Program-made: the position numbers and the translations under genes | Source of the DNA: Shouchella rhizosphaerae | GTDB lineage: Bacteria; Bacillota; Bacilli; Bacillales; Bacillaceae_D | Direction: 5' to 3' | Length of the DNA stretch: 64,000 nt | NCBI RefSeq assembly: GCF_900142675.1 | Contig: NZ_FRBS01000003.1 | Coordinates: 434,001 to 498,000 of the forward strand | Notes under the pieces: generated by a model | Seen by the model: the letters and a program-made list of their open reading frames with translations, nothing else | Database searches by the model: none | Told to the model about the DNA's origin: nothing | Part shown: positions 1 to 64,000 of the stretch, piece by piece | Layout of the letters: each line of letters starts with the position of its first letter | How positions within the stretch are numbered: the stretch's first letter is position 1

Positions 1-58
1 CCATATCTTCAAGCAAAAAGCCGCCACCTTTAAAAAGTTTTTCAGTCGTGTTGCTCAT
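1..58 (-). CDS. fadE: acyl-CoA dehydrogenase, N-terminal fragment (rest lies outside the window)
   Basis: Only the first 19 codons are present, starting at ATG 58 and running off the left edge. The visible start reads MSNTTEKLFKGGGFLLEDM, which resembles the N-terminus of Bacillus FadE, the FAD-dependent acyl-CoA dehydrogenase of beta-oxidation. It lies 23 bp after the fadA stop on the same strand, the gene order of the B. subtilis fadNAE operon. The call rests on this short match plus position, so confidence is moderate to good. Confidence 0.75.
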   Translation of the reverse strand, partial: MSNTTEKLFKGGGFLLEDM

Positions 59-81
59 CCTCGGTTCGCCTCCCCAATTGT

Positions 82-1260
82 TTAATGTCGTTCAAACACA
101 GCAGCAGCCCCCATGCCGCCACCAATGCACATCGTCACAACACCAAATCGTTCATCGCGCCGCCTCATTTCATGGATGAGCGACAACGTTAATTTTGTGC
201 CTGTACAGCCAAGTGGATGCCCTAAGGCAATCGCTCCGCCATTGACATTGACTTTGTCGTAATCAAGCCCCAATTCACGTATGACGGCAAGCGCTTGGGA
301 AGCAAAAGCCTCGTTTAACTCAAACAAACCAATCTCTTCTAGCTGTAATCCTGCCAGACGCACCGCCTTTGGAATTGCCTCAATTGGGCCAACCCCCATC
401 ACTTCAGGCGCTACCCCTGCAACAGCAAAGCTTTTAAACGTTACAAGTGGTTCTAACCCCCGAGCTTCCGCTTCTTCTTTGTCCATGAGCAGGACAGCCG
501 CAGCGCCATCGCTCATTTGTGATGAATTCCCAGCTGTTACCGTCCCTTTAAGCTGGAATGCTGGCTTAAGCTTGCTAAGTGCAGCGATCGTAGTATCTGC
601 GCGCACGCCTTCATCCATCTCAACAAGTCGTTCCGTTGTTTGAACCGTTCCGTCTGCCCCAAAGTGCTGTTCAACGACAGGAACAGGTACGATTTCATCG
701 TTAAAGCGCTGATTGGCAAGTGCAGCCGCTGCTCGTTTATGGCTTTCTACCGCAAATGCGTCTTGGTCTTCCCTGCTAATGCCGTACTGGCGCGCCACTT
801 CTTCCGCAGTATAGCCCATTGACATGTAATATTCCGGTGCTTCGTCGATCAACGTTGGGTTCGGTTTGACGACGTGACCTCCCATTGGAATCATGCTCAT
901 TGATTCTGCGCCACCTGCAATGATTGCTTTCGCATGCCCTAGCATAATCCGTTCGGCCCCATAAGCGATTGTTTGCAAGCCGGAAGCGCAATAGCGGTTA
1001 ATTGTCACTGCTGGAACTGATTGGGGAATGCCCGCAAGCACGCTCACATTTCGGGCCATGTTCATCCCTTGTTCCGCTTCGGGCATGGCGCAGCCGATCA
1101 AGCAATCGTCAATTTCTTCCGGTTCGACTTGTTTGGCGCGGCGCAATGTTTCCTTCACGGCAATGGCGCCTAAGTCGTCGGAACGCACATGTTTAAAAGA
1201 GCCGCGGTTCGCTTTCCCAACTGGTGTCCTCGCACCTGCCACAATAACTGCTTCTTTCAT
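82..1260 (-). CDS. fadA: acetyl-CoA acyltransferase (3-ketoacyl-CoA thiolase)
   Basis: This 392-residue thiolase cleaves 3-ketoacyl-CoA with CoA to acetyl-CoA and a shortened acyl-CoA, the last step of each beta-oxidation round. The nucleophile Cys91 lies in NRYCASGLQT. The C-terminal half carries the thiolase signatures NGGAIALGHPLGCTGTK and CIGGGMGAA, the latter supplying the second active-site Cys near residue 378 and the former the catalytic His. Length is normal for the family. It sits 23 bp after fadN and 23 bp before fadE, so it is the middle gene of a fad operon probably controlled by FadR. The start at 1260 (ATG) has a purine-rich GAGGGCGG ribosome binding site. Confidence 0.95.
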   Translation of the reverse strand: MKEAVIVAGARTPVGKANRGSFKHVRSDDLGAIAVKETLRRAKQVEPEEIDDCLIGCAMPEAEQGMNMARNVSVLAGIPQSVPAVTINRYCASGLQTIAYGAERIMLGHAKAIIAGGAESMSMIPMGGHVVKPNPTLIDEAPEYYMSMGYTAEEVARQYGISREDQDAFAVESHKRAAAALANQRFNDEIVPVPVVEQHFGADGTVQTTERLVEMDEGVRADTTIAALSKLKPAFQLKGTVTAGNSSQMSDGAAAVLLMDKEEAEARGLEPLVTFKSFAVAGVAPEVMGVGPIEAIPKAVRLAGLQLEEIGLFELNEAFASQALAVIRELGLDYDKVNVNGGAIALGHPLGCTGTKLTLSLIHEMRRRDERFGVVTMCIGGGMGAAAVFERH

Positions 1261-1283
1261 AGATGCCGCCCTCCTTTATTAAT

Positions 1284-3647
1284 TTAATTGCGCAACGGTT
1301 TTCCTTTCGTAAGCATATGCTGCATCCGCTGCTGCGTTTTCGGTTCTGCGATCAAACTTAAAAACGCTTCCCTTTCCAAATCAAGCAAATAAGATTCATC
1401 AACTAGCGTACCTTCTGGCACCTGGCCTCCAGAAAGGACGAATGCTAGCTTTTTGGCGATTTTCAAATCATGCTCTGATGCATAACCGCCCCATTCCATC
1501 ATTTTCGCGCCAAGCATCAACGTCGCATAACCTGCTCTTCCTGTCACAGGGATCTTTGTTTTTGCAGGCGGCCGATATCCCTCTGCTAGAGACAGAACAC
1601 GCTGCTTAGCATCGTTATTAACGAAAAAGTCGTTCATTGTAATGCCGTCCCGTTCAGACAAAAAGCCTTTTTCCTTCGCGTCTGCCGCTGATGTGGATAC
1701 GTTGGCGGTAGCAATCGTTTCAAACGTTTTTCGCGCAGCCTTTTGCAAATCAGCAAGATTGTCGCTGCCATAACGGGCTATATTGCGCAGGTACAGTTCT
1801 TTATTGCCTCCTCCGCCTGGAATGAGGCCTACGCCTGTTTCCACTAAGCCCATATACGTTTCGTGGGCTGCTTGGATGCTTGCAGCTGGCAAGCTGATCT
1901 CAGTACCGCCGCCAAGCGTCATTCCAAAAGGAGCGGTTACAACAGGGACATTTGCATACCGGATACGCGCTGTTGCTTTTTGGAACTGCCTGATAACGAG
2001 ATCAAGCTCAAAAAAGTTGTCGTCTTGCGCTTCCATTAGCATCATCATTAAGTTAGCGCCAACGCAGAAATTTTTCCCTTGATTGCCGATTACAAGGCCG
2101 CGGTAATTTGCTTCTGCCTCGTCAATTGCTTTGTGGATCATTTGGATTACATCAAGGCCAATCGTATTGTTAGGCGAAGTAAACTGCAGCAAGGCGACAT
2201 CGTCGCCGATATCGATTAAAGACGCACCTGTGTTTTTTGTAATCGTCTTATCTTTTTTCAGCGCGTTTAAAGGCAGCTGCTTTTTATGGGTGCGGACAGG
2301 AAGATAGTCGCCGTCGTGGTAGAAAGCGCCATCTTTGTAGAACGACGTATGGCCTTGTTCAAGCATAGCCGTCACCCATGTCGGCACAAATTCGCCCTCA
2401 AGTTGCATTTTTTCCACTGTTTCTTTTACACCGAGTGCATCCCAAAGCTCATATGGGCCCATTTCCCAGCCAAAGCCCCAGCGCATCGCTTCATCGACCG
2501 CCAACAAATCATGGGCTATTTCCGCTGTTTTCTCGGCTGTATAAAGCAATACCGGTTTTAAAATCGACCAGAGCAGCTTGCCTGCTGGATCATCTGCCCA
2601 TACAACCGCACGTAACTTGGCAGATTTCGATTTCATTAACTTTGCTTGCTCCATAGAAGGCGCTTTCATTTTTTTGCGCGGTTCATATTCAAATGTGTGG
2701 GGATTTAGTTCGTAAATCGCCCCGTTTTCTTTCAAGTAGAAACCTTGGCCGCTTTTTGCGCCAATCCACCCACGCTTCGCCATTTCCTTCATAAAAGCCG
2801 GGGGATCAAACATCGCTTTTTCAGTACCCTCTGTCTCCTCGTAGACATTTTTGGCCACATGTAAGAACGTATCCAGTCCAACTACATCCAGTGTCCGGAA
2901 TGTCGCGCTTTTCGGCCTGCCGATGAGTGGCCCTGTCACAGAATCAATTTCACCAATCGATGCATTGGCTTTAAGCATTTCATCGACTGTGACAAGCAAT
3001 CCATATGTGCCGATCCGGTTGGCGATAAAATTAGGCGTATCCTTCGCTTCAACGACCCCTTTGCCAAGCGCAGTTTCAGCAAACTCGCGCATAAATTCTG
3101 TAACCTCGGTTTTCGTTTCCTTAGTCGGGATCACCTCAAGCAATTTTAAATAACGCGGTGGGTTAAAAAAGTGCGTGCCGAGAAAATGGGCTTTAAAATC
3201 TAGGCTCCTTTCTTGCGACATTGCTTCCACCGATATGCCAGAAGTATTGGATGATACAATTGCACCAGGAGCGCGGACTTCGTCAATTTTAGCCAATAGC
3301 TGTTTTTTCGCTTCCAAGTTCTCAATAATGGCTTCAATAATCCAGTCAGTATCTTTTAGTTTGTCAAAGTCATCCTCTAAGTTTCCGGCTTCAATCAAAT
3401 GAAGTGCTTGTTTTGAAGCCAATGGGGCCGGCTTTTGCTTTTTCAATTTTGCAATCGCCTGTTCCACAAGGTAGTTGCGGCTCCGCTTTTTCGTGAGCGT
3501 TGCCACGTTTGTGGCGCTTTTGCCATCATCTTGCGGTGCTAAGTCTAGCAATAAAACGGAAATCCCAGCATTCGCTAAGTGAGCGGCAATGCTTGCACCC
3601 ATTACGCCGGCACCAATGACTGCTGCTTTGCGGATAGGACGAACCAT
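1284..3647 (-). CDS. fadN: bifunctional 3-hydroxyacyl-CoA dehydrogenase / enoyl-CoA hydratase
   Basis: A 787-residue cytoplasmic enzyme catalysing the hydration and NAD-dependent dehydrogenation steps of beta-oxidation. The N-terminus has the Rossmann motif GAGVMGASIAAHLANAG (about residues 12-28), followed by the two 3-hydroxyacyl-CoA dehydrogenase domains. A crotonase-type hydratase domain follows at about residues 480-680, with GNQGKNFCVGANL and the oxyanion-hole region APFGMTLGGGTE...GLIPGGGG. The dehydrogenase-first order is that of Bacillus FadN and opposite to E. coli FadB. The ATG at 3647 follows GAGGAGG. It is the first gene of the fad operon, preceded by a clear sigma-A promoter and a FadR-like operator. 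Confidence 0.95.
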   Translation of the reverse strand: MVRPIRKAAVIGAGVMGASIAAHLANAGISVLLLDLAPQDDGKSATNVATLTKKRSRNYLVEQAIAKLKKQKPAPLASKQALHLIEAGNLEDDFDKLKDTDWIIEAIIENLEAKKQLLAKIDEVRAPGAIVSSNTSGISVEAMSQERSLDFKAHFLGTHFFNPPRYLKLLEVIPTKETKTEVTEFMREFAETALGKGVVEAKDTPNFIANRIGTYGLLVTVDEMLKANASIGEIDSVTGPLIGRPKSATFRTLDVVGLDTFLHVAKNVYEETEGTEKAMFDPPAFMKEMAKRGWIGAKSGQGFYLKENGAIYELNPHTFEYEPRKKMKAPSMEQAKLMKSKSAKLRAVVWADDPAGKLLWSILKPVLLYTAEKTAEIAHDLLAVDEAMRWGFGWEMGPYELWDALGVKETVEKMQLEGEFVPTWVTAMLEQGHTSFYKDGAFYHDGDYLPVRTHKKQLPLNALKKDKTITKNTGASLIDIGDDVALLQFTSPNNTIGLDVIQMIHKAIDEAEANYRGLVIGNQGKNFCVGANLMMMLMEAQDDNFFELDLVIRQFQKATARIRYANVPVVTAPFGMTLGGGTEISLPAASIQAAHETYMGLVETGVGLIPGGGGNKELYLRNIARYGSDNLADLQKAARKTFETIATANVSTSAADAKEKGFLSERDGITMNDFFVNNDAKQRVLSLAEGYRPPAKTKIPVTGRAGYATLMLGAKMMEWGGYASEHDLKIAKKLAFVLSGGQVPEGTLVDESYLLDLEREAFLSLIAEPKTQQRMQHMLTKGKPLRN

Positions 3648-3674
3648 CGTATTCCTCCTCTCAAATAATCAAAC

Positions 3675-3692
3675 CGAATGAACACTCATTCA
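3675..3692 (-). promoter_or_regulatory. FadR-like operator
   Basis: A dyad GAATGA-ACAC-TCATTC lies between the fadN promoter and its start codon. It agrees with the B. subtilis FadR operator consensus TGAATGANTANTCATTCA except at two positions. A FadR bound here, downstream of the -10 box, would block transcription; long-chain acyl-CoA would relieve it. No fadR gene lies in the window. Confidence 0.75.
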
Positions 3693-3736
3693 TTTTTAAC
3701 GTTAAAAAAAGGGCTTCTCAAAGAAGGCTTTCTTTT

Positions 3737-3765
3737 ACTATAGTCAATTATGATAGCGTTTGCAA
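3737..3765 (-). promoter_or_regulatory. sigma-A promoter of the fad operon
   Basis: Read on the minus strand, -35 TTGCAA (3760-3765) and -10 TATAGT (3737-3742) are separated by 17 bp. The site lies about 90 bp above the fadN start and just upstream of the FadR-like dyad. Confidence 0.7.
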
Positions 3766-3815
3766 TAAGAAATTTTCTTTTTTTTGGATCGTTTTTCTTT
3801 TTTTGAATAAGGAAG

Positions 3816-3846
3816 GCAGTTGCTGAAGAGGAGCTTCGGCAACTGC
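3816..3846 (-). terminator. intrinsic terminator-like hairpin after the MFS gene
   Basis: GCAGTTGCTGAAG (3816-3828) pairs with CTTCGGCAACTGC (3834-3846), 13 bp with one G-U pair and a 5-nt loop, 20 bp past the MFS stop codon. The T-run that follows on the minus strand is broken, so efficiency is uncertain. Confidence 0.6.
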
Positions 3847-3866
3847 TTACCACAGGTCCTTTTTCG

Positions 3867-5117
3867 TCAAGTTGGCTTGCGTCGCATGTTGAGGCTATAA
3901 GCAAACCATAAAACAGACAGTGTACTTAAAAACGCGGCAGCTAGCCAATATAAAGGCGCCAATTCATAGGTGTCGACAATGAAAAACGATACAAGCGGCC
4001 CAGTCGCTGCTCCTAAATCGACTACGACTGCCTGGATCGTCATTACTTTGACTTTATTCCCTTGCGCCGCCGCCCGGGCTGCAAGTGTATCGGCAGTGGT
4101 TACAAAAAAGGTCGACAGAAGTTGAAATACAAGTACGGCCCCTAACAAAAGCCAAAATGAATCAAGCAGCGCAAATAACGAAAATAAACAACCAATCCCG
4201 AGTATAGGCAAGTAAATCCATAAATACGAAAGCGGCCTGCGGTCTAGCATTTTCCCATAAAAAGGGGCAACGAATGGATCCCAGGCCCAGCGCAAGGCTT
4301 GAAGGATTCCTGCAATTGAAGCTGCACCGATGATTAGACCAAATGCTTCCAGCTGTTGCCCACCCATTGCGCGCTCAACAAGCGGGCTGAGTGTAACCGA
4401 AAACAGTCCGAACACAACGAACCCCATCGTAAGGCCTGTCGCGAACACGAGCATCGTAAAAGGCGAAAGGGTTTTTTCTGCTCTCCTAACATGAGTAAGC
4501 GGTTTGTTATCATCTGGTTGTTGGCGTTTCGGGATCACAAAGGGGGCGATGACGAAGGCAATTGTGCCAATCGTCGCGAAAGCAGTCGTGACTGGAAATA
4601 CAGATACCTGTTCGACGAAAATGCCTCCTGCCAACATACCGACCAGTCCGCCAATCCCCCATAAACCATTGTAAGTGCCCATCAGTTGGCCACGATTGTC
4701 TTTGCTGGAAAATTCCACTACAGCAAGCATGCCGCCAATACGCAACAAAGCCCAAGCGACACCCCAAACGGCCCGTGCCACGACAAGGGTAGCAAAGCTT
4801 TGGAAAAAGCCGTACGAAAAAGTCGTGGCCGTTGCCAAAATGAGGGCCAATTGCACACCAGTCCGCAGTTCAAACTTGCTATAAAACCAGCCGACAAGGG
4901 GACTTATTGGCAAACGGACGAAGCGATTGACAGATAACAATATGCCAATTTGCCAAAGAGCTGTAAGGCCAAACTCCTGCCAGTAAAGGGGCAACACAAT
5001 AAACAACATTGCATCGCCAAGCACGGCAGCGGCTGTTAATAGCGCAATCGCCACCACTTTCTTTTGCGGGGATGCTTGGAGGCGTTCCCCTTTTTTCTCC
5101 TCCTGTTTTGCTTGCAA
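3867..5117 (-). CDS. MFS transporter, 12 membrane segments
   Basis: A 416-residue hydrophobic protein with about twelve predicted membrane segments, a basic cytosolic N-terminus and a charged central loop near residues 190-215 (KRQQPDDNK...HVRRAEK), the usual layout of the major facilitator superfamily. The substrate cannot be read from the sequence. The chosen start is TTG 5115-5117, because AAGGGGCGG lies 6-8 nt upstream and no in-frame ATG fits. It is transcribed divergently from an SgrR-like regulator gene. In enterobacteria SgrR controls a sugar-efflux MFS gene (setA), so regulation of this gene by its neighbour is a reasonable inference. Confidence 0.85.
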   Translation of the reverse strand: MQAKQEEKKGERLQASPQKKVVAIALLTAAAVLGDAMLFIVLPLYWQEFGLTALWQIGILLSVNRFVRLPISPLVGWFYSKFELRTGVQLALILATATTFSYGFFQSFATLVVARAVWGVAWALLRIGGMLAVVEFSSKDNRGQLMGTYNGLWGIGGLVGMLAGGIFVEQVSVFPVTTAFATIGTIAFVIAPFVIPKRQQPDDNKPLTHVRRAEKTLSPFTMLVFATGLTMGFVVFGLFSVTLSPLVERAMGGQQLEAFGLIIGAASIAGILQALRWAWDPFVAPFYGKMLDRRPLSYLWIYLPILGIGCLFSLFALLDSFWLLLGAVLVFQLLSTFFVTTADTLAARAAAQGNKVKVMTIQAVVVDLGAATGPLVSFFIVDTYELAPLYWLAAAFLSTLSVLWFAYSLNMRRKPT

Positions 5118-5162
5118 TAAAACCGCCCCTTTTCTTTCATTCCATTATGGCGGTCCCAAAAC

Positions 5163-5200
5163 GGGAAAAAAAGTGTAAACTAGATATAGTTATTTTTCCC
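5163..5200. promoter_or_regulatory. nested dyad, candidate operator in a divergent promoter region
   Basis: An outer inverted repeat GGGAAAAA (5163-5170) / TTTTTCCC (5193-5200) encloses an inner perfect dyad AACTA-GATA-TAGTT (5178-5191). The centres are 2-3 bp apart. The structure lies in the 113-bp gap between the divergent MFS and SgrR-like genes. It is a candidate binding site for the regulator; the function is inferred from position and symmetry only. Confidence 0.45.
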
Positions 5201-5230
5201 CTTTTTTATAAAGACAGGAGGCTCGGAACA

Positions 5231-6988
5231 ATGGAACTGTTTGAGCACTACCTCATGTTGGCCAAACGATTAAACTACTCACAAGCGCGACAGCCCCTTT
5301 CTGTCCGTACTTTAGCAAACGAGCTTTCATGTACAGAACGGAACGCAAAATTGCTTGTCCAAAAAATGCAAAAGCGTGGCTGGATTGAATGGCGGCCTGG
5401 CAAAGGCAGAGGCCATGTGTCCTATATTCGCTTGTTGGCAGACTATGACGCTGTCGTCATAGCTGAAGCAAAAAAACGCGCTTCTGAGCAATCACTTGAT
5501 GCGGCGATTCAACTCGTTCAAACCTATTCACGCTCACACGCAAGCAGCCGCTCCTTTATTGATTCAATTTTAAATTCAATTAACCTGGAACAAATCGAGC
5601 AAGAGGATCATCTCCGTTTCCCTACTTACCGTGGGGTTTGCGCATTAGACCCGGCTACGATACACCGCCGGACGGAAAATCATTTGATGAGCCACTTATT
5701 CAACCAACTCGTAAAGTATGATCCTAATAACGGCTGTTATATTCCAGATTTGGCCCATTATTGGGAAACAGACACTACAAACACAAAGTGGACTTTTTAT
5801 TTGCGGAAAGACATTTTCTTTCATAATGGGCAGCCTTGTACCGCTGTGGAAGTTGGCGCCAGTTTTTTACGCCACACGGAAAAGTCGCCCTATTATTGGG
5901 GAATCCAGCATTTGCATCGCCTATCTGCACTTAGTCCTTACACAGTGGAGTTTTGTTTTTCCAAGCCTACTCCGCATTTTCTGGCGTTTGCTGCTTCATT
6001 AGGCGGGGCCATTGTCTATAAAGACGAAATGACATCTTTTCCAATCGGCACAGGGCCTTTTTCCTTGTCGGACCATTCAAGTAAGCTCCTTCGCCTTCAA
6101 GCATTTCCGCGCTACTTTAGTACGAGGCCACACCTTGATGCAGTGACCATGTATATCTTTCCAGCCCTTTATGACAACGAACCAGAAACAGCATTCTTAG
6201 CCGCAAACCAATTAAATTTTTATCATTACCCATACGTCGAAAAAGAAGAGCATCACTTCCAACAGCAGCACTCAATGGACATAGGCTGCAAACTCCTTTC
6301 GTTAAACAAAAAGCACGGCCTTTGTGCCAATGACACTCGCTTGCGCGAGGCGCTGTTTCATTTTTTAGATCCACATTCAATGATTCAAGACATTGGCGGC
6401 ACCCGCAGTATTCCAGCTGATCGTGTTTTCGCCCAAGGGCAAAGCGTCCTAACGACTCGTAACAGGCTAAAAGGACAGGCAAGCTTGTTAAAGAGCAACT
6501 ACCATGGAGAAGAGCTTCAGCTATATAGCTACACCGGAGCGGGCAATGAGAGGGATGCTGGTTGGATTGAACAAACGCTTAAAGCAGAAGGCATTTCTGT
6601 GCGGTTGCACCTCCTTCCTTATCATGAGCTTCAACAATTAGACCTCGAACAAAAAGCAGACCTTTTGCTCGGCGAGCAGCTTGGCTACGATGACAAAGTG
6701 TATGGCTATTTTTCCTTGTTTTTTGATCGCCACCGGTTTCTTTATTCACACGTGGGGACAGACGATTTGGAAAAAGCAAAGCGTTTATGGCATCAGGAAT
6801 TAAAAACAGAAACATTGCTGGCTAGCTTACAAACAATCGAAACATCGCTTTGCCAAGCACATTATCTCCTCCCCCTCTACCGGTTAAAACAATTTGCGTT
6901 GTATCCTGAATACGTCAAAAATGTGGCATTAAATGCTTACGGCTGGGTCGATTATACAACGATTTGGCTGAAACGCGGCAAATCTTAG
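5231..6988 (+). CDS. SgrR-like transcriptional regulator (HTH plus solute-binding domain)
   Basis: A 585-residue protein starting at ATG 5231 with GGAGG 10 bp upstream. Residues about 1-75 form a winged-helix N-terminus resembling the SgrR N-terminal domain (LSVRTLANELSCTERNAKLLVQKMQKRGWIEWRPGKGRG). From about residue 135 onward it resembles SBP_bac_5 extracellular solute-binding proteins (PATIHRRTENHLMSHLFNQLV, DLAHYWETD...WTFYLRKDIFFHNG). There is no signal peptide, so the sensor domain is cytoplasmic. This architecture defines the SgrR family, which in E. coli responds to sugar-phosphate stress. The ligand here is unknown; the divergent MFS gene is the likeliest target. Confidence 0.85.
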   Translation: MELFEHYLMLAKRLNYSQARQPLSVRTLANELSCTERNAKLLVQKMQKRGWIEWRPGKGRGHVSYIRLLADYDAVVIAEAKKRASEQSLDAAIQLVQTYSRSHASSRSFIDSILNSINLEQIEQEDHLRFPTYRGVCALDPATIHRRTENHLMSHLFNQLVKYDPNNGCYIPDLAHYWETDTTNTKWTFYLRKDIFFHNGQPCTAVEVGASFLRHTEKSPYYWGIQHLHRLSALSPYTVEFCFSKPTPHFLAFAASLGGAIVYKDEMTSFPIGTGPFSLSDHSSKLLRLQAFPRYFSTRPHLDAVTMYIFPALYDNEPETAFLAANQLNFYHYPYVEKEEHHFQQQHSMDIGCKLLSLNKKHGLCANDTRLREALFHFLDPHSMIQDIGGTRSIPADRVFAQGQSVLTTRNRLKGQASLLKSNYHGEELQLYSYTGAGNERDAGWIEQTLKAEGISVRLHLLPYHELQQLDLEQKADLLLGEQLGYDDKVYGYFSLFFDRHRFLYSHVGTDDLEKAKRLWHQELKTETLLASLQTIETSLCQAHYLLPLYRLKQFALYPEYVKNVALNAYGWVDYTTIWLKRGKS

Positions 6989-7004
6989 ATCTAGCAACAC
7001 GTCT

Positions 7005-7673
7005 TTAGTCGTCATCATCACGGGAGTCCCGCCATTTTTGAAACAAGGAGACAGAGCGCGTCGAGGGGGACTCGTCAAACTGAAGGGCGGACTCATGTAA
7101 TACCCACGGGTGCGGTTGATGGGGAACACCGACTTTGAATCCAGCTTGCTGGAATTTTAGAGATTGGACGGTGTCATATACATGCCAGCCATCAACCACT
7201 TCTGGCCAAGGCAAATCGTATTGGGTAGCCATTAAGGCACCATCAATCGCTTCGACTTGTTGGTATGCATACTCCGCTTCTAAAAACGATAAATAACTAT
7301 ACGTATGGCGATGTTCCAACATTTTACCGGCTTTCGTGGGACTGTCCCACCAATTACCTGAAGCAGGCAAGTCCTTTGCGCCAATGACGCCAAACATGCC
7401 TAAGTCAGGATGTTGTTCAAATAAAAACAACAAATCATGCAAAAACATGCGGTTTATGATCATCGTATTTTGGCGCATATACACTTTGTAGCGTGCATCG
7501 CTTTTTTCCATTGCCTCATTGTAGCCACTTGCCATGCTTTTTGCATGACGGATCGCCACTTTTTCTACCGTTACCCCTTTAGGCGGATAAAGCATGTCAA
7601 TATGGCTCACAGCCCGGGCATACTGATCTTCATCATTGACACAACTAATAAAGCACACTTTTTGCCGATCCAT
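7005..7673 (-). CDS. glycosyltransferase-like protein (GT-A fold, Glyco_tranf_2_5 type)
   Basis: A 222-residue protein starting at ATG 7673, chosen because GGAGGGG lies 7-13 bp upstream; the frame stays open further upstream but without a ribosome binding site. Features of small GT-A proteins are visible: VCFISCVNDEDQYARAVSHI at the N-terminus, YKVYMRQNTMIINRMFLHDLL, and FGVIGAKDLPASGNWWDS. The acidic C-terminus ends in DDDD. It has no membrane segment or signal peptide. It is divergent from a polysaccharide deacetylase gene, which may hint at cell-surface glycan work. Donor and acceptor are unknown. Confidence 0.7.
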   Translation of the reverse strand: MDRQKVCFISCVNDEDQYARAVSHIDMLYPPKGVTVEKVAIRHAKSMASGYNEAMEKSDARYKVYMRQNTMIINRMFLHDLLFLFEQHPDLGMFGVIGAKDLPASGNWWDSPTKAGKMLEHRHTYSYLSFLEAEYAYQQVEAIDGALMATQYDLPWPEVVDGWHVYDTVQSLKFQQAGFKVGVPHQPHPWVLHESALQFDESPSTRSVSLFQKWRDSRDDDD

Positions 7674-7811
7674 GTGCCGACCCCTCCTGCTTGCTGATTG
7701 AATAGTATATTCCATCAAAAACAGGATGGTGATGACGTTAATTTGTTCGGATAAACGGCATTGTAAAGAGCCATAATAAATGGAACGGTGTTTAAAAAAG
7801 GAGAGAGACAA

Positions 7812-8672
7812 GTGTATTGGCCGACTTTCAAGACTGTGTTTCGTTATATATTGATTTGTCATGTCTTATTTTTACTGATACCGAGTCAAGTGGACGCTGC
7901 TATAGTGAGAGAAAGGCATGAGTACGAAAAGACAGGACATGTGTTCTGGGAAATTCCAACAGATGAAAAAATTGTAGCCTTAACGTTTGATGATGGCCCG
8001 GATCGTACAAACACACCCCTTATTCTAGATGTGCTTAAGAAATACGGGGCAAAAGCAACCTTTTTTGTAGTCGGCAAGAATGTGAAAGAGAATGCCGATG
8101 TTGTCCAAAGGACGATCATGGAAGGACACGAACTTGGCAATCACACGTATACCCACACTTACAATGAGTCAATTAACCAAGCAACCTTAACCACTGAAAT
8201 GAACAAAACGGACATGCTTCTTTTAGAATTGTTCGCCATCAAACCAACCTTTTTTCGCCCAGTCGGAGGCTATTATAATGATCTTATTATTGAAACTGCG
8301 ATTGAGGCAAAACACGACGTTTTTTTATGGTCTTGGCATCAAGATACAAGAGATTGGGCAAACCGGAATAAAAAGCAACTTTCAGCCCAAGTTTTAAACA
8401 ATATACGTCCTGGCGATGTCATTCTTTTCCATGACGGAGGCGGTGACCGTACGCCAACAATAGAAGCAATTAAAGAAATTATCCCCGCCTTGCAAGATGA
8501 AGGCTACAGCTTTTTAACACTATCGGAAATGGTCGATCGCCATAAATTCTCTTCCAAACAAACAAAACACAACGCCGGTCTTTCGTTTAGCGCCGCTTCC
8601 CTTTATGAAGTGAAGCGGGTTCTGCTTCTAATGCTTCTTGATAATCTTTATAAGCAAAGTAAGCTGCAATAA
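7812..8672 (+). CDS. polysaccharide deacetylase (carbohydrate esterase family 4), secreted
   Basis: A 286-residue CE4 NodB-type deacetylase that removes acetyl groups from a surface or peptidoglycan polysaccharide. GTG 7812 is chosen because AAAGGAGAG lies 7 bp upstream. An N-terminal hydrophobic stretch (residues 9-24, ending VDAA) is a signal peptide or anchor. The metal triad is intact: Asp61 in TFDDGPD, and His111 and His115 in HTYTHT. RPVGGYY and LFHDGGG are the later CE4 motifs. After LSEMVDR the domain is complete; the last ~45 residues look unlike the family and are encoded across an opposite-strand gene, so the stop codon may have been lost or moved. Confidence 0.9.
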   Translation: MYWPTFKTVFRYILICHVLFLLIPSQVDAAIVRERHEYEKTGHVFWEIPTDEKIVALTFDDGPDRTNTPLILDVLKKYGAKATFFVVGKNVKENADVVQRTIMEGHELGNHTYTHTYNESINQATLTTEMNKTDMLLLELFAIKPTFFRPVGGYYNDLIIETAIEAKHDVFLWSWHQDTRDWANRNKKQLSAQVLNNIRPGDVILFHDGGGDRTPTIEAIKEIIPALQDEGYSFLTLSEMVDRHKFSSKQTKHNAGLSFSAASLYEVKRVLLLMLLDNLYKQSKLQ

Positions 8673-8763
8673 ATGAACCTATTAAAAACAAGGCAGAACC
8701 TCCAAGCGTAAACAAACGGCCAATATAAATACCTTGTGTATCAAAAATGTGTTCACTATCCAT
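8587..8763 (-). CDS. small single-pass membrane protein
   Basis: A 58-residue protein from ATG 8763, with GGAG 8 bp upstream. It has one hydrophobic segment at about residues 18-39 (RLFTLGGSALFLIGSFIAAYFAY) and a charged C-terminus rich in Glu and Lys. The composition is protein-like and the ribosome binding site is good, but the family is not recognised. Its 3' 86 bp are antisense to the end of the polysaccharide deacetylase gene. Confidence 0.55.
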   Translation of the reverse strand: MDSEHIFDTQGIYIGRLFTLGGSALFLIGSFIAAYFAYKDYQEALEAEPASLHKGKRR

Positions 8764-8772
8764 TTCATTCAC

Positions 8773-9104
8773 TCCATATAATGTTTTCCTTTATATAATA
8801 ATTAGGATTAAGACCACACTTTTTAAATGTACGCCTTGCCCTTTCTGAAAAAAGGCAAAGTTATGCTTATATATATATTATGCCTTAAGCAAGAATTGGT
8901 TCAAAAAACAAAACTGGATAAAAGGGTTGTCTATTTATTTAAAAGATAAATTGTCAATTCAAGTGTAAACATTTTCTTTGGCCGTCCATTAAGGTTCTGA
9001 CTAATTCATACAAGCAAATTCTTACAAGTTCTCGATACGGAAAATAAAAGGAAACTGCTCCTAGCAAAATAGACAAGTTTGTACTAGCTTCTTACAAAGC
9101 GATT
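8773..9104. other. intergenic stretch without a recognised gene
   Basis: About 330 AT-rich bases between the small membrane protein gene and the lipase terminator. A weak stem (TTGCC...GGCAA around 8838-8861) and short ATATATA runs are present. No convincing ORF, RNA gene or operator is visible. It should contain the promoter of the small membrane protein gene. Confidence 0.5.
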
Positions 9105-9136
9105 GAAAAAAGGCGCCTATCCGAAGAAAGGCACCT
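9105..9136 (-). terminator. intrinsic terminator of the lipase gene
   Basis: On the minus strand AGGTGCCT (9136-9129) pairs with AGGCGCCT (9118-9111), 8 bp with one G-U, followed by a run of six T residues, 4 bp after the lipase stop codon. Confidence 0.85.
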
Positions 9137-9140
9137 GTTT

Positions 9141-9755
9141 TTATTCCTTTTCTAATGCTTCGATAATCAGATCTTGAACCCTGTTATTTGTCAAAAGAAG
9201 CAAATGTGTGACGCCTGGAACGTGGATGTTATTTGCCCCGTCAATCCGCGACAAACTGTTTGCTACAATTAAATCGGAACTGCTATAAATCGATGTAAAA
9301 TCGACTCCGTCTGGCACTGAACTTGCACCCAAGCGGTTGGCTCCTCCTAATGTAATAACTTTGTCTACATGTTCAACGCCTCCGAGTTGGGTAAGATACC
9401 GTAATGTATTTGCTCCCCCCATGCTGTGGGCTATAATATTTACTTCGTCGACATCATAATTGGTTAGTACATCGTTAATAAAATCTCTCAATTGTCGGGA
9501 GTTCCTGTAATTGTTTCCGGAGCGGTCGGCAAAATCTATTGCATGTAAGTCAGAACGATCATAGCCAACGCTTCTTAACTTTCTTTCAATGCTATAGAAA
9601 TTGTAACCCGCTCCTCCAATCCCATGTACGAGCACAATTGGTTTATCAAAATCGATACTTGATGTTTGTTGGGCGCGGACTTCAGAAGAATAAGCACCTC
9701 CCCATGTAAGCAAACATACTAGAACAGTTAAAAATGACAAGCGAATTAATCTCAC
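9141..9755 (-). CDS. secreted lipase of the Bacillus LipA family (I.4)
   Basis: A 204-residue exported alpha/beta-hydrolase closely resembling B. subtilis LipA/EstA. The chosen start is GTG 9755, 6 bp after AGGAGG; an ATG two codons upstream abuts that ribosome binding site and is less likely. A signal peptide (LSFLTVLVCLLTWGGAYSSEVRAQ) precedes the mature domain. VLVHGIGGAGYNF carries the oxyanion hole, AHSMGGANT the nucleophile Ser in the AxSxG form typical of Bacillus lipases, SSSDLIV the Asp, and GVTHLLLL the His. Like LipA it has no lid. It hydrolyses short- to medium-chain acyl esters outside the cell. It is a monocistronic unit. Confidence 0.92.
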   Translation of the reverse strand: MRLIRLSFLTVLVCLLTWGGAYSSEVRAQQTSSIDFDKPIVLVHGIGGAGYNFYSIERKLRSVGYDRSDLHAIDFADRSGNNYRNSRQLRDFINDVLTNYDVDEVNIIAHSMGGANTLRYLTQLGGVEHVDKVITLGGANRLGASSVPDGVDFTSIYSSSDLIVANSLSRIDGANNIHVPGVTHLLLLTNNRVQDLIIEALEKE

Positions 9756-9908
9756 AATCATCCTCCTCTTCGAATAATAGAATCGGTTACAAAATAACAT
9801 GATTAGGCTACTGACGCTATAGAAATGCGAATTTTCCCAACTAAAAAAATGATATTTTTATTGTTTTTTGTATCACGAAAAAGTTTTTAGAAGGACGTGT
9901 TGATAAAC

Positions 9909-9934
9909 AAAAAAAAGCAGCAGCTGCTGCTTTT
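9909..9934 (-). terminator. terminator of the yjiH-type/gabT unit
   Basis: A perfect palindrome AAAAGCAGCAG/CTGCTGCTTTT (9913-9934), with eight T residues after the stem on the minus strand, about 95 bp past the transaminase stop. The hairpin loop must open the central bases. Confidence 0.6.
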
Positions 9935-10028
9935 CATTTAATGTCATATAGGTGTTACGCCTTTTACACGCTACACGTTGTTGTAAAACGTCCAAACTTA
10001 ATTAAAAGGCCGTCGCTATTTGCATCCA

Positions 10029-11309
10029 CTAGCCTAGCCGAGTGAATGCCCGATCCAATTTCGCTAAGCCTTCATCGATTTCCGCTTTTGTAACCGTTAA
10101 TGGCGGAATCATCCGCAACACTTCTCCGGCATTGCCGCAAAAATAAAAGAGAACGCCCTCTTCTAATGCAAGGTCCAAAATCTTTGCAGCAGTGTCCCCG
10201 TCTTTTTCACCTGTTTTCGGGTCGACAATTTCAATGCCAAACATCATCCCTATACCGCGGACAGCGCCAATTTGCGGCCATTTTTCTTGCATGGCGTTCA
10301 AACGTTGTTTTACATATGCGCCTACTTGTTTGGCATTGTCAAGCAACTGTTCCTCTTTTATTACTGCAATTGTGGCCCGTGCCGCCGCACACGCAATCGG
10401 ATTTCCGCCAAAAGTCGTGGCATGGCTTCCTAAAGGCCACTGTTGCATGAGCTTATGATTGGCCACAGTTGCACTAAGTGGCAGCCCAGAAGCAATTCCT
10501 TTTGCAATCGCCATAATGTCAGGTACGACACCAAAAGTGTGTGCGGCAAACCACTCTCCTGTCCGGCCAAATCCTGTTTGCACTTCGTCAAAAATGAGCA
10601 ACATCCCGTGCTCGTCGCAAATAGTGCGAATCCGTTGCAGCCAAGAAGCGGGCGGGACAATATACCCTCCTTCGCCAAGAACAGGTTCAATAATGACGGC
10701 TGCCACTTCGTCAGGCGATACTTGGTGGGCAAATAAGGAGGCAAATGAATCCTCAAGCTTGGCAATAGCTTGTTCTTCCGTATCGCCAGTGGCATAATAC
10801 GGAATTTGATAAGCCATCCCTTGTGCAGGCTGGTACTTGCGGTATTTCGCCTTAGATGTGCTAACGCTGAGCGACCCGAGCGTCCGTCCATGGAAACAGC
10901 CATTAAAAGAAATGACGTACGGGCGTTTTGTCACATGGCGGGCAAGTTTAAGCGCCCCTTCTACAGCCTCTGTTCCGCTATTGCCAAAAAAGAAGCAATC
11001 TAAATCACCTGGCATGATTTCAGCCAGCTCATTGGCAAGCTGTAAAATTGATTCATACTGGATGACGCCAATTGGCCCATGCGTAAAACGTCCAGCTTCT
11101 TCTTGGATCGCCGCGACAATTTTTGGATGGCGGTGTCCGACATTGGTCACAGCAATCCCTGATGTAAAATCTAAATACGTTTTTCCGTCGACGCCGTAAT
11201 AATAACAGCCTTCTTCTTTTTCTACAGGCAAGTTCGGATGGTCTTTCGCCATGCTTGGGGCAAGGCGGTACGGAATTGTTTGTGCTAAATCATTCCATTC
11301 TTGTGGCAT
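10029..11309 (-). CDS. gabT: 4-aminobutyrate aminotransferase (class III PLP enzyme)
   Basis: A 426-residue pyridoxal-phosphate transaminase that moves the amino group of 4-aminobutyrate to 2-oxoglutarate, giving succinate semialdehyde and glutamate. ATG 11309 is chosen because AGGAG lies 8 bp upstream. Class III marks are present: [17 protein letters not shown] for phosphate binding, [24 protein letters not shown] with the cofactor Asp (residue 241), and the Schiff-base Lys270 in [12 protein letters not shown]. Substrate choice within class III is an inference from overall similarity. It follows a YjiH-type membrane protein gene by 13 bp, suggesting one transcript. No succinate-semialdehyde dehydrogenase or gabR is adjacent. 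Confidence 0.85.
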
Positions 11310-11322
11310 TAAGGGCACTCCT

Positions 11323-12711
11323 TTAACGATAAATCATAAAGTGGGCAATCAGCACAACGACAGGCAAAGCAATGACTGTACGTTGGATAAAGATGATAAA
11401 CAGTTGCCAGAAGTTAATCGGGATGCTTGAACGAATAAGCATTACGCCAATTTCAGACATGTAAACAAGTTGAATGAGCGAAACAGCGCCGATGACAAAA
11501 CGCGTCAACTCGCTTTCAATCCCTGCTCCTAGTATAGCTGGCAAAAACATATCTGCAAAGCCGACAAGCATGGCTGGTGCAGCTGCCTCTGCGTCTGGAA
11601 TCTGCATCCATTCCAATACAGGCACAAGTGGATAGGAAAGGTACGTAAATACAGGGGTGTATTCGGCGACTATTAAGGCAAGCGTTCCAATTGCCATTAC
11701 AAGTGGCAACATGCCAAGCCAAATATCCAATGCGTTGAAAGCCCCTTTTTTTAATACCGTGCTTATAGGAGGCGCTTGTTTAGCCTTATCGATACCACGG
11801 GCAAAAGCGCTTTTCCATAAAGAGCCTATTTCCGCCGTTTCTTCAATCGCTCCAGGCTGATCGAGGTGATAGGTATTTTTCATTGTCGATAGCGGCGGAA
11901 TGCGCGGGCAAATAAACGCAGCGAGCAAAACGCCTACAAGAACAGTTATGTAAAAAGATACAAAGCGATGTTCCAATCCTAGCATTTTAGCGATAATTAA
12001 ACTGAAGCCTATAGATGTAATCGTAAAATTCGTGACGATTACCGCAGACTCTTTTTTAGTATAATAGCGATTTTCATATTGATTGATCGTAATTAAAATG
12101 CTCATCATGTTGTTGCCCATCCACGAGGCAAGAGAATCAACAGAAGCGCGCCCAGGCAATTTGAACAGTGGACGCATAATTTTTTGGGCAAGCGTACCAA
12201 GCCACTCCATTAACCCGTAGTCAAGCAAAAGCGGCATGAGCAGCCCCATTACAACCGACCACACGGCAAGAACAGGCAATAAATCGGCAAACACTGTCCC
12301 CCCTGTTGCTGGGTTGTACACCATTTCCATTCCAGTCCCCGTCATGACCATTAGCGCAAACACAGCGCCGAGGACACGAATCGCCGTCCAAGTAAAAGAT
12401 GTATAAAACAACGTTTTTAAGGCTGGCTTATCCATAATAAATGCAGGTTTAAACGCCCAACACAAAAAAGAGGCAACACCGGAAAACACGAGCAAGGCCA
12501 ATAAAAAGCTAGGCAAAACGCCAGAAAGGCCGTCTTCTATCAAACCGGCCAAATAGCCGATGAAAACAGTCCAATTGTCGTCTATTTTTACCGGGACTAA
12601 AAACAGGACCGCTCCAGCTAAAGAGGGGATAAGAAAAGTCGCAAGATGGCGCGATTGTATAGGACGTTGTTTGTTTGATTTTACCGATTTGTATGATTCC
12701 ACATTAGACAC
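11323..12711 (-). CDS. YjiH-type membrane protein with nucleoside-recognition (Gate) domain
   Basis: A 462-residue polytopic membrane protein with about ten hydrophobic segments. The two hallmark stretches of the Gate/nucleoside-recognition family are visible, [30 protein letters not shown] and [19 protein letters not shown]...[20 protein letters not shown]. It resembles E. coli YjiH, whose transport substrate is not established to my knowledge. GTG 12711 is the annotated start; a second GTG three codons in is possible. It is 13 bp upstream of gabT on the same strand, so a role in uptake of an amine or amino acid is a guess from context. Confidence 0.8.
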
Positions 12712-12718
12712 CCATTCC

Positions 12719-12750
12719 GTATAATTAATCTCTGTATTTGATAATTATAC
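12719..12750. promoter_or_regulatory. 9-bp inverted repeat above the YjiH-type gene
   Basis: GTATAATTA (12719-12727) and TAATTATAC (12742-12750) are perfect reverse complements with a 14-bp spacer. The right arm overlaps a TATAAT (minus strand) that could be the -10 box of the yjiH-gabT unit. It is a candidate operator; the binding protein is unknown. Confidence 0.45.
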
Positions 12751-12787
12751 ATAAATAATGGCCGTTTAGGAATCTTTTATTTTGGCG

Positions 12788-12907
12788 ATGCTGCGCAAAC
12801 TTGATGATCAAGATCGATTGAAAGTCGGAAGGGATGTACAGGAGGTTGTAATACTTAATGAAGTGACGAAGTGCAAACAGGATTTTCTAAAAAACCGAGC
12901 GAATTGA
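12788..12907 (+). other. short ORF of 39 codons, possible gene remnant
   Basis: An ATG-initiated frame reading MLRKLDDQDRLKVGRDVQEV... and ending at TGA 12905. It is hydrophilic with a protein-like composition, but has no good ribosome binding site and no family I recognise. It lies directly before the VOC gene on the same strand. It may be a decayed gene or chance. Confidence 0.2.
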
Positions 12908-12940
12908 ACCTGATAAATGCAAAAATCCAGGAGGCTCGTT

Positions 12941-13297
12941 ATGTTAGAACAACTATTCTATTGTCATGTTCCTATGTCACACTTAGAAAATGCGATCAAA
13001 TGGTATAAGGAAATCCTACATAGTGAAGAGGAGCGACAAGCACAACTAAATTTCCCCTCTGGTCAAATGTTATTTTTAGTTGAATCCACTCATCAAACTA
13101 CTGCAACGTTTAAAGTCAACAATCAAACACATCCCGTGATTGCCTTTCAATGCAAACATATAGAAGCGTTAGCCAATCACTTAAAAAGGAACGCAGTCAA
13201 AGTAGAAAACAATATGGATGATGGGCTCGGCAATTTATTTTTAGATTTCTATGATCCTGATGGGAACAAATTTAATGTACAATGTGATAAATTTTAA
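12941..13297 (+). CDS. VOC-superfamily (glyoxalase/bleomycin-resistance fold) protein
   Basis: A 118-residue single-domain protein starting at ATG 12941, six bases after AGGAGG. It shows the vicinal-oxygen-chelate pattern: a first half with a helix SHLENAIKWYKEIL and strands ending GQMLFLVE, and a second half ending FYDPDGNKFNVQ, the typical C-terminal VOC motif. Candidate metal ligands are His9 and Glu near the middle, but no specific function (glyoxalase, dioxygenase or resistance) can be assigned. It stands alone in a region of accessory genes. Confidence 0.75.
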   Translation: MLEQLFYCHVPMSHLENAIKWYKEILHSEEERQAQLNFPSGQMLFLVESTHQTTATFKVNNQTHPVIAFQCKHIEALANHLKRNAVKVENNMDDGLGNLFLDFYDPDGNKFNVQCDKF

Positions 13298-13426
13298 ATC
13301 CTTATAAAGAGCGCTTATTTAATCGCAATACGATTGGTAATGAATGTAGAGAGTGGGAATTCTGTTCCACTTTTACTCAGCTATACTTACCTCATATGAA
13401 CGAGTAGCTTTCATAATAAATTACAC

Positions 13427-13467
13427 AAAAAAACCGCGGAAATGTTGACAAATCAACACTTCCGCGG
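13427..13467 (-). terminator. intrinsic terminator of ssrA
   Basis: A 15-bp stem with one mismatch, CCGCGGAAATGTTGA (13434-13448) and TCAACACTTCCGCGG (13453-13467), loop of 4, followed on the minus strand by seven T residues, 8 bp after the tmRNA 3' end. Confidence 0.92.
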
Positions 13468-13475
13468 CTCTTATA

Positions 13476-13827
13476 TGGAGACGGTGGGAATTGAACCCAC
13501 GTCCAGAGATAACGACACTTACGCTTCTACGAGCGTAGTCTTTGTATTCGTATTTCGCTAGCACTTCAGCCCAAAGACAGGCCTCCGTGCAGCTAGCCTG
13601 ATTAGTCTCTTCCTTCTCCCTCAGGCGGGGGGAGAAAGGCGTATCCCACTAAAGTTGAGTCTCAGCCACTCCACATGGGCGATGGAGAGGAGAGACCGCT
13701 TAGCTTATGCAGCTAGAGCGAAGTTGTTGTTTTCTTTGCCAGTTATTGGCTTGTGCGTTTTTACGAGGCCGACCCCTCGGCTCGCAACGCAAGCTCGACC
13801 TATCCCTGTCGAATCCAAAACGTCCCC
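13476..13827 (-). ncRNA. ssrA: transfer-messenger RNA (tmRNA)
   Basis: A 352-nt tmRNA that rescues stalled ribosomes together with SmpB. The 5' GGGGACG pairs with CGTCTCC at the 3' end to form the tRNA-like acceptor stem. The T-arm GTGGGTTCAATTCCCAC and the 5' GGATTCGACAGGG segment match the family. The tag frame, 13740 down to the TAA at 13705, reads GKENNNFALAA after the tRNA-borne alanine and ends in the usual degron ALAA. The discriminator A at 13476 is followed by TAT, so the terminal CCA is not encoded and must be added after transcription. smpB lies immediately upstream. Confidence 0.97.
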
Positions 13828-13835
13828 TTGGTTTT

Positions 13836-13865
13836 GAAATATCCAGGTCAATGCCTGGATATTTC
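13836..13865. repeat. 12-bp perfect inverted repeat at the ssrA promoter
   Basis: GAAATATCCAGG (13836-13847) and CCTGGATATTTC (13854-13865), with a 6-base spacer, abut the ssrA -10 box and span the predicted start point. It lies 8 bp above the mature tmRNA end. It could act as an operator, or as an RNA hairpin in transcripts running in from smpB. Confidence 0.7.
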
Positions 13866-13893
13866 ATTATACTACATTCTGCTGAAATGTCAA
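13866..13893 (-). promoter_or_regulatory. strong sigma-A promoter of ssrA
   Basis: On the minus strand TTGACA (13893-13888), a 16-bp spacer and TATAAT (13871-13866): both hexamers are perfect consensus. It lies in the 88-bp gap between smpB and ssrA. Confidence 0.85.
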
Positions 13894-13915
13894 CAATTTG
13901 CAGTGTCCCACTTAA

Positions 13916-14386
13916 TTAACCGCGCATGCGCTCTTTTATTGCCCGTTCCACTTCGCGCTTCGCGTCTTTTCGCCGTAATGTTTCCCGCTTATCGTAGTTT
14001 TTCTTCCCTTTTGCAAGGCCGATAAGCACTTTGGCAAAGCCGTTTTTAATATAGACTTTTAATGGAACGATTGAATAGCCTTTTTGCTGCGTTTGCCCAA
14101 TTAATGTATTGATTTGTTTTTTATGGAGCAACAGTTTGCGCGGCCGTGTCGGTTCATGGTTGTAGCGGTTGCCTTGTTCGTATTCACTAATGTGGGCATT
14201 GTACAAAAAAGCTTCGCCATTTTTGATGCGGGCAAAGGAATCTTTTAAATTCATTTTCCCCGCCCGAATCGACTTGATTTCTGTTCCGGTTAGGACAATG
14301 CCCGCTTCAAATGTTTCTTCGATAAAATAATCATGGCGTGCTTTTTTATTTTGCGCAACAACTTTGCCTTCTGTCGTTTCTCCCAT
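13916..14386 (-). CDS. smpB: SsrA-binding protein
   Basis: A 156-residue RNA-binding protein that brings alanyl-tmRNA to stalled ribosomes. ATG 14386 is chosen over the longer open frame because it gives the family length and has AGGTGG upstream. Conserved blocks are [32 protein letters not shown], the RNA-binding barrel ([18 protein letters not shown]), and the basic C-terminal tail [23 protein letters not shown] that folds in the decoding centre. The tmRNA gene follows 88 bp downstream on the same strand and RNase R lies upstream, the usual Bacillus arrangement. Confidence 0.96.
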
Positions 14387-14472
14387 GCATTCCACCTGCA
14401 TCTTTCTAACACATCTTCCTTTTATCGTACCAACGGAGCGGCGATTCGTCAATTTCTACTAGACGACAGGCG

Positions 14473-14868
14473 TTAAAAGCGGCGGCGCTTTTTCTTTCCA
14501 AAAAGTTGATCGATGGCAAGCAGTTTGCTGCCGTTTAACACAAGCAAAAGCGAAGTTACTAGCAAAATGAGATCAAGCTCGTAGCCGCCAAGCAAGCCTG
14601 CATTCCATTTTGCGGTTATGATGGCTACAACCATAATGGCCGCAAACATAGCCCCAACAATACGGGTGCCTAATCCTAGGATAAGGGCGAGCCCGCCAAT
14701 GATCTCGACAAAGGCAACAACGCTGGCCATTGCTGCTGGGATGCCGATTGAATCAAAAAACGCGCCCGTCCCTTCAATTCCACCATTAAACTTATCCAGC
14801 CCGTGGAATAAAAAAATGATTCCTACGGTGACACGGACAAGCAATATCCCAATTTCTGTTTTTGTCAC
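14473..14868 (-). CDS. DoxX-family membrane protein
   Basis: A 131-residue protein with four predicted membrane segments. It begins at GTG 14868, which has GGAGGGAG upstream. The start EIGILLVRVTVGIIFLFHGLDKFNGG is typical for DoxX proteins, followed by VVAFVEIIGGLALILGLGTRIVGAMFAAIM. The C-terminus is basic (GKKKRRRF). DoxX-family proteins are associated with redox functions in some bacteria, but no specific role can be given here. It lies between rnr and smpB, where B. subtilis has no such gene. Confidence 0.8.
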   Translation of the reverse strand: MTKTEIGILLVRVTVGIIFLFHGLDKFNGGIEGTGAFFDSIGIPAAMASVVAFVEIIGGLALILGLGTRIVGAMFAAIMVVAIITAKWNAGLLGGYELDLILLVTSLLLVLNGSKLLAIDQLFGKKKRRRF

Positions 14869-14986
14869 GTTTCTCCCTCCTTATTGCTTGTAGTGTAAGG
14901 GAGAAAACAAGGATTGTGCAAGCAGGTACATGTAGGAAACTGTCGGATGTCCTAGTCATACATGACAGGGCACTATCCAAAAGTTG

Positions 14987-17320
14987 TCATTTCCGCGTTT
15001 TACGACGGCCTTTTTTTCGTTTCGCTTTAGGGGCATTTTCATAAAACGGCTTTTTCTTCCGCTTGGACCGGCTGCCATCTTTTTTCGGATCACCTGTCAA
15101 ACGATGCTTTTCACGTTTTTTTCCGTTCCGCTGCTGTCTTTTTCCGCCATCAATCACTTTTGGCCGCTCAAGCGTTTTCCGCGGCTTGCGCGGTTGCATA
15201 CCGACAATTTCAAAGTCGACGGATGCTTCTTCGACATTTACTTGGATAACGCGGACTTCAAGTTCATCGCCGATGCGGAAAACGGTGCCGCTTCGTTCGC
15301 CAATCATCGCATAATGCTTTTGGTCATAATGGTAGTAGTCGTCTGTCAAATAGCTAACATGGACTAACCCTTCAACCGTATTCTCCAATTCGACAAATAG
15401 ACCGAAGTTGGTAACGCCGCTAATGATTCCTGTAAACGTCTCCCCAATTTTATCTTCCATGTATTGGGCTTTTTTCACGCTGTCTGTGTCCCGTTCAGCG
15501 TCAATCGCGCGCCGCTCCATTTCTGAAGCGTGGGCTGTTAACCCAGGCAGCACTTCCTGCCATTTTGCCGTTGTTTTGCGATCCGTTTTGCCTTTAATCA
15601 AGTACGTGCGAATGAGGCGATGGACGAGCAAATCAGGATAACGGCGAATTGGCGAAGTAAAATGAGTATAAAAGTCTGCTGACAACCCAAAGTGGCCAAC
15701 AGGGTGGACATCATACTTCGCTTGTTTCATTGAGCGCAGCATGACGCGGCTAATGACCATTTCTTCTGGTTCACCGGAAATTTCCTCTAAAAGTGCTTGC
15801 AAGGCACGGGGATGGACGGTATTAGCTGTGCCTCGAACCACGTAGCCAAACCCAGTAATAAACTCTAAAAATGAATTGAATTTATCTGCATCAGGGTCTT
15901 CGTGAATCCGGTATACAAACGGCAATTTCAGCCAATGGAAATGTTCAGCGACAGTCTCATTAGCGGCAAGCATAAATTCTTCAATTAGCTTTTCCGCAAC
16001 TGAGCGTTCCCGCAACACAACATCTGTCGCTTTGCCTTCTTCATTGACAAGCACTTTCGCTTCTTTAAAATCAAAATCAATAGCACCACGGGCGAAGCGT
16101 TTGTCTCTTAAAATTTGTGCCAACTGTTCCATTGCTTCAAACATCGGTACTAGCGTTTCATAACGTTCTCGCAAGTCCTCGTCTTGTTCGACTAGTATTT
16201 TGTTAACGTCGCTATATGTCATCCGCTCTGTCGTTCGAATGACACTTTGGAAAATTTCGTGGTTCACAACACCACCATTTTCGTCGATTTCCATTTGGCA
16301 AGACAGCGTCAAACGGTCTACTTTTGGGTTTAAACTGCAAATGCCATTCGAAAGGCGATGTGGAATCATTGGAATCACGCGGTCAACTAAATAGACGCTC
16401 GTAGCGCGGTCAGACGCTTCCTTGTCAATCGGCGACCCTTCTTCGACATAATGGGAAACGTCGGCAATGTGTACGCCGAGCAAAAAATGGCCGTTTTCTA
16501 ATTTTTTTACTTGTACAGCATCATCCAGGTCTTTGGCATCAGCCCCGTCAATGGTGACGATTTGCTCATTCCTTAAGTCGCGCCTGCCCTGCAAGTCTGC
16601 TTCTGTAATCTCATCTGGCACGTTTGCCGCTTGTGCAAGCGCTTCTTCGGAAAAACTTTGAGGGATGCCATATTTGTAAATGATCGACAGAATGTCCATG
16701 CCTGGGTCATTTTTATGGCCAAGGACTTCTTTTATTTCTGCTTCCCCGCCGAAGCGGCCTTCTGGATATTTGGTAATCGTCGCGATCACTTTATGGCCAT
16801 CGGCAGCGCCTTTTTCTTGGCCGTTGACAACAAGGAAATCCGCGCTAATCCGTTTGTCGTCGGCAACCACTAACGCATACGAAGAGAACTGTTTATATTC
16901 GCCGACGACTTCTGTCACTTTCCGTTCAATAATGCGGATCACTTTTCCTTCAGCCCGAGCGCCGCTTGTCCGTTCATCCATACGGACAAGGACAATATCG
17001 CCATTCATTGCCCCTGCCAAGGAGCCTTGTGGAACATAAATGTCTTCCTCGCCGTTTTCAGGCAACACAAAAGCGAATCCTTTTGCATGGCCTTGGACAC
17101 GGCCACGCACTAAATTCATTTTTTCGGGGATACCGTAACGGTTTGTCCGCGTGCGCACAATGCTCCCCTCTTCTTCCAGTTCATTCAAGCCTTGGATCAA
17201 CTTTTTAAAGTCGTCGCCAGAAGCTATGCCGAACTGCTCTTCTAATTCATCTACTGTAACAGGCTTTTTCGCCTCATTTTGAAAATAGGCAAGCAGCTCT
17301 TCTTTTAATCGAGCAGCCAT
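14987..17320 (-). CDS. rnr: ribonuclease R
   Basis: A 777-residue 3'-to-5' processive exoribonuclease of the RNB family that degrades structured RNA and the mRNAs released by trans-translation. The order is an N-terminal winged helix (residues 1-60), two cold-shock domains, the RNB core with the catalytic Asp cluster in [14 protein letters not shown] (about residues 265-278), and the S1 domain (about 635-715). A strongly basic tail of about 60 residues follows, rich in Lys and Arg. Start ATG 17320 has GGAGGGAAAG. It is 26 bp after est and upstream of smpB, linking it to ribosome rescue. Confidence 0.97.
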
Positions 17321-17346
17321 TCTTTCCCTCCTTCAAGCTTTTGTTT

Positions 17347-18093
17347 TTAGTTTGACCAATCTAAGTGATTTAAAAACTCAAGTATGTCTTCATGAAGCTG
17401 TTCTTTCTCCTCACCGAGTGTAATCACGTGGGTCGAATGTTCATACCACTTTAGCTGTTTGTCGTCTGTGCCAACATTGTCCAAAATGATCGTAGCGCTT
17501 TCGGTATCGATCATTTCGTCATAGCGCGCTTGGACAACGAACGTTGGCGCATAAATCAAGTCAAGCTGTTCCCGTACGTCATCCATCAACTGCCGCAACT
17601 GATAAAGCGGCTCAAGCGATTTTTCTGCAAGCGCGCTAATTTCGGCTTCGATCACCGCGTCTTCTTTCTTTTCAAGACGCTTGTACTCTTTCGCGTAACG
17701 GAGCATCCCAACTTTGATCGCTTCCTCCGTTTTGGGCCTGACAGGGGCACACATCGATATGATTCCCTTTACAGGCATAGAGAAACCTGCTTTTAATGAA
17801 AAAACACCGCCTAGAGATAATCCGCACACTGCGATTTCCTTATAGCCATCTTGTTGCAATTGTTCAAACGCTGCCTGTACATCAGCCCACCAATCTTCTG
17901 GGCTGTACTTTACAAGCTCTTCTGGCGGCACGCCATGACCTCTATATAAAGGGGCATGGCATGTATAGCCATGCTTTTGCAAAAAGCGGCCAAGCATGCG
18001 GACATCAGCAGTCGTTCCTGTAAAGCCATGCAATAACAGAACAGCCCGCTGTCCTCCTTCAAATGTAAAAGGTTTAGGTGGCACTAATTTCAT
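17347..18093 (-). CDS. est: carboxylesterase (Est30 type)
   Basis: A 248-residue monomeric alpha/beta-hydrolase closely resembling Geobacillus Est30 and B. subtilis YvaK, which hydrolyse short-chain esters. [14 protein letters not shown] supplies the oxyanion hole and CGLSLGG the nucleophile (Ser93). The triad Asp is in ARYDEMID and the His in EHSTHVI. ATG 18093 is chosen because GAGGG lies about 9 bp upstream; an ATG two codons earlier is possible. It overlaps the preceding hydrolase gene by about 20 bp and is followed by rnr, the arrangement of secG-yvaK-rnr in B. subtilis. Confidence 0.92.
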
Positions 18094-18808
18094 TGTCATC
18101 TTCCCTCTCTGTTTGTCGATCTGTCAAAAATGTTTTAATTTCCTCAATCACTTTATCGGCTTCATATCCATGGCAAATCATATGGCGTGATCGTTTCATT
18201 ACTTTGATTTCTTTTGTCTTTGATCCGATTACATCATAAAGATAATAAGCTGACTTTAATGGAACAAGGCCATCAAGCTCCCCTTGGATAATGAGCGTTG
18301 GCACCGTCACTTTACTTGCATAAGGCTTTGTTTTTTGGACGAGTTGCAAAAATTGGTGCACGGCGGCAAATGGCGTTGTCCGAAATTTCCTTTCATAAAG
18401 TTCAATTAGCTCATCGCCTTCTTGTTCGCCAGTCAGGTGGTAGCGAATGGCAGAGAACATATCTTTTACAAACTGTTTCGGGTTCATATAGTAGGCAGCA
18501 GCATTTAACAGTACAAGCTTGTCAACAGGAAAACGGGCTGCTATGTAACTGGCAAGCATTCCACCCATTGAAAAACCAATCAGATAAAGGCGGTCGCACC
18601 GTTTTCTCATTTCTTCAGCCGCTACTTCCACAGCAAATACCCACTGTTTGTATGTTACATGCTTTAACTCCCGCAGACTTCCTTGGCCGTGGCCAGGCAA
18701 TACAGGCGTGTAAACAAGCCAGCCAGGCTGCTTTGACAGTTCGTCGGCAACGGGCTGTACTTCCCACGGATCCCCAGTAAAGCCATGTATACATAGACAC
18801 CCAATCAC
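18074..18808 (-). CDS. alpha/beta-hydrolase, esterase-like paralogue of est
   Basis: A 244-residue cytoplasmic alpha/beta-hydrolase. GTG 18808 is chosen because AGGAGG lies 8 bp upstream and the protein then starts directly with [17 protein letters not shown], the first strand and oxyanion loop. The nucleophile is in IGFSMGG, the Asp in [10 protein letters not shown], the His in [10 protein letters not shown]. It overlaps the Est30-type gene that follows and shares its layout, suggesting an old duplication. It is absent from the B. subtilis secG-yvaK interval. The substrate is unknown. Confidence 0.8.
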
Positions 18809-18979
18809 AATAGGTTCCTCCTGTTGCTTTGTAGTCGTGATAGCAGATTGCCAGCCGCGGATACAAACTGTAGACAAACGCTCGCATACGCATTCGTTTG
18901 CCTTGCCGATATGCTTATAAGCGTCTGCTCTGTTCGCATCTCCTCTCGCCAGCACGCTGACTCGTTTAGGCTGCTGATG

Positions 18980-19954
18980 TTATTGACTTTTTGTCGCCTT
19001 CACCAACCGTTCATAAGAGCGACACTTCTCATCAAAATCATCGATATTCGTAAGAACTAGAAATTGGTCGCAGCCTGTTTCATTCGCGCTTTTTTCTAAT
19101 TCCCGTTTTACAGTTTCAGGCCCGCCAATAATCATCCGCTTCCGATTCGTCTGGATGCGGACACGGTCTTGTTCGCTTAGCTGAGCAGATGCGGCTGTTA
19201 TGCTGGTTGGCACGCGGCTATCTAAACCTTTTTCCGTCCGCAATAACCATAAATCTTGGGTCTTTGCCAACTCTTCAGCATGCTCGTCCGTTTCGCCGCA
19301 AATGATAAATACGGCCGTTAACGCATCTGGTTTCCCTTTGCCCTTAAACGCTTGTCGATATGCAGCGTGTGCCAACTTCCCTCGTTTAGGCTCAATAAAA
19401 CGCCCATGGACAAAACCGAACCCCCGCCGGCCCGCTTCGATAGCGCTCCGTTCTCCAAGACCAAGGATAAACAAGTTTGGTGTACTTGCTGGTTTCGGCG
19501 AAACAGTCACTTCCTTGTGCCTGCCGCCATGTATCCACTTGGAAAGGGCATCGACTTTCTCCCAAAATGTAGCGATTCCGTCCGTATGTCCATTCGCAAG
19601 AGCCGCGCGTATTCGTTCAGGGCCCCCAGGGGAGTTGCCAATGCCACCGTCAATTCGACCTGGAAACATCGTTTCTAGCTGTCTTAGCTGAGCCGCTACT
19701 TTATAAGGGCTATACTGGGGCAACAAAATACCTCCAGAGCCTACATGAATCGTCTTTGTCCTTGCGGCAGCAGCTGCCATCCACACTTCAGGAGCACTGG
19801 AACCAAGCCCCCTTGTACCATGATGTTCAGCAAACCAATACCGTTCGTACCCCCATTGTTCGGCAAGCTCAACAAGAAGAAACGTTTGATCCGCTGTTTG
19901 TTCCGCTGATTGCCCTATGGTTATAGGCACTTGGTCTAAAATGCTTAAGCGCAC
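18980..19954 (-). CDS. LLM-class flavin-dependent oxidoreductase (luciferase-like)
   Basis: A 324-residue protein of the bacterial luciferase-like monooxygenase family, subgroup with a luciferase-type N-terminal signature. It begins LSILDQVPITIGQSAEQT and has RYWFAEHHGTRGLGSSAPEV and RIDGGIGNSPGG, the FMN-binding and substrate-loop motifs of this group. Start is GTG 19954 with GAGGTGATGAA. It lies between secG and the hydrolase pair on the same strand and may be cotranscribed with them. The substrate and any reductase partner are not visible here. Confidence 0.85.
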   Translation of the reverse strand: MRLSILDQVPITIGQSAEQTADQTFLLVELAEQWGYERYWFAEHHGTRGLGSSAPEVWMAAAAARTKTIHVGSGGILLPQYSPYKVAAQLRQLETMFPGRIDGGIGNSPGGPERIRAALANGHTDGIATFWEKVDALSKWIHGGRHKEVTVSPKPASTPNLFILGLGERSAIEAGRRGFGFVHGRFIEPKRGKLAHAAYRQAFKGKGKPDALTAVFIICGETDEHAEELAKTQDLWLLRTEKGLDSRVPTSITAASAQLSEQDRVRIQTNRKRMIIGGPETVKRELEKSANETGCDQFLVLTNIDDFDEKCRSYERLVKATKSQ

Positions 19955-20010
19955 TTCATCACCTCTATATCCGATTGTTCCTTTTTTAAGCTGCGATTAA
20001 ACAGGAAACA

Positions 20011-20037
20011 GAAAAAACACCTGGCAAGTCCAGGTGT
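20011..20037 (-). terminator. terminator after secG
   Basis: ACACCTGG (20017-20024) pairs with CCAGGTGT (20030-20037), 8 bp and a 5-base loop, with six T residues after it on the minus strand, 10 bp past the secG stop. This separates secG from the genes downstream. Confidence 0.9.
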
Positions 20038-20047
20038 TCCGCATCGT

Positions 20048-20278
20048 TTATAGGAAATACGCATTTAACCCTGTCAAAATAAAAAACAAAACAGCAAGTA
20101 CGATTGTTGCTCGATGCAATACCGCCTCAAGCCCACGTGCTTTTTGTTTTCCTAGCAACTGCTCTGCCCCTCCAGTAATGGCGCCTGATAACCCAGAGCT
20201 GCGACCTGGCTGCAAAAGGACAACAGCGACTAAGAGGACAGAAACAATAATTAATGCGATCATCAAAAACAGCTGCAT
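20048..20278 (-). CDS. secG: preprotein translocase subunit SecG
   Basis: A 76-residue inner-membrane protein with two membrane helices, the accessory subunit of the SecYEG channel. ATG 20278 is chosen (GGAGGTG 7 bp upstream) because it gives the same length as B. subtilis SecG. The conserved cytoplasmic loop reads [31 protein letters not shown], followed by the second helix. It is followed by a strong terminator. Confidence 0.95.
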
Positions 20279-20347
20279 CAACAAACACCTCCACGAAACA
20301 CGTCAGTATCACTAGTTTAGCATAGCCACGCCCTTGAAAACAATAGG

Positions 20348-20800
20348 CTAGTTTTTTAGAAGCTCAAGTTTGTGGCGCCAATGGGCGAGTGAAGCATCTG
20401 GGTCCTTTAACGTAAAGCGCACCGCCGACTCTAATTTGGCATAAGGCGCTTGATCGGCTTTCACCCGTAAGACGCGCCCTTCGTAAAGGGTGAGGCCCTC
20501 TTGACGGCCGATCGGTTCAAGCATTAGCTGAATGTCAAAAGCCGTTTCGCACGTAACGAGTAAAAGCACAGCTTTTTTTGAACGCATCGCATTGTTATCC
20601 GTTTGTGTTCCACTCCATAACGCAATCCGTATGCGGTCTTTTGAATAGGCCAACACTTCGCCGACGCTTACCATCGCTTTATATGGAAAACCATTGTCAT
20701 CAACCGTCAAAAAATGCATCGCCTCATGCTGCTTTTCTTCTAATTGTTCACCGTTTAAAAAAGTTGCTACAGCAGGGGGAAGAATTTCACTGTCAGCCAT
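20348..20800 (-). CDS. pyridoxamine 5'-phosphate oxidase-fold protein
   Basis: A 150-residue protein of the flavin-reductase/PPOX split-barrel type: FLTVDDNGFPYKAMVSVGEVLAYSKDRIRIALWSGTQTDNNAMRSKKAVLLLV is the recognisable N-terminal barrel. Members bind FMN, F420 or haem, and which applies here cannot be told. ATG 20800 follows GGGAGGC. No neighbour shows a functional link; the gene lies between the secG unit and the tct operon. Confidence 0.65.
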   Translation of the reverse strand: MADSEILPPAVATFLNGEQLEEKQHEAMHFLTVDDNGFPYKAMVSVGEVLAYSKDRIRIALWSGTQTDNNAMRSKKAVLLLVTCETAFDIQLMLEPIGRQEGLTLYEGRVLRVKADQAPYAKLESAVRFTLKDPDASLAHWRHKLELLKN

Positions 20801-20915
20801 ACACGCCTGCCTCCCGTTTTTTCTTTCCCTTTTACGATAGCATGGCTTTTATAAAATGCCAAACCTTAAAGAAAACTACAGTTTCAGCCGCTTCTATTGC
20901 CTGGATGTCAACTTC

Positions 20916-22409
20916 TTACATACTTGCTGATTTCGAGTCTTTCTTGGTTGAGCGTGTTTCATTGATAAACGTAAAGAGGACGCAGCCGATTCCAATTAAA
21001 ATGAAAATCGCCGAAAATGGTTTTGTAAAAAAGTCGGCCACATTGCCAGTCGACATGAGCGCTCTCCGCAAATATGTTTCCAGAAGAGGCCCGAGAATAA
21101 AACCTAAAATGAGTGGAGCAATCGGAAACTTGGCCTTTAACAAAATATAACCGATAACGCCGAAAAAGAGCATGACGCCAATATCAAAAGCGGAAGAGTT
21201 AGTGGCAAAGGCGCCGACAAAACACAAGACAAGAATAATTGGAAATAAATATTCCTTTGGAATCATCAACACACGTGTAAAAAAGCGCATCGCGAACACT
21301 TGAAACAAAAGAACGAGAAAGATCGCAACGAAGAAAGCGATAAACACGACATTGACAATTTCGCGGTTTTCCGCAAAAAACAGCGGGCCAGGCTGAATGC
21401 CATGGATCATAAAGCCACCGAGCAAAATTGCTGTTACCGTATCGCCAGGTATACCGAGAGTCAGCATCGGAATAAGCGATCCACCAACAGCTGCTGTGTT
21501 CGCTGATTCAGACGCATAAATGCCTTCAGGTGCCCCTTTCCCAAACTTGTCGCGGTTTTTTGACGCTTGCTTCGTTTGTGCATAAGCAACAAGGTTTGAT
21601 GTGCCGCTCCCTAATCCTGGCAAAATCCCAAATGCAATTCCAATGAATGACGAGCGTAGCATATTCCACTTATTTTGGAATATTTCGGCCACCTTAATGC
21701 CAATGCCTTTCACAGAGAAGTTCATTTCCTTTCGCTCATCGCCCGCCTTTATTTCCGCTAAAAGTTGAGCGATAGCGAATAAGCCCATGATAAGCGGCAA
21801 CAGACTGATGCCGCCTTTTAGCTCTAACACGCCAAACGTATAGCGCTGCAGCCCATCAATTGGCGCGAACCCTACCATGCCAATAGCTAAACCAATAAAG
21901 CCAGCAGTAATTCCTTTCAACATGCTGCCTTGGGCAAGGACGGCAAGCAAGGAGAGAGCGAAAAAGATTAAAGCAAAAAACTCAAATGGCCCCATCTGTA
22001 CCGCAAACCTCGAAATGAGGGGAGAAATGGTAGTCAAGGCAATAAAGCTCAGCAAGCCGCCAACAAGTGAGGCAACAATACCAATGCCAAGTGCTCTTAC
22101 CGGTTCGCCGTTTTTCGCCATTGGGTACGCATCGAACGTTGTAGCGATCGATGAGGGCGTTCCCGGTATTCCTAAAAGTGTAGAAGCAACGAGCCCACCG
22201 GAAACGCCGCCTAAATGCAAACAGACAAGAAAACTAATTCCTTGTATCGGTTCTAATTGAAACGTAAATGGCACGAACAAGGCCATTGCCATCGTCGAGG
22301 TTAGGCCAGGCACTGTACCAAATATAAGGCCTATGAATACCCCTAATACCATTAATAGAACGACAAAAGGGGTGAACACGTCAGTTATGCTCGCAAGTAA
22401 AACATCCAT
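20916..22409 (-). CDS. tctA: tripartite tricarboxylate-type transporter, large membrane subunit
   Basis: A 497-residue membrane protein with about twelve hydrophobic segments, the large channel subunit of a tripartite tricarboxylate transporter (TTT). Family marks include GTVPGLTSTMAMALFVPFTFQL, HLGGVSGGLVASTLLGIPGTPSSIATTFDAYPMAKNG, and GLGSGTSNLVAYAQTKQASKN. It works with TctB and the binding protein TctC, both encoded just upstream (15-bp and 18-bp gaps). In this operon the likely cargo is a sugar diacid such as glucarate or galactarate, an inference from the catabolic genes in the same transcript. Confidence 0.93.
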   Translation of the reverse strand: MDVLLASITDVFTPFVVLLMVLGVFIGLIFGTVPGLTSTMAMALFVPFTFQLEPIQGISFLVCLHLGGVSGGLVASTLLGIPGTPSSIATTFDAYPMAKNGEPVRALGIGIVASLVGGLLSFIALTTISPLISRFAVQMGPFEFFALIFFALSLLAVLAQGSMLKGITAGFIGLAIGMVGFAPIDGLQRYTFGVLELKGGISLLPLIMGLFAIAQLLAEIKAGDERKEMNFSVKGIGIKVAEIFQNKWNMLRSSFIGIAFGILPGLGSGTSNLVAYAQTKQASKNRDKFGKGAPEGIYASESANTAAVGGSLIPMLTLGIPGDTVTAILLGGFMIHGIQPGPLFFAENREIVNVVFIAFFVAIFLVLLFQVFAMRFFTRVLMIPKEYLFPIILVLCFVGAFATNSSAFDIGVMLFFGVIGYILLKAKFPIAPLILGFILGPLLETYLRRALMSTGNVADFFTKPFSAIFILIGIGCVLFTFINETRSTKKDSKSASM

Positions 22410-22424
22410 TGCTTTCGCCCCCCT

Positions 22425-22898
22425 TCATCGAAAAAATCCGCCTGGCAATAAAACATCTAGATATTCGGTAAATATCCAATAGATTGAAAACGTAATAAGT
22501 AGGGATGCCACTGTTACTTGAACAACATGCTTTTTCGTTCGCTTACTCGATAAGTATAAAGTCGTGGCAGCTAAAAAAAGGAACGTGCTTAATACGTATC
22601 CGAACGCCGAGAAAGCGACAGCGTATAAAAACAAACTTCCTAACATCACATACATTTTCTTTTCCCGCGTTTTTGCCTCAGGCGAATCCTCTTTTCGCTC
22701 CGTTTTTTTCTTTGCTTTTAATCCACCTACTGTTAAAGCAACACCACAAACAACAAGCGCCATTCCGACAATTCTTGGCAACAAAACCGGCCCAGGATCA
22801 TCCATAAGCCTCATATAATCCATCGTAAGCGTTTCCAAAATCATATAGGCGCCGACAAGAAACGTTCCTATTCCAATCCAACAATCGCGTTTTGACAT
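22425..22898 (-). CDS. tctB: tripartite tricarboxylate-type transporter, small membrane subunit
   Basis: A 157-residue protein with four predicted membrane segments and a charged loop around residues 65-82 (KAKKKTERKEDSPEAKTREKK). Length and topology fit TctB, the small integral subunit of TTT transporters. The N-terminus WIGIGTFLVGAYMILETLTMDYMRLMDDPGPVLLPRIVG is typical. It sits between tctC (18 bp upstream) and tctA (15 bp downstream). Confidence 0.88.
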   Translation of the reverse strand: MSKRDCWIGIGTFLVGAYMILETLTMDYMRLMDDPGPVLLPRIVGMALVVCGVALTVGGLKAKKKTERKEDSPEAKTREKKMYVMLGSLFLYAVAFSAFGYVLSTFLFLAATTLYLSSKRTKKHVVQVTVASLLITFSIYWIFTEYLDVLLPGGFFR

Positions 22899-22916
22899 AT
22901 TGGCTCCCCCTTATCC

Positions 22917-23891
22917 CTAGTCTTCTTGGAATAACTCAAACGCGATGCCTTCTGCTTTTTTGAGTTCTTCTTGGTTGAATGTAAGGGTTTCATTATGATC
23001 CATTTGAATATGTCTCTGGAACGTGGTGGCGAGGTCTTGTACATACTCTTCATCTTCTGCAAGCTGCTCTGCTGCTGCGTTCCATTTGTGAATGATCTCT
23101 TCAGGCAAATTAGGCGGCCCGTATAACGTATGGATGATTGGAAACTGAACGTCATAGCCTTGCTCAAGGGCAGTTGGGATATCAGGTGCCAGCTCATCCC
23201 GTTCTTCTGATAGAACGGCTAACGCTTTAAAATCGCCTGATTCAATATAATTTAAGGCGTTGCCAATGCCAGTCGAAACAAAATCAATTTGGTTGCCGAG
23301 CAACGCCGTCATCCGGTCAGACTCTCCTCCGACATCAAGCACTTTTATGTCGACATCGGCAACTTGTCCAAGTTGCTCCCCCATAAAATGAGTAGTGCCG
23401 CCGATTTGGCCACCATACAAGATTTCGTAAGGGTGCTGCCTCGCCTCCTCAACAAGTTCTTCTAATGAATCCCACGGGGCATCAGCACGCGTGACAAAAA
23501 CTTGGTTAATGCCAGCAAACGTTCCAATCGGCGTCATTTCCAACGCCGAATAATCGTATTGGCCAACGGCATAACTTGTGTGCAGTGCTTGATGATAGTA
23601 GAGAAGCTTGTAGCCATCGGCTTTGGCGCGGTAGACATTTTCAAACGCTAGTGCACCGCCTGCTGTATCTTGATTAACAATGACAATATCGCTATCTAAA
23701 TATTTGCTAATATGACGCGCTAGCACCCTCGCTCCCGCATCAGACTGCCCCCCTGGCGAGGCTGGGACATAAAGTTCAATCGTTTGCTTTGGATACGTAT
23801 CAATGGCCGCTTGCGTAACGGCTGTTTCGTCGTGGTTGCTGCAGGCCACTAGAAAAATAGCCTGCAGCACGAGCAAAGGGAACCACTTCAC
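22917..23891 (-). CDS. tctC: tripartite tricarboxylate-type transporter, solute-binding lipoprotein
   Basis: A 324-residue secreted binding protein. The N-terminus is a lipoprotein signal with lipobox LVAC at residues 14-17, so Cys17 should be lipidated and the protein tethered outside the membrane. The start of the mature fold reads YPKQTIELYVPASPGGQSDAGARVLARHISKYL, the classic TctC entry to the ligand pocket; IQVDGE-like loops follow. It delivers a carboxylate solute to TctA/TctB. It lies 20 bp after the enolase-superfamily gene. Confidence 0.92.
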   Translation of the reverse strand: MKWFPLLVLQAIFLVACSNHDETAVTQAAIDTYPKQTIELYVPASPGGQSDAGARVLARHISKYLDSDIVIVNQDTAGGALAFENVYRAKADGYKLLYYHQALHTSYAVGQYDYSALEMTPIGTFAGINQVFVTRADAPWDSLEELVEEARQHPYEILYGGQIGGTTHFMGEQLGQVADVDIKVLDVGGESDRMTALLGNQIDFVSTGIGNALNYIESGDFKALAVLSEERDELAPDIPTALEQGYDVQFPIIHTLYGPPNLPEEIIHKWNAAAEQLAEDEEYVQDLATTFQRHIQMDHNETLTFNQEELKKAEGIAFELFQED

Positions 23892-23911
23892 GACTTACAC
23901 CTCCTCCCGTT

Positions 23912-26552
<2,641 letters not shown>

Positions 26553-26556
<4 letters not shown>

Positions 26557-27473
26557 CCTTTCGTAGGTTGTAATAACTTCCAGCTAGAAAGCAGCTCTGT
26601 CACAAGCTGTTTATCTTCGTTGCTTAATTCATTCACAGGTGCCCTTGTCACACCAGCATTTTGCCTCAGCATTTCCATTGCTTCTTTAATGACGACGACG
26701 TTATTGCCTTGGTTGTACTTCGCGCGTAAGTCTTCAAAAGGGACAATGTCTTCCCAAATTCGCCAAACCGCATCGTTGTCATTGTTTCGCAATGCTTCCA
26801 GCATCTCGACTGCTTTTTGGGGCAGAAGATTGACAAGTCCAGAAGTAAACCCTTTTGCCCCGGCATGCCAGAAAAAGGGCGCCCATTTCTCTGCGGTTCC
26901 ACAAATCCAAGCGATTTGATGTTCTTCTGGAATCGAACGTACCACTTTGGCAAAGCGAGGCAAGTCATTAATCGCATATTTGACGCCGACTAGGTTTTGA
27001 AGTGGCGCCAAATCAACGAGCACTCGGTCGGAAATTTCAGGATCTTTAAAATAAACGAGTGACGGAAAATCTAGCGCCTCGATGATGTCGCGGAAGTAGG
27101 CATACACACCGCCCGCTGTTACATAAGGGTGGATCGGCATATGAATCATGACCGCATCTGCCCCGGCCGCTTTCGCAGCGTTTCCAAGTTCAATCGCTGT
27201 TGACGTCGCATAACCGATGCCAGCGACGACAAGCGCGCGGCCATGAACATATTCCACGGTGCGCCGGACTTCCTCTTTTGCTTCCTCAAGAGACAGTGCA
27301 TAGAATTCACTCGTATTTCCACAAGGAACGATCACATCAATGCCATTGTCGACGATTCTGTCAACAGTTTCCTTGTAGTGATGCCAATCGATGCTGCCAT
27401 CTGATTTTCGAAACGGCGTGATTGGTATGCCAGAAATGGTTTCTAATGCTTTTGCCAATGGCTTATTTGCCAC
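26553..27473 (-). CDS. 5-dehydro-4-deoxyglucarate dehydratase
   Basis: A 306-residue class I aldolase-fold enzyme of the DapA/NAL family, similar to B. subtilis YcbC. It dehydrates and decarboxylates 5-dehydro-4-deoxyglucarate to 2,5-dioxopentanoate. The Schiff-base Lys165 is in [10 protein letters not shown] and the catalytic Tyr141 in LVYFKDP; the phosphate-loop-like motif [11 protein letters not shown] is at 51-61. ATG 27473 lies 24 bp after the GntR stop. It is the first catabolic gene of the aldarate operon. Confidence 0.92.
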
Positions 27474-27497
27474 AGTTGATCACCCTTTTCTTAAAAA

Positions 27498-28202
27498 TTA
27501 GCTCGGACCATTCTCGGCCTGTGCTCTCGCCTCTGCAGCCAAAATATTGTCTTTCGTCCGCAAAATATGGTCTTTCATTCGTTGTTCCGCCTTGTCTGGC
27601 TCTCGTTGCTTAATCGCCTCAAAAATCGCTCTGTGCTCTTGATAGCCGACTTCGCGCTCGACTTCGACTTTAAGGGCACGCTTCCGGAATGCTTTGTCAA
27701 TGCTGCGAATATTGGCTAAAATCGTTTGCATCATCTTATTCTCGGTACTGGCGATAATCAATTGGTGAAACCGTGAATTTTGTTCAATCAAGGCATCTGA
27801 ATCGCCTTTGTTATGAAGGCTCTCCATGATAAGCACCACTTGCTCAAGTTCGTTTACGTCTTCTTCGCTCATTTTAATGGCAGCAAGGCGGGCACATAGC
27901 GATTCGACCGCGGCGCGCAGAAGCAGAATTTCTTCAATTGATGTAGAAGCATACTCTGAAACAAATGTACCTTTGCGCGGGACGGTTACAAGCAGGCCTT
28001 CATTTTCTAGGATCCGAAATGCTTCTTTGATTGGCGTCGTGCTAATCCCCATCATCTTCGATAATTCCCGCTCTTTTAAATGCTCACCAACTTCAAAGTA
28101 TCCGCTTACAATTCCTTCGCGAATTTTTTCAACTGCCAATTCACGCAGCGACTTTACTAAATTTGGATCAACAGAAAAGAAACGTTCATCCTTATCAGTC
28201 AT
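27498..28202 (-). CDS. GntR-family transcriptional regulator (FadR/FCD subgroup)
   Basis: A 234-residue regulator with an N-terminal winged helix (residues about 12-80: VEKIREGIVSGYFEVGEHLKERELSKMMGISTTPIKEAFRILENEGLL) and an all-helical FCD ligand domain (about 90-220) with FHQLI and EHRAIFEAIK supplying the usual His and acidic metal ligands. It is the first gene of the aldarate operon, behind a consensus promoter whose start region holds the palindrome TGATATATCA, so autoregulation is likely. The effector may be a sugar diacid. B. subtilis YcbG occupies a comparable position. Confidence 0.9.
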   Translation of the reverse strand: MTDKDERFFSVDPNLVKSLRELAVEKIREGIVSGYFEVGEHLKERELSKMMGISTTPIKEAFRILENEGLLVTVPRKGTFVSEYASTSIEEILLLRAAVESLCARLAAIKMSEEDVNELEQVVLIMESLHNKGDSDALIEQNSRFHQLIIASTENKMMQTILANIRSIDKAFRKRALKVEVEREVGYQEHRAIFEAIKQREPDKAEQRMKDHILRTKDNILAAEARAQAENGPS

Positions 28203-28232
28203 ACAACCAGCTCCAATTTAAAATATGAAATC

Positions 28233-28242
28233 TGATATATCA
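28233..28242. promoter_or_regulatory. candidate GntR operator palindrome
   Basis: TGATATATCA is a perfect 10-bp palindrome positioned over the expected transcription start of the promoter at 28244-28272. Position and symmetry suggest it is the operator of the GntR protein; short palindromes can arise by chance in AT-rich DNA. Confidence 0.45.
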
Positions 28243-28243
28243 C

Positions 28244-28272
28244 ACTATAAAACATAAAACGCTTATTGTCAA
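28244..28272 (-). promoter_or_regulatory. sigma-A promoter of the aldarate operon
   Basis: On the minus strand TTGACA (28272-28267), 17-bp spacer, TATAGT (28249-28244). It lies about 40 bp above the GntR start codon. Confidence 0.85.
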
Positions 28273-28307
28273 AACATTATTTTTAATTCCTTTTACTACA
28301 TAAGCAA

Positions 28308-28345
28308 AGAAAAGCGCAATGGACACATTAACATCCATTGCGCTT
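28308..28345 (-). terminator. terminator of the glycolytic operon after eno
   Basis: AAGCGCAATGG (28312-28322) pairs with CCATTGCGCTT (28335-28345), 11 bp, followed on the minus strand by TTTTCTTT, 6 bp past the eno stop. Confidence 0.85.
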
Positions 28346-28351
28346 GAGGAC

Positions 28352-29647
<1,296 letters not shown>

Positions 29648-29664
29648 TCACTCCTAAATTGAAT

Positions 29665-33151
<3,487 letters not shown>

Positions 33152-33231
33152 TACTTGATCCTCCTATCGGACATCTAGACAGCGCAAAGGAGGGAGGCAG
33201 ATGGCCTTCCTCCTCTGAAGCCTATTTTTAC

Positions 33232-34251
<1,020 letters not shown>

Positions 34252-34302
34252 CTAGCGTTAATTTCTTTTTATTAAAAAGGCAGTTGCCTTTTTTACAGGA
34301 TC

Positions 34303-35319
34303 TTACTCAGATAACAGCCGTCTAGCTGCTCCTTCGTCTGTTACAAGTACATCACTTGGCCGATTCTTCATATAAGCGAGAATCGCATTTGCTTTCGTAT
34401 GCCCGCCAGCGATTGAAATCACGTACTTGCCTTCCAGCTCGCCTAATTGCAAGCCAATTGTTCGCTGCTTGTGGATAATCTCTCCATTTGCATTGAAGTA
34501 ATAGCCGAACGCTTCTGCTACCGCTTCTTCCCGTTTCAATGTCTCGATAAACGGCTGACCAGAATCGCGCCTAGCTGCCATTCGCCTCGCATCGCCGATG
34601 CCATGCATGACAACCGCAGAAGACGTAATCACATCTAGGATTTCCCTAACTGATCGTTCCAATACAAGTGAATGGTATGCTTCTTCGCTTAATTGATCAG
34701 GAACGTGCAGCAACCGGTAAGAAGCTCCTGAGCGCCTGGCAAACTCAGCACTAATGGTATTAGCCTGGATTTCAACTTTTTCGCCCAACCCGCCTCTAGC
34801 GGGCACAAACGTCGTTGTCGCTAACGTCTCATCTGGCGTGACCATATTTGCTACAGCTGCAAGCGTTGTACCGCCCATTACGGCGAAGACGTCGCCTTTC
34901 TTAGCCACACGTTTCAATTCATCGACGCAAGCTCTACCTAACTCCTGCTTCACCCATTCTTCTTCGTCGCTATCACCAGCCACAACAATCGCCTGGCTGA
35001 CGCCAAGTTTTTCTTTCAGCTTTTCTTCCAGCCGGCGATGCCCAAGCAGCTCTGCCATCATATCAGCAAGCTCTAAAAACAACGCTTCGCCTGCTTCAGT
35101 TAGGCGCATGCCTGCCGTCGTCAGTTCAATGAGCCCCTGATCTTTAAGAAGCGTCACTTCCCCACGGACGATACGTTCGGAGGTTTGCAAATTGGTTGCT
35201 AGGCTTCTGCGCCCGATTGGCTGCATTAAACGGATATATTGCAGCAAGCGATAACGCTTAGCCATTGTTTCCATTAATTCGGGAACAATCTGTCTTTGCA
35301 GATTAATAAGCGTCCGCAT
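34303..35319 (-). CDS. cggR: central glycolytic genes regulator CggR
   Basis: A 338-residue repressor of the SorC/DeoR type. ATG 35319 (GGAGGAGGTG upstream) gives the same N-terminus as B. subtilis CggR. The DNA-binding part, residues about 20-75, reads YIRLMQPIGRRSLATNLQTSERIVRGEVTLLKDQGLIE; the rest is the sugar-phosphate isomerase-like effector domain with AVMGGTTLAAVA and the later ISIAGGHTKANAI. Fructose 1,6-bisphosphate would release it from the operator just upstream, inducing cggR and the glycolytic genes when sugar is present. Confidence 0.96.
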   Translation of the reverse strand: MRTLINLQRQIVPELMETMAKRYRLLQYIRLMQPIGRRSLATNLQTSERIVRGEVTLLKDQGLIELTTAGMRLTEAGEALFLELADMMAELLGHRRLEEKLKEKLGVSQAIVVAGDSDEEEWVKQELGRACVDELKRVAKKGDVFAVMGGTTLAAVANMVTPDETLATTTFVPARGGLGEKVEIQANTISAEFARRSGASYRLLHVPDQLSEEAYHSLVLERSVREILDVITSSAVVMHGIGDARRMAARRDSGQPFIETLKREEAVAEAFGYYFNANGEIIHKQRTIGLQLGELEGKYVISIAGGHTKANAILAYMKNRPSDVLVTDEGAARRLLSE

Positions 35320-35339
35320 GTAACACCTCCTCCGTTTAT

Positions 35340-35378
35340 CGGGACATATAACGTCCCTCGCAGACATATTATGTCCCG
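35340..35378 (-). promoter_or_regulatory. CggR operator
   Basis: On the minus strand the site reads CGGGAC-N6-TGTC-N4-AGGGAC-N6-TGTC, matching the B. subtilis CggR operator of two direct repeats with one base changed (A for C at the start of the second repeat). It lies between the promoter and the cggR start codon. Confidence 0.9.
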
Positions 35379-35407
35379 GTTAGAGCAAAAACATTTACTA
35401 CACTTGT

Positions 35408-35436
35408 ATTGTACCAAGGAAGTCGAAAACAGACAA
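35408..35436 (-). promoter_or_regulatory. promoter of the cggR-glycolytic operon
   Basis: On the minus strand -35 TTGTCT (35436-35431) and -10 TACAAT (35413-35408) are 17 bp apart and lie directly above the CggR operator. Confidence 0.75.
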
Positions 35437-35554
35437 CTAAAACATCCTCCGTTTGATAATGGCAAGCCTATTATCAAAATCCAGATGATTGGCAAAAGGA
35501 CATGTTCCTATTTTGTTTTCAGAGATAACGTTTTATAACTTTGGGGAAAATTCT

Positions 35555-35560
35555 TATAAT
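35555..35560 (+). promoter_or_regulatory. possible -10 box of the rap-phr pair
   Basis: A perfect TATAAT lies about 68 bp above the Rap start codon. The sequence 17 bp upstream (TTTATA) is a poor -35 box, so the promoter may need an activator. No clear ComA box was seen. Confidence 0.4.
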
Positions 35561-35627
35561 AGTAGGCAAGTCCTATTTTCTTTGCTATTATATGAATATT
35601 AATGGGATTCATTAGGAGGTTGGTTTT

Positions 35628-36722
35628 ATGGGGAGGACGATACGTTCTGAATCGGTTGGGGCAAAGATTGCAGAATGGTATAGTTGCCTTCTTTCTAAGT
35701 CATATGAACAGGCGATTATTTTAAAAGAAGAGGTCAAACAGCTTCTACCAGCGATGGACCCAAGCGACAAGTTTATGGCCTTCTACTCACTAGTCGAATT
35801 TAAACACCAGATTTTAGTCAGCCGTTACGATAAAAACGAATGCCCTGAGGAAATAGAACCGATTTCTGAAAAGACCGAAATCGATCACCTTCTCAAGTAT
35901 CTCTATTACTTTGTTAGCGGCCAATACGAGTTTACGCAAGAACGGTACCGGTCCGCTGTAAAGCTGTTTCGCAAAGCCGAACGACTACTAGAATACGTAA
36001 ACGACGAGGCGGAGGAAGCGGAATTTTATCAATATATTGGCCTTGTTTATTATCGTCTCAACCACTATTTGATTGCTTCGTCCTACATGGAACAAGCAAA
36101 CGTCCTATTCGATCGGCTTCAATATCATGAGCCAGCGATAAACTGCCAAATCATCACTGCTTGTATTCATCAAGAGTTGAACAACCCTGAAAAAGGCGAA
36201 GCCATCTTAAAACAGGCGCTAGAGCGTGCTAAAGGCATTCCAATTGTATATGGACAAGTGTTGCGGACGCTAGGTTTAAACAAGCAAGGCCAAAAAAAGT
36301 TTGACGAGGCGGAAACGTATTTTAAACGAGCGCTTGACATCCCTGAGCACAAAAACACCATTTTCGGTGCCAAATCTAGATACAATTTGAGCAACGTGCT
36401 CTTTAATCAAGGAAAAATCGAAGAGGCTCTCCCACACTTCCAAATTGCAAAAGCAGGTGCCGCCTACTACAAAAGCAAAGAATACAACGCACGCTGCTTA
36501 TTTACGGAAGGCCTTCACATCGATAAAAACTATGATTTGGTTGACCAAGCCATCGCACAGCTCCAAAAAGAAGGAATGGACTTTGAGGTGAGTGAACTTG
36601 CTGAAGAAGCTGCTCACTTTGCAGAAAAGGAAGGAAATACGAGACTGGCATTGAAATATATGAAAGTGGCCCATGGTGCACGCTTATACCAACATACTTT
36701 AGGAGTTGATTCCGTTGTTTAA
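35628..36722 (+). CDS. Rap-type TPR regulator
   Basis: A 364-residue cytoplasmic protein of the RRNPP/Rap family. Residues about 1-75 form the three-helix bundle (IAEWYSCLLSKSYEQAI...FYSLVEFKHQILV) and about 95-350 form TPR repeats, e.g. AVKLFRKAERLLEYVNDEAEEAEFYQYIGLVYYRLNHYLIAS and AETYFKRALDIPE. The TPR part binds a Phr peptide. At the position of the phosphatase Gln47 of RapH this protein has Asp47 (MDPSDKF), so it may act by binding rather than by dephosphorylating a response regulator; this is inference. ATG 35628 follows GGAGG. The downstream phr-like frame overlaps its end by 8 bp. Confidence 0.9.
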   Translation: MGRTIRSESVGAKIAEWYSCLLSKSYEQAIILKEEVKQLLPAMDPSDKFMAFYSLVEFKHQILVSRYDKNECPEEIEPISEKTEIDHLLKYLYYFVSGQYEFTQERYRSAVKLFRKAERLLEYVNDEAEEAEFYQYIGLVYYRLNHYLIASSYMEQANVLFDRLQYHEPAINCQIITACIHQELNNPEKGEAILKQALERAKGIPIVYGQVLRTLGLNKQGQKKFDEAETYFKRALDIPEHKNTIFGAKSRYNLSNVLFNQGKIEEALPHFQIAKAGAAYYKSKEYNARCLFTEGLHIDKNYDLVDQAIAQLQKEGMDFEVSELAEEAAHFAEKEGNTRLALKYMKVAHGARLYQHTLGVDSVV

Positions 36723-36933
36723 GAAAAAGTTGGTCGTTTCACTTGTCGTCTCTTTCATCGCAGCAGCTTCATTTGTTGTTTTTACAAACACACAGGCTGA
36801 CAGTGAAATAAATAGCCGCGATAAAGGGGACATTACTTTCATTGACAGCCATGATAAAGGCGACATTACTTCCATTGACGACCGTGATAAAGGGGATATT
36901 ACTTTCATTCATAAGGCAAAGCTAAACGTTTAA
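36715..36933 (+). CDS. Phr-type signalling peptide precursor with three tandem pheromone repeats
   Basis: A 72-residue exported precursor paired with the Rap gene. TTG 36715 is chosen: AGGAG lies 9 bp upstream, and it overlaps the rap stop, as phr genes often do. After a signal segment (KKKLVVSLVVSFIAAASFVVFTNTQA) come three 11-residue repeats, coded by exact 33-bp units at 36811-36843, 36844-36876 and 36877-36909. They read NSRDKGDITFI, DSHDKGDITSI and DDRDKGDITFI. The core DKGDIT is invariant and, with a basic second residue, fits the pattern of mature Phr penta/hexapeptides. Export, cleavage and re-import would let it inhibit the Rap protein. A terminator follows. Confidence 0.82.
   Translation: MFKKKLVVSLVVSFIAAASFVVFTNTQADSEINSRDKGDITFIDSHDKGDITSIDDRDKGDITFIHKAKLNV
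36811..36909 (+). repeat. three 33-bp tandem repeats inside the phr gene
   Basis: Each unit encodes 11 residues ending in I. The units share GATAAAGG.GA.ATTACTT.CATT and differ at few positions, several of them synonymous, which indicates selection for the DKGDIT core. Confidence 0.9.
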
Positions 36934-36940
36934 TGTTACT

Positions 36941-36965
36941 AGAGAGCCAATCGGTTCTCTTTTTT
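36941..36965 (+). terminator. terminator of rap-phr
   Basis: AGAGAGCC pairs with GGTTCTCT (one G-U) around a 4-base loop and is followed by a T run, 8 bp past the phr stop. Confidence 0.85.
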
Positions 36966-36998
36966 ACTACATCTGCACCCTTTCGATCCTTGACATGA

Positions 36999-37032
36999 AA
37001 CTGCCTATTCCCTTTGAATGGGAACAGGCAGT
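36999..37032 (-). terminator. terminator after the glutaredoxin-like gene
   Basis: ACTGCCT-TTCCC (37000-37012) pairs with GGGAA-AGGCAGT (37020-37032), each arm with one unpaired base. On the minus strand it is followed by TTTCAT, so it is a weak terminator; it also lies downstream of phr in the opposite sense. Confidence 0.6.
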
Positions 37033-37088
37033 CTTTGTGTTTTTCGATGTGTTGTCAGATAAACGTTGCCTTTCAAATTTGCACATGC

Positions 37089-37340
37089 TTATTGCTTTAT
37101 TGAACGAATGCGTTCGATCTGTTTTTGGAGCGACTCTTTCTCTAATAACCCGTAGCCAATTTCTTGGTCGTCTATACAAACAACAGGGATTTTAAGTTGG
37201 TACTTCTCTAAAAGCACATCATCCTGATAGATGTCATGGCATTGAATCACAAGCGAGTAACTATCGGCTAATTCTTTCAGCAATGCGTACCCTTTGTCGC
37301 ACAAGGGACACCCTTTTTTCGTATAAAAATCGACGTTCAT
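37089..37340 (-). CDS. glutaredoxin-like thioredoxin-fold protein
   Basis: An 83-residue thioredoxin-fold protein with the redox motif CPLC (residues 10-13: KKGCPLCDKG) and the cis-proline loop KIPVVCIDDQ. It probably reduces a disulfide or mixed thiol, but the partner is unknown. It begins at the ATG that overlaps the sigL stop (TAATG), so it is translationally coupled to sigL. Confidence 0.82.
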   Translation of the reverse strand: MNVDFYTKKGCPLCDKGYALLKELADSYSLVIQCHDIYQDDVLLEKYQLKIPVVCIDDQEIGYGLLEKESLQKQIERIRSIKQ

Positions 37341-38677
37341 TATCCGGTCCTTTCGTTGTAGCGTTTCCGTTTCGAAGATGGCAAAATCCCTAGTTCATCG
37401 CGGTATTTTGCTACTACCCGCCGCGACAAAGCTACTCCTTTATCAATTCTCAACTGCTCCGCTAATTTTTGGTCTGACAAAGGTTTGCTTTTATCCTCTA
37501 CGCTAATCATTTCTTTAAGCCACACTTTAACGTGGTGATTGGTCAATTGGGCATCTGACTTAGAAACATGGCCAGAGAACAATGTTTTTAATTCGACTAA
37601 GCCACGAGGTGTTTGTGCATATTTATTAGATGTTGCCCGGCTTACCGTTGATTCATGGATGCCGAGAACTTGGGCCACATCGTTTAACGTCAGTGGCTTG
37701 AGCACCCCACTAGGCTGAAGCAAGTAGTCTGCTTGCACGCTCGCCAACACTTCCGCCACGCGACGCACCGTTTGCTGGCGTTGTTCAAGGCTGCGTTTTA
37801 ACCACTCGACATGCTGCCTTTTTTGCTTCGCATAGGCGCTTGTCTCGACTTGTTGTTTCAGTAAATGGTCATATTCCTCGTGTACGCGAATCGCGGGTAG
37901 TATGTCATCATTCATGAAGACAAGCAGTTTTCCAGATTCGTCCTTTGCCATCAGCACATCAGGCTGGACGTAAATGGCCGTTTCCTTCGAATAACGTAGT
38001 CCAGGCTTTGGATCAAGCTCCTTTAATTGGTCGTATAGATGCTGTATATCTTGAACAACGACGCCGTATTGTTTCGCAAGTTGCTTCCATTTCCGGGCAG
38101 CTAGCGCTTCGAGATGGTTTAAAACGATGGCAATCGCAAGAGGATGGCAATCGGGCATACGTTTAAGTTGCAAGGCCAAGCATTCCCCAAGGGAACGGGC
38201 CCCTACGCCTGCAGGCTCAAAACTCTGCAATATGGCGAGCAACCTTTCCCCTTCCGATTCAGTGATGTTCCGGTCTGCACAAAGCTGAGGCAGCGCTTCT
38301 CCTAGATAACCATCTTCCCGTAAATTACCAATCAAATAAGTAAGCTCGCATTTATCGTTTTCGCTCAGCGTCGGCGATTCAATCAACTGTTCGTACAACT
38401 CATCAGCAAGCGTTCGCCCTCTTTGCGCAACATTTTGCAACGCTGCCTGTTTGTCGTCACTTGACATCTGTTGCCTGATTGGCCTTGTGCCAACCAGTTC
38501 CCGTTCACGGGAAAGAGTAGATTGTTCATGTAATTCGAGTAGAGGATTTTCTAGCGCTTGTTCCCGCAAATAGGCAATGACATCCACGGACGAATATTGT
38601 AGCAAGTGGAGCGCTTGCCTTAACTCTTGGGTCATCACTAAACTCGTTGTCTGACGTTGCAGTAAGCCAATCTCCAT
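37340..38677 (-). CDS. sigL: RNA polymerase sigma-54 factor SigL
   Basis: A 445-residue sigma-54. Region I at the N-terminus is Gln- and Leu-rich (QRQTTSLVMTQELRQALHLLQYSSVDVIAYL). The core-binding region occupies the middle. A helix-turn-helix lies near 350 (LNDVAQVLGIHESTVSRATSNKYAQTPRG) and the RpoN box near 425 reads SRRVVAKYRDELGI, recognising the -24 GG/-12 GC promoter elements. ATG 38677 is the first in-frame start. It lies 110 bp below a cre-like site. Sigma-54 needs an enhancer-binding activator; none is in the window. Confidence 0.96.
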   Translation of the reverse strand: MEIGLLQRQTTSLVMTQELRQALHLLQYSSVDVIAYLREQALENPLLELHEQSTLSRERELVGTRPIRQQMSSDDKQAALQNVAQRGRTLADELYEQLIESPTLSENDKCELTYLIGNLREDGYLGEALPQLCADRNITESEGERLLAILQSFEPAGVGARSLGECLALQLKRMPDCHPLAIAIVLNHLEALAARKWKQLAKQYGVVVQDIQHLYDQLKELDPKPGLRYSKETAIYVQPDVLMAKDESGKLLVFMNDDILPAIRVHEEYDHLLKQQVETSAYAKQKRQHVEWLKRSLEQRQQTVRRVAEVLASVQADYLLQPSGVLKPLTLNDVAQVLGIHESTVSRATSNKYAQTPRGLVELKTLFSGHVSKSDAQLTNHHVKVWLKEMISVEDKSKPLSDQKLAEQLRIDKGVALSRRVVAKYRDELGILPSSKRKRYNERTG

Positions 38678-38788
38678 CTATTCAACCCCTCCTCGAACTT
38701 CCTTGCCTTGATTTTACATTCCGCTCAGGCGAACTTAAATGCTCTTTTTCCTCTACATGTCATAGCATAAACCAAATGGCTTGTTAAT

Positions 38789-38802
38789 GTAAACGCTTTC
38801 TT
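38789..38802 (+). promoter_or_regulatory. cre-like site (CcpA) above sigL
   Basis: TGTAAACGCTTTCT matches the cre consensus TGWAANCGNTNWCA at all positions but the last. It lies about 112 bp above the sigL start. In B. subtilis CcpA represses sigL through a site in a similar place. Confidence 0.65.
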
Positions 38803-39007
38803 ATAGATTTCAGCAGTTGCCTAGCTCTTTTGGCCCTTTTAAAAAATAAAAAACAACGTTGTGAACGGCGTAAAACATAGAGGTTTACATCTTTATAATT
38901 TAGTCTATCATGAAAGAAGGGCTTTTTGATCATCACAAGGAATAGTACATGAATGAAACTGCTTTTTTGTTGTTGCCGTACATACTTTTGTAAAAAGAAG
39001 CAACTCA
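38803..39007. other. intergenic stretch between sigL and clpP
   Basis: Part of the 417-bp gap. Besides the cre-like site and the clpP promoter it has a 10-bp palindrome ACAACGTTGT (38853-38862), A-rich runs and no convincing gene. Confidence 0.5.
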
Positions 39008-39024
39008 TTTGACCTTTATTGACC
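39008..39024 (+). promoter_or_regulatory. CtsR operator of clpP
   Basis: TTTGACC (39008-39014) and ATTGACC (39018-39024) form the reverse complement of the CtsR heptad direct repeat (A/GGTCAAA-NAN-A/GGTCAAA), with one mismatch. It overlaps the -35 box of the clpP promoter, so CtsR would compete with RNA polymerase; stress releases it. Confidence 0.85.
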
Positions 39025-39037
39025 TTTGCAGTATGAT
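39009..39037 (+). promoter_or_regulatory. sigma-A promoter of clpP
   Basis: -35 TTGACC (39009-39014), 17-bp spacer, -10 TATGAT (39032-39037), about 58 bp above the clpP start. Confidence 0.85.
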
Positions 39038-39094
39038 GATTACAGAGCAACAATTTCAAGGATTTTAGTCAATAGGACATGAGGAGGAAGAGCG

Positions 39095-39682
39095 ATGAAT
39101 TTAATACCTACCGTAATTGAACAAACAAACCGTGGCGAGCGTGCATATGACATTTACTCCCGTTTATTGAAAGACCGCATTATTATGCTAGGGAGCGGGG
39201 TGGACGACAATGTCGCCAACTCGATCGTTGCACAAATGTTGTTTTTGCAAGCAGAAGACCCTGAAAAAGATATTTCCTTATACATTAACTCTCCTGGCGG
39301 CTCGATTACTGCTGGAATGGCAATCTATGACACGATGCAATTCATCAAACCAGATGTTTCAACGATTTGCATCGGCATGGCTGCTTCCATGGGCGCCTTT
39401 TTGCTCACTGCTGGTGCGAAAGGCAAACGGATGGCATTGCCAAATAGTGAAGTGATGATCCACCAACCACTTGGCGGTATGCAAGGCCAAGCTGCAGACA
39501 TGGAAATCCATGCCCGCCGCATCATTCAAATGCGCGAAAAACTCAATCAAATTATGGCAGAACGTTCTGGTCAACCGTATGAACGAATTGCAAGAGACAC
39601 AGACCGTGATAACTTTATGACAGCCGAACAAGCAAAAGAATACGGCTTAATCGACAAAGTGATTGAAACACCAACGAAATAA
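39095..39682 (+). CDS. clpP: ATP-dependent Clp protease proteolytic subunit
   Basis: A 195-residue serine protease subunit that forms the tetradecameric chamber used by ClpX, ClpC and ClpE. The triad is intact: Ser98 (GMAASMGAF), His123 (MIHQPLGG) and Asp172 (DTDRDNF). The N-terminal pore loop region [23 protein letters not shown] is typical. ATG 39095 follows GGAGGAAG. It has a CtsR operator over its promoter and its own terminator. ClpXP degrades tmRNA-tagged proteins, linking it to ssrA/smpB. Confidence 0.98.
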
Positions 39683-39691
39683 CAGACAAAG

Positions 39692-39718
39692 GCTTCCGCA
39701 AAACGCGGAAGCTTTTTT
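39692..39718 (+). terminator. terminator of clpP
   Basis: GCTTCCGC (39692-39699), 5-base loop, GCGGAAGC (39705-39712), then TTTTTT. Confidence 0.93.
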
Positions 39719-39838
39719 GTTGCCGCCAGTTGCAGCCTGCCCTCATTCAATTCCCTTTTTCATTAGGCCATGGTACGATTTAAAAAACAAGATGGCGCTA
39801 GCCTTTTTGCTTTCGCCTAAGATTAGGAGGAATTTATT

Positions 39839-41188
39839 CTGAGCATTTCAGCAATTGACGACATTGTCGCCAAGCAAACAGACGATTCATTGGCTACGTT
39901 GTTTAAACTATTGCGCCAAGAAAGCATTAGCACTCAAAACAAAGGAATGCGCGAATGCGCAGCGTTAATGCGAGCGCTCATGGAGGAAGTTGGTGCCCGT
40001 ACTGAACTGTTTGAAACAGAAGGCCATCCTATTCTATACGGTGAACTTCTTACAGACAAACACGCGCCAACTTTGTTAATTTATGGCCATTACGATGTAC
40101 AGCCTCCTGACCCATTAAGTGAGTGGGAGACGCCTCCATTTGAACCAACAGTCCGCGACGGGCGTATCTTTGCACGGGGCGCAGGCGACAACAAAGGACA
40201 AATCGTTGCCCAACTTCTCGGCATAAAAACGTATCAAGAAGCATGTGGCGCTTTACCCGTCAACATTAAAATCGTTATTGAAGGGGAAGAAGAAATGGGC
40301 AGCGTCCATTTGCCAGACTTTGTTCAAAGCAACAAAGAATTGCTTCAAGCCGACCTCGTTTACACAGCTGATGGGCCATCTCATGATAGCGGCTCTCCCC
40401 TTGTCCTTCTTGGCGTCCGCGGCATTCTATCTTTTGAGATTGAACTTCAAAACGCCGAGTTCGACAACCATTCTGGCAATACAGGCAACATTGTCCCAAA
40501 TCCAGCTTGGGACCTTATGGAGCTGCTTCAGACGATGCGCAGCACAGACGGGCGCGTCTTAATCGAAGGCTTTTACGACAATATTCGCCCTGCCAGCGCT
40601 GAAGAAGAACAGCTGTTGGCCACACTCCCTTTTGAAAAAGACTCAGTCGCCCAAAAAATCGGCTATCCCCATTTGGATATAGATGGAAAAAGCTATTACC
40701 GAAAACTAGCGCTAGAACCCACTTTTAATATATGCGGACTAAAAAGCGGCTATTTAGAAGATGGCATTAAGACAATTATTCCTAGCAAAGCCAGTGTAAA
40801 AATCGACGCACGCCTCGTTGTGGACCAGGACCCTAAAGACATTTTTGAAAAGGTGACTGCACACGTAAAAGCACGCCGGCCTGATGCCAAGGTGACGTTT
40901 TTAGGGGCAATGGAGCCTTCCCGTACGCCAGTTGAGACAGCGATCGTCCAAAAAGCGCTAAAAGGCATTTCTGCTTGTTTTAATGAGGAGCCCCTTATCC
41001 AACCAAGCCTTGGCGGCTCGCTGCCAGACTATGTATGGACAAAGCTCCTTCACGCACCATCTCTTCTCGTCCCTTATGCAAACTTTGACCAACGCAACCA
41101 CTCGCCAAATGAAAATCTCGCTATTCGCCACTTTTTAAACGGCATTCGCTGTACAGCCCATGTTATCCATGCTGTCGGACAGAACTAA
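39839..41188 (+). CDS. M20-family metallopeptidase (dipeptidase)
   Basis: A 449-residue zinc metallopeptidase of the M20 (ArgE/DapE/CPG2) family. Metal motifs are YGHYDVQP (His and Asp), ARGAGDNKGQ (bridging Asp), EGEEEMGS (Glu pair) and, at the C-terminus, PYANFDQRNHSPNENL (His). The start is unusual: AGGAGG at 39825-39830 is followed 8 bp later by CTG 39839, and starting there adds the helix SISAIDDIVAKQTDDSLATLFKLLRQESIS that family members have. The next start, TTG 39890, has no ribosome binding site and would cut this helix. Substrate is a guess (di- or oligopeptides). Confidence 0.88.
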   Translation: MSISAIDDIVAKQTDDSLATLFKLLRQESISTQNKGMRECAALMRALMEEVGARTELFETEGHPILYGELLTDKHAPTLLIYGHYDVQPPDPLSEWETPPFEPTVRDGRIFARGAGDNKGQIVAQLLGIKTYQEACGALPVNIKIVIEGEEEMGSVHLPDFVQSNKELLQADLVYTADGPSHDSGSPLVLLGVRGILSFEIELQNAEFDNHSGNTGNIVPNPAWDLMELLQTMRSTDGRVLIEGFYDNIRPASAEEEQLLATLPFEKDSVAQKIGYPHLDIDGKSYYRKLALEPTFNICGLKSGYLEDGIKTIIPSKASVKIDARLVVDQDPKDIFEKVTAHVKARRPDAKVTFLGAMEPSRTPVETAIVQKALKGISACFNEEPLIQPSLGGSLPDYVWTKLLHAPSLLVPYANFDQRNHSPNENLAIRHFLNGIRCTAHVIHAVGQN

Positions 41189-41193
41189 TAGAA

Positions 41194-41220
41194 AAGGCAT
41201 CCCTCATTATGGGATGCCTT
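41194..41220. terminator. bidirectional terminator between convergent genes
   Basis: AAGGCATCCC (41194-41203) and GGGATGCCTT (41211-41220) form a 10-bp stem with a 7-base loop. It serves the M20 gene and the convergent DUF4870-type gene; T runs are short on both sides. Confidence 0.8.
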
Positions 41221-41223
41221 CGC

Positions 41224-41580
41224 TTAACGTAAAAATTTAATTGTAAGGGGAATTCGGTATTCCTCTCCTTGGTATGCTTTAATTGCGGCCAAAATGGTAA
41301 AAATAATAGCAAGCAGGCCGACAAGTGGCGCAAGTAAAAAGCCAATTAGGATAATCATGGTCACACTCGCAACTAATCCGTAAATGAAAAAAGAAATCAA
41401 AAAGTTAAAGTATTCCTTGCCATGGTAATCAATAAAGTCCGAATCATCTCTTTTAACGAGCCAGATAATAAGTGGCGCAAGGATAGGCGCAGGAAAGCTC
41501 AATACATATAGCAACATCGCCAACATACGCTCGCTTCCGTCTGGTTCATATTCGCGGTAATCAATAATTTCATTGGCCAT
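41224..41580 (-). CDS. DUF4870-type membrane protein
   Basis: A 118-residue protein with three to four hydrophobic segments. After a charged N-terminus it reads MLAMLLYVLSFPAPILAPLIIWLVKRDDSDFIDYHGKEYFNFLISFFIYG, the typical DUF4870 pattern with a D-x-x-D-x-H-G-K-E loop. Function of this family is unknown. ATG 41580 follows GGAG. Confidence 0.75.
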   Translation of the reverse strand: MANEIIDYREYEPDGSERMLAMLLYVLSFPAPILAPLIIWLVKRDDSDFIDYHGKEYFNFLISFFIYGLVASVTMIILIGFLLAPLVGLLAIIFTILAAIKAYQGEEYRIPLTIKFLR

Positions 41581-41872
41581 TTGTCATCTCTCCTTATCCT
41601 TACCTTTACTATACGCTCAAATGGAAAAGGATACAATTCTTTTTTCGTCTCACCGCTGTACTTCCCGTGTTTGAGCCTCTCTGTAAACGACTAGAAACCA
41701 TAATGGGTAGAATTCGGAAGAAAAACAAAGCAAATGGAAGGAAAACACACTACAAATTTTGTGCAGTATATATTGCATATATTTTTTAACATTTATAAGG
41801 CTTTACGAATCGACTTGTTTTTACTTATACTTATTTGGTAAATTTACATTATTCGACATGGAGGTGGGCGTT

Positions 41873-43021
41873 TTGTTGGAATTTAAAAATGTCACAAAGC
41901 GGTATGGTGCCGGCAGACCAGCTGTAGACAATTTAAATCTAAAAATAAATAAAGGCGAATTCGTTTGTTTTATTGGCCCAAGTGGTTGCGGAAAGACAAC
42001 AACAATGAAAATGGTGAATCGTCTCCACGAAGCGACAGAAGGGCAAATTATTGTTAACGGCAAAGACATACGGAAACAAGATCCAGTCGAATTGCGTCGA
42101 TCAATTGGCTATGTCATCCAGCAAATCGGGTTAATGCCCCATATGACTGTTAAAGAAAACATTGTCCTTGTTGGAACGCTTTTGAAGTGGCCGAAATCGA
42201 AAAAAGACGAGCGGGCAAAAGAACTGATTAAACTAGTCAATTTGCCAGAGTCGTATTTGGACAAATACCCACACGAACTAAGTGGCGGACAGCAGCAGCG
42301 AATTGGTGTGTTGCGGGCACTCGCAGCTGATCCACCACTGATTTTAATGGACGAACCTTTTGGCGCACTCGATCCGATTACGAGAGACTCTTTACAAGAG
42401 GAATTCAAAAAATTACAAAAAGATCTCGACAAAACGATTGTTTTTGTTACACACGACATGGACGAAGCATTAAAACTAGCAGACCGGATTGTCATCATGA
42501 AAGACGGAAAAATCATCCAAACTGGAACTCCTGATGAGATTATGCGCTCCCCTGCCAATGCCTTTGTCGAAGATTTTATCGGCAAGGACCGCCTCATTCA
42601 AGGACGGGCTGATGTAACCACTGTTGAACAAGTTATGAATAAACACGCCGTTACCGTCGATGAAAATGAAACACTGCGCAACGCCATCTCCCTCATGCGC
42701 GATAAGCGTGTCGACTCACTCCTTGCCGTCAACCAGGATAACGTTTTAACCGGCTACATTGACGTCGAAATGATCGATTCCTTTTATAAAAAAGCATTGA
42801 CTGTCAAAGAGGCAATGGAAACAGATGTTTTTACCGTTCAAGAGCATAGCCTTTTGCGTGATACGATCCATAAAATGCTGCGGCGCGGTGCCAAATATGT
42901 GCCCGTTGTCAATGACCAACACCAAGTTGCAGGCATTGTGACACGGACCAGTTTGGCGGATATTGTCTATGACACCATTTGGGGCGATGGCATGGACTTT
43001 GATGAGCCCACAGAACCGTGA
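41873..43021 (+). CDS. opuCA: osmoprotectant ABC transporter, ATP-binding subunit (OpuCA-type)
   Basis: A 382-residue ATPase. TTG 41873 is chosen (GGAGGTG 6 bp upstream), giving the OpuCA-like start MLEFKNVTKRYG. Walker A GPSGCGKTTT, ABC signature LSGGQQQR, Walker B LILMDEPFGALD and switch His VFVTHD are intact. Residues about 250-375 form two CBS domains (VMNKHAVTVDENETL, AMETDVFTVQEHSL) that sense ionic strength in this family. The genes for two permeases and a binding lipoprotein follow in the OpuC order; the system takes up betaine, carnitine, choline-type or related osmoprotectants. Confidence 0.93.
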   Translation: MLEFKNVTKRYGAGRPAVDNLNLKINKGEFVCFIGPSGCGKTTTMKMVNRLHEATEGQIIVNGKDIRKQDPVELRRSIGYVIQQIGLMPHMTVKENIVLVGTLLKWPKSKKDERAKELIKLVNLPESYLDKYPHELSGGQQQRIGVLRALAADPPLILMDEPFGALDPITRDSLQEEFKKLQKDLDKTIVFVTHDMDEALKLADRIVIMKDGKIIQTGTPDEIMRSPANAFVEDFIGKDRLIQGRADVTTVEQVMNKHAVTVDENETLRNAISLMRDKRVDSLLAVNQDNVLTGYIDVEMIDSFYKKALTVKEAMETDVFTVQEHSLLRDTIHKMLRRGAKYVPVVNDQHQVAGIVTRTSLADIVYDTIWGDGMDFDEPTEP

Positions 43022-43095
43022 GTCGATTGTACTTGTGTGTTGTGCCTATGTGTCGTACAGCGCTTTTAAAAGCGACCCAAGAAGGAGGATAAACG

Positions 43096-43737
43096 ATGAT
43101 CGCGTTTTTTTCAGAATACGGCCATGACTTGCTTTTTAAGACGGGGGAACATCTGTTTATTTCGTTTACGGCGATTCTCTTAGGTGTTCTTGTCTCTGTG
43201 CCTTTAGGAATTGCCCTAACACGTGTTCCTCGTGTGGCAGACAGGCTTATATCTGTCATCGGCATTTTGCAGACAGTCCCCAGCCTCGCCATATTAGCCT
43301 TTTTTATTCCTATTTTTGGAGCAGGCAAAGTACCGGCCATTATTGCTTTGTTTTTTTACTCCGTATTGCCGATTTTACGAAACACCTACACAGGTGTTAA
43401 AGGCGTCAATCCAAGCGTGTTGGAAGCAGGCAAAGGCATGGGTATGAACAATATCGAATCGATTTTTAAAATCGAAATTCCCCTTGCATTGCCAGTTATT
43501 ATGGCAGGCATCCGTTTAGCAACTGTCTATTTAATCGGCTGGGCTACATTAGCGGCATTTGTCGGCGGCGGCGGGCTAGGGGATTTCATTTTTGACGGCC
43601 TCAATTTATTCCAACCAGCGCTTATCATAGCCGGAACTTTACCTGCCACGATTTTGGCGCTGCTTGCCGACCGCTTACTGCTGTTAGTAGAGCGTGCATT
43701 AACGCCAAAAGGCTACAAACAATCCCAAACATCTTAA
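43096..43737 (+). CDS. opuCB: osmoprotectant ABC transporter permease (OpuCB-type)
   Basis: A 213-residue membrane protein with five to six hydrophobic segments and the permease EAA loop LEAGKGMGMNNIESIFKIEIPLALPVIMAGIR near residues 117-147 that docks to the ATPase. ATG 43096 follows GAAGGAGG. It lies 74 bp after opuCA. It forms a heterodimer with the OpuCD-type permease. Confidence 0.93.
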   Translation: MIAFFSEYGHDLLFKTGEHLFISFTAILLGVLVSVPLGIALTRVPRVADRLISVIGILQTVPSLAILAFFIPIFGAGKVPAIIALFFYSVLPILRNTYTGVKGVNPSVLEAGKGMGMNNIESIFKIEIPLALPVIMAGIRLATVYLIGWATLAAFVGGGGLGDFIFDGLNLFQPALIIAGTLPATILALLADRLLLLVERALTPKGYKQSQTS

Positions 43738-43755
43738 GGGGGGAGGAGAATCACT

Positions 43756-44679
43756 GTGAAGCCAACAAAAACGATCATTGCTTTTTGCCTTTCAGGGCTT
43801 ATATTAACTGGGTGTTCTTTGCCGGGACTATCTGGCCCTTCCCAGCAAACAATCCGGATTGGCACAATGGTGACAAGCGAATCAGAAATTCTAGGGCAAA
43901 TCGTCGCCCTATTGATCGAAGAAGAAACGGATTTGCAGACCGAGTTAATTACGAAACTAGGCTCTTCTGTCGTCCAGCATCAAGCGCTTGTACAAGGTGA
44001 CTTGGACATTACGGCTGCTCGCTATACAGGTACAGACTTGTCTGCGGCACTTGGCATGGACCCTGTTACTGACCGAGACGAAGCAATGGACATCGTGAAA
44101 CGAGAATTTTCTGAGCGCTTCGATCAAACTTGGTTTGATTCATATGGATTTGAAAATACGTACGCCCTTTCTGTTACCGAAGCATTTGCAGATGAGCATG
44201 GAATTGAAACGATTTCAGACTTGGAAGCTTTTGCACCGGAACTCCGTTTTGGCGTCGATAATTCATGGGTGAATCGCAAAGGCGATGGCTACCAAGGTTT
44301 TCAAGAAAGCTATTTTGCTTTTGGCAACGTGTTTCCGATGAATGTCGGCCTCGTATATGAAGCCAACGCTAGCGGGCATATGGATGTTGTATTGGCTTAT
44401 TCTTCCGACGGGCGTATTCAGGAATACAATTTAAAAGTGCTTGAAGATGACCGGCGGTTTTTCCCGCCTTACGATGCCTCGCCGGTTGTACGCAATGAGG
44501 TGCTTGAACAATATCCAGAGCTTTCGCCGCTTTTAGAACGCTTAACTGGCACCATCACGACTGAAAAAATGCAAGAATTAAACTATATGGCTGACGTGGA
44601 ATTAAAAAATCCGCGCCTTGTTGCCCAAACCTTTTTAGAAGAAAACAATTACTTTAAGGACAAGGAGGAAAGCCACTAA
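43756..44679 (+). CDS. opuCC: osmoprotectant-binding lipoprotein (OpuCC-type)
   Basis: A 307-residue extracellular solute-binding lipoprotein. GTG 43756 has GGGGGGAGGAG upstream. The signal ends in lipobox LTGC (residues 17-20: LILTGCSLPG). The mature part begins QTIRIGTMVTSESEILGQIVALLIEEETD, the usual OpuCC/OsmF pattern, and later shows QALVQGDLDITAARYTGTDL, the region that contributes aromatic pocket residues. It ends by overlapping the opuCD ATG by 1 bp. Confidence 0.93.
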   Translation: MKPTKTIIAFCLSGLILTGCSLPGLSGPSQQTIRIGTMVTSESEILGQIVALLIEEETDLQTELITKLGSSVVQHQALVQGDLDITAARYTGTDLSAALGMDPVTDRDEAMDIVKREFSERFDQTWFDSYGFENTYALSVTEAFADEHGIETISDLEAFAPELRFGVDNSWVNRKGDGYQGFQESYFAFGNVFPMNVGLVYEANASGHMDVVLAYSSDGRIQEYNLKVLEDDRRFFPPYDASPVVRNEVLEQYPELSPLLERLTGTITTEKMQELNYMADVELKNPRLVAQTFLEENNYFKDKEESH

Positions 44680-45341
44680 TGGACACGTTCCAGGAATTCA
44701 TCACATACGTTTCCCAAAACAGCGGCTACATTGCGGCACAATTTTACCGCCACTTTCTTATGGCTGCCTATGGCGTCCTTTTTGCAGCGATTGTATCGAT
44801 TCCCCTTGGCGTGCTCATTGCCAAATATGGGCGTTTAAGCGGCTGGGTTCTGGCTGTTGGGAACATCATTCAGACCATTCCTGCTCTTGGCATGATCGCC
44901 GTCATTATGCTCGTCCTCGGCCTTGGACCCAACACTGCTGTCATGACGTTATTTCTTTATTCCATTTTGCCGATTACACAAAACACGTATGTCGGCATGA
45001 AAGGTGTCGACCAAGCTCTTGTTGAGGCTGGGCGTGCAAGTGGCATGACACGTTTTCAGCTATTGCGCATGGTTGAACTCCCATTGGCCATTAGCGTCAT
45101 TATGGCCGGCCTCCGCAATGCCCTTGTCGTCGGGATTGGCATTGCTGCAATTGGCGCTTTTGTCGGTGCAGGCGGGCTTGGCGAAATCATTTTGACAGGG
45201 ACAAACGCCACAGATGGGATGGCGATTATTCTTGCCGGTGCCATTCCAACTGCCTTTATGGCGATTATTGCAGACATGTTAATGGGCTGGATTGAAAGAA
45301 AGCTACACCCGTTTAAACAATCGAAACCACAAACCAGTTAA
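44679..45341 (+). CDS. opuCD: osmoprotectant ABC transporter permease (OpuCD-type)
   Basis: A 220-residue membrane protein with about six hydrophobic segments. The EAA-type loop VEAGRASGMTRFQLLRMVELPLAISVIMAGLRNAL lies near residues 110-146. ATG 44679 overlaps the end of opuCC (TAATG). It is the last gene of the four-gene operon and is followed by a strong hairpin. Confidence 0.93.
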   Translation: MDTFQEFITYVSQNSGYIAAQFYRHFLMAAYGVLFAAIVSIPLGVLIAKYGRLSGWVLAVGNIIQTIPALGMIAVIMLVLGLGPNTAVMTLFLYSILPITQNTYVGMKGVDQALVEAGRASGMTRFQLLRMVELPLAISVIMAGLRNALVVGIGIAAIGAFVGAGGLGEIILTGTNATDGMAIILAGAIPTAFMAIIADMLMGWIERKLHPFKQSKPQTS

Positions 45342-45358
45342 CCATGTTAACGCAGCTT

Positions 45359-45392
45359 AAGCCAGTTGAGCGCATGTGCTCAACTGGCTTTT
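45359..45392 (+). terminator. terminator of the opuC operon
   Basis: AAGCCAGTTGAGC (45359-45371) pairs with GCTCAACTGGCTT (45378-45390), 13 bp perfect, with TTTT after the stem, 18 bp past the opuCD stop. Confidence 0.9.
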
Positions 45393-45540
45393 ATGTTTCT
45401 ATACCACTCGTCCTCTCATGCCTTTACCTGCTCGAGAAGAGGCTTTCGTTCCATTCGGCAATCACAAGGAATAGCACGTTTCTGTAGCCCACCTCTATTG
45501 TTACGAGCTAGGGGCTAGGAGTCGATTTTTAAAATGCCGT

Positions 45541-45798
45541 CTACCCATCGTTTTCCACATAAGCAACCAAGGCATCCAGTGCTTCTTTTTCATCGTGCCC
45601 TTCTGTGACAATCGTGATCGTCGTGCCTTTGCCGAGTGCCAAGCCCATTAATCCCATGATGCTTTTCGCATTGACTTTGGCATTGTCTTTTACAATAAAC
45701 ACTTCAGACGAAAATCGATTGGCTTCTTGGACAAACATCGCCGCAGGCCGGGCCTGCAAACCTGATTTAAGTTGGATGGTTACTTCTTTTTGCGCCAT
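45541..45798 (-). CDS. crh: catabolite repression HPr-like protein Crh
   Basis: An 85-residue HPr paralogue. Gln15 replaces the phosphotransferase His15 (SGLQARPAA), which is the mark of Crh: it cannot carry sugar phosphate. The regulatory Ser46 (NAKSIMGLM) is kept and is phosphorylated by HprK; Crh-Ser-P is a corepressor for CcpA. It follows whiA by only a few bases, the B. subtilis order. The hprK gene lies at the right edge of this window. Confidence 0.96.
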   Translation of the reverse strand: MAQKEVTIQLKSGLQARPAAMFVQEANRFSSEVFIVKDNAKVNAKSIMGLMGLALGKGTTITIVTEGHDEKEALDALVAYVENDG

Positions 45799-45801
45799 TC
45801 C

Positions 45802-46776
45802 TCATTTCCCCCTATGCGTATTTAATTTTTTGGCATCAAACGTGCCGTTACGGAGCTTGTCCGCAAATTCGTCAATCTTACGGAGCCGATGGTTTATACC
45901 TGATTTGCTCACTTTCCCGCCCTGCATCATTTCCCCTAGTTCTTTCAACGTCACATCTTGGTGCTTCACTCGGAGCTTAGCGACTTCCTGTAGTTTAGGC
46001 GGCAAGTTTTCCAAGCCAATCGTTTTATCAATAAAACGAATGTTTTCTACTTGGCGAAGGGCAGCCCCGACCGTTTTGTTTAAATTAGCCGTTTCACAAT
46101 TTACAAGCCGGTTAACAGAGTTGCGCATATCTTTCATAATGCGGACGTCTTCAAAATAAAGAAGTGCTTGGTGGGCGCCAATGATATTCAGGAATTCCGT
46201 TATCTTTTCGCTTTCTTTTAAGTACGTAATAAATCCTTTTTTCCGTTCAAGCGTTTTAGCTGAAAGAGAAAATCCGTTCATTAGTTCACATATCGCTTGG
46301 TTATGCTCTTCATAAAGCGAAAAGATTTCTAAATGGTAAGAAGACGTTTCTGGATGGTTAATGGAGCCGCCTGCTAAAAAAGCCCCCCGCAAATAAGCAC
46401 GTTTGCAACAAGACTCTTTTACAATTTCCGGAGAAATGTCACGAATAAATTGAAAAGACCCGTTCAAAATCCGCAAATCCTCAAGTAGCTGGCGCGCTTC
46501 TTTGGAAATGCGCACCATATAAACATTATTCTTTTTAAGACGCATTTTCTTTTGAACGAGCAACTCAATGTGGATATTAGGGTATAGATGCTTGATAAGT
46601 GTGTATATCCGTCTGGCAATGGCTGCATTTTCGGTTGTTACATCTAAACCGACTTGCTTATTGCCAAGCGACAGCGACCCGTTCATCCGGATGAGGGCAG
46701 AAAGCTCTGCCCGAGCACAGCAAGAAACAAGCTCAAGCTGTGTCAGTTCTTTTTTGGCATTCGCGGCAAAAGACAC
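45802..46776 (-). CDS. whiA: DNA-binding protein WhiA
   Basis: A 324-residue protein with an inactive LAGLIDADG-homing-endonuclease-like N-terminal domain and a C-terminal helix-turn-helix (about 265-310: [27 protein letters not shown]). GTG 46776 is chosen because it gives the family start [14 protein letters not shown]; in-frame upstream ATGs lack better support. [29 protein letters not shown] is the conserved core. In Bacillus it influences cell division and fatty-acid composition. It lies 43 bp after yvcK. Confidence 0.95.
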
Positions 46777-46819
46777 GCCTCTCACCCTCTCTTTCATGAA
46801 GGGCGGCATAAAAGCCGCC

Positions 46820-47806
46820 CTAACACCGGTTTCGTTCCCGATATGTCGGTTGTTGTTCCTTTTCTTCCAGCAAACTTATTAGTGCTTTTGACACCTTCAT
46901 CGCATCATGGCGCAATTTTTGATTCGCCTCAAGGACAAAACGGCCTTTAATAGGCGTCACCCCCATTGATTCAAGGACATCACTGTCGACGACAACCTGT
47001 TCTGCTTTTTCTAAGCGATAAAGAGAGCGGACGCTTTCAGAGATTGTCGTGCTGTTGACTAAGATGTACTCAACCAATTGGCCGCCGCAATGCTTAAACA
47101 GGCCTTGTAAATGGTCAGAAGCGCTGTATCCGTCTGTTTCCCCTGCCTGTGTCATCACATTGCAAATATATGCTTTCTTCGCTTTAGAAGCAGCAATTGC
47201 TTCCTTAATGCCAGGGACAAGCAAATTTGGGACAATGCTCGTATAGAGGGAACCAGGGCCGAGTACAATTAAATCGGCTTCATGGAGGGCATCAAGCGTT
47301 TCAGGTAGAGGCGAGACATGTTCTGGAGACAAGTAAACGCGCTTAATCCCTTTAGCTGCAAGAGGGATGCTTGATTCTCCTGAGACAATTGAGCCATCGT
47401 GCATTTCCGCGTGAAGGACAATGCTCTCGTTTGCTGCTGGAAGCACACGCCCTCTCACATTCAATACTCGACTTATCGCCGAAATCCCTTTTTGAAAATC
47501 GCCTGTAATGGATGTCATTCCTGCTAGCAGCAGATTTCCGAGTGAATGTCCGCTTAGCCCGTCTCCACTTGAAAAACGGTGTTGAAACAGTTCTTCCACA
47601 AGCGGTTCCACTTCAGCAAGGGCCACAAGCACATTGCGCACATCCCCAGGCGGGGGAATATCGAGCTCTTTGCGAAGAATGCCGGAGCTACCGCCATCAT
47701 CCGCAACAGTCACAATCGCAGTGATATCGACTGGAAACGTCTTCAGCCCGCGCAAAATCACGGAAAGCCCAGTTCCTCCTCCTATGACAACGACCTTCTT
47801 TTTCAT
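46820..47806 (-). CDS. yvcK: YvcK/CofD-like gluconeogenesis factor
   Basis: A 328-residue protein of the CofD-like family, required for growth on gluconeogenic carbon sources and cell-wall homeostasis in B. subtilis; it binds UDP-sugars. [17 protein letters not shown] at the N-terminus and [31 protein letters not shown] are the family motifs. ATG 47806 overlaps the end of the RapZ-type gene (ATGA). Confidence 0.95.
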
Positions 47807-48693
47807 CGACTGTTCGCCTTCCGTTTGTTAATATCGCGGTGGCTCGTATACGCATCATATTTAGCTTCGTAATGAGCACAAAAGTATTCAGCCAATGTCA
47901 CTGAACGGTGCTGGCCGCCTGTACAGCCGATCCCGATGACAACTTGGCTTTTCCCTTCCCGTTTGTAATGGGGAAGCATAAAGTCAAATAAATCAGTCAG
48001 CTTCTCCACAAATTGTTTTGTTTCTTTCCATTTTAACACATAAGAGGACACTTCTGTCTGTAATCCCGTTTTTGGCCGCAAATCTTCAACGTAGTGCGGG
48101 TTCGGCAAAAAGCGGACATCAAATACTAGGTCGGCATCAATCGGAATGCCATATTTGAATCCAAATGAAACAAAATGGACAGCAAATGCTTGGCGGTCAT
48201 TCCCAGCAAAACGCTGCATGATTTTTTCCCGTAGCTGGAGTGGCTTTAACTCTGTCGTATCAATGATTTGCTGAGCGCGCCCCTTTATTTCTTCAAGCAA
48301 ATTCCGCTCTTTTTGAATGCCTTCGAGTGGCAAGCCCCCTTTGGCTAATGGGTGTGTACGCCTCGTTTCTTTATAGCGCTGCACAAGCTTAGAATCTTTT
48401 GCATCTAAATACAAAATTTGGATTTTAAGTCTACTTGCCGGCGTTTCATTCAGTTCATCAATGGCTTTGAACAATTCATCAAAAAAGGACTGCCCTCGTA
48501 AATCCATGACGAGCGCCACTTTTGTGACTTTATCGATGCCGCCCTCAATCAATTCAATAAACTTCGGCAGCAAGACTGGAGGCAAGTTGTCAATACAATA
48601 ATAGCCTAAATCTTCAAAGCTTCGGACAGCAACGGATTTTCCAGCGCCAGACATACCGGTAATAATGACAATCTCGACTTCAGACTGGTTCAT
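47803..48693 (-). CDS. yvcJ: RapZ-family nucleotide-binding protein
   Basis: A 296-residue RapZ-family protein that binds and hydrolyses nucleotides. The Walker A motif is [30 protein letters not shown]; the C-terminal domain has [21 protein letters not shown]. In E. coli RapZ is an RNase E adaptor; in Bacillus, YvcJ affects competence. ATG 48693 overlaps the NUDIX gene stop (ATGA). Confidence 0.95.
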
Positions 48694-49187
48694 AGTGCTG
48701 CCCCTTTCTCTTGCATCGGTTTCGGATCAAGTCGATAATCAATCAGCTTAAAATCCTTTGTATAATAAAACGTTCCGTATAAAACGCCTTTTTGATTTAA
48801 AATGTGGTTAAAGACATGGTGGTCCCCTTCTGCCATTGGCAAATCCGCATGAGCATCACGCTTTTGCCAGACAAGCTTCCCTTCCGGAGACTGATCGAGC
48901 ATCGTGCCTTCATAGCTGCTGGCAAGAAAGGAGAACATCATCCACTCATCTTCCATAGTTTGCCCCTCACCTACAATGACCACCGTGGTCACTGCGCGCA
49001 ATTCAGGGTCTTTAATGGATAGTCCTGTTTCTTCTCGAAATTCACGGACAACAGCTTCTTTAATCGTTTCGCCATGCTCCATTTTTCCGCCTGGCGCTAC
49101 CCACCAGCCACGGCTTGGCTTTTGAAGCATTAAACATTGATCCGCTGTTGCCAGTATACAATTGGTTATTCGCTGCAAGCCTCTCAC
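48690..49187 (-). CDS. yvcI: NUDIX hydrolase YvcI
   Basis: A 165-residue NUDIX protein. The NUDIX box [26 protein letters not shown] lies at about residues 32-57 and includes the REFREETG core. B. subtilis YvcI has this position before yvcJ. The substrate (a nucleoside diphosphate derivative) is not defined. GTG 49187 is listed, but TTG 49178 has the better spaced GAGGTG and gives MQRITNC; either is possible. It is the first gene of the yvcI-yvcJ-yvcK-whiA-crh operon. Confidence 0.88.
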
Positions 49188-49206
49188 CTCGCGTTCCTCA
49201 TTTTAT

Positions 49207-49235
49207 AGTATACAAGTAATTAAGGGAGGCGACAA
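49207..49235 (-). promoter_or_regulatory. promoter of yvcI operon
   Basis: On the minus strand -35 TTGTCG (49235-49230), 17-bp spacer, -10 TATACT (49212-49207), 20 bp above the yvcI start. Confidence 0.65.
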
Positions 49236-49264
49236 TGATGGCGCTTATTTTGTTCGGTTTAACC

Positions 49265-49291
49265 AAAAAAAAGGCGCAGAAGTCTGCGCCT
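49265..49291 (-). terminator. terminator between trxB and yvcI
   Basis: AGGCGCAG (49272-49279), AAGT, CTGCGCCT (49284-49291): 8-bp stem with eight T residues after it on the minus strand, about 150 bp past the trxB stop. Confidence 0.88.
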
Positions 49292-49439
49292 AAATGAAGC
49301 TATATTTTAAAAAAGGGGGTCAATTACTGTTTCTATTATAAAGGAACCGTTATTTCAATTGCATTACAGCACCTTTAAAAGCTGATGACGGTTTACCCCT
49401 TTAAAGCAAATTCGTTCTTGTTCACTCTAAGAACTACGC

Positions 49440-50405
<966 letters not shown>

Positions 50406-50448
50406 CTACTCTTCAAGTTATCTGCTTCCATCGTAGCGAAAAAAACAG

Positions 50449-51498
50449 CTAACTGTCTAATGTTCTGCTCAAGAAGCCACGTTCGGCAAACAATGTAAAC
50501 GAAATATCGTCTGATTGTTTGTTGGCCACCGCTTCCATTAACTGTTTCGAAGCTCCGTCGCCAAGATCTACCGCTTTTTTCAAATGTTCTAAAGCGGCTT
50601 TTTCATTGTGTTCATGGTAGGAAGCGACACCGTAACACCGCAAAAGGGCTGCTTCTTCATCAGCATCAATAGGAAAAGGCCGTGAAAGGACTTCTTTATA
50701 ATTTCCAAGAGCACATAGCACTTGGACAAGGCGCGCAGCGTGACCTGAATCAAGAGGATAAACGCTTGCAAGCCGCTCACGGTACCATTTCGCTTCTTTA
50801 GTATAGCCCATTTCAAAGTAAAATAATGCGAGATTGCATAATGCCAACAAGTTGCCAGAATCCTTATCGAGCACTTCCTGGCAAATGGCAAACGCTCTTT
50901 CGGTTTCACCGATGCAAAATAGCGCTTCGGCAAGATGATTTTGGGCAGCCCACAAACGAGGATGCTTGCTAACGATTGACTCAAGCAACGGCACCGCCAG
51001 CTCTGCTTGCCCTTTTCGCAAAAAAAGCCATGCCTGTTCATGGTCGTCTAAAAATTGTTCCGAACTCGCTTCTTCCTCCATAAAAGGGTCATCTTCAAAT
51101 AGCTCAAGCAATTCATGTGCTTCTTCGGCAAACTGCCCGTTTGGCTCTTTTTCTAGATAGAGACGCACATGCTTTTCGGCCTGATAAAAGTGGCCCATGT
51201 ACACTTCATTATTGGCAATAAAAAAATGACAAACAGGCTGTTGACTGCCGGAACTTGCCAGCACGGATTGTAAGAGTTCATTCGACCTCCCATACTCACC
51301 AAGTTCAGACAGCACTGCAGCCAACTGTATTTTAAAAATCGGTTCAGAGGCAGTAAGCTTTACTGCCCGCTCTAGCAGTTTTGCAGCCCGATTTAAATGC
51401 TTTTTGTGAAAAGCTTGCAATCCCCTGTGAAAAAAATAATCCCCATTTTGGTAAAACGGAACGATGGTCCTTGAATCTTCTTTCGATTCGTCGCTCAT
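50449..51498 (-). CDS. TPR-repeat protein
   Basis: A 349-residue protein composed largely of tetratricopeptide repeats, e.g. YFFHRGLQAFHKKHLNRAAKLLERAVKLTASEP and LLALCNLALFYFEMGYTKEAKWYRERLASVYP. There is no signal peptide or membrane segment. It resembles B. subtilis YvcD in context (next to trxB) and in fold but is shorter. ATG 51498 is chosen because GGAGGG lies about 10 bp upstream. TPR proteins scaffold other proteins; the partner is unknown. Confidence 0.75.
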   Translation of the reverse strand: MSDESKEDSRTIVPFYQNGDYFFHRGLQAFHKKHLNRAAKLLERAVKLTASEPIFKIQLAAVLSELGEYGRSNELLQSVLASSGSQQPVCHFFIANNEVYMGHFYQAEKHVRLYLEKEPNGQFAEEAHELLELFEDDPFMEEEASSEQFLDDHEQAWLFLRKGQAELAVPLLESIVSKHPRLWAAQNHLAEALFCIGETERAFAICQEVLDKDSGNLLALCNLALFYFEMGYTKEAKWYRERLASVYPLDSGHAARLVQVLCALGNYKEVLSRPFPIDADEEAALLRCYGVASYHEHNEKAALEHLKKAVDLGDGASKQLMEAVANKQSDDISFTLFAERGFLSRTLDS

Positions 51499-51732
51499 GT
51501 AAGCTTGTCCCTCCAAGCAAATGATCTATCTATCGTCAAGTATACACTAAACGTGATTTTCTGTAAGGACAACCGTTAAAAAAGTTGTTTTGAAAAAATT
51601 TTGTGCCCATTTCCTATCCGTTGCTTGAAAAATCGGAGGCTGCGTCCCGCTTTCGCCTTTCTTTTTAAGCATAATGTTAAAGCGCGACTGCTTCCATCAT
51701 TATAAAGCTCGCAAATAATGGGGCTGACAGAT

Positions 51733-51773
51733 AAAAAAGTGTGCCTCTTTAATCCGCGATTAAAGAGGCACAC
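51733..51773 (-). terminator. terminator of the P450 gene
   Basis: A perfect 16-bp stem, GTGTGCCTCTTTAATC (51739-51754) and GATTAAAGAGGCACAC (51758-51773), with a 3-base loop and six T residues after it on the minus strand. It begins 2 bp past the stop codon. Confidence 0.95.
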
Positions 51774-51775
51774 GT

Positions 51776-53029
51776 TTATTGAAAGCGGACATTCGTCATC
51801 ACAAAATGGCTATGGGGCAAAGCTGGCATTTCGTTAAATTGGAAACGTAAATCTTGTTCAGGCACAGTATAATCGATTCGATTGACAAGAAAATCCAAAC
51901 TTTCTTTCATAATCTCGATTGTGATCCATTCGCCTGCGCAACGATGGCCGACATTGCGGTCGCCTCCACCTTGAGGAATAAAGGCAAACGGGCTTTTGTT
52001 CCATGTCGCAAAGCGATCTGGCCGAAACTGTTCGGGATTGTCCCAAAGCTTTGGATGATGATTGGTCCCGTATAAATCGAGAAGCACTAATGTGCCTTTC
52101 TTAAATGGGTAGCCATTCCACGTAAAATCCTTAATTGGCCGCGCAGGCACAAAAGGGAAAAATGGATAGAAGCGCCTGACTTCTTGGACAAAATGCTGTA
52201 ATTTTTCTTCGTCTGATCCGAGCTTTTCCCGTTCTTGCGGGTGTTGATGGACAGCGAGTGCCGTGAAGCAAATGTAGATGGAAATGGCCACAATGGGCCG
52301 GAGGATATTGATGATTTCAACAGCTGCTGTTTGCGCGTCCATCCATTCGCCATTTAATTCGCGGTGGAACGACATCGTATGCAATGTTTTTCCTTCTGCT
52401 GCTTGTCGCTTGCCCGTACGGACATCCTCTACAAGCTCTTTCACCCAACTTTCGGCTTTGCCCCGGCTGCGCCGCCCTTTCCAATGGGCTGGCCCGATCG
52501 CCGCTGGTGCTTCAATCATGGCGCGGAACCACTCCGCTTTGTCTTTCACTTCGTCTTCCTCAACGGGAATCCCAGCCCACTCGAACGCAGTCCGGCACAT
52601 TACTTCTTGTGCTTCTTCATACAAAACAACTTTTGATTGGTTCTGCCATCTTTGAGCGGCTCGTTCCCATTGTTTTGAAGCAATAGCGCGAATGTCTTTT
52701 AGCGTTTCTTTCGACATGAGCGACATAAACATCGCTTTTCGATGATGGTGTGCTTCCCCATCAAGCGCTTGAACGCCGCCTTTGCCAAATAGCGTTTTTA
52801 AAACCCGTTTTGGGGCCGCGCCTGCTCGCTTAAATTTTTCATTATCATAAAACAGTTCGGCTGCTTCCTCCCCACGTATACAAATCGCTTCTTGCCCTAG
52901 CAAGCGTGTTTTAAAAAGATCCGATTGAAATGCTTGGGCTCGGTTTGTGCCATATAAATACCCTTCTCGGAGTACGGCTACACTGTTATCTATCCCTGCT
53001 TCTTTTGGGATTTCCTTTTCACTGGCCAC
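51776..53029 (-). CDS. cypC: cytochrome P450 of the CYP152 type (fatty-acid peroxygenase)
   Basis: A 417-residue haem enzyme resembling B. subtilis CypC (P450 BS-beta), which hydroxylates fatty acids at alpha or beta carbon using hydrogen peroxide and needs no redox partner. The haem ligand Cys364 is in GGGDRNVGHRCAGEW. The CYP152 mark Arg244-Pro245 (NILRPIVAIS), which binds the fatty-acid carboxylate and replaces the usual acid-alcohol pair, is present. GVQALDGEAHHHRK matches the distal substrate/haem region. It is monocistronic with a strong terminator. ATG 53029 has GGAGAAGG upstream. Confidence 0.92.
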   Translation of the reverse strand: MASEKEIPKEAGIDNSVAVLREGYLYGTNRAQAFQSDLFKTRLLGQEAICIRGEEAAELFYDNEKFKRAGAAPKRVLKTLFGKGGVQALDGEAHHHRKAMFMSLMSKETLKDIRAIASKQWERAAQRWQNQSKVVLYEEAQEVMCRTAFEWAGIPVEEDEVKDKAEWFRAMIEAPAAIGPAHWKGRRSRGKAESWVKELVEDVRTGKRQAAEGKTLHTMSFHRELNGEWMDAQTAAVEIINILRPIVAISIYICFTALAVHQHPQEREKLGSDEEKLQHFVQEVRRFYPFFPFVPARPIKDFTWNGYPFKKGTLVLLDLYGTNHHPKLWDNPEQFRPDRFATWNKSPFAFIPQGGGDRNVGHRCAGEWITIEIMKESLDFLVNRIDYTVPEQDLRFQFNEMPALPHSHFVMTNVRFQ

Positions 53030-53219
53030 TGTTACCTTCTCCTTTCATACGTAGGTTCGTTAACGATCTAGCAAGCACATTCGCCTGCTAACTTATGCTC
53101 TACCACCAGTGTAGCCGTTCTCCTTCCGTTTAAAACGTAAAAGGCATTCGCGTTCCGTGAGAACTGTTTCCGCTTTCGTGCGCAGCCAATAGGGAGTGCT
53201 TTGAGCTATGAGAACCTCT

Positions 53220-53411
53220 CTATGCCTGGGCCTCCACATCCTCTTTTTGCGATGCCATTATAAAAATCATAGCAAGAATACAAGCGAGCCCTCCCCATTG
53301 AAAAACACCGAACGGTTCACGGAGCCAAATGACCATCGTCACTACCGCAGCTAATGGTTCGGCACTTCCAAGCAGACTCGTTTCTTTCGGAGAAAGGGTA
53401 TTCACCGAAAC
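53220..53411 (-). pseudogene. EamA/DMT-type permease remnant, C-terminal fragment
   Basis: About 63 codons matching the last two membrane helices of an EamA-family drug/metabolite transporter: [49 protein letters not shown], then a charged end. In the family this segment is preceded by about 230 residues; here the frame is closed by a TAA a few bases upstream and no other part is found nearby. The gene is truncated at its 5' end and should be non-functional. Confidence 0.8.
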
Positions 53412-53503
53412 TTAAGGATTTCATTGATTAAGAGTGGACGCTAGCCAGCTTTTACTGAATAAAGCCAACAATCCCAGTTTAATCTATTAAAACATCGCTA
53501 TTC

Positions 53504-54256
53504 TCAGCTTTTGACTCGGTACCAGTATGTATACATTTCTTCAAAGCCAAGCTTCGTATAGAGTGCGAGGGCTGGCTTATTTTCACGAACCACTTGCAAG
53601 TAAGCAAAGGCTGCCCCATTTTCTTTTCCCCAATGAAGCAAATGTTGGATCAGCTGCGTCCCATATCCTTGTTTTTGTTCCTTCTTCTTTGTCACAATAT
53701 CAAATAACCCGATGTACTCGTCCTCAAGAACGCCTAACCCGCAAGCACAAGGGATCCCGTCTTTGTCCGTTATAAGCATGTAGCACGTCTCGGTGGCAAT
53801 GTTGTCAAACATTTGTTTTAATGTCTGCTGGTCTGCTTCGCAAACATGATTCCAACGACAATAATGATCAAACCATTTTCGGTCTTGTCTGGGGCAAATC
53901 TCAACATAAGCTTCTGGCTTTTCGCCGATTTGTGATAAAGACAAGATTTGCACACTCGTCTCCCCTACATAATCATACCCCTTTGCATGAAGAGAACGAT
54001 CCAACTCGCCTGGAAAAGCAGCCGCTGTCAGTTTATAAACGGCGGGCAAATGTTGCTTACGGTACATTTGTTCACAAGCCTCTATTTTCCTATCAAGCTC
54101 CTCACAGGAAGGATAGAGCGGGTTAATCGAGTTCGCTCTTTTTGTATAACCATTGGCAAAGCGCAAAATCCATCCGTCCTGCTGCACTGTCTTCAGGGCA
54201 GGCTGTGCATTCATGGATAACGCTTCTATTTTTCGAATGAGCGCTATGTCAGACAT
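53504..54256 (-). CDS. GNAT-family N-acetyltransferase
   Basis: A 250-residue protein with a C-terminal GNAT domain: acetyl-CoA loop TKKKEQKQGYGTQLIQHLLHWGK and the following strand and helix ENKPALALYTKLGFEEMYTYWYRV. The N-terminal 120 residues (DGWILRFANGYTKRANSINPLYPS) are a related fold seen in longer GNAT proteins. The acceptor is unknown. It lies alone between the permease remnant and the his operon terminator. Confidence 0.85.
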   Translation of the reverse strand: MSDIALIRKIEALSMNAQPALKTVQQDGWILRFANGYTKRANSINPLYPSCEELDRKIEACEQMYRKQHLPAVYKLTAAAFPGELDRSLHAKGYDYVGETSVQILSLSQIGEKPEAYVEICPRQDRKWFDHYCRWNHVCEADQQTLKQMFDNIATETCYMLITDKDGIPCACGLGVLEDEYIGLFDIVTKKKEQKQGYGTQLIQHLLHWGKENGAAFAYLQVVRENKPALALYTKLGFEEMYTYWYRVKS

Positions 54257-54306
54257 TTGTCTTCCCCCTTTTTGCTTTCCTTCTTATAAAGGTTAAAGTT
54301 TCCTCT

Positions 54307-54340
54307 AAAAAACAGCAACCTGGTTACTTAGGTTGCTGTT
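54307..54340 (-). terminator. terminator of the his operon
   Basis: AACAGCAACC (54311-54320) pairs with GGTTGCTGTT (54331-54340), 10 bp with a 10-base loop, followed on the minus strand by TTTT, 13 bp after the hisIE stop. Confidence 0.85.
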
Positions 54341-54353
54341 TTTTTACATGCTC

Positions 54354-54974
54354 TTATGATTGGTGGCGCGCTTTCAACGTTTCCAGTACTTTATCCAAAG
54401 GAAGCTTTTGTTCCTGTAAGAGAACGAGGACGTGGTAAAACAAGTCTGCTACTTCCCAACGCAGCTCTTCGGGGTCGCGGTTTTTCGCGGCAATGATTAC
54501 TTCTCCTGCCTCTTCGCCGACTTTTTTCAAGATTTTATCGACACCTTCTGTAAACAAATAGGTTGTATACGCCCCTTCTGGCATTTCTGCCTCCCGCTTT
54601 GCAATCGTTTCTTCAAGGTCGTTTAAAATTTGAAAGCGATCGCCTTCCACCTTGCTAGTACTGCCAGTTAGCGACTGTGAAAAACAACTATATGCCCCTG
54701 TATGGCAAGCAGGCCCTTTCGGTTCCACAAGTACAAGTACAGCGTCTTGGTCACAGTCATAGCGGACGTCAACAACATGTTGTGTATTGCCTGATGTTTC
54801 GCCTTTATGCCAAAGCTGTTGGCGTGATCGGCTGTAAAACCATGTTTCTTTCGTTTCCATTGTTTTTTGCAGCGATTCTTCATTCATATAAGCAAGCGTT
54901 AGCACCGTTTTGCTATTTGCATCTTGGACGATTGCTGGGACGAGCCCGTCTTTATCAAAGCGGATTGGTTTCAT
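54354..54974 (-). CDS. hisI: bifunctional phosphoribosyl-AMP cyclohydrolase / phosphoribosyl-ATP pyrophosphohydrolase
   Basis: A 206-residue HisIE fusion catalysing the second and third steps of histidine synthesis. Residues about 1-110 are the HisI domain ([55 protein letters not shown] with zinc Cys); about 115-206 are HisE ([25 protein letters not shown]). ATG 54974 overlaps the hisF stop (ATGA). Last gene of the operon. Confidence 0.95.
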
Positions 54975-55729
54975 CGGATGCACTCACCTTCTTCCCGTAA
55001 ACGGGCTTTTACTTCTTGAATCGACGTTTCTTTGTAATGGAAAATCGATGCCGCGAGGGCTGCATCTGCGTAATTGTATTTGAACACGTCAACAAAATCG
55101 TTTGCCGCTCCAGCTCCACCAGAGGCAATTACGGGCACTGTCGCTACTTCATTGATCGCTTTTAATAATGGCAAATCAAACCCTGTCTTCGCTCCATCTT
55201 GATCCATGCTAGTTACGAGTAGTTCGCCGGCCCCTAAGCGGACAGCCTCCTTGGCCCAATCGGTTGCTAACCAGTTCGTCTGTTTGCGGCCACCATGTGT
55301 ATACACGCGCCACGTGCCAAGCGCCTGATCAAATTTTGCGTCAATCGCAACAACGATGCATTGTGAGCCAAAATAATCAGCGCCTTCGCGAATAAATGCC
55401 GGGCGAAGCAGAGCGGCTGTGTTAATGGACACTTTGTCTGCGCCGGCACGCAAAATGCGGCGAATGTCAGCGAGCGTGTTAATGCCTCCGCCAACGGTAA
55501 AAGGAATTGCCAGCGTTGCAGCGACTTCGCGGACCACGTCAACCATTGTTTCCCGCCCTTCATGGGAAGCAGAAATATCAAGAAACACAAGCTCGTCTGC
55601 GCCTTCTTTGTCGTAAAAAGCAGCGAGTTCGACTGGATCGCCAGCATCGCGCAAGGAGAGGAATTGCGTCCCTTTCACAACGCGGCCTTCTTTCACGTCT
55701 AGGCATGGAATAATTCGTTTTGCTAGCAT
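54971..55729 (-). CDS. hisF: imidazole glycerol phosphate synthase, cyclase subunit
   Basis: A 252-residue TIM-barrel subunit that, with HisH, closes the imidazole ring and releases AICAR. ATG 55729 (TAATG overlap with the hisA stop) gives the family start [20 protein letters not shown]; Asp11 in CLDVKEG and Asp in the later [13 protein letters not shown] are catalytic. [14 protein letters not shown] and [12 protein letters not shown] bind phosphate. Confidence 0.96.
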
Positions 55730-56451
55730 TACAGCTCTCCTTCCGCCAACGCTTCCTCTAAAGTGAACCGCTTCGTGTACAGCGCTTTGCCGACAATAGC
55801 ACCAGCAAGAGAAGCAGCTCGCAATTGTGCCAAATCGGCAATGCTGCTTACCCCTCCAGAGGCAATCACATTGGCATTCGCTGCCTTGGAAAGAGCAACG
55901 CACGCTTCGATATTCGGTCCTGTGAGCATGCCGTCGCGGGCAATATCGGTAAAAATGAACGTTTTGGCGCCAAAGCGGGCCATTTCAGCAGCAAGGTCTT
56001 CCGCTTTGACGTGTGACGTTTCAAGCCATCCTTCTGTAGCTACATATCCATCACGAGCATCAATCCCGATCGCCATTTGTTCTCCATACTTGGCAAGCAT
56101 TTGTTTCGTAAAATCAGGCTGGTAAACGGCGACACTGCCAAGGACGACACGGGCGACGCCTCCGTTTATATAGCGGTCGATATCTTGTTCGGTGCGAATT
56201 CCTCCCCCAACCTGAACGGGGACGTCTAACTTTTGGGCGATCGTCAAAATCGCTTCATCGTTCACAGGCCTTTTGGCTTTTGCCCCGTCTAGATCAACGA
56301 CATGTACCCACTTCGCGCCTGCGTCTTGAAATGATTTCGCCATTTTATAAGGCGATTCTCCATATATTGTCTCTTTGTTATAATCGCCTTGTTCGAGGCG
56401 CACGCATTTTCCAGCACGGATATCAATTGCCGGATAGATCGTATAGCTCAT
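55729..56451 (-). CDS. hisA: ProFAR isomerase
   Basis: A 240-residue TIM-barrel isomerase catalysing the fourth step of histidine synthesis. [25 protein letters not shown] contains the catalytic Asp, [17 protein letters not shown] and [13 protein letters not shown] bind phosphate, and [14 protein letters not shown] supplies the second Asp. It begins 1 bp after hisH ends and its stop overlaps the hisF start. Confidence 0.96.
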
Positions 56452-56452
56452 C

Positions 56453-57076
56453 TCAATTTCCCTCCACTAGTTGGCCAAAGCGTTTCAGCAGTGCCATGCC
56501 GACAGTGCTGCTTTTTTCGGGATGAAACTGCATGCCATACACTTGCCCTTTTTGCACAATAGCAGGGACACTTTGGTAATAATCACTGCTTGCAACGACG
56601 ATGTCCGTTTCTGTACGGACGACATAAGAATGGACAAAATACACGTAGCCGTCAGGAACACCTTCTGTCAGTGGTGTGGGCCTATGGAATTCAAGCTTAT
56701 TCCATCCCATATGCGGTACTTTGTAGGCGTGCCCCTCTGCCGTCGTTCCAGAAAAACGTTCGACGCGTCCAGGCAAGTAACCAAGGCCTGCTGTTGGTTG
56801 ATGTTCGTTGCTTGATTCAAACAGGAGTTGCATCCCCAGGCAAATGCCGAGTAATGGTTTGTTTTCCGCTACCCAGTTGTCTAAAAAAGGCTGGACGTTT
56901 GTTTGTGTAAGAATATTCATTGCATCAGGAAAAGCGCCGACACCAGGGAGGATCAACGCCTTGGCTTTTGCCAATTCTTCCCCGTCGCTGCTAATAAAAT
57001 AGGGGATCGCTAACCTTTCAAGCGCTTTAGAGACCGAATGGAGATTGCCCATCCCGTAGTCAATGATGCCAATCAT
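56453..57076 (-). CDS. hisH: imidazole glycerol phosphate synthase, glutaminase subunit
   Basis: A 207-residue class I glutamine amidotransferase that feeds ammonia to HisF. The nucleophile Cys is in [15 protein letters not shown]; the His and Glu partners are in [26 protein letters not shown] is the family start. The ATG at 57076 overlaps the hisB stop (TAATG). Confidence 0.96.
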
Positions 57077-57663
57077 TAAAGCAGCCCCTTCGTTGATAAT
57101 ATCCCTTTAATTCGTGGATCAATTGCCGTTGCTTCATCCAAAGCACGTGCGCACGCTTTAAAAATCGCTTCAATGATATGGTGTGTATTGTGTCCGTAGT
57201 GGACAATAATATGGAGATTCATGCGCGCTTCTAACGCCAATTTCCAAAAAAATTCATGGACAAGTTCGGTATCAAATGTGCCGACCTTCTGGCTCGGAAA
57301 GTCAGCCCTAAATTCCAAATGGGGCCTGTTGCTCAAATCGACAACCACTTGGGCAAGCGTCTCATCCATCGGCACAAACGCGTTTCCATAACGTTTAATG
57401 CCCTCCTTCGTTCCAAGTGCTTCTTTTACAGCTTGACCGATGCAAATGCCAAGATCTTCAGTCGTATGATGAGCATCGACTTCAATATCGCCACTAGCCT
57501 TGACAAACAAATCAAATTGGCCATGCTTGGCAAACAAATCGAGCATATGCTCCATAAAAGGTACGCCTGTTTCGATATCTGCTTTTCCTTCGCCGTCGAG
57601 GTTGAGCCGCAACGAAATGTCCGTTTCTCCTGTCGTCCTTGTTAATTCATAGCTACGAGCCAT
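57076..57663 (-). CDS. hisB: imidazoleglycerol-phosphate dehydratase
   Basis: A 195-residue Mn enzyme catalysing the sixth step. Metal-binding His clusters are [22 protein letters not shown] and [21 protein letters not shown]; the repeated half also shows [16 protein letters not shown] 57663 is chosen because it overlaps the hisD stop (TGATG) and has GGAGG upstream. This is a monofunctional enzyme; the phosphatase is elsewhere. Confidence 0.96.
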
Positions 57664-58946
57664 CACATGTCCTCCAATCGAATGTCTATCGCGCGTGCAT
57701 GCGCTTCAAGCCCTTCTAGCCGGGCCAATTCCGTAATCGCTTTTCCATTCTCAGCTAGCGCCGTTTTGCTGTAGGAAATAATGCTTGATTTTTTGACGAA
57801 ATCATCTACTGATAGCGGGCTGGCAAAGCGGGCTGTTCCGTTTGTCGGTAGTACATGGTTTGGGCCAGCAAAATAATCGCCGACTGGTTCGGCACTGTAC
57901 GAACCAAGAAAAATCGCTCCCGCATGTTTGACGCGACCAAGCAATGCTAGCGGCTCTTCTGTGGCAATTTCCAAATGCTCAGGAGCCAATTGGTTAACGA
58001 CTTCAATGGCTTGTGCCAGCGAGGCAGTCACATACAAAGCGCCAAACTGTTCTAATGCTCGCCCTGCTATCTCTTTTCTCGGAAGAGTAGCCAGTTGCCG
58101 TGCTGTTTCTTGTTGGACCGCTTCGGCCAGTTTCCGAGAAGGAGTGACTAACACGGCTGTCGCATCCTCATCGTGTTCCGCTTGGGAAAGAAGGTCTGCT
58201 GCCACATAGGCAGGGTTCGCTTTTTCATCGGCTAACACGCAAATTTCACTTGGCCCAGCAATCATATCAATGGCCACATCGCCAAAAACAGCTCTTTTGG
58301 CAAGGGCCACATATTTGTTGCCTGGCCCTGTAATTTTATCAACTGGGCGCACCGTTTCCGTGCCATACGCCAAAGCGGCCACTGCTTGCGCTCCGCCAAG
58401 TTTATAAATCGTATGGACGCCAAGTTCAGCCGCTGTTGCGAGGACAGCTGGCGGAAGGGTACCGTTTTTGCCAGATGGGGAAACCATTGAAATGTCCTTT
58501 ACACCTGCGACTTGAGCAGGTACAACATTCATAATGATCGAAGACGGGTAAGCCGCTTTTCCTCCAGGTACATAAACGCCTACTGCATCGAGGGGTGTGA
58601 CGCGCTGCCCTAAAATCGTGCCGTCAGGGGCTGTTTGAAACCACGACTTCGCTTTTTGTTGTTCGTGAAAAGCACGGACATTGGCAATTGCTTGGCGAAT
58701 CGCTGCCAAAACGGGTTGATCAATGTGGCGGTAAGCATTGTCCAATTCTGCCTTCGTAACACACAAGTCTGTTAATTCCACTCCATCAAATTGTTGCGTG
58801 TAATCGACTAACGCTTGATCGCCTTCCTTTTTTACCGTTTCAATGATCGTGTTCACAGTGGCGATTTCGGCTTCGCTTCCATGGAGCCCGCTGCGCTTTA
58901 AGGAAACCGCCTCTCCTTCTTTTAGCTCAATGATCTTCACTGCCAT
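57663..58946 (-). CDS. hisD: histidinol dehydrogenase
   Basis: A 427-residue zinc enzyme making histidine from histidinol through two NAD-dependent oxidations. [27 protein letters not shown] binds [32 protein letters not shown] and [14 protein letters not shown] are conserved, with zinc His in the last two and the base in [11 protein letters not shown] 58946 overlaps hisG by 20 bp; GTG 58940, with better spaced AGAGGGGG, is an alternative. Confidence 0.96.
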
Positions 58947-59568
58947 CCCCCTCTATAACAGTCGCCAAACGCTCAACCATATCATGAATTTCACCGGCGC
59001 GCATCCGGTAACTAGCAGGATTGACAATAAAGCGCGACGTGATTTTTCTAATTTGCTCCAATTCGACTAGGCCATTTTCTTTCAGCGTTTGCCCCGTTGA
59101 CACGATGTCGACAATTCTGCCGGCAAGTCCCATGATCGGCGCTAACTCGATTGAGCCATTCAATTTAATAATCTCAACTTGCTCCCCTTGTTCTTTAAAA
59201 AACTGCGATGCCACGTTTGGGTATTTTGACGCTACTTTTGGATTTAATTCGCCTCGTTGGTACGTCGGCAGCGCCGCCACCGCCAAATGACAAGCGCTAA
59301 TGTTCAAGTCGAGCACTTCATGGACATCACGCTTTTCCTCCAACATGACATCCTTGCCAGCAACACCGACGTCAGCAACACCGTGTTCCACATAAGTAGG
59401 AACATCCATCGGCTTCGCTAAGATAAAACGGAGCGATTCATTCGGCACATCGATAATGAGCTTGCGCGATTGCTCAAACGAACTTGGCAAATTATAGCCA
59501 GCCGAACGGAGCAGCTGAACAGCCTCCTCAAAAATCCGCCCCTTCGGCATCGCCATTGTCAGTGTCAT
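58927..59568 (-). CDS. hisG: ATP phosphoribosyltransferase, short form
   Basis: A 213-residue catalytic subunit of the first and committed step of histidine synthesis. The short form lacks the C-terminal regulatory domain and requires HisZ, encoded just upstream. [28 protein letters not shown] and the phosphoribosyl loop [26 protein letters not shown] are visible. It overlaps the hisZ stop by 4 bp. Confidence 0.96.
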
Positions 59569-60746
59569 CGCTTGCCCTCCTCTGTTTTGCCGATTAAGTA
59601 AACAATTTCTTCATAACTAGCGGACATTTTATCGATGTCGTCAACGCCTGCCACATCTTGTAAGACGACTTGCATCCCCTTCTCCCGAAGCGCAGTCGCT
59701 TTTCGATAGGCTTCTTGGCGCCGTTCCCTGCTATAAAGCAAGCAACGCTTTTTCGGCTGCACTTCTAGTTTGCCTACTGCTTCCGCAAGCAGATCCAAAC
59801 GCAACCCGAAGCCAGTCGCAGGACCAGGACGGCCGAATTTGGCAAGCAAATGGTCATAGCGTCCGCCACCGCCAAGGGGACGGGGGAGGCGGTCATGGTA
59901 AACTTCAAAAATGCAACCTGTATAATAGCTCATATGGAGGACAAGGCTTAAGTCAAGTTTCATATAACGGGTAAGCCCTCCCTCTTTCAAGCCTTGCCAA
60001 AGGTCTCGCAGCTCCGCCACAGCCTGTTTGCCTTCTGCTGATTCGGTTAGCTGCTCCGCTTCAGCAAGAATCGCTTCATTGCCGCGCAACCGGCTTAGTT
60101 TTAACAGCTTCTTTTCATCAATCGATGATAGCCCAAATGCCTTTACTTGCTCTTTGAAACCAACATCGTTCTTTTCATAGAGTTGCCTCCGCAACAGCTC
60201 AGCCCGTTCTTCAGTGCCAACAATTTCTAAAAATAACGCATTTAAGAAACCGATATGGCCGACGGCAACTTGAAAATGGTCAAGACCTGCTTGAATAAGA
60301 GCTCTGTTCAACAACAGCAACATTTCCCCGTCAGCACTGGCGGTATGATCACCAACAAGCTCAACGCCGACTTGTGCAAATTCGGCAGGACGCCCGCCTT
60401 CCGTTTGCAAAGCTCGATAAAGGCTTGAACAGTACGATAACCTAAGTGGATAAGGGATGTCTTTCATACTTGAGGAAACGAGCCGAGCAATTGGCGCCGT
60501 CATATCAGGGCGCAAAACGAGCGTATTTCCATGAAAATCAATTAACTTGAATAACTGCTTATCTGAAATAGCAGACGCTTTCCCGACTGTTTCATAATAT
60601 TCAAGCGTCGGCGTTTGTACTTGCTCGTATCCCCATAACCGAAACTCTTGCAATACACGATCGCCTAATTTTCGTTGCATTGAATGCAAATTCGGCAGCA
60701 CATCGCGCATGCCTAAAGGTTTTTCAAACATAAAAGGCTCAGACAC
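59565..60746 (-). CDS. hisZ: ATP phosphoribosyltransferase regulatory subunit
   Basis: A 393-residue histidyl-tRNA synthetase paralogue that does not charge tRNA but forms the active, histidine-inhibited complex with short HisG. Class II synthetase-like motifs remain ([25 protein letters not shown]); the anticodon-binding domain is missing or reduced. GTG 60746 has AGGAG 9 bp upstream. It is the first gene of the his operon. Confidence 0.93.
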
Positions 60747-60811
60747 AACGTTCGCTCCTAACTGCCCTTTACTTTAGTTTGCTAAATCACTAATGAAGTA
60801 AAGTTTTTTCT

Positions 60812-60840
60812 AGTTTACAATTGCCCTAACGAAAAGTCAA
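60812..60840 (-). promoter_or_regulatory. promoter of the his operon
   Basis: On the minus strand -35 TTGACT (60840-60835), 17-bp spacer, -10 TAAACT (60817-60812), about 66 bp above hisZ. No T-box or attenuator was seen in the short leader. Confidence 0.65.
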
Positions 60841-60852
60841 CTGGCCCATTTA

Positions 60853-60887
60853 CAAAAAAACGTACAATAGCTAACGCTATTGTACGT
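60853..60887 (-). terminator. terminator of the hprK-lgt-ppaX unit
   Basis: ACGTACAATAGC (60860-60871) and GCTATTGTACGT (60876-60887), a perfect 12-bp stem with a 4-base loop, followed by seven T residues on the minus strand, just past the acyltransferase stop. Confidence 0.95.
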
Positions 60888-60891
60888 GGAG

Positions 60892-61371
60892 TTACCTTAT
60901 TTGTTTCATTGGATTTCCAGCGACAAACGCTCCTGGAGGCACATCTTTATGGACAACGGTCCCCGCGCCTACAATGGCGCCATCGCCAATCGTCACGCCT
61001 GGAAGAATCGTACAATTGGCGCCAACCATCACCCTGTCGCCAATCACCACATGGCCGAGTCGATACTCTTCAATCAAATATTCATGAGCCAAAATCGTCG
61101 TATTGTAGCCAATAATGGAGTTGGCTCCTATTTTTATTCTCTCAGGAAACATGACATCGACCATGACCATTAAAGCGATTGCTGTCTGGCTGCCAATTTC
61201 CATCTTCAAAAACACACGGTAAAGCCAGTTTTTCATTCGCAGCGATGGGGTGAAGCGCGCTATTTGGGCAACGGCAAACGTTTTTGCGACTTTCCAAAAG
61301 GAAACGGTTCGGTAAAGCTGCCACAATGAGTTCGACCCGCTTACCGGGAAACGTTCTGTCTTCCTGCTCAC
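60892..61371 (-). CDS. yvoF: acyltransferase of the left-handed beta-helix type
   Basis: A 159-residue hexapeptide-repeat acetyltransferase similar in context to B. subtilis YvoF. The repeats are visible from about residue 80 ([58 protein letters not shown]) and the end [13 protein letters not shown] is typical for maltose/galactoside-type acetyltransferases. The acceptor is not known. GTG 61371 overlaps the ppaX stop (GTGA). Confidence 0.85.
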
Positions 61372-62009
61372 AGGCGATTCACGATTTCAACCAGCTCTTC
61401 CATCGTTGCTGGTATGTAATCTGGCGCAAATGTGCGCAAATGCTCAGCGCCTTTTAATGCCCAGCCAACCGCAACCGTTTTCGTACCTGCTGCTTTTCCT
61501 GCCAATACGTCGTGTGAATTGTCACCAACCATGATCGCTTCTTCAGGTTTTGAATCAAGTTGCCTAAGAGCTTCCAATAATGGCTCGGGATGCGGTTTTG
61601 CATGTTTTACATCGTCCAAGGCGACGATTACATCAAAGTACGGGGAAAGCCCCATCAACTCTAAGCCCATTTGCGCGGTTTCCCTGATTTTAGTCGTCAC
61701 GACCGCTAGCTTGTAACCTTGTTTATGCAGTGTTTGGATGCCTGTTTTAACACCTGGGTATTCCTTTACAAGCGCATCATGTTGTTGATGGTTAAAATCA
61801 CGGTATGTGCGAACCCATTTTTCGGCACGGGAAGCATCAATGCGTGAAAAGCTGTCTACAAGCGGTGGACCGATAAATGGCAACACCGTTTCCCGGGTAT
61901 AGACACCTGGAAAATCTGGTTCCAATGTATGGAGAAAAGATTGGATAATCAATTCATTTGTATCTATCAATGTCCCATCCAAATCAAATAGCAACGTATT
62001 AATGGTCAT
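61368..62009 (-). CDS. ppaX: pyrophosphatase PpaX (HAD family)
   Basis: A 213-residue HAD hydrolase that removes the pyrophosphate formed when HprK dephosphorylates HPr-Ser-P. ATG 62009 is chosen because the protein then starts with the HAD motif [14 protein letters not shown]; motif II is [37 protein letters not shown]. It overlaps the previous gene by 11 bp and lies in the hprK-lgt operon, which supports the PpaX assignment. Confidence 0.93.
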
Positions 62010-62952
62010 AAACAGCATCCTTTCCGAAGTTCCCTTGTTTCCTCTTCTCAAGCTGTGTCCAGAGACGGGAAATCACCATTGTTAACAGCAGTGCTGTCAA
62101 AAGGCGTATAACAAGCAATGGCCACACTTGAATGCCAAGGACGAGAAACACCAGCGTATCCTCGACAACCGCATGGCAAGCAACGAGAAAAATAAACACC
62201 ACATACAAATCTTTCTTTTTTACACGGTCTTCTTTGACGGCATCGATCATCACGCCAGCCCCGTAGGCTAAGCCAATGGTTAATCCAGAAGCGAGTGTAA
62301 CAGCAGTGTTTTCCCCGACACCAATCAATCGCGTCAGCGGCGCTAAACTTTTCGAAATAACGGCAAGCCAGTTGCGCTCACGCATGATTTGGACAACAAG
62401 CATAAGGGGAATGACAATGGCCGCTAATTGAACAACACCTAAAAAGGCAGTCCATAAACCATCGGCTACCATTCCCATAACCCCAGTTGCTTGAGGCCCT
62501 TGGGCTGAAGCCAGCCCATAGACCGCTTGTTCGCTCCCGCCACTCCAGACAAGATTGATGATAAAGGCTGCGGCCACAGCTAGAAAAATCCGCACTGCCA
62601 CAATAACCGATACGCGGACGCCTACCTTTGTCGCAACCGCAGATTCGATAATAAGATTGTGTGAAAAAGAAAGCATAATCGCTAAAATAAATACTTCTTT
62701 TACAGTAAAGTCAAATGTCAAAATCGCGCCGATGCCTGCGTATAAATTAAGTACATTGCCAATAACTAAAGGAATTGCCGCTTCTCCAGGCAAACCAATC
62801 AAGCCCATTAAAGGGGCGATCAGCTTAGCGAGCCAATCGAGTAGAGGCGTATAGCCTAGCAAAGTAACAATGAGCGTAACCGGAAAAATAATTTTCCCGA
62901 GCGTCCATGTTGTTGACAGGCCGGACAACAAGCCTCGTTTCACCATTCCCAT
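61999..62952 (-). CDS. yvoD: nucleoside-recognition (Gate) domain membrane protein
   Basis: A 317-residue membrane protein with about eight hydrophobic segments and Gate-domain motifs (LIGLPGEAAIPLVIGNVLNLYAGIGAILTFDF and ASGLTIGLAYGAGVMIDAV). It corresponds in position to B. subtilis YvoD, whose role is unknown. ATG 62952 has GAGGGAAG upstream. It lies 15 bp after lgt. Confidence 0.85.
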   Translation of the reverse strand: MGMVKRGLLSGLSTTWTLGKIIFPVTLIVTLLGYTPLLDWLAKLIAPLMGLIGLPGEAAIPLVIGNVLNLYAGIGAILTFDFTVKEVFILAIMLSFSHNLIIESAVATKVGVRVSVIVAVRIFLAVAAAFIINLVWSGGSEQAVYGLASAQGPQATGVMGMVADGLWTAFLGVVQLAAIVIPLMLVVQIMRERNWLAVISKSLAPLTRLIGVGENTAVTLASGLTIGLAYGAGVMIDAVKEDRVKKKDLYVVFIFLVACHAVVEDTLVFLVLGIQVWPLLVIRLLTALLLTMVISRLWTQLEKRKQGNFGKDAVYDH

Positions 62953-62967
62953 CCGTATCTTCCCTCT

Positions 62968-63801
62968 CTATTTTCTCTGTTTTGTAGCTGCGTCTGGATT
63001 CAAGTACCGCGGCGGTTTTACCCAAAGGCGCCGGTATACCCAAAGGGCAATTGCTGCCACGACCAAAATGATCGATAAAAGCTGCGCTGTGCGAAGGGAA
63101 TCGCCAATTAATAAATAGTCTAACCGCATGCCTTCGATCACAAAACGTCCAACCGAATACCAAATTACATACGATAAGAATAGTTCGCCTTGGCGCAAGT
63201 TTGCTTTGCGAAGGAGCAATAGCACGACTACTCCTAGCACGTTCCAAAGCGATTCGTACAAAAATGTCGGTTGATAGTACGTCCCATTAATATACATTTG
63301 ATTAATAATCCAATCAGGCAAAAACATCCCCTCAAGAAATTCCCTTGTGACTTCCGCCCCGTATACTTCTTGATTGACAAAATTGCCCCAGCGGCCAATC
63401 GCTTGGCCAATCAAAATGCTAGGCGCCGCCACATCGGCGAGTTTCCAAAACGACAACCCACGTTTTTTGGCAAACACAATCGCTGTGACAACCGCTCCAA
63501 TTAAAGCGCCATGAATCGCTATTCCGCCTTCACGCAAATAAAAAACACTAATTGGATTATCAGCAAACTGCTCCCACCGAAAAATAACGTAGTAAGCTCG
63601 AGCCGATAGAATGGAAATCGGCAACGCCCAGACTAGCAAATCAGCAAACGTCTCCTGCGGCAGTCCTCGCTTAACCGACTCGCGCCGCGCCATAAAATAA
63701 CCGACGGCGACTCCAAGCAGAATGAGGACGGCATACCAATAAATCGCGATGGGCCCAAGCTGGACAAAAACGCGGTCAATCGGTTCAATTTGTTCTTCCA
63801 T
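62968..63801 (-). CDS. lgt: prolipoprotein diacylglyceryl transferase
   Basis: A 277-residue membrane enzyme with about seven segments that adds diacylglycerol to the lipobox Cys of prelipoproteins. The Lgt motif [17 protein letters not shown] is complete, and [12 protein letters not shown] and [11 protein letters not shown] follow. It would modify the TctC- and OpuCC-type lipoproteins seen in this window. ATG 63801 follows GGGGAGACG. It lies 20 bp after hprK. Confidence 0.96.
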
Positions 63802-63821
63802 TCCGTTCGTCTCCCCTGTCT

Positions 63822-64000
63822 TTAAAATTCATTTTCCCCTTGTTCAATCACTTGGGTTAAACGTTCCGAAAATTCTTGTGCTGCATTAAAGCCTAATCGT
63901 TTCAGGCGGAAATTCATCGCAGCTACCTCAATAATAACAGCTAAATTTCGCCCTGGACGAACAGGGACGGTCATTTTGGTAATTTCCGTATCAAAAATTT
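63822..64000 (-). CDS. hprK: HPr kinase/phosphorylase, C-terminal part (cut by the window edge)
   Basis: The last 58 codons and stop are present. [33 protein letters not shown] matches the conserved C-terminal region of HprK. The enzyme phosphorylates Ser46 of HPr and Crh in response to fructose 1,6-bisphosphate and ATP, and reverses it with phosphate. It is the promoter-proximal gene of the hprK-lgt-yvoD-ppaX-yvoF unit. Confidence 0.95.

Follow-up and report, generated by a model that had tools for sequence, protein, structure and literature searches.

A probable Rap-Phr cassette in Shouchella rhizosphaerae with three DKGDIT units in its precursor

A pair of overlapping genes in Shouchella rhizosphaerae is, in our judgement, very likely to be a Rap-Phr quorum-sensing cassette with the ligand DKGDIT, a peptide that we would expect to be exported, matured, imported and bound. 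It lies in the 64,000-nucleotide stretch analysed here as a whole (‘the window’; contig NZ_FRBS01000003.1, positions 434,001 to 498,000). The small reading frame at 36715 to 36933 very probably encodes the Phr pheromone precursor beside a Rap, and is a further case of the known multi-copy Phr precursors; more unusual is the receptor, which has neither the ‘anchor’ Asn conserved in most Raps nor a Gln or Glu at position 47. The locus bears on the question of pheromone copy number as a tuner of the quorum threshold.

The rap gene and the adjoining precursor

The features of the locus, in window coordinates, are as follows:

35532 to 35560, + strand: sigma-70-like promoter match 5' of rap, TTTATA-17-TATAAT (pattern match only)
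35628 to 36722, + strand: rap, 364 aa, Rap-family receptor with RapH_N three-helix domain and TPRs (Pfam, PDB matches, AlphaFold2, Foldseek)
36701 to 36705, + strand: AGGAG, likely phr ribosome-binding site, within rap (sequence)
36715 to 36933, + strand: phr, very probable pheromone precursor, 72 aa, TTG start (reading of the ORF; orthologues at the same position)
36715 to 36798, + strand: putative Sec-type signal peptide, with FKKK, a hydrophobic core and TQA before the likely cleavage site (recognised solely by eye and by a hydropathy filter)
36820 to 36837, + strand: pheromone core copy 1, DKGDIT
36853 to 36870, + strand: pheromone core copy 2, DKGDIT
36886 to 36903, + strand: pheromone core copy 3, DKGDIT, with nine residues after it
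36941 to 36960, + strand: intrinsic-terminator-like hairpin then T run, where the rap-phr unit probably ends (pattern match)

The larger protein is a genuine Rap by domain, sequence and predicted fold. It matches Pfam RapH_N (PF18801) at E 1.3e-23, and its matches in the PDB are RapI, Rap3T, RapJ and RapF (E 4e-30 to 8e-28). An AlphaFold2 model built with 41 family sequences (pLDDT 90.5, pTM 0.87) retrieved Rap structures as the first 23 Foldseek matches, and combines the RapH_N three-helix domain with a TPR superhelix of Rap length. TM-scores by query length were 0.84-0.88 to peptide-bound Rap3T, RapJ, RapF and Rap105, 0.67-0.74 to the pLS20 Rap with and without peptide (its peptide-bound chains reaching only 0.70-0.74), and 0.59-0.66 to apo RapI, apo RapF and the target-bound RapF and RapH chains.

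Along the chromosome the genes run cggR (-), rap (+), phr (+), a glutaredoxin-like gene (-), rpoN (-) and clpP (+), the flanking names having been assigned by eye from translations. The phr gene lies directly downstream of rap on the same strand and overlaps it, stop included, by 8 bases; its TTG at 36715 is nine bases 3' of AGGAG and its stop ends at 36933, with a longer listing of the same ORF beginning at a TTG (36706) that abuts AGGAG. Among the Rap loci listed, GG(A/G)G stands some 10 bases 5' of most phr starts. Terminator-like patterns numbered 2 against 1.5 expected from shuffling, and sigma-70-like promoter patterns 6 against 3.4 expected.

The original prediction described a 33-bp unit repeated three times in a small gene overlapping a Rap gene, with DKGDIT identical in every unit and its flanks variable; coordinates, frame and repeat are as described. 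Tandem Repeats Finder places the array at 36820-36909 (period 33, 2.7 copies, 85% matches, score 138), the top-scoring of the five tandem arrays that it lists in the window. From first copy to third, the cores are preceded by NSR, DSH and DDR and followed by F, S and F, and all have Lys as the basic second residue looked for in a Phr peptide. When the residues after position 30 were shuffled 100,000 times, no hexapeptide ever appeared three times, and one appeared twice in 28 of the shuffles. With at least two identical or near-identical pheromone copies per precursor as the definition, this is a multi-copy Phr; none of its copies is C-terminal, so that each would need cuts at both ends.

In collections with one genome per species, the family search found matches in 17 of 41 genomes, 123 in all at E 1e-15. 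Examined were 102 loci, namely 101 of these matches (most fragments were left out) and L024, a named record that duplicates L034. In 88 of them a phr core was assigned by eye; L024, which was not relabelled, is among the other 14. One scan of a contig collection gave seven loci, L026 and L027 among them with a match confined to part of the TPR stretch. The small ORF in the 88 loci looks secreted, carries a comparable core and has its start anywhere from 58 bases ahead of the rap end to 14 bases past it; an identical 4-base overlap of its start with the rap stop recurs in 67 of them, and the listed start is 17 bases before the rap end in seven, including the window and its orthologues.

Such regularity bears on the suggestion that the array acts elsewhere, for instance as a secreted antimicrobial, and sits beside rap by chance. 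For the small protein no Phr-family profile matched in Pfam, NCBIfam or PHROGs (Pfam and NCBIfam matches were all far below the curated cut-offs, and PHROGs gave none at E 0.01), as chance adjacency would have it; however, a comparable small ORF at the rap end in 88 of 102 Rap loci, together with peptide and receptor residues that vary together (see below), makes this extremely improbable. The pairing originally predicted, of a Phr-type precursor with an adjoining Rap-type receptor, is supported by the domain and fold matches of the Rap, the overlap, the orthologues and the conserved core.

Unit number and constraint on the core

Close relatives had been predicted to vary in repeat number whilst keeping the repeats in frame, and this is what we find. 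A small-protein search of 13 genomes of the genus matched four at E <= 0.01, with 3, 4, 4 and 6 units, in frame in all; the listed ORFs are 75, 86 or 108 residues long, at 11 residues per unit. The three orthologous loci of sister species, with 4, 4 and 6 units in frame, have Raps that are 97-99% identical, and the site offers a natural dose series of 3, 4 and 6 copies beside near-identical receptors. The genome belongs to the S. clausii group, with orthologous loci present in S. clausii AKU0647 and S. tritolerans. The site between cggR and the glutaredoxin-like gene holds rap in four of the 13 genomes (G000, G001, G010 and G011), with no rap match in the stretch examined around it in the other nine; cggR adjoins the glutaredoxin-like gene in eight of these, and in the ninth (G004) the 1.5 kb examined did not contain cggR. 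Gain of the cassette at this site probably took place within the clausii group. A recent mobile-element origin of rap was considered and dropped, only distant plasmid and phage Raps having matched: 26 plasmid records at E <= 1e-30 (27.8-29.2% identity in the ten listed) and 13 phage records at E <= 1e-20 (26.3% in the ten listed).

The core is under strong constraint. Thirteen distinct units (three from the window, six from G001 and four from G010; G011, identical to G010, was left out) gave pN 0.011 and pS 0.371 in the core (pN/pS 0.03), against pN 0.282 and pS 0.557 in the spacer (0.51). For comparison, rap has pN 0.006 and pS 0.158 against G001, and pN 0.012 and pS 0.166 against G010. The six-codon register that starts at D1 has the lowest pN of the 11 circular registers, and among all 462 choices of six positions 5, the D1 register included, reach its pN. 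Codons 3, 4 and 5 of the core show synonymous changes only, and 12 of the 13 units encode an identical core; the sole replacement, K to Q in the second of the six G001 units (DQGDIT), removes the basic residue.

As to the mature peptide, DKGDI and DKGDIT had both been proposed. The hexapeptide is the most likely signal, because seven of the nine single-copy loci in the clade of 13 rows to which the window Rap belongs terminate exactly at core residue 6 (DKGDMT, DKVEIS twice, DKAEMT, DKGETT, DKVDIS and DKADIS); the D1 register, best conserved, points the same way, and DKGDI is not favoured. The other two single-copy loci, L038 and L039 (the closest paralogue, its Rap 74% identical), have EKVDIT followed by a ten-residue tail, so the rule of a C-terminal core is not universal.

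Synthesising these observations, we propose a model for how the cassette might work. The rap and phr genes would probably be translated from one message, with the precursor exported by Sec and extracellular proteases cutting on both sides of each core to yield up to three DKGDIT per precursor; the peptide would then be taken back up through an oligopeptide permease and switch off the adjacent Rap by binding in its TPR groove. Predicted contacts are those of peptide K2 with Rap E183 and of D4 with K249, D1 lying near N253. Since phr overlaps rap and probably shares its message, the number of units would set the pheromone:receptor ratio, and so shift the cell density at which the Rap is silenced. 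That unit number sets the dose in this way is plausible, and we give it an even chance. The further idea that the copies make the response to density steeper finds no support: extra identical copies should scale peptide output by a fixed factor, moving the threshold and leaving the curve no steeper, unless binding were cooperative.

It might be argued instead that unit number is neutral, with 33-bp units slipping or recombining and one copy already sufficient to silence the Rap. Consistent with this, units 4-6 of G001 are nearly identical in DNA, which suggests a recent expansion, and 68 of the 88 loci have a single core (counting the first phr gene only and allowing a single mismatch at most over the first five residues); concerted evolution by unequal exchange could also homogenise the cores. 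But the core is kept in all but one of 13 units, which would be unexpected if selection on surplus copies were relaxed, and arrays of two to six cores occur in 20 of the 88 loci (two in seven, three in six, four in two, five in two and six in three), the multi-copy state requiring at least three changes on the Rap tree (where L089 is also labelled multi-copy). We think neutrality rather unlikely.

Less probable again, and in our view quite unlikely, is that the copies serve as a reservoir for divergence, dose being irrelevant, as in the Even-Tov model, in which duplication provides a promiscuous intermediate for a shift of specificity; that model was proposed and experimentally illustrated for RapK2 (PMC5199041). 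Two arrays hold a variant of the kind it calls for, the DQGDIT unit of G001 and a GRHDFH among the five cores of L083. Against it, the core is identical, and strongly constrained, in the remaining 12 of the 13 units compared, the sole divergent unit has lost a charge expected to be necessary for binding, and every copy in Phr3T and Phr105 is reported to be active and open to maturation (PMC11343458).

Multi-copy precursors are also found in RRNPPA subfamilies as NprX, PapR and AimP, whose receptors carry a DNA-binding domain; the window phr is like them in its copies, whereas its receptor is a Rap without such a domain. In the literature, up to six precursor copies are given for RRNPPA subfamilies (PMC9765709) and up to eight for pheromone precursors (PMC11343458, where a DNA-binding domain is stated for RRNPPA receptors in general). 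A multi-copy Phr is less of a novelty than had been implied. Identical and varied intragenic repeats of Phr autoinducers were described in 2016 (Even-Tov; PMC5199041), and by its legend S11 Fig A of that paper shows duplications in other Bacilli, B. clausii among them; the figure may well include an orthologue of the window phr. The text of the paper gives no B. clausii sequences, and the species ‘ladder’ of unit numbers, the codon test and the receptor covariation come from the present analysis, although the intragenic or whole-gene duplications of the RapK2-PhrK2 variants and other duplicated phr genes in it are alike in kind. Two precursors, Phr3T and Phr105, were tested in 2024, and their internal copies need particular proteases (Felipe-Ruiz 2024, PMC11343458). 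Phr105, from phage phi105, has two identical ERPVGT copies and resembles the window phr in having Rap-adjacent identical copies with a short spacer; its extra copies, too, are proposed to raise the pheromone:receptor ratio (PMC11343458). It differs in having two copies, one of them C-terminal, with Arg2, where the window group has three to six, none C-terminal, with Lys2 and Asp4, and in being phage-borne rather than at a fixed chromosomal site. Our search of article text (figures not included) returned no paper on Shouchella Rap/Phr and none naming DKGDIT.

Multi-copy cores across the family fall into the groups DKGDIT, DKADGR and GKHDFH/GKHEFT/PKQEF/PKHEH. Two further six-copy precursors were seen, that of L079 (G006) with GKHEFT in 16-residue units and that of L070 (G009) with GKHDFH and short spacers of varying length. 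Behind one rap, a second phr-like gene follows the first at L003, L007, L031, L049, L050, L054, L076, L078 and L096, often with a diverged core (DKTDIAS then DKADGVS, for example).

The receptor and its peptide

The known structures of RapF-PhrF and RapH-Spo0F (PMC3601957, PMC3035606) share with the window Rap the same fold, the peptide groove and an acidic residue opposite peptide residue 2; at four positions the window Rap departs from them (Asn227 to Thr214, Gln47 to Asp47, Tyr226 to Arg213 and Gln263 to Lys249). RapF grips Arg2 of its peptide with Asp194 and has Gln263 at residue 4, and Phe266 is a listed contact of residue 1 (PMC3601957). The window equivalents of RapF 194, 263 and 267 are E183, K249 and N253, the last directly after Y252.

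Our 88 receptor-peptide pairs, which could serve to derive a recognition code, suggest that the receptor changes along with its peptide at positions that are known contacts or lie close to them, if not in a fully robust manner. The tests were exploratory, with residues 2 to 5 and 1 tried in several forms. For residue 4, Lys at RapF-263 occurs in 64 of the 67 loci with an acidic residue there and in 7 of the 21 others; nine phylogenetically independent pairs, about 5.7 agreeing and 0 opposed, rank this column first of 347 over 88 rows, at a median sign-test p of 0.03 uncorrected for the columns tried. Without seven rows (L119, L117, L118, L063, L111, L105 and L046) it comes fourth of 347, on 2.9 of 6 pairs. 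The link between residue 1 and RapF-267 ranks first of 347 both with all 88 rows and with the seven left out: Asp goes with Asn in 30 of 31 loci and Gly with Asp or Glu in 22 of 28, Glu going with Asn in only 2 of 8. Position 267 adjoins Phe266 but is not itself among the listed contacts. In a control with 23 pseudo-traits (9-16 changes, imperfectly matched to the real traits), the maxima lay between 0.34 and 0.55 net per pair; on the same scale residue 4/263 scored 0.63 and residue 1/267 scored 0.55. Residues 3 and 5 had weaker leading columns, with RapF position 155, a listed Arg2-pocket residue, second for both. A pairing of Arg213 with peptide Asp4 was also considered and dropped, as Raps with His or Tyr at that position likewise have an acidic residue 4.

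At residue 2, all 80 Raps whose peptide has K or R carry E or D at the RapF-194 position, and the eight loci lacking a basic residue have Ile in five (one clade) and Glu in three. This is no statistical proof, since only two pairs are independent, one agreeing and one not differing. The five Ile loci (L067, L068, L069, L072 and L078, all Shouchella) have YVQPIAGH-type peptides with V or T at residue 2 and would form a pheromone class without the usual charge pair; the three others (L108, L109 and L113, from a sister genus) have the core GQANTGR, with Gln at residue 2, and a Rap that still has Glu at 194.

The peptide-backbone anchor, Asn227 of RapF, is Thr214 in the window Rap. This Asn is widely conserved in Raps, at 93.4% (PMC6123732), but is not a defining feature: it is present in 17 of the 88 Raps with an assigned phr, and the family shows that the 71 without it still keep their phr genes. 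Its absence speaks against peptide binding by the window Rap, in that Thr in RapP (N236T) makes that Rap insensitive to PhrP (PMC6123732), and N236 is most likely the equivalent of RapF N227 and window Thr214. The same survey covered a single B. clausii genome, the only one known at the time; all six of its Raps lacked the Asn (Thr in two, Ser in one, Ala in three), and all six were counted as orphans (PMC6123732). Putative autoinducers are, however, marked for the six in PMC5199041, and in the genome studied here, that of another isolate, a phr accompanies the intact Raps L001-L005 and L007, with none assigned to L006, L008 and L010; together these make the orphan count look doubtful.

Position 47 of RapH, where Gln or Glu is needed for Spo0F dephosphorylation and Asn is inactive (PMC3035606), is Asp47 in the window Rap, in an alignment ungapped there against RapF, RapJ and RapI; the residue expected of a Spo0F phosphatase is thus absent. 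Across the 88 Raps with a phr, the position is Asp in 70, Glu in 12, Gln in two (L117, L118), K in one and R in one, with two truncated. The genome encodes a Spo0F (L137, E 1e-40) and yields 48 receiver-domain matches in all, and the window Rap may block Spo0F without dephosphorylating it, or act on another receiver-domain protein. Tentatively, and with more doubt than conviction, we would picture the Shouchella Raps as a ‘rewired’ branch, in which most members lack the anchor Asn and most have Asp for the catalytic Gln, acidic Lys-bearing peptides are read via a Lys/Asn pair on one groove helix (K249 and N253 in the window), a response regulator is targeted without Spo0F dephosphorylation, and the threshold at this locus is set by counting units (three, four or six) in an overlap-coupled precursor.

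The genome holds 13 matches to the window Rap, some of them broken and the weakest, L013, doubtful. At L011 and L009/L012 the rap is truncated or stop-ridden, yet the phr behind it looks intact (EKVDIT and EKVEIGG cores), and these phr genes could possibly encode signals without a receptor of their own.
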